A stretch of 10,073 bases of DNA from NCBI GenBank assembly GCA_029288115.1, contig JARFPV010000490.1, positions 1 through 10,073 of the forward strand, read 5' to 3'. Source of the DNA: Akkermansiaceae bacterium. GTDB taxonomy: Bacteria > Verrucomicrobiota > Verrucomicrobiia > Verrucomicrobiales > Akkermansiaceae. Position 1 is the first letter of the stretch. Each line of letters begins with the position of its first letter. Below the pieces are notes generated by a model. It was given only the letters and a program-made list of their open reading frames with translations. It was not told where the DNA came from and searched no databases. The translations under genes were made by a program, and so were the position numbers. This document shows, piece after piece, positions 1 through 10,073 of the stretch.

Positions 1-175
1 AAAATCAATTTCCCAAAATGCAGGCATCATCGCCGGAAACGAAGTGTCTTGAGTTGTAATGGAGAGAATCATGAGTCAGTGACTAACACGAAGATGTGTC
101 TCAATTCAAGGATCTTCAAATGATCACTGGTGAGGGATGGCTGATCTGCTGCCGTGATAGGTTCCCGTTCGATGA

Positions 176-3100
176 TTACTGTACCCGGTGCTTCCGGATG
201 AGCAGTAGGCCGGAAGTAATGCTCAGACAAAGCACGATGCATCCATAAAGCACCCAAAGGCACGCGGTGGTTGTTTTGGTCTCTGCGCCCAGCCAGTATT
301 TCCATTCGGCTAGGAAAATGCTGCGCTTGTGTTTCTGCCTCCAGTCGATTCTATCCAGCTCAGCTTTCCCCACTAATAAGTCAGTGCGTGAGTTGACGAA
401 GAACTCGTGAAGTGGCTGGGTCTCGATGCTTTCGTCTTCTGGATAGGGAGGGATGGCCAGTAGTTCGTCCATGGTATCCCTCCTGCCTGAGCGAGTAATA
501 TCCTCCGCAAGATCATAGGCTTTTTTGTAGTCCTCTGCCTCAGCAGCCATGAGTCTGCGTAGAGCCTCTTTAAGCACGTCGAGTCGTTCGCTTTCATTGG
601 GGCTGAGTTCTTTTGATTCGTCTCCAGCGAGACGCTTTTCAACTATCTTCTTGAGTGGATCAATCTTCGCTTGAATTTTTCGGCGGTTTTTCTCAAATGG
701 ATTTTCCGTCGCTTGGCTGACCATCATCCCCTCATAGGCGTAGCGCAGCGGCATCAGACGGGCGGGGATCGGTTCGGCGCCTGCGGCACGTCCCTCGGCG
801 GCTCCCTCGAACATTCCCCGGTTCATTTCATCAAACGAAACCAGTGCACCGGCGAGAAGAATCTGGGGCACCAATAAGAGTGGCACGGAGCTGAGTGCTG
901 CACGCTCGGTGCTGACGACCGCAGAAACCACCATCGCCATGGCTGTGCCGCAGAGCGCAATGACCGTCATCCACCCCCAATGGATGAGGAACATGCCGTG
1001 GATATCTAACATGGTGTGGCCAATCCATGTGTAAACGCCACACTGCAGGATCGCCAGGACAGCAAGTGCGACGAATTTAGAAATCACGTAGAGTAGTGTG
1101 CCAGAGCGACAATTACGCTCACGCCTGAGTATGGGTGAATCTCGTAATATTTCCGTCGCGCTGTTCGTTAGTCCAAGGAACATGCCGATGGTGGCTGTTA
1201 GGAAAATGTAAACTGGCATGTGCAGTCCACTATGAAAGGCGTATGAGCCTTCAGGGGATGCACGCAGGGTCGTGCCGATCAAGGCCGCTAGTAAGGGGGC
1301 TTCTAACAATATGCTGTAAATGGTGCCCCGGTTTCTGAACTTGGACCTTAGCGAGCGATGGAAGTGCGTGCGCAGAAGCCGATTCCATTCGGAAAGCCGT
1401 TGTCTGCGTCCGGGTGCGGGAACAGCTGTGTTGCCACCCCCAATGCCGATGTCTCCCAGCCTGCTATGGTCGGGTCTGTCGCCGCGTGCCACTTCGTCAA
1501 CAAGCTGGCTGCCTTCGAATCGCTCCTGCCAGAATGTAGGGGGGAAACGGCGAATGCTTTCAGTCTCTCTGCCTGCAGGTCCGTAGAGGGGGGTTTCTAA
1601 CACATCAAAGACAAAATCCGCACTCACTTGCTGCTCTTTGAGTCGTTGTGGTGGTAAGATGTTCAGCTCTTTACATGCCTCGCGGAAGTATTTCCCCATC
1701 TCTATCGGAGTGCCAAAGAATGCGACTCTTCCTTCTTGGTCGAGCATCAGCACCTTGTCGAAAAGGCGCAGCACCTTTGCTCCAGGACGGTGAAGTGAGG
1801 CGATCACGATATTGTCGCGCGACAGTGCATGCAGACTCTCAGTGACATGCTCGGAATCCTTGGATGAGAGTCCGGAAATAGGTTCGTCGAATAGGAATAT
1901 CTCAGCCGGGCTGCTCAGATCGAGCCCTAGGTTGAGTCGGCCCCGTTCGCCGCCACTCAGTGTTTTTTCTCCGGGCGATCCTACCTTTCTGTGTGCCAGA
2001 GGTTGTAATGCAAGCTCGGCAAGGATAGCGTCCACCCGGTTCGAGTGGTCTGTCGAGGAAAGGTGTGGTTTACGTACGGTGGACGCGTGAATCAGGTGTT
2101 CGCGCACCGTCAGTTGAGGGTTGAGTGCTTCCTCCTGAGGCATGCTGGCTATGAACGGGGCCAGACGATTGCGATTCTCGTAAAGTGAAACTCCATTGAG
2201 CCTGACGTGACCGCGCCGCGGGCGCAAGTGGCTAGCGAGATGGGATAACAGCGTGCTCTTTCCACAGCCGCTCGGACCCATGATGCATAGCATTTCACCT
2301 CGCTTCACCGAGAAGGAAACGTTGTCCAGAACCACCTTGTCGACACCGAACTTGTGGCTCAAGTTATCCACTAACAGTTCACGGATAACGGCGCGTTCCT
2401 CGTTGAGCAGCCCCTCGCTGAAGCGGCATCTTACAGCCTGGTTAGGGCTCAGTCGGATCAGCGCACCATCGGTGAGCTTACAACTGCCACGTATGGGCTG
2501 GCCATTTACCATGACAACCCGTTCCGCCTCTACCACGGTCAGTTGTCCCTCGGCAGTTTGCGGGTTGTAGCTGATACGGAGAACGACTCGTCGCGCAAGA
2601 CCCGGAGTGAGCAGAACATCGCCGCGTTTAAGTGCCGATGAATCATTAGACACGATGCAGTCTTGTCCGGCGGCATCCATCTTGAAGCGGCTTCCTGACG
2701 CCATTGCCTGCTTGCGCAATTCTTCCAAGCTTGTGGGTGCACCATTCTTTAACAATAGATTGGCCTGCACAGGTAGATCATGGATTTTCCCAGGCACCAT
2801 CGGTCTGCCATCCGGTAAACGCAGACTGGTTTCGACCAGTGCCTGCGCTTGCACATTCAGGCCGAAGTCAAGACGTACGGCACTTTGACGGGAACGCACA
2901 CGGTTCGCCGTCAGTAAGTTCTCGTCCTCGTTCAAATAGAGTGACTGGCGGTGTCCGGTGCGGGCGCAGTTGAGGAAAAAAGAAATATCCTCAGCACTTA
3001 GTACCCAATCGGGTAGGGCGATGTTTTGGTGTTGGCGTAGGCGGATCAGTTGACCGCTTTGCAATGAACTACCGCTGATCCAGATCGGTTCCCTGCCCGT

Positions 3101-3706
3101 GTTGCGGATCACGACCAGGTGTTTTGCGCGGTAGGCGGAAAAGGCGAACCCCTGGTCGTCACCAAGGATTTTGACATCGACATTATCTTCATGACCAAAT
3201 GTTACCTTGTCGAACGGCAGGGGCACGCTGTGTGGCTCGCCTTTCATTTCCTCCATGATGGCGGTGCCGGCATCCTTTGCGTGGAGGTTCTGCATCACTT
3301 CTTTGAATGCTTGGCTGCCGCGGAAAAACGATCCTGATGCGCCGACGAGCAGGAACAGCTGGAGGCCGAGCGAGGTTCTGTCGTCATCATCGAGCGTTTC
3401 CCGCAGGTTTTCGGCTACTGCCTCCGGCGCCCTAGGTGTCGCCAGCGCGCGGTGCAGACGGCGCGCGAGCCACGAGTGATCTGCCTCGGGAAACGTGTGC
3501 CGTAACAGGTCGAGCGCGATTTCCGCCTCAGCAAGATCGACCCGGTTGTCCAGCGCTACAAAGGACGCAAAAATATCCACCAGCTCGCCGGCTCGTTGAA
3601 TGCCTTTCGGGGCTCGAGGCATCATTCGACGGATCAGGGGAACATTTTCCAACCATCCGAAGAGGGGGCGTTTGTTCTCACTCTGGTCATCGGTTACCTC
3701 TGCCAC
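176..3706 (-). CDS. TerB/FHA-like domains fused to an ABCG-type ABC transporter (ATPase plus permease)
   Basis: A 1176-residue half-transporter-like fusion at the inner membrane. Residues about 37-140 are helical and acidic and resemble the TerB-like fold (inferred from pattern). Residues about 165-240 and 375-430 look FHA-like and beta-rich; the second contains VNGQPIRG (400-407) followed by LTDGALIRL, but I see no intact phosphothreonine-binding GR...SxxH signature. The ATPase covers about 443-690: Walker A GPSGCGKST (477-485), signature LSGGE (583-587), Walker B ending D607-E608, and switch His639 in ASLHRPG. The permease has predicted helices near 794-815, 829-848, 871-895, 905-932, 938-958 and 1147-1171. 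A soluble, charged loop of about 185 residues lies before the last helix, and PLRYAYEG in it recalls ABCG proteins. Domain order is ATPase then permease, as in ABCG. The start is GTG, with an in-frame TAA four codons upstream, so the gene cannot extend further. Substrate unknown. Confidence 0.93.
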   Translation of the reverse strand: MAEVTDDQSENKRPLFGWLENVPLIRRMMPRAPKGIQRAGELVDIFASFVALDNRVDLAEAEIALDLLRHTFPEADHSWLARRLHRALATPRAPEAVAENLRETLDDDDRTSLGLQLFLLVGASGSFFRGSQAFKEVMQNLHAKDAGTAIMEEMKGEPHSVPLPFDKVTFGHEDNVDVKILGDDQGFAFSAYRAKHLVVIRNTGREPIWISGSSLQSGQLIRLRQHQNIALPDWVLSAEDISFFLNCARTGHRQSLYLNEDENLLTANRVRSRQSAVRLDFGLNVQAQALVETSLRLPDGRPMVPGKIHDLPVQANLLLKNGAPTSLEELRKQAMASGSRFKMDAAGQDCIVSNDSSALKRGDVLLTPGLARRVVLRISYNPQTAEGQLTVVEAERVVMVNGQPIRGSCKLTDGALIRLSPNQAVRCRFSEGLLNEERAVIRELLVDNLSHKFGVDKVVLDNVSFSVKRGEMLCIMGPSGCGKSTLLSHLASHLRPRRGHVRLNGVSLYENRNRLAPFIASMPQEEALNPQLTVREHLIHASTVRKPHLSSTDHSNRVDAILAELALQPLAHRKVGSPGEKTLSGGERGRLNLGLDLSSPAEIFLFDEPISGLSSKDSEHVTESLHALSRDNIVIASLHRPGAKVLRLFDKVLMLDQEGRVAFFGTPIEMGKYFREACKELNILPPQRLKEQQVSADFVFDVLETPLYGPAGRETESIRRFPPTFWQERFEGSQLVDEVARGDRPDHSRLGDIGIGGGNTAVPAPGRRQRLSEWNRLLRTHFHRSLRSKFRNRGTIYSILLEAPLLAALIGTTLRASPEGSYAFHSGLHMPVYIFLTATIGMFLGLTNSATEILRDSPILRRERNCRSGTLLYVISKFVALAVLAILQCGVYTWIGHTMLDIHGMFLIHWGWMTVIALCGTAMAMVVSAVVSTERAALSSVPLLLVPQILLAGALVSFDEMNRGMFEGAAEGRAAGAEPIPARLMPLRYAYEGMMVSQATENPFEKNRRKIQAKIDPLKKIVEKRLAGDESKELSPNESERLDVLKEALRRLMAAEAEDYKKAYDLAEDITRSGRRDTMDELLAIPPYPEDESIETQPLHEFFVNSRTDLLVGKAELDRIDWRQKHKRSIFLAEWKYWLGAETKTTTACLWVLYGCIVLCLSITSGLLLIRKHRVQ

Positions 3707-3714
3707 GTGGTTAT

Positions 3715-3720
3715 ATTATC
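3715..3720 (-). promoter_or_regulatory. possible -10 box for the ABC transporter gene
   Basis: Read on the minus strand this is GATAAT, matching TATAAT at five of six positions. Only 8 nt separate it from the GTG start at 3706, so a transcript from it would begin at or very near the start codon and be leaderless. No convincing -35 hexamer lies at the right distance (TTGCGC is the nearest and matches poorly). The AT-rich stretch could be chance. Confidence 0.2.
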
Positions 3721-3824
3721 GGGAAATCCAATGAGCGCAAGCATCCTACGAAACGGTGTTTTATTCCGTAAAATAGCGTGTTTTCCCCAAAATTAAGCAT
3801 TTTCTTTTTCCAAAGAGGGGCTAG

Positions 3825-3857
3825 CTTCTGTCGCGCCCCGCTTTAGGGCGCGAGAAG
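3825..3857 (+). promoter_or_regulatory. stem-loop in the ftsH leader
   Basis: TCGCGCCC (3831-3838) pairs perfectly with GGGCGCGA (3846-3853) around the 7-nt loop CGCTTTA. A further CTTC/GAAG pair (3825-3828 with 3854-3857) extends the stem across a 2-nt bulge. The structure ends 12 nt before the ftsH ATG. It encloses GAGAAG, the only purine-rich stretch that could act as a Shine-Dalgarno. It has no T-tract, so it is not an intrinsic terminator. Whether it is transcribed, and so whether it can control translation, is inference. Confidence 0.5.
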
Positions 3858-3869
3858 ACTCAAATTATT

Positions 3870-6260
3870 ATGGCTAATCAGCAACCACCAGAACCTCCGT
3901 CATCACCTAGGGGTCCCAAGGATCAAGGAACCGCACCCAAGGGAGGCGGCCTGAACTGGCGTGTGATCATCCTGATGACCATTGCCCTGGGTATCCTTTA
4001 CTTTGCCTGGAATGCAGGGGGCTATGGTAAGCCGAAGCGTCTGACCTACAATGAGTTCCGCGATTGGGTCGATTCCGGAAAAATTATCTCCGATCAGGAT
4101 CTGCCGGATAAAGGCAAAGCCATCCCGAGTAAAGAGCACAAGCTTACCAAGGTTGGGGAGTCCAATGCGGTGCCAAAAATTACCGGTTTTTATTACAAGG
4201 TAGATCCTTGGGACAGCAACAAGGACACGGCGGAGCAAAAGGAGTTCCGTATCCCAATCAATGCCCAACTGCATGAGGATGAACTGAAGGCAATCCAATC
4301 CCGCCATTCGATTCCGTTGCGAATCGTTGAGGCAATGCCGAACGTTGACGACCGTGAGTTGCTCACGCTTCAAGATCTACGCCGCGTCTTGGCTCGCCGT
4401 TCGGTGATTAAGGACGATCCACACAATGCCTTTGAAATTGTCTCCCTGAATGGCTCGGATGATAAGTACATCCTCGGAAAACGCTATGTATTTCCAAACA
4501 TCAATGTGGCTGAGAATCTGGACGATCTCGCCAAGTTTGAGATCGATCTGAACCTGTTCGAAGTCCCGGAAACGGATCGTCAGTTCATCAATGCGATCGC
4601 TCCTTATAAGCAGGAAAGCGGCACCATGAGTTTCCTGCTCGTGCAGCTTTTGCCGATCATGCTGATCATTCTGGTGATCTTTTTCCTGTTCCGCCATCAG
4701 ATGAAGTCGGCAGGCAAAGGGGCGATGAGTTTTGGCAAATCCAAGGCACGCCTGCTGACCATGGACGGAAACAAGGTGACGTTCAAGGATGTCGCTGGCA
4801 TCGAGGAGGCTAAGGACGAGCTCGTTGAAGTCGTCGAGTATCTGCGCGACCCCAAGAAATTCCAAAAGCTCGGCGGCAACCTGCCGAAAGGCTTGCTTAT
4901 GGTCGGCCCTCCCGGAACGGGTAAGACACTTCTCGCCCGCGCAATCGCAGGTGAGGCGGACGTCCCATTTTTCTCAATCTCAGGATCTGATTTCGTGGAA
5001 ATGTTTGTCGGTGTCGGTGCCAGCCGGGTGCGCGACATGTTTGAGCAGGGGCAAAAAAATTCACCCTGCCTGATCTTTATCGATGAGATCGATGCCGTAG
5101 GTCGACACCGTGGTCACGGCATGGGTGGTGGTCACGATGAGCGTGAGCAGACTCTGAACGCCCTACTTGTTGAGATGGACGGATTTGATACTCGCACCGG
5201 TGTCATCATCATTGCCGCTACCAACAGGCCAGACGTTCTGGATCCCGCGCTGCTGCGTCCGGGACGATTCGACCGCCAAGTCACCGTCGGTCTGCCCGAT
5301 GTCAATGGACGCGAAAAGATCCTCGGCGTGCACGCTAAAAAAATCAAAATGGATCCCGACACGGATCTCAACGTCATTGCACGTGGCACCCCCGGATTCT
5401 CCGGTGCTGAACTGGCGAACCTCATCAACGAGGCAGCACTACTTGCCGCACGTAAGAACCTGAAGGCTGTGACTCTTTCGGAAATGGAGGAAGCACGCGA
5501 TAAAGTCCGCTGGGGACGTGAGCGCCGCAGCATGGCACTGAGTGAAAAAGAAAAGGAAAACACCGCTTACCATGAGGCTGGACATGCGATCCTGAATGTG
5601 TTGTTAGAACACACCGACCCACTTCACAAGGTGACTATTATTCCGCGTGGTCCATCACTCGGGTCGACCATGTTCCTGCCTGAGGAAGACAAGTTTACCT
5701 ACCGCCAAAAAGAATTGATTGATCAGCTCGTTGTCGCCATGGGTGGCCGTGTAGCTGAGGAAATCACCTTTGGAAATGTCACCAATGGAGCCGTCGGTGA
5801 TATCCGTATGGCAACCAATATCGCCCGCAAGATGGTTTGTGAGTGGGGGATGAGTGAAGAACTCGGCATGGTGGAATACGGTGAAAACCGGGGAGAGGTA
5901 TTTGTGGCCCGCGACATGGGCTCGAATAAAACCTACTCCGAGGAAACCGCGCGCCAGATCGATGCCGAGATCAAGAAGCTCATCGACGGTGCTTACGATC
6001 TCGCCAAGGACATGCTCATCGAGCACAACGACAAGCTGAAGCTGCTCGCCGAGGCGTTGTTAGAATTTGAAACCCTCGATGCCTCTCAAGTCGAGGATCT
6101 CCTGGAACATGGTGAGATGAAGGATCCTCCCACCCCGCCATCCGACAAGGTGATCCCAGGGAACCAGGCCGATGAAGGTGTCAAAAAGTCACCGGTTTCC
6201 ACCGAGCCCGGCGAAGACGACGACCCGCTTGCCGGCGAGGCAGTTGGCGCGCCGGCCTAG
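3870..6260 (+). CDS. ftsH: ATP-dependent zinc metalloprotease FtsH
   Basis: Membrane-anchored AAA+ protease that extracts and degrades membrane and regulatory proteins, working as a hexamer. The 796 residues read in order: Pro-rich cytoplasmic tail, first transmembrane helix about 31-48, periplasmic part about 49-252, second helix about 255-275, then the AAA domain with Walker A GPPGTGKT (346-353), Walker B ending D405-E406, and second region of homology [19 protein letters not shown] (451-469) carrying the arginine fingers R466 and R469. The protease zinc site is HEAGH (H568, E569, H572), with D644 in GAVGDIR as the likely third ligand. The periplasmic part is about 200 residues, against roughly 75 in E. 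coli, and accounts for most of the extra length along with an acidic Pro-rich C-terminal tail after about 755. The ATG has no clear Shine-Dalgarno. All catalytic residues are present. The gene is divergent from the ABC transporter, and its TAG stop begins a repeat element. Confidence 0.98.
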
Positions 6261-6320
6261 GGAGTGCGGGCACGCTTGTCCGCATCGATGGTTGCCGGTG
6301 GACAGGATTGTCCACCCTCC
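6257..6320 (+). repeat. 64-bp double-hairpin intergenic repeat, copy A
   Basis: Matches copy B (7750-7813) at 60 of 64 positions. It starts with the TAG stop of ftsH. Hairpin 1 is TGCGGGCA (6265-6272), loop CGCT, TGTCCGCA (6277-6284), with one G-U pair. Hairpin 2 is GGTGGACA (6297-6304), loop GGAT, TGTCCACC (6309-6316), a perfect 8-bp stem. The core CGATGGTTGCC (6286-6296) lies between them. GGAG after the stop codon can pair with the terminal CTCC, closing the whole unit. It resembles REP/BIME-type elements in architecture; the family name is inference. Confidence 0.9.
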
Positions 6321-6367
6321 TTACCCAAACCTTGAACGTTTCAGCCTGTCCCACTGTCTCAATTGAC

Positions 6368-7753
6368 ATGAGCCAGCCCAACGACTCGTCTTCTCCGGTT
6401 CCTGCTCCACCATCGTTTCCCCAGCAGCCAGTCAGTCCGGCTAATCCGGAGAAAGGCAGATTTGCTTTTTCCCGTGTTCTTGGCAGATGGTGGTGGCTGG
6501 GCACGCTCGTCGTCGTGTTGGCGACCATCGTAGTCTCCATGATCCCCAGCTGGATGAATATGCGAGGACCGCTTTATGAATCGACTGCGCTTGTGGAGGT
6601 GCAACCGATCAATGACGCTTACGGGCTTAGCTCCAAATCATACACCTCAGCCCACGCGACGAGGCAGTTCATGAACACGCAGTTCGAGGTTATCGTGGCA
6701 CCAGCGACGCTTGATATAGCACTCGGAAAAAAAGATTTGCTCAAACGCTTGGGCGGTGACCGTGAGAAAGCTATCGAACGAATGCGAAACTCGATCCACA
6801 CCAATCAGCGCCGGGGAACGGATCTCATTCAGATTGCCTACCGTGATGAGGATCAGAAGCTCTCGCTTGACGCCTGCACTGCCGTTTACGAAGCGTATCG
6901 TGAGCGTCGCATTGAGTTGGAGATGGACATGCGGAAACAGCAGCTCAAAGCGATCAAGGTCGAGCTACAGAATAAAAAAGACAGGGTCGCGGAGCTACGC
7001 AAGCGATTGATGGATATTGCTGAGAAAGTAGGAGTGACATGGGCCGAAGGTGGGAGTGGTGGCAAAGTGATCGGTGGGGAGCCTGAATTAAGGCAACTAG
7101 CGGAAAAACATCTCTACGAAGCCGAGCGAGAGAGAGATCAACTAGCTATTCAAATTAAAAAACTTCTCGTAGCGGATGAAGACGACATCTTGCCGCTGGT
7201 AGCAGAGCTTCCCGATGTGGGTTATAAAGAAATTTATCAAAAATATGAAGAGGCTCAAAAAGAGATTGAGACACTGAAGGAGTCCGGCCTTGCCGAGGCT
7301 CATCCGAATGTGAAACTGCGCCGGGAACGAGTCATCGAGTTGGAAAAAGCACTCAAGAAACGTGCCCAAAATGTTCGTGAATCACTCAATCATCGAAGAG
7401 CCATCCTTGAACATAGGGTGAAAAAAATGAGAGAGGCCAGAGATCGGAAGCAAGACGAGGGAACTAACAGAGCCAGAGCATTCCAAGAGTTCAACATCTC
7501 CCGCAAAGACTACGAGACTGCTCAAGGCATAGCAGATCAGATGCAGATCAAATACGAAGCCGAGATTTTTAAACCTCTCGCCGGACACGCAAACATCATC
7601 GTGCATCAACAGCCTGAGCTTAGCCACAGTCCGGTGACCAAGGGCAAGGACTTCGTGACGACCATCGGCACGGTTGCCTCATTGCCATTCACCATGATCG
7701 GCGGGATCATTCTGATGTATATCGCCGAGGCGGTTTTTCCACGTAAGCGCTAG
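6368..7753 (+). CDS. Wzz/GNVR-family polysaccharide chain-length or export protein, no kinase domain
   Basis: A 461-residue inner-membrane protein of the polysaccharide co-polymerase type, which sets chain length or supports export of surface polysaccharide. A Pro/Ser-rich cytoplasmic N-terminus leads to the first transmembrane helix at about 41-59 (begins WWWLGTLVVV). A Wzz-like beta segment (YESTALVEV, near 70-78) follows, then long charged coiled-coil stretches over about 170-400, and a second helix near 436-455 preceded by a short Pro-containing stretch. It ends FPRKR on the cytoplasmic side. No Walker motifs or tyrosine-rich tail are present, so it is not a fused BY-kinase. I chose the ATG at 6368: the frame is open back to a TTG at 6308, but that codon lies inside the repeat after ftsH. 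No Shine-Dalgarno is visible. No glycosyltransferase or export gene is in the window, so the polymer is unknown. Confidence 0.85.
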   Translation: MSQPNDSSSPVPAPPSFPQQPVSPANPEKGRFAFSRVLGRWWWLGTLVVVLATIVVSMIPSWMNMRGPLYESTALVEVQPINDAYGLSSKSYTSAHATRQFMNTQFEVIVAPATLDIALGKKDLLKRLGGDREKAIERMRNSIHTNQRRGTDLIQIAYRDEDQKLSLDACTAVYEAYRERRIELEMDMRKQQLKAIKVELQNKKDRVAELRKRLMDIAEKVGVTWAEGGSGGKVIGGEPELRQLAEKHLYEAERERDQLAIQIKKLLVADEDDILPLVAELPDVGYKEIYQKYEEAQKEIETLKESGLAEAHPNVKLRRERVIELEKALKKRAQNVRESLNHRRAILEHRVKKMREARDRKQDEGTNRARAFQEFNISRKDYETAQGIADQMQIKYEAEIFKPLAGHANIIVHQQPELSHSPVTKGKDFVTTIGTVASLPFTMIGGIILMYIAEAVFPRKR

Positions 7754-7813
7754 GGAGTGCGGACACTCCTGTCCGCATCGATGGTTGCCGGTGGGCAGGA
7801 TTGTCCACCCTCC
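7750..7813 (+). repeat. 64-bp double-hairpin intergenic repeat, copy B
   Basis: Second copy of the 6257-6320 element, in the same orientation and again beginning with the TAG stop of the gene upstream. Hairpin 1 is TGCGGACA (7758-7765), loop CTCC, TGTCCGCA (7770-7777), here fully Watson-Crick. Hairpin 2 is GGTGGGCA (7790-7797), loop GGAT, TGTCCACC (7802-7809), with one G-U pair. The core CGATGGTTGCC is at 7779-7789. The plus-strand hairpin has no T-tract, so it is not an obvious terminator, although it may stabilise the 3' end of the upstream transcript. Confidence 0.9.
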
Positions 7814-7817
7814 ATAT

Positions 7818-7851
7818 AAAAAACACGCCGACTGCATAAGGCAGCGGCGTG
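7818..7851 (-). terminator. intrinsic terminator of the HMA-domain gene
   Basis: Read on the minus strand, CACGCCG plus CTGC (7851-7841) pairs with GCAG plus CGGCGTG (7835-7824) around the loop CTTAT, with one bulged T (7831). A run of six T follows (7823-7818). This GC-rich stem plus T-tract is a textbook Rho-independent terminator and sits about 20 bp after the TAA of the HMA gene. An apparently intact terminator argues that the gene is expressed as its own unit. Confidence 0.88.
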
Positions 7852-7873
7852 CTTGTGAAAAGCTATGCTTTGG

Positions 7874-8209
7874 TTAGCTGGCGGAAGCGCCGAAACCGGC
7901 GGCCTTGACGGCCTTGATCAAGTCTTCGGTTTTGACATTCTTACCTGCTGTAACGACGGCTTTGTCTGGCATGCTAACCTCGGCTTTGGAAACGCCTGTG
8001 ACTCCTTCAAGTGCGGACCGCACTTTTTTAGCGCAGGACTTGCCTCACCGCATGCCTGTGATCTTTAGGTTGATAGTCTTGGTTTCAGCTTCCTCTGCTT
8101 TTACCTCGGTGGGTGCTTGTGCATTTCCTGATGTATCGCCAGCGATGACGATGCCCAGAGGAAGGGCGGCCACGGCACATAGGCCCATTAGTTTGGTTGT
8201 TTTTTTCAT
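7874..8209 (-). CDS. secreted heavy-metal-associated (HMA/MerP-like) protein with in-frame TGA; candidate selenoprotein
   Basis: An ATG-started frame of 111 residues if the TGA at 8047-8045 (codon 55) is read through. The N-terminus MKKTTKLMGLCAVAALPLG looks like a signal peptide, possibly cut near NAQA (about 29-32), so the product should be periplasmic or membrane-anchored. A ferredoxin-like HMA domain follows: INLKITGMR, then TGA, then GKSCAKKVRSALEGVTGV, AEVSMPDKAVV and a closing IKAVKAAGFGAS. In HMA proteins the GMxC cysteine and a second cysteine 3-4 residues on bind Cu(I), Hg(II) or similar ions. Here the TGA falls exactly on the first of these and C59 is the second, giving a UxxxC spacing. 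The frame is otherwise undamaged up to TAA. Alternatives: a Cys-to-stop pseudogene, or a sequencing error. Read as a plain stop, the product is 54 residues with no metal site. The gene is downstream of the flavoprotein gene but separated by 178 bp that include a repeat. No Shine-Dalgarno is evident. Confidence 0.75.
8009..8025 (-). promoter_or_regulatory. SECIS-like hairpin downstream of the in-frame TGA
   Basis: On the minus strand AAGTGCG (8025-8019) pairs perfectly with CGCACTT (8015-8009) around the loop GTC; opening the top C-G pair gives the loop GGTCC. There are 26 nt between the TGA and the first loop base. Bacterial SECIS elements are stem-loops in the coding region just after the UGA, with a G at the start of the apical loop. 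The E. coli fdhF element has a GGUC apical loop closed by UGC/GCA, which is very similar. Against it, there is no bulged U in the stem like the one E. coli SelB uses, and the lower stem is poor. Confidence 0.45.
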
Positions 8210-8303
8210 GGTTCTGTTTGTTTTATTGGTTTGAAGGACGCGTTTCCAAAAATTTCATTAACCGTCCGTAACTGGGAGCGCCTGTCCTCCTTTCTTATTC
8301 CAA

Positions 8304-8395
8304 AAAAGTAGGACAAGATTACATCTTGTCGGCAACCATCGCTGCATATCCTTTGTCCAAAGCCTGTCGACAGCTTACAAAGCTGTCCTACTTTT
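8304..8395. repeat. 92-bp structured repeat with 12-bp terminal inverted repeats (type C)
   Basis: The ends AAAAGTAGGACA (8304-8315) and TGTCCTACTTTT (8384-8395) are perfect inverted repeats. Inside are two perfect 8-bp hairpins: GACAAGAT, loop TAC, ATCTTGTC (8312-8330) and GACAGCTT, loop ACA, AAGCTGTC (8369-8387). GGCAACCATCG (8331-8341) is the reverse complement of the core of copies A and B and likewise abuts a hairpin. The right end overlaps the last codons and TAG stop of the flavoprotein gene. Because the terminal arms overlap the hairpin arms, two alternative folds are possible. It is probably a related REP-like element; mobility by a RAYT-type transposase is speculation. Confidence 0.85.
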
Positions 8396-9617
8396 CGGCA
8401 ATGGCTAGACCGGCGAGGCGACCTCCAGTCCAGGCGTTCTGGAAGTTGAAACCACCTGTGATGCCATCGATATCCAGAACTTCGCCGGCGAAGTAGAGCC
8501 CAGGGAGCAGTTTGCTTTCCATGGTTTTCAAGTTCACGTCCTTGAGTGACACACCTCCGCAGGTGACGAATTCGTCCTTGTTGGTGCTTTTTGAGGAAAC
8601 CTGATACCTGCCACGAGTGAGTTCGGTGGTAAGCTTTTGGGTGGTTTCCTTGCCGAGTTGCGACCAGATGCAATCTGCGGAAACTTCAGCCGCATCACAG
8701 AGTCTCTGCCATAGTCGCTTCGGGATATTGTCAAATGGCGCCTGACTGCGTACCTGTCTTTTCCCCCAAGTTTGGCGTGTGCTGGTGAGTATGGCTGCAG
8801 CGTCTTGGCCCGGAATCCAGTTCACTGTGATTGTGAAACGGTAGTTGCTGGCGTGTAGTTCACGTGCTCCCCATGCGGAGAGTTTGAGAATTCCCGGGCC
8901 GCTCAGGCCATGATGGGTGATGAGCAGCGGGCCATTCGCAGTGAGCTTCATGCCCTCGACGGTGACTTCCGAATCAGGGACTGATACGCCGGGTAGGTCA
9001 TCGATGCGTGGGTCGTCGATATTAAAGGCGAACAGCGAGGGGACGTCAGCGATCAGTTTGTGACCAAGAGATTGTGCGAGTCTGGCACCGGCGGCGAGAC
9101 GAGTTCCACCAGTAGCTAACAGAACGGATGATGCAGGCAGTTCTTCCCCTTGCCCGGTTACGAGATGGAAACTATTTTTAGTTTCATCGTGTGTGATTGA
9201 TTCTACAGCTGTGGATGTGCGTATTGCCACACCGGCATTTTCAGCTGCAGTTGTCAGGCAGTTAATGATCGTTTGGGAATCATCTGTGACGGGAAACATC
9301 CTGCCGTCCTTTTCCGTTTTTAGGTTTACGCCACGTTGTTCAAACCAGGCTACTGTGTCCGCCGCTCCCCAGCGATGCAGCGGCCCAATCAGTGACTTGC
9401 TCCCTCTTGGGTAATTGTTAGCAAGCTCCCTCGGGTCGGCGCAGTCATGGGTGACATTACAGCGGCCACCACCGGAAATTTTTACTTTGCCTAATACGTG
9501 AGCTGTTTTTTCCAAAATGAGCACTCGCAAGCCGGGACGTGATTCCGCAGCCGTGATGGCGGCGAAAAATCCAGCGGCGCCACCGCCAACAACAATCAGA
9601 TCCCATGAGTCTGACAT
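8388..9617 (-). CDS. YhiN/HI0933-family FAD-dependent oxidoreductase-like protein
   Basis: A 409-residue cytoplasmic flavoprotein of the HI0933/YhiN family (aminoacetone oxidase-like FAD-binding enzymes); the physiological substrate is not established for most members. Visible motifs: dinucleotide-binding GGGAAG at 11-16 ending the first strand, with the acidic E36 after the second strand; the family signature KISGGGRCNVTH (46-57); ATGGTRLAAG near the middle; and the C-terminal FAGEVLDIDG (376-385) followed by GGFNFQNAW (388-396), which closes the FAD site. Length is normal for the family and no motif is broken. The ATG overlaps the TGA of the gene upstream (TGATG). A strong GAGGAGG (9631-9625) lies 7 nt before it, within the upstream coding sequence, so translation is coupled. 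Its TAG stop falls within the 8304-8395 repeat. Confidence 0.95.
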   Translation of the reverse strand: MSDSWDLIVVGGGAAGFFAAITAAESRPGLRVLILEKTAHVLGKVKISGGGRCNVTHDCADPRELANNYPRGSKSLIGPLHRWGAADTVAWFEQRGVNLKTEKDGRMFPVTDDSQTIINCLTTAAENAGVAIRTSTAVESITHDETKNSFHLVTGQGEELPASSVLLATGGTRLAAGARLAQSLGHKLIADVPSLFAFNIDDPRIDDLPGVSVPDSEVTVEGMKLTANGPLLITHHGLSGPGILKLSAWGARELHASNYRFTITVNWIPGQDAAAILTSTRQTWGKRQVRSQAPFDNIPKRLWQRLCDAAEVSADCIWSQLGKETTQKLTTELTRGRYQVSSKSTNKDEFVTCGGVSLKDVNLKTMESKLLPGLYFAGEVLDIDGITGGFNFQNAWTGGRLAGLAIAEK

Positions 9618-10012
9618 CAGACGTCCTCCTCAAGCTCGAACTCTGCCCAGGCAATGGATTCGTTGAGTTCCTTCACCGCGCTGTCAATGAGTAGTTCGAG
9701 ATCGGGTTCTTTACCCTCGCAATTGAACGCGAGCAGGGGACCGCCGTGTTCAACCTCGGGCGGATCCTTATCCACGCCTGACTCACGCACTTGAAACCAG
9801 TCGAGAATGCCTTCGCCGGTCTCTGGGAGCCACTGAACAATCAACTCGATGGTTGCCACTGGGTCATCATCGCCAAGCTCTCGCTGGTTCGCCATATCCT
9901 CGTCATCACAATCGATGCCGGCAAGTGCTTCAAGCTGTGTGTCGTCCTTACGGCCGTCGAGCGATGCCTCGATTTTCTGGAAAACAGCGTCCCTGGTGGA
10001 AATGATTCTCAT
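9617..10012 (-). CDS. small acidic protein of unknown function, coupled to the flavoprotein gene
   Basis: I do not recognise a family. The 131 residues are strongly acidic, with clusters such as DCDDED and ELGDDDP and an EFELEEDV end. There is no signal peptide, membrane helix or cysteine-pair motif, so it should be a soluble cytoplasmic protein. The middle (ATIELIVQWLPETGEGILDWFQVRE) looks folded, with alternating hydrophobics and three tryptophans in the full chain. The stop codon overlaps the next start (TGATG) and the coding region supplies that gene's Shine-Dalgarno, good evidence that this frame is really translated. It is the first gene of the pair; the start ATG has no obvious Shine-Dalgarno (preceded by CAACAAC). 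Confidence 0.75.
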   Translation of the reverse strand: MRIISTRDAVFQKIEASLDGRKDDTQLEALAGIDCDDEDMANQRELGDDDPVATIELIVQWLPETGEGILDWFQVRESGVDKDPPEVEHGGPLLAFNCEGKEPDLELLIDSAVKELNESIAWAEFELEEDV

Positions 10013-10026
10013 GTTGTTGTGTTCTA

Positions 10027-10070
10027 TTTAAACAGGATTGACAGGATTGACAAGAGATTGGGAGTTTAAA
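10027..10070. repeat. tandem 9-bp repeats flanked by a 7-bp inverted repeat
   Basis: ACAGGATTG occurs twice in tandem (10032-10040 and 10041-10049), followed by a degenerate ACAAGAGATTG. TTTAAAC (10027-10033) and GTTTAAA (10064-10070) frame it as inverted repeats. It lies immediately upstream of the minus-strand gene starting at 10012, so it could overlap that promoter. The window ends three bases later, so its full extent is unseen. Confidence 0.6.
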
Positions 10071-10073
10071 ACT

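Follow-up and report, generated by a model that had tools for sequence, protein, structure and literature searches.

Does the in-frame TGA at codon 55 of a small HMA gene mark a broken gene, end a short peptide or encode selenocysteine (Sec)? The question arises in a window of 10,073 nucleotides, the whole stretch of DNA that was analysed, from the draft genome of an Akkermansiaceae bacterium (3.17 Mb in 710 contigs, 81% complete). The initial annotation had proposed a candidate selenoprotein here, with coordinates that hold and a strand left unstated; the gene lies on the minus strand and runs from 8209 to 7874 (Table 1). Translation of the window reproduces the frame that had been described, from ATG to TAA with a sole TGA at codon 55, and when this TGA is read as Sec the site reads ITGMR-U-GKSC. 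The TGA does occupy the position of a metal-site cysteine, as had been read from a GMxC motif; the spacing is UxxxC and not the usual GMxCxxC, a departure that had gone unremarked. The HMA domain was said to be intact past the TGA, and with the TGA entered as Cys it is matched by Pfam PF00403 over the cut-off (E 2.1e-9, 38.1 bits against 24.8). The signal peptide said to precede it is likewise apparent by eye at the N-terminus, and the protein is probably exported; the N-termini of some relatives look like those of lipoproteins. As the remaining main frames, five in all, stop at TAA (one), TAG (three) or TGA (one, 9617–10012, with no Pfam match), there is no sign of a general code change in the window. 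The comparisons described below indicate that this small HMA protein very probably contains Sec in its metal-binding site.

Table 1. Positions of the gene, its predicted elements and its neighbours in the window.
Feature	Position	Strand	Details or basis
HMA selenoprotein CDS (predicted)	7874..8209	-	ATG to TAA, 111 residues, Sec at 55
UGA codon 55, read as selenocysteine	8045..8047	-	conservation in relatives
Conserved Cys of UxxxC, TGC codon 59	8033..8035	-	coordinates by arithmetic
Probable signal peptide, about residues 1-23	8141..8209	-	by eye
HMA domain, residues 48-106	7892..8068	-	Pfam PF00403
Putative SECIS apical hairpin, six pairs	8010..8024	-	+24..+38 from U of UGA
Apical loop GUC, conserved G at +30	8016..8018	-	54-site comparison
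Probable intrinsic terminator hairpin, then T run	7821..7854	-	fold test
Upstream neighbour, HI0933-like flavoprotein	8388..9617	-	window family scan

The UGA is strictly conserved in close relatives. The gene occurs in 10 of the 14 genomes of the genus, its own included, each copy having exactly one TGA, and no match to it was obtained at E 0.001 in the remaining four (G002, G007, G012 and G013). When the 14 domains found by homology (10 from the genus, three from G053 and one from G014) are aligned by codon, one column is TGA in all rows. Across the order, a profile of 24 members run against 386 genomes at E 1e-8 returned 85 matches, the best 53 of which (39 genomes) contain exactly one TGA each, where the initial annotation had named frameshifts or other stops in relatives as contrary evidence. 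The remaining 32 contain no stop, and all rank below the 53. A sample of the class (384 genomes, E 1e-12) adds two UGA members outside the order, in G884 and G814. The phylum sample (387 genomes, searched with the first profile at E 1e-6) gave chiefly matches with no stop, many of them in long frames, together with eight matches in genomes other than the window's that read through at least one TGA, at E 5e-10 or weaker. Relatives with Cys at the Sec site are found as well: four class-level relatives (L184, L185, L186 and L188) and the database protein P0005 have CxxxC spacing, and a Cys peptide pattern scan of genome contigs, which finds Cys forms only, gave 12 CxxxC loci, nine titled Bacteroidota and three uncultured bacterium. 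The comparison at codon 55 that had been suggested with the initial annotation accordingly returns TGA in the genus and Cys in the class-level sisters.

Substitution rates on the two sides of the TGA, also put forward there as a check, are indicative of purifying selection past it. In the 45 pairwise comparisons among the 10 genus sequences (three nearly identical), pooled dN/dS is 0.36 in the N-terminus, 0.12 in the 11 codons ahead of the UGA, 0.21 over all codons after it and 0.16 beyond the hairpin described next. The region past the TGA evolves as protein.

A hairpin follows the UGA at a fixed distance. With the U of UGA numbered +1, the 14 homology-found sites have the form AGUGC[G/A]-loop-[C/U]GCACU at +24 to +38, in which the loop at +30 to +32 is GUC, GUU or GGC. 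Over 54 UxxxC sites from 40 genomes, 319 of 324 stem cells are paired (six of six pairs at 49 sites, five of six at the other 5), and the apical base at +30 is G in 54/54. These 54 sites were found by protein profiles, those of G010 and G014 outside the order sample, and three of them were read from loci fetched by a pattern search; 69 frames had passed a loose filter, from which non-HMA frames and G685 were excluded. The pattern search itself (23 of 386 genomes, with 0 for the reversed-pattern control in the rows listed) was kept out of the pairing claim because its pattern contains the stem; 12 of the 24 members of the order-wide profile had first come from it. Cys-type HMA controls in the same codon register (n=24, fetched loci) form 2 to 4 of the six pairs. 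The four class-level Cys sisters form 2–3 and are without the hairpin; the class-level UGA members L182 and L183 form all six in the hairpin register.

The pair +29:+33 is AU at 40 sites, GC at 10 and GU at 4, and the pair +26:+36 is UA at 52 and CG at 2, both sides having changed; the Val codon in the hairpin is GTG in 52/54, the two exceptions carrying the compensating change. Formal covariation is modest, with 16 of 500 shuffles reaching the score over 13 distinct homology-found rows, in which five of the six pairs are invariant. The frozen synonymous sites are stronger evidence for a SECIS element than covariation. In the 14-domain codon alignment, pS is 0.199 in the hairpin codons (U+7 to U+12) versus 0.660 beyond; the hairpin codons for Lys (AAA), Val (GTG) and Ala (GCA) are each invariant in 14/14, and conserved valines beyond the hairpin, taken together, make use of all four codons. 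RNA element and protein core lie on the same codons, a clear example of selection for RNA and for protein acting on one stretch. The hairpin region of the window folded alone is not significant (z -0.82, 39/200 shuffles as good), and no Rfam match was obtained in the window at gathering level. A similar apical sequence, GGTCT from +22, lies 3' of the Sec codon of Escherichia coli fdhF. Taken across sites, the comparison supports a role of the hairpin in directing UGA recoding as a SECIS element.

Several members of the wider set differ from this pattern in their own ways. Two adjoining copies of the gene are present in G668. The locus L124 (G053:C31) encodes a protein of two domains, each with its own UGA and hairpin, which is likely a double-Sec protein, and the frame upstream of it contains additional TGA codons. 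At L020 (G001:C130), the gene seems to end at a second TGA, four codons ahead of a TAG, and UGA may there be used as both Sec codon and stop. The frame of L123 (G466:C126) departs from the HMA pattern past the SECIS, as a result of a frameshift or an assembly error. Two TGA-containing HMA-like proteins have UxxC spacing, namely L031 (G022:C3:592378-592605), with a differing hairpin, and L177 (G685:C23), with a hairpin three bases closer to the UGA; G022 was excluded from the alignments on account of its site and hairpin.

The genome possesses most of the machinery for Sec. As had been advised with the initial annotation, we searched for its components, and SelA (397 bits, cut-off 22.8), SelB (318 bits, cut-off 242) and SelD (367 bits, cut-off 125) all exceed their cut-offs; neither the tRNA-Sec model nor the tRNA-Sec of G003 as DNA query revealed a tRNA-Sec in the draft, which is 81% complete. 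Five matches to the model in this genome fall below the cut-off and coincide with tRNAs for Gln, Gly and Leu (three). The SelD gene (G000:C489:5316-6242, L133) has one in-frame TGA of its own, in the context CAG-U-ASKL, followed by a hairpin with the loop GTT, and SelD is likely a second selenoprotein of the genome. In the genus, tRNA-Sec is over the cut-off in 9 of the 14 genomes and is confirmed by ARAGORN in all 6 of these nine that were passed to it, as it is in G014 and G053; partial matches come from G010 and from G004, there at the end of a contig, and tRNA-Sec was likewise not found in G005 and G009. Over 58 relatives, SelA is present in 10 of the 12 that carry the UxxxC gene and in 21 of the 46 that do not (p 0.025, with G022 scored as gene absent for its UxxC site), an association that is moderate only. 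Two carriers of the gene, G006 and G010, gave no SelA match; both have a SelD with TGA and a tRNA-Sec or partial match.

In public protein sets the gene is represented in pieces. Ordinary gene calling had been predicted to yield a 54-residue stub or nothing, and the public entry for the product (P0089) is of exactly this length. Relatives are represented by C-terminal fragments, some of them under the names copper ATPase, CopZ, heavy-metal-associated domain-containing and hypothetical protein. Inspection of 26 of the 120 listed database proteins revealed Trp at the Sec site in four, P0002, P0003, P0004 and P0020, the last of which represents 43 sequences. P0003 is identical to the G011 frame except at this Trp, where the G011 codon is TGA, and its Trp can therefore be ascribed to translation; in all four proteins Trp probably comes from translation with TGA=W. 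A further entry, P0025, matches the G001 sequence past its start.

The comparisons support decoding of the UGA at codon 55 as Sec by SelB and tRNA-Sec, with insertion directed by the SECIS hairpin, the stem of which begins 20 bases past the UGA. The candidate selenoprotein of the initial annotation is supported by the conserved UGA, the hairpin, the SelA, SelB and SelD genes and the Cys sisters; the reservation made there, that the gene might be a pseudogene, is contradicted by how well the UGA is conserved and by dN/dS. A TGC or TGT mutated or misread to TGA has in its favour that TGA is one base from a Cys codon and that the draft is in 710 contigs. Yet TGA stands at the same codon in 10/10 genus copies, one TGA is present in 53/53 of the best order matches, dN/dS is about 0.2 past the TGA, and an identical error across 39 genomes is not credible, so that the chance of a pseudogene or a sequencing error is vanishingly small. 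A reading in which UGA is decoded as another amino acid (e.g. Trp, as in code 4), or is read through unspecifically with no selenium involved, could draw on the four Trp-containing database proteins and on the lack of a tRNA-Sec hit in this genome. It is very unlikely in view of the conserved SECIS-like hairpin and the Sec machinery present, of sisters that have Cys and not Trp, and of the origin of the Trp in P0003. The UGA might finally be a genuine stop, with a 54-residue exported peptide as the product and the remainder untranslated. UGA recoding is expected to be partial, leaving a truncated stub alongside the full-length product, so a stub should form under Sec decoding too; the protein-level constraint and the intact fold past the UGA nonetheless make a true stop extremely improbable. 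For Sec recoding, a value of 30–40% is given in PMC4513850.

Seven of the 10 genus loci have, by eye, an upstream flavoprotein frame similar to that of the window; among the three without it, L023 shows other frames there, and in L022 and L024 a contig edge lies close by on that side. Inspection of 13 + 15 loci by eye revealed no adjoining gene for metal transport or of the mer type, in which neighbouring frames were judged on their first 110–120 residues, the family scan being confined to the window; the neighbouring frames, judged by eye outside the window, gave no functional lead. The terminator that the initial annotation had placed downstream is probably the G+C-rich hairpin that comes after the stop codon and is trailed by a run of T (fold z -4.2, 0/200 shuffles as good); this hairpin is absent from the list returned by a consensus terminator scan of the window. 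The gap between the flavoprotein and selenoprotein genes (8304–8395) has a 12-base inverted repeat at its edges, found by eye, AAAAGTAGGACA / TGTCCTACTTTT, and holds two terminator-like hairpins; it is perhaps a small repeat element.

As no adjoining metal gene stood out, the metal role of the protein rests on its fold. A structure model, for which the window protein was aligned with 39 database proteins and Sec was entered as Cys, has pLDDT >=90 at 62 of 111 residues and <50 in the stretches 6–21 and 23–39. Residues 43–110 follow the ferredoxin-like order strand-helix-strand-strand-helix-strand, and the two best PDB fold matches are the HMA domain of a plant copper-ATPase and, second, MerP (1osd). 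Alignment to HMA proteins reveals that the standard CxxC metal motif is absent and that UxxxC, with one residue more between the ligands, stands in its place. The product would be an exported single-domain HMA protein with Sec as the first metal-site residue, the ferredoxin-like domain of which may offer a selenolate and a thiolate on the HMA metal-binding loop; a soft metal ion, e.g. Cu(I), Hg(II) or Ag(I), would then be bound outside the cytoplasm by a scavenger or carrier. We infer this function as a soft-metal scavenger or carrier outside the cytoplasm with a modest lean in its favour.

A selenoprotein in which UxxxC is a redox centre and not a metal site, forming a selenenyl-sulfide in a reductase or an antioxidant, is the chief alternative. 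Characterised selenoproteins are mostly thioredoxin-like with a redox motif, according to PMC13188914, the additional residue deviates from the CxxC metal loop, and the neighbourhood inspected by eye has no recognised metal gene. The HMA fold, with MerP and copper domains as its best matches, speaks against a redox centre, which we consider the less likely of the two. The full metal-site proposal holds that an order-wide and so far unrecognised family of exported selenoproteins uses Sec as a permanent metal ligand and not as a redox catalyst, that CxxC has been re-tuned to UxxxC, and that soft metals are captured extracytoplasmically, with adjoining duplicate genes and a two-domain, two-Sec form in the family; in its entirety we regard it as evenly poised between right and wrong.

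These results add a selenoprotein subfamily that occurs in 39 of the 386 genomes sampled from a single bacterial order and whose public entries are stubs, C-terminal fragments or translations with Trp. With Sec in a metal-binding and not obviously catalytic site, a shifted spacing and CxxxC sisters for comparison, the contribution of selenium to metal binding would become testable.

Among known systems, 119 selenoprotein families or subfamilies are counted in PMC13188914, where a differing Sec motif within one architecture counts as a distinct subfamily. The catalogue rows consulted in that paper list UxxU and UxxC and contain no metal-type selenoprotein with UxxxC. The open-licence literature that was consulted, which lacks most subscription journals, yielded no HMA selenoprotein with UxxxC and, among the papers listed, no use of the term UXXXC. 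The UxxxC protein is a new subfamily among the known HMA-type selenoproteins, of which UxxU and UxxC forms are known. The protein family NF041115 (UxxU_metal_bind), a type that Table 1 of PMC13188914 describes as a putative mercuric reductase with UxxU and 2 Sec, likewise has an HMA-type domain that carries Sec at its metal site, and matches residues 41–109 with 49.6 bits; the window protein falls under its cut-off of 95 bits, has one Sec instead of two in a UxxxC motif and is apparently exported. The same table lists a Sec-containing cation-transporting ATPase E1-E2 with UxxC and a putative mercuric transport protein with C/SxxU, both of them metal-transport selenoproteins with Sec in place of Cys; by their names they are membrane transporters, with other spacing; it is the table descriptions that set them apart. 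The match to the NCBIfam MerT/CopZ selenoprotein model is under its cut-off. CopZ (NF047957, 57.8 bits, cut-off 85) and MerP (TIGR02052, 39.7 bits, cut-off 92.55) share the HMA fold, but both matches are under the cut-off and both families have CxxC where the window protein has UxxxC. Two MerP selenoprotein sequences from the GOS metagenome, for which Table 2 of PMC2398784 prints no motif, are alike by name alone, as MerP-like Sec proteins. HMA proteins with CxxxC, from this class and from Bacteroidota, differ in having Cys for Sec and, in the four class-level cases tested, no SECIS hairpin, and they share with the UxxxC protein the equal, longer spacing and an apparent export.
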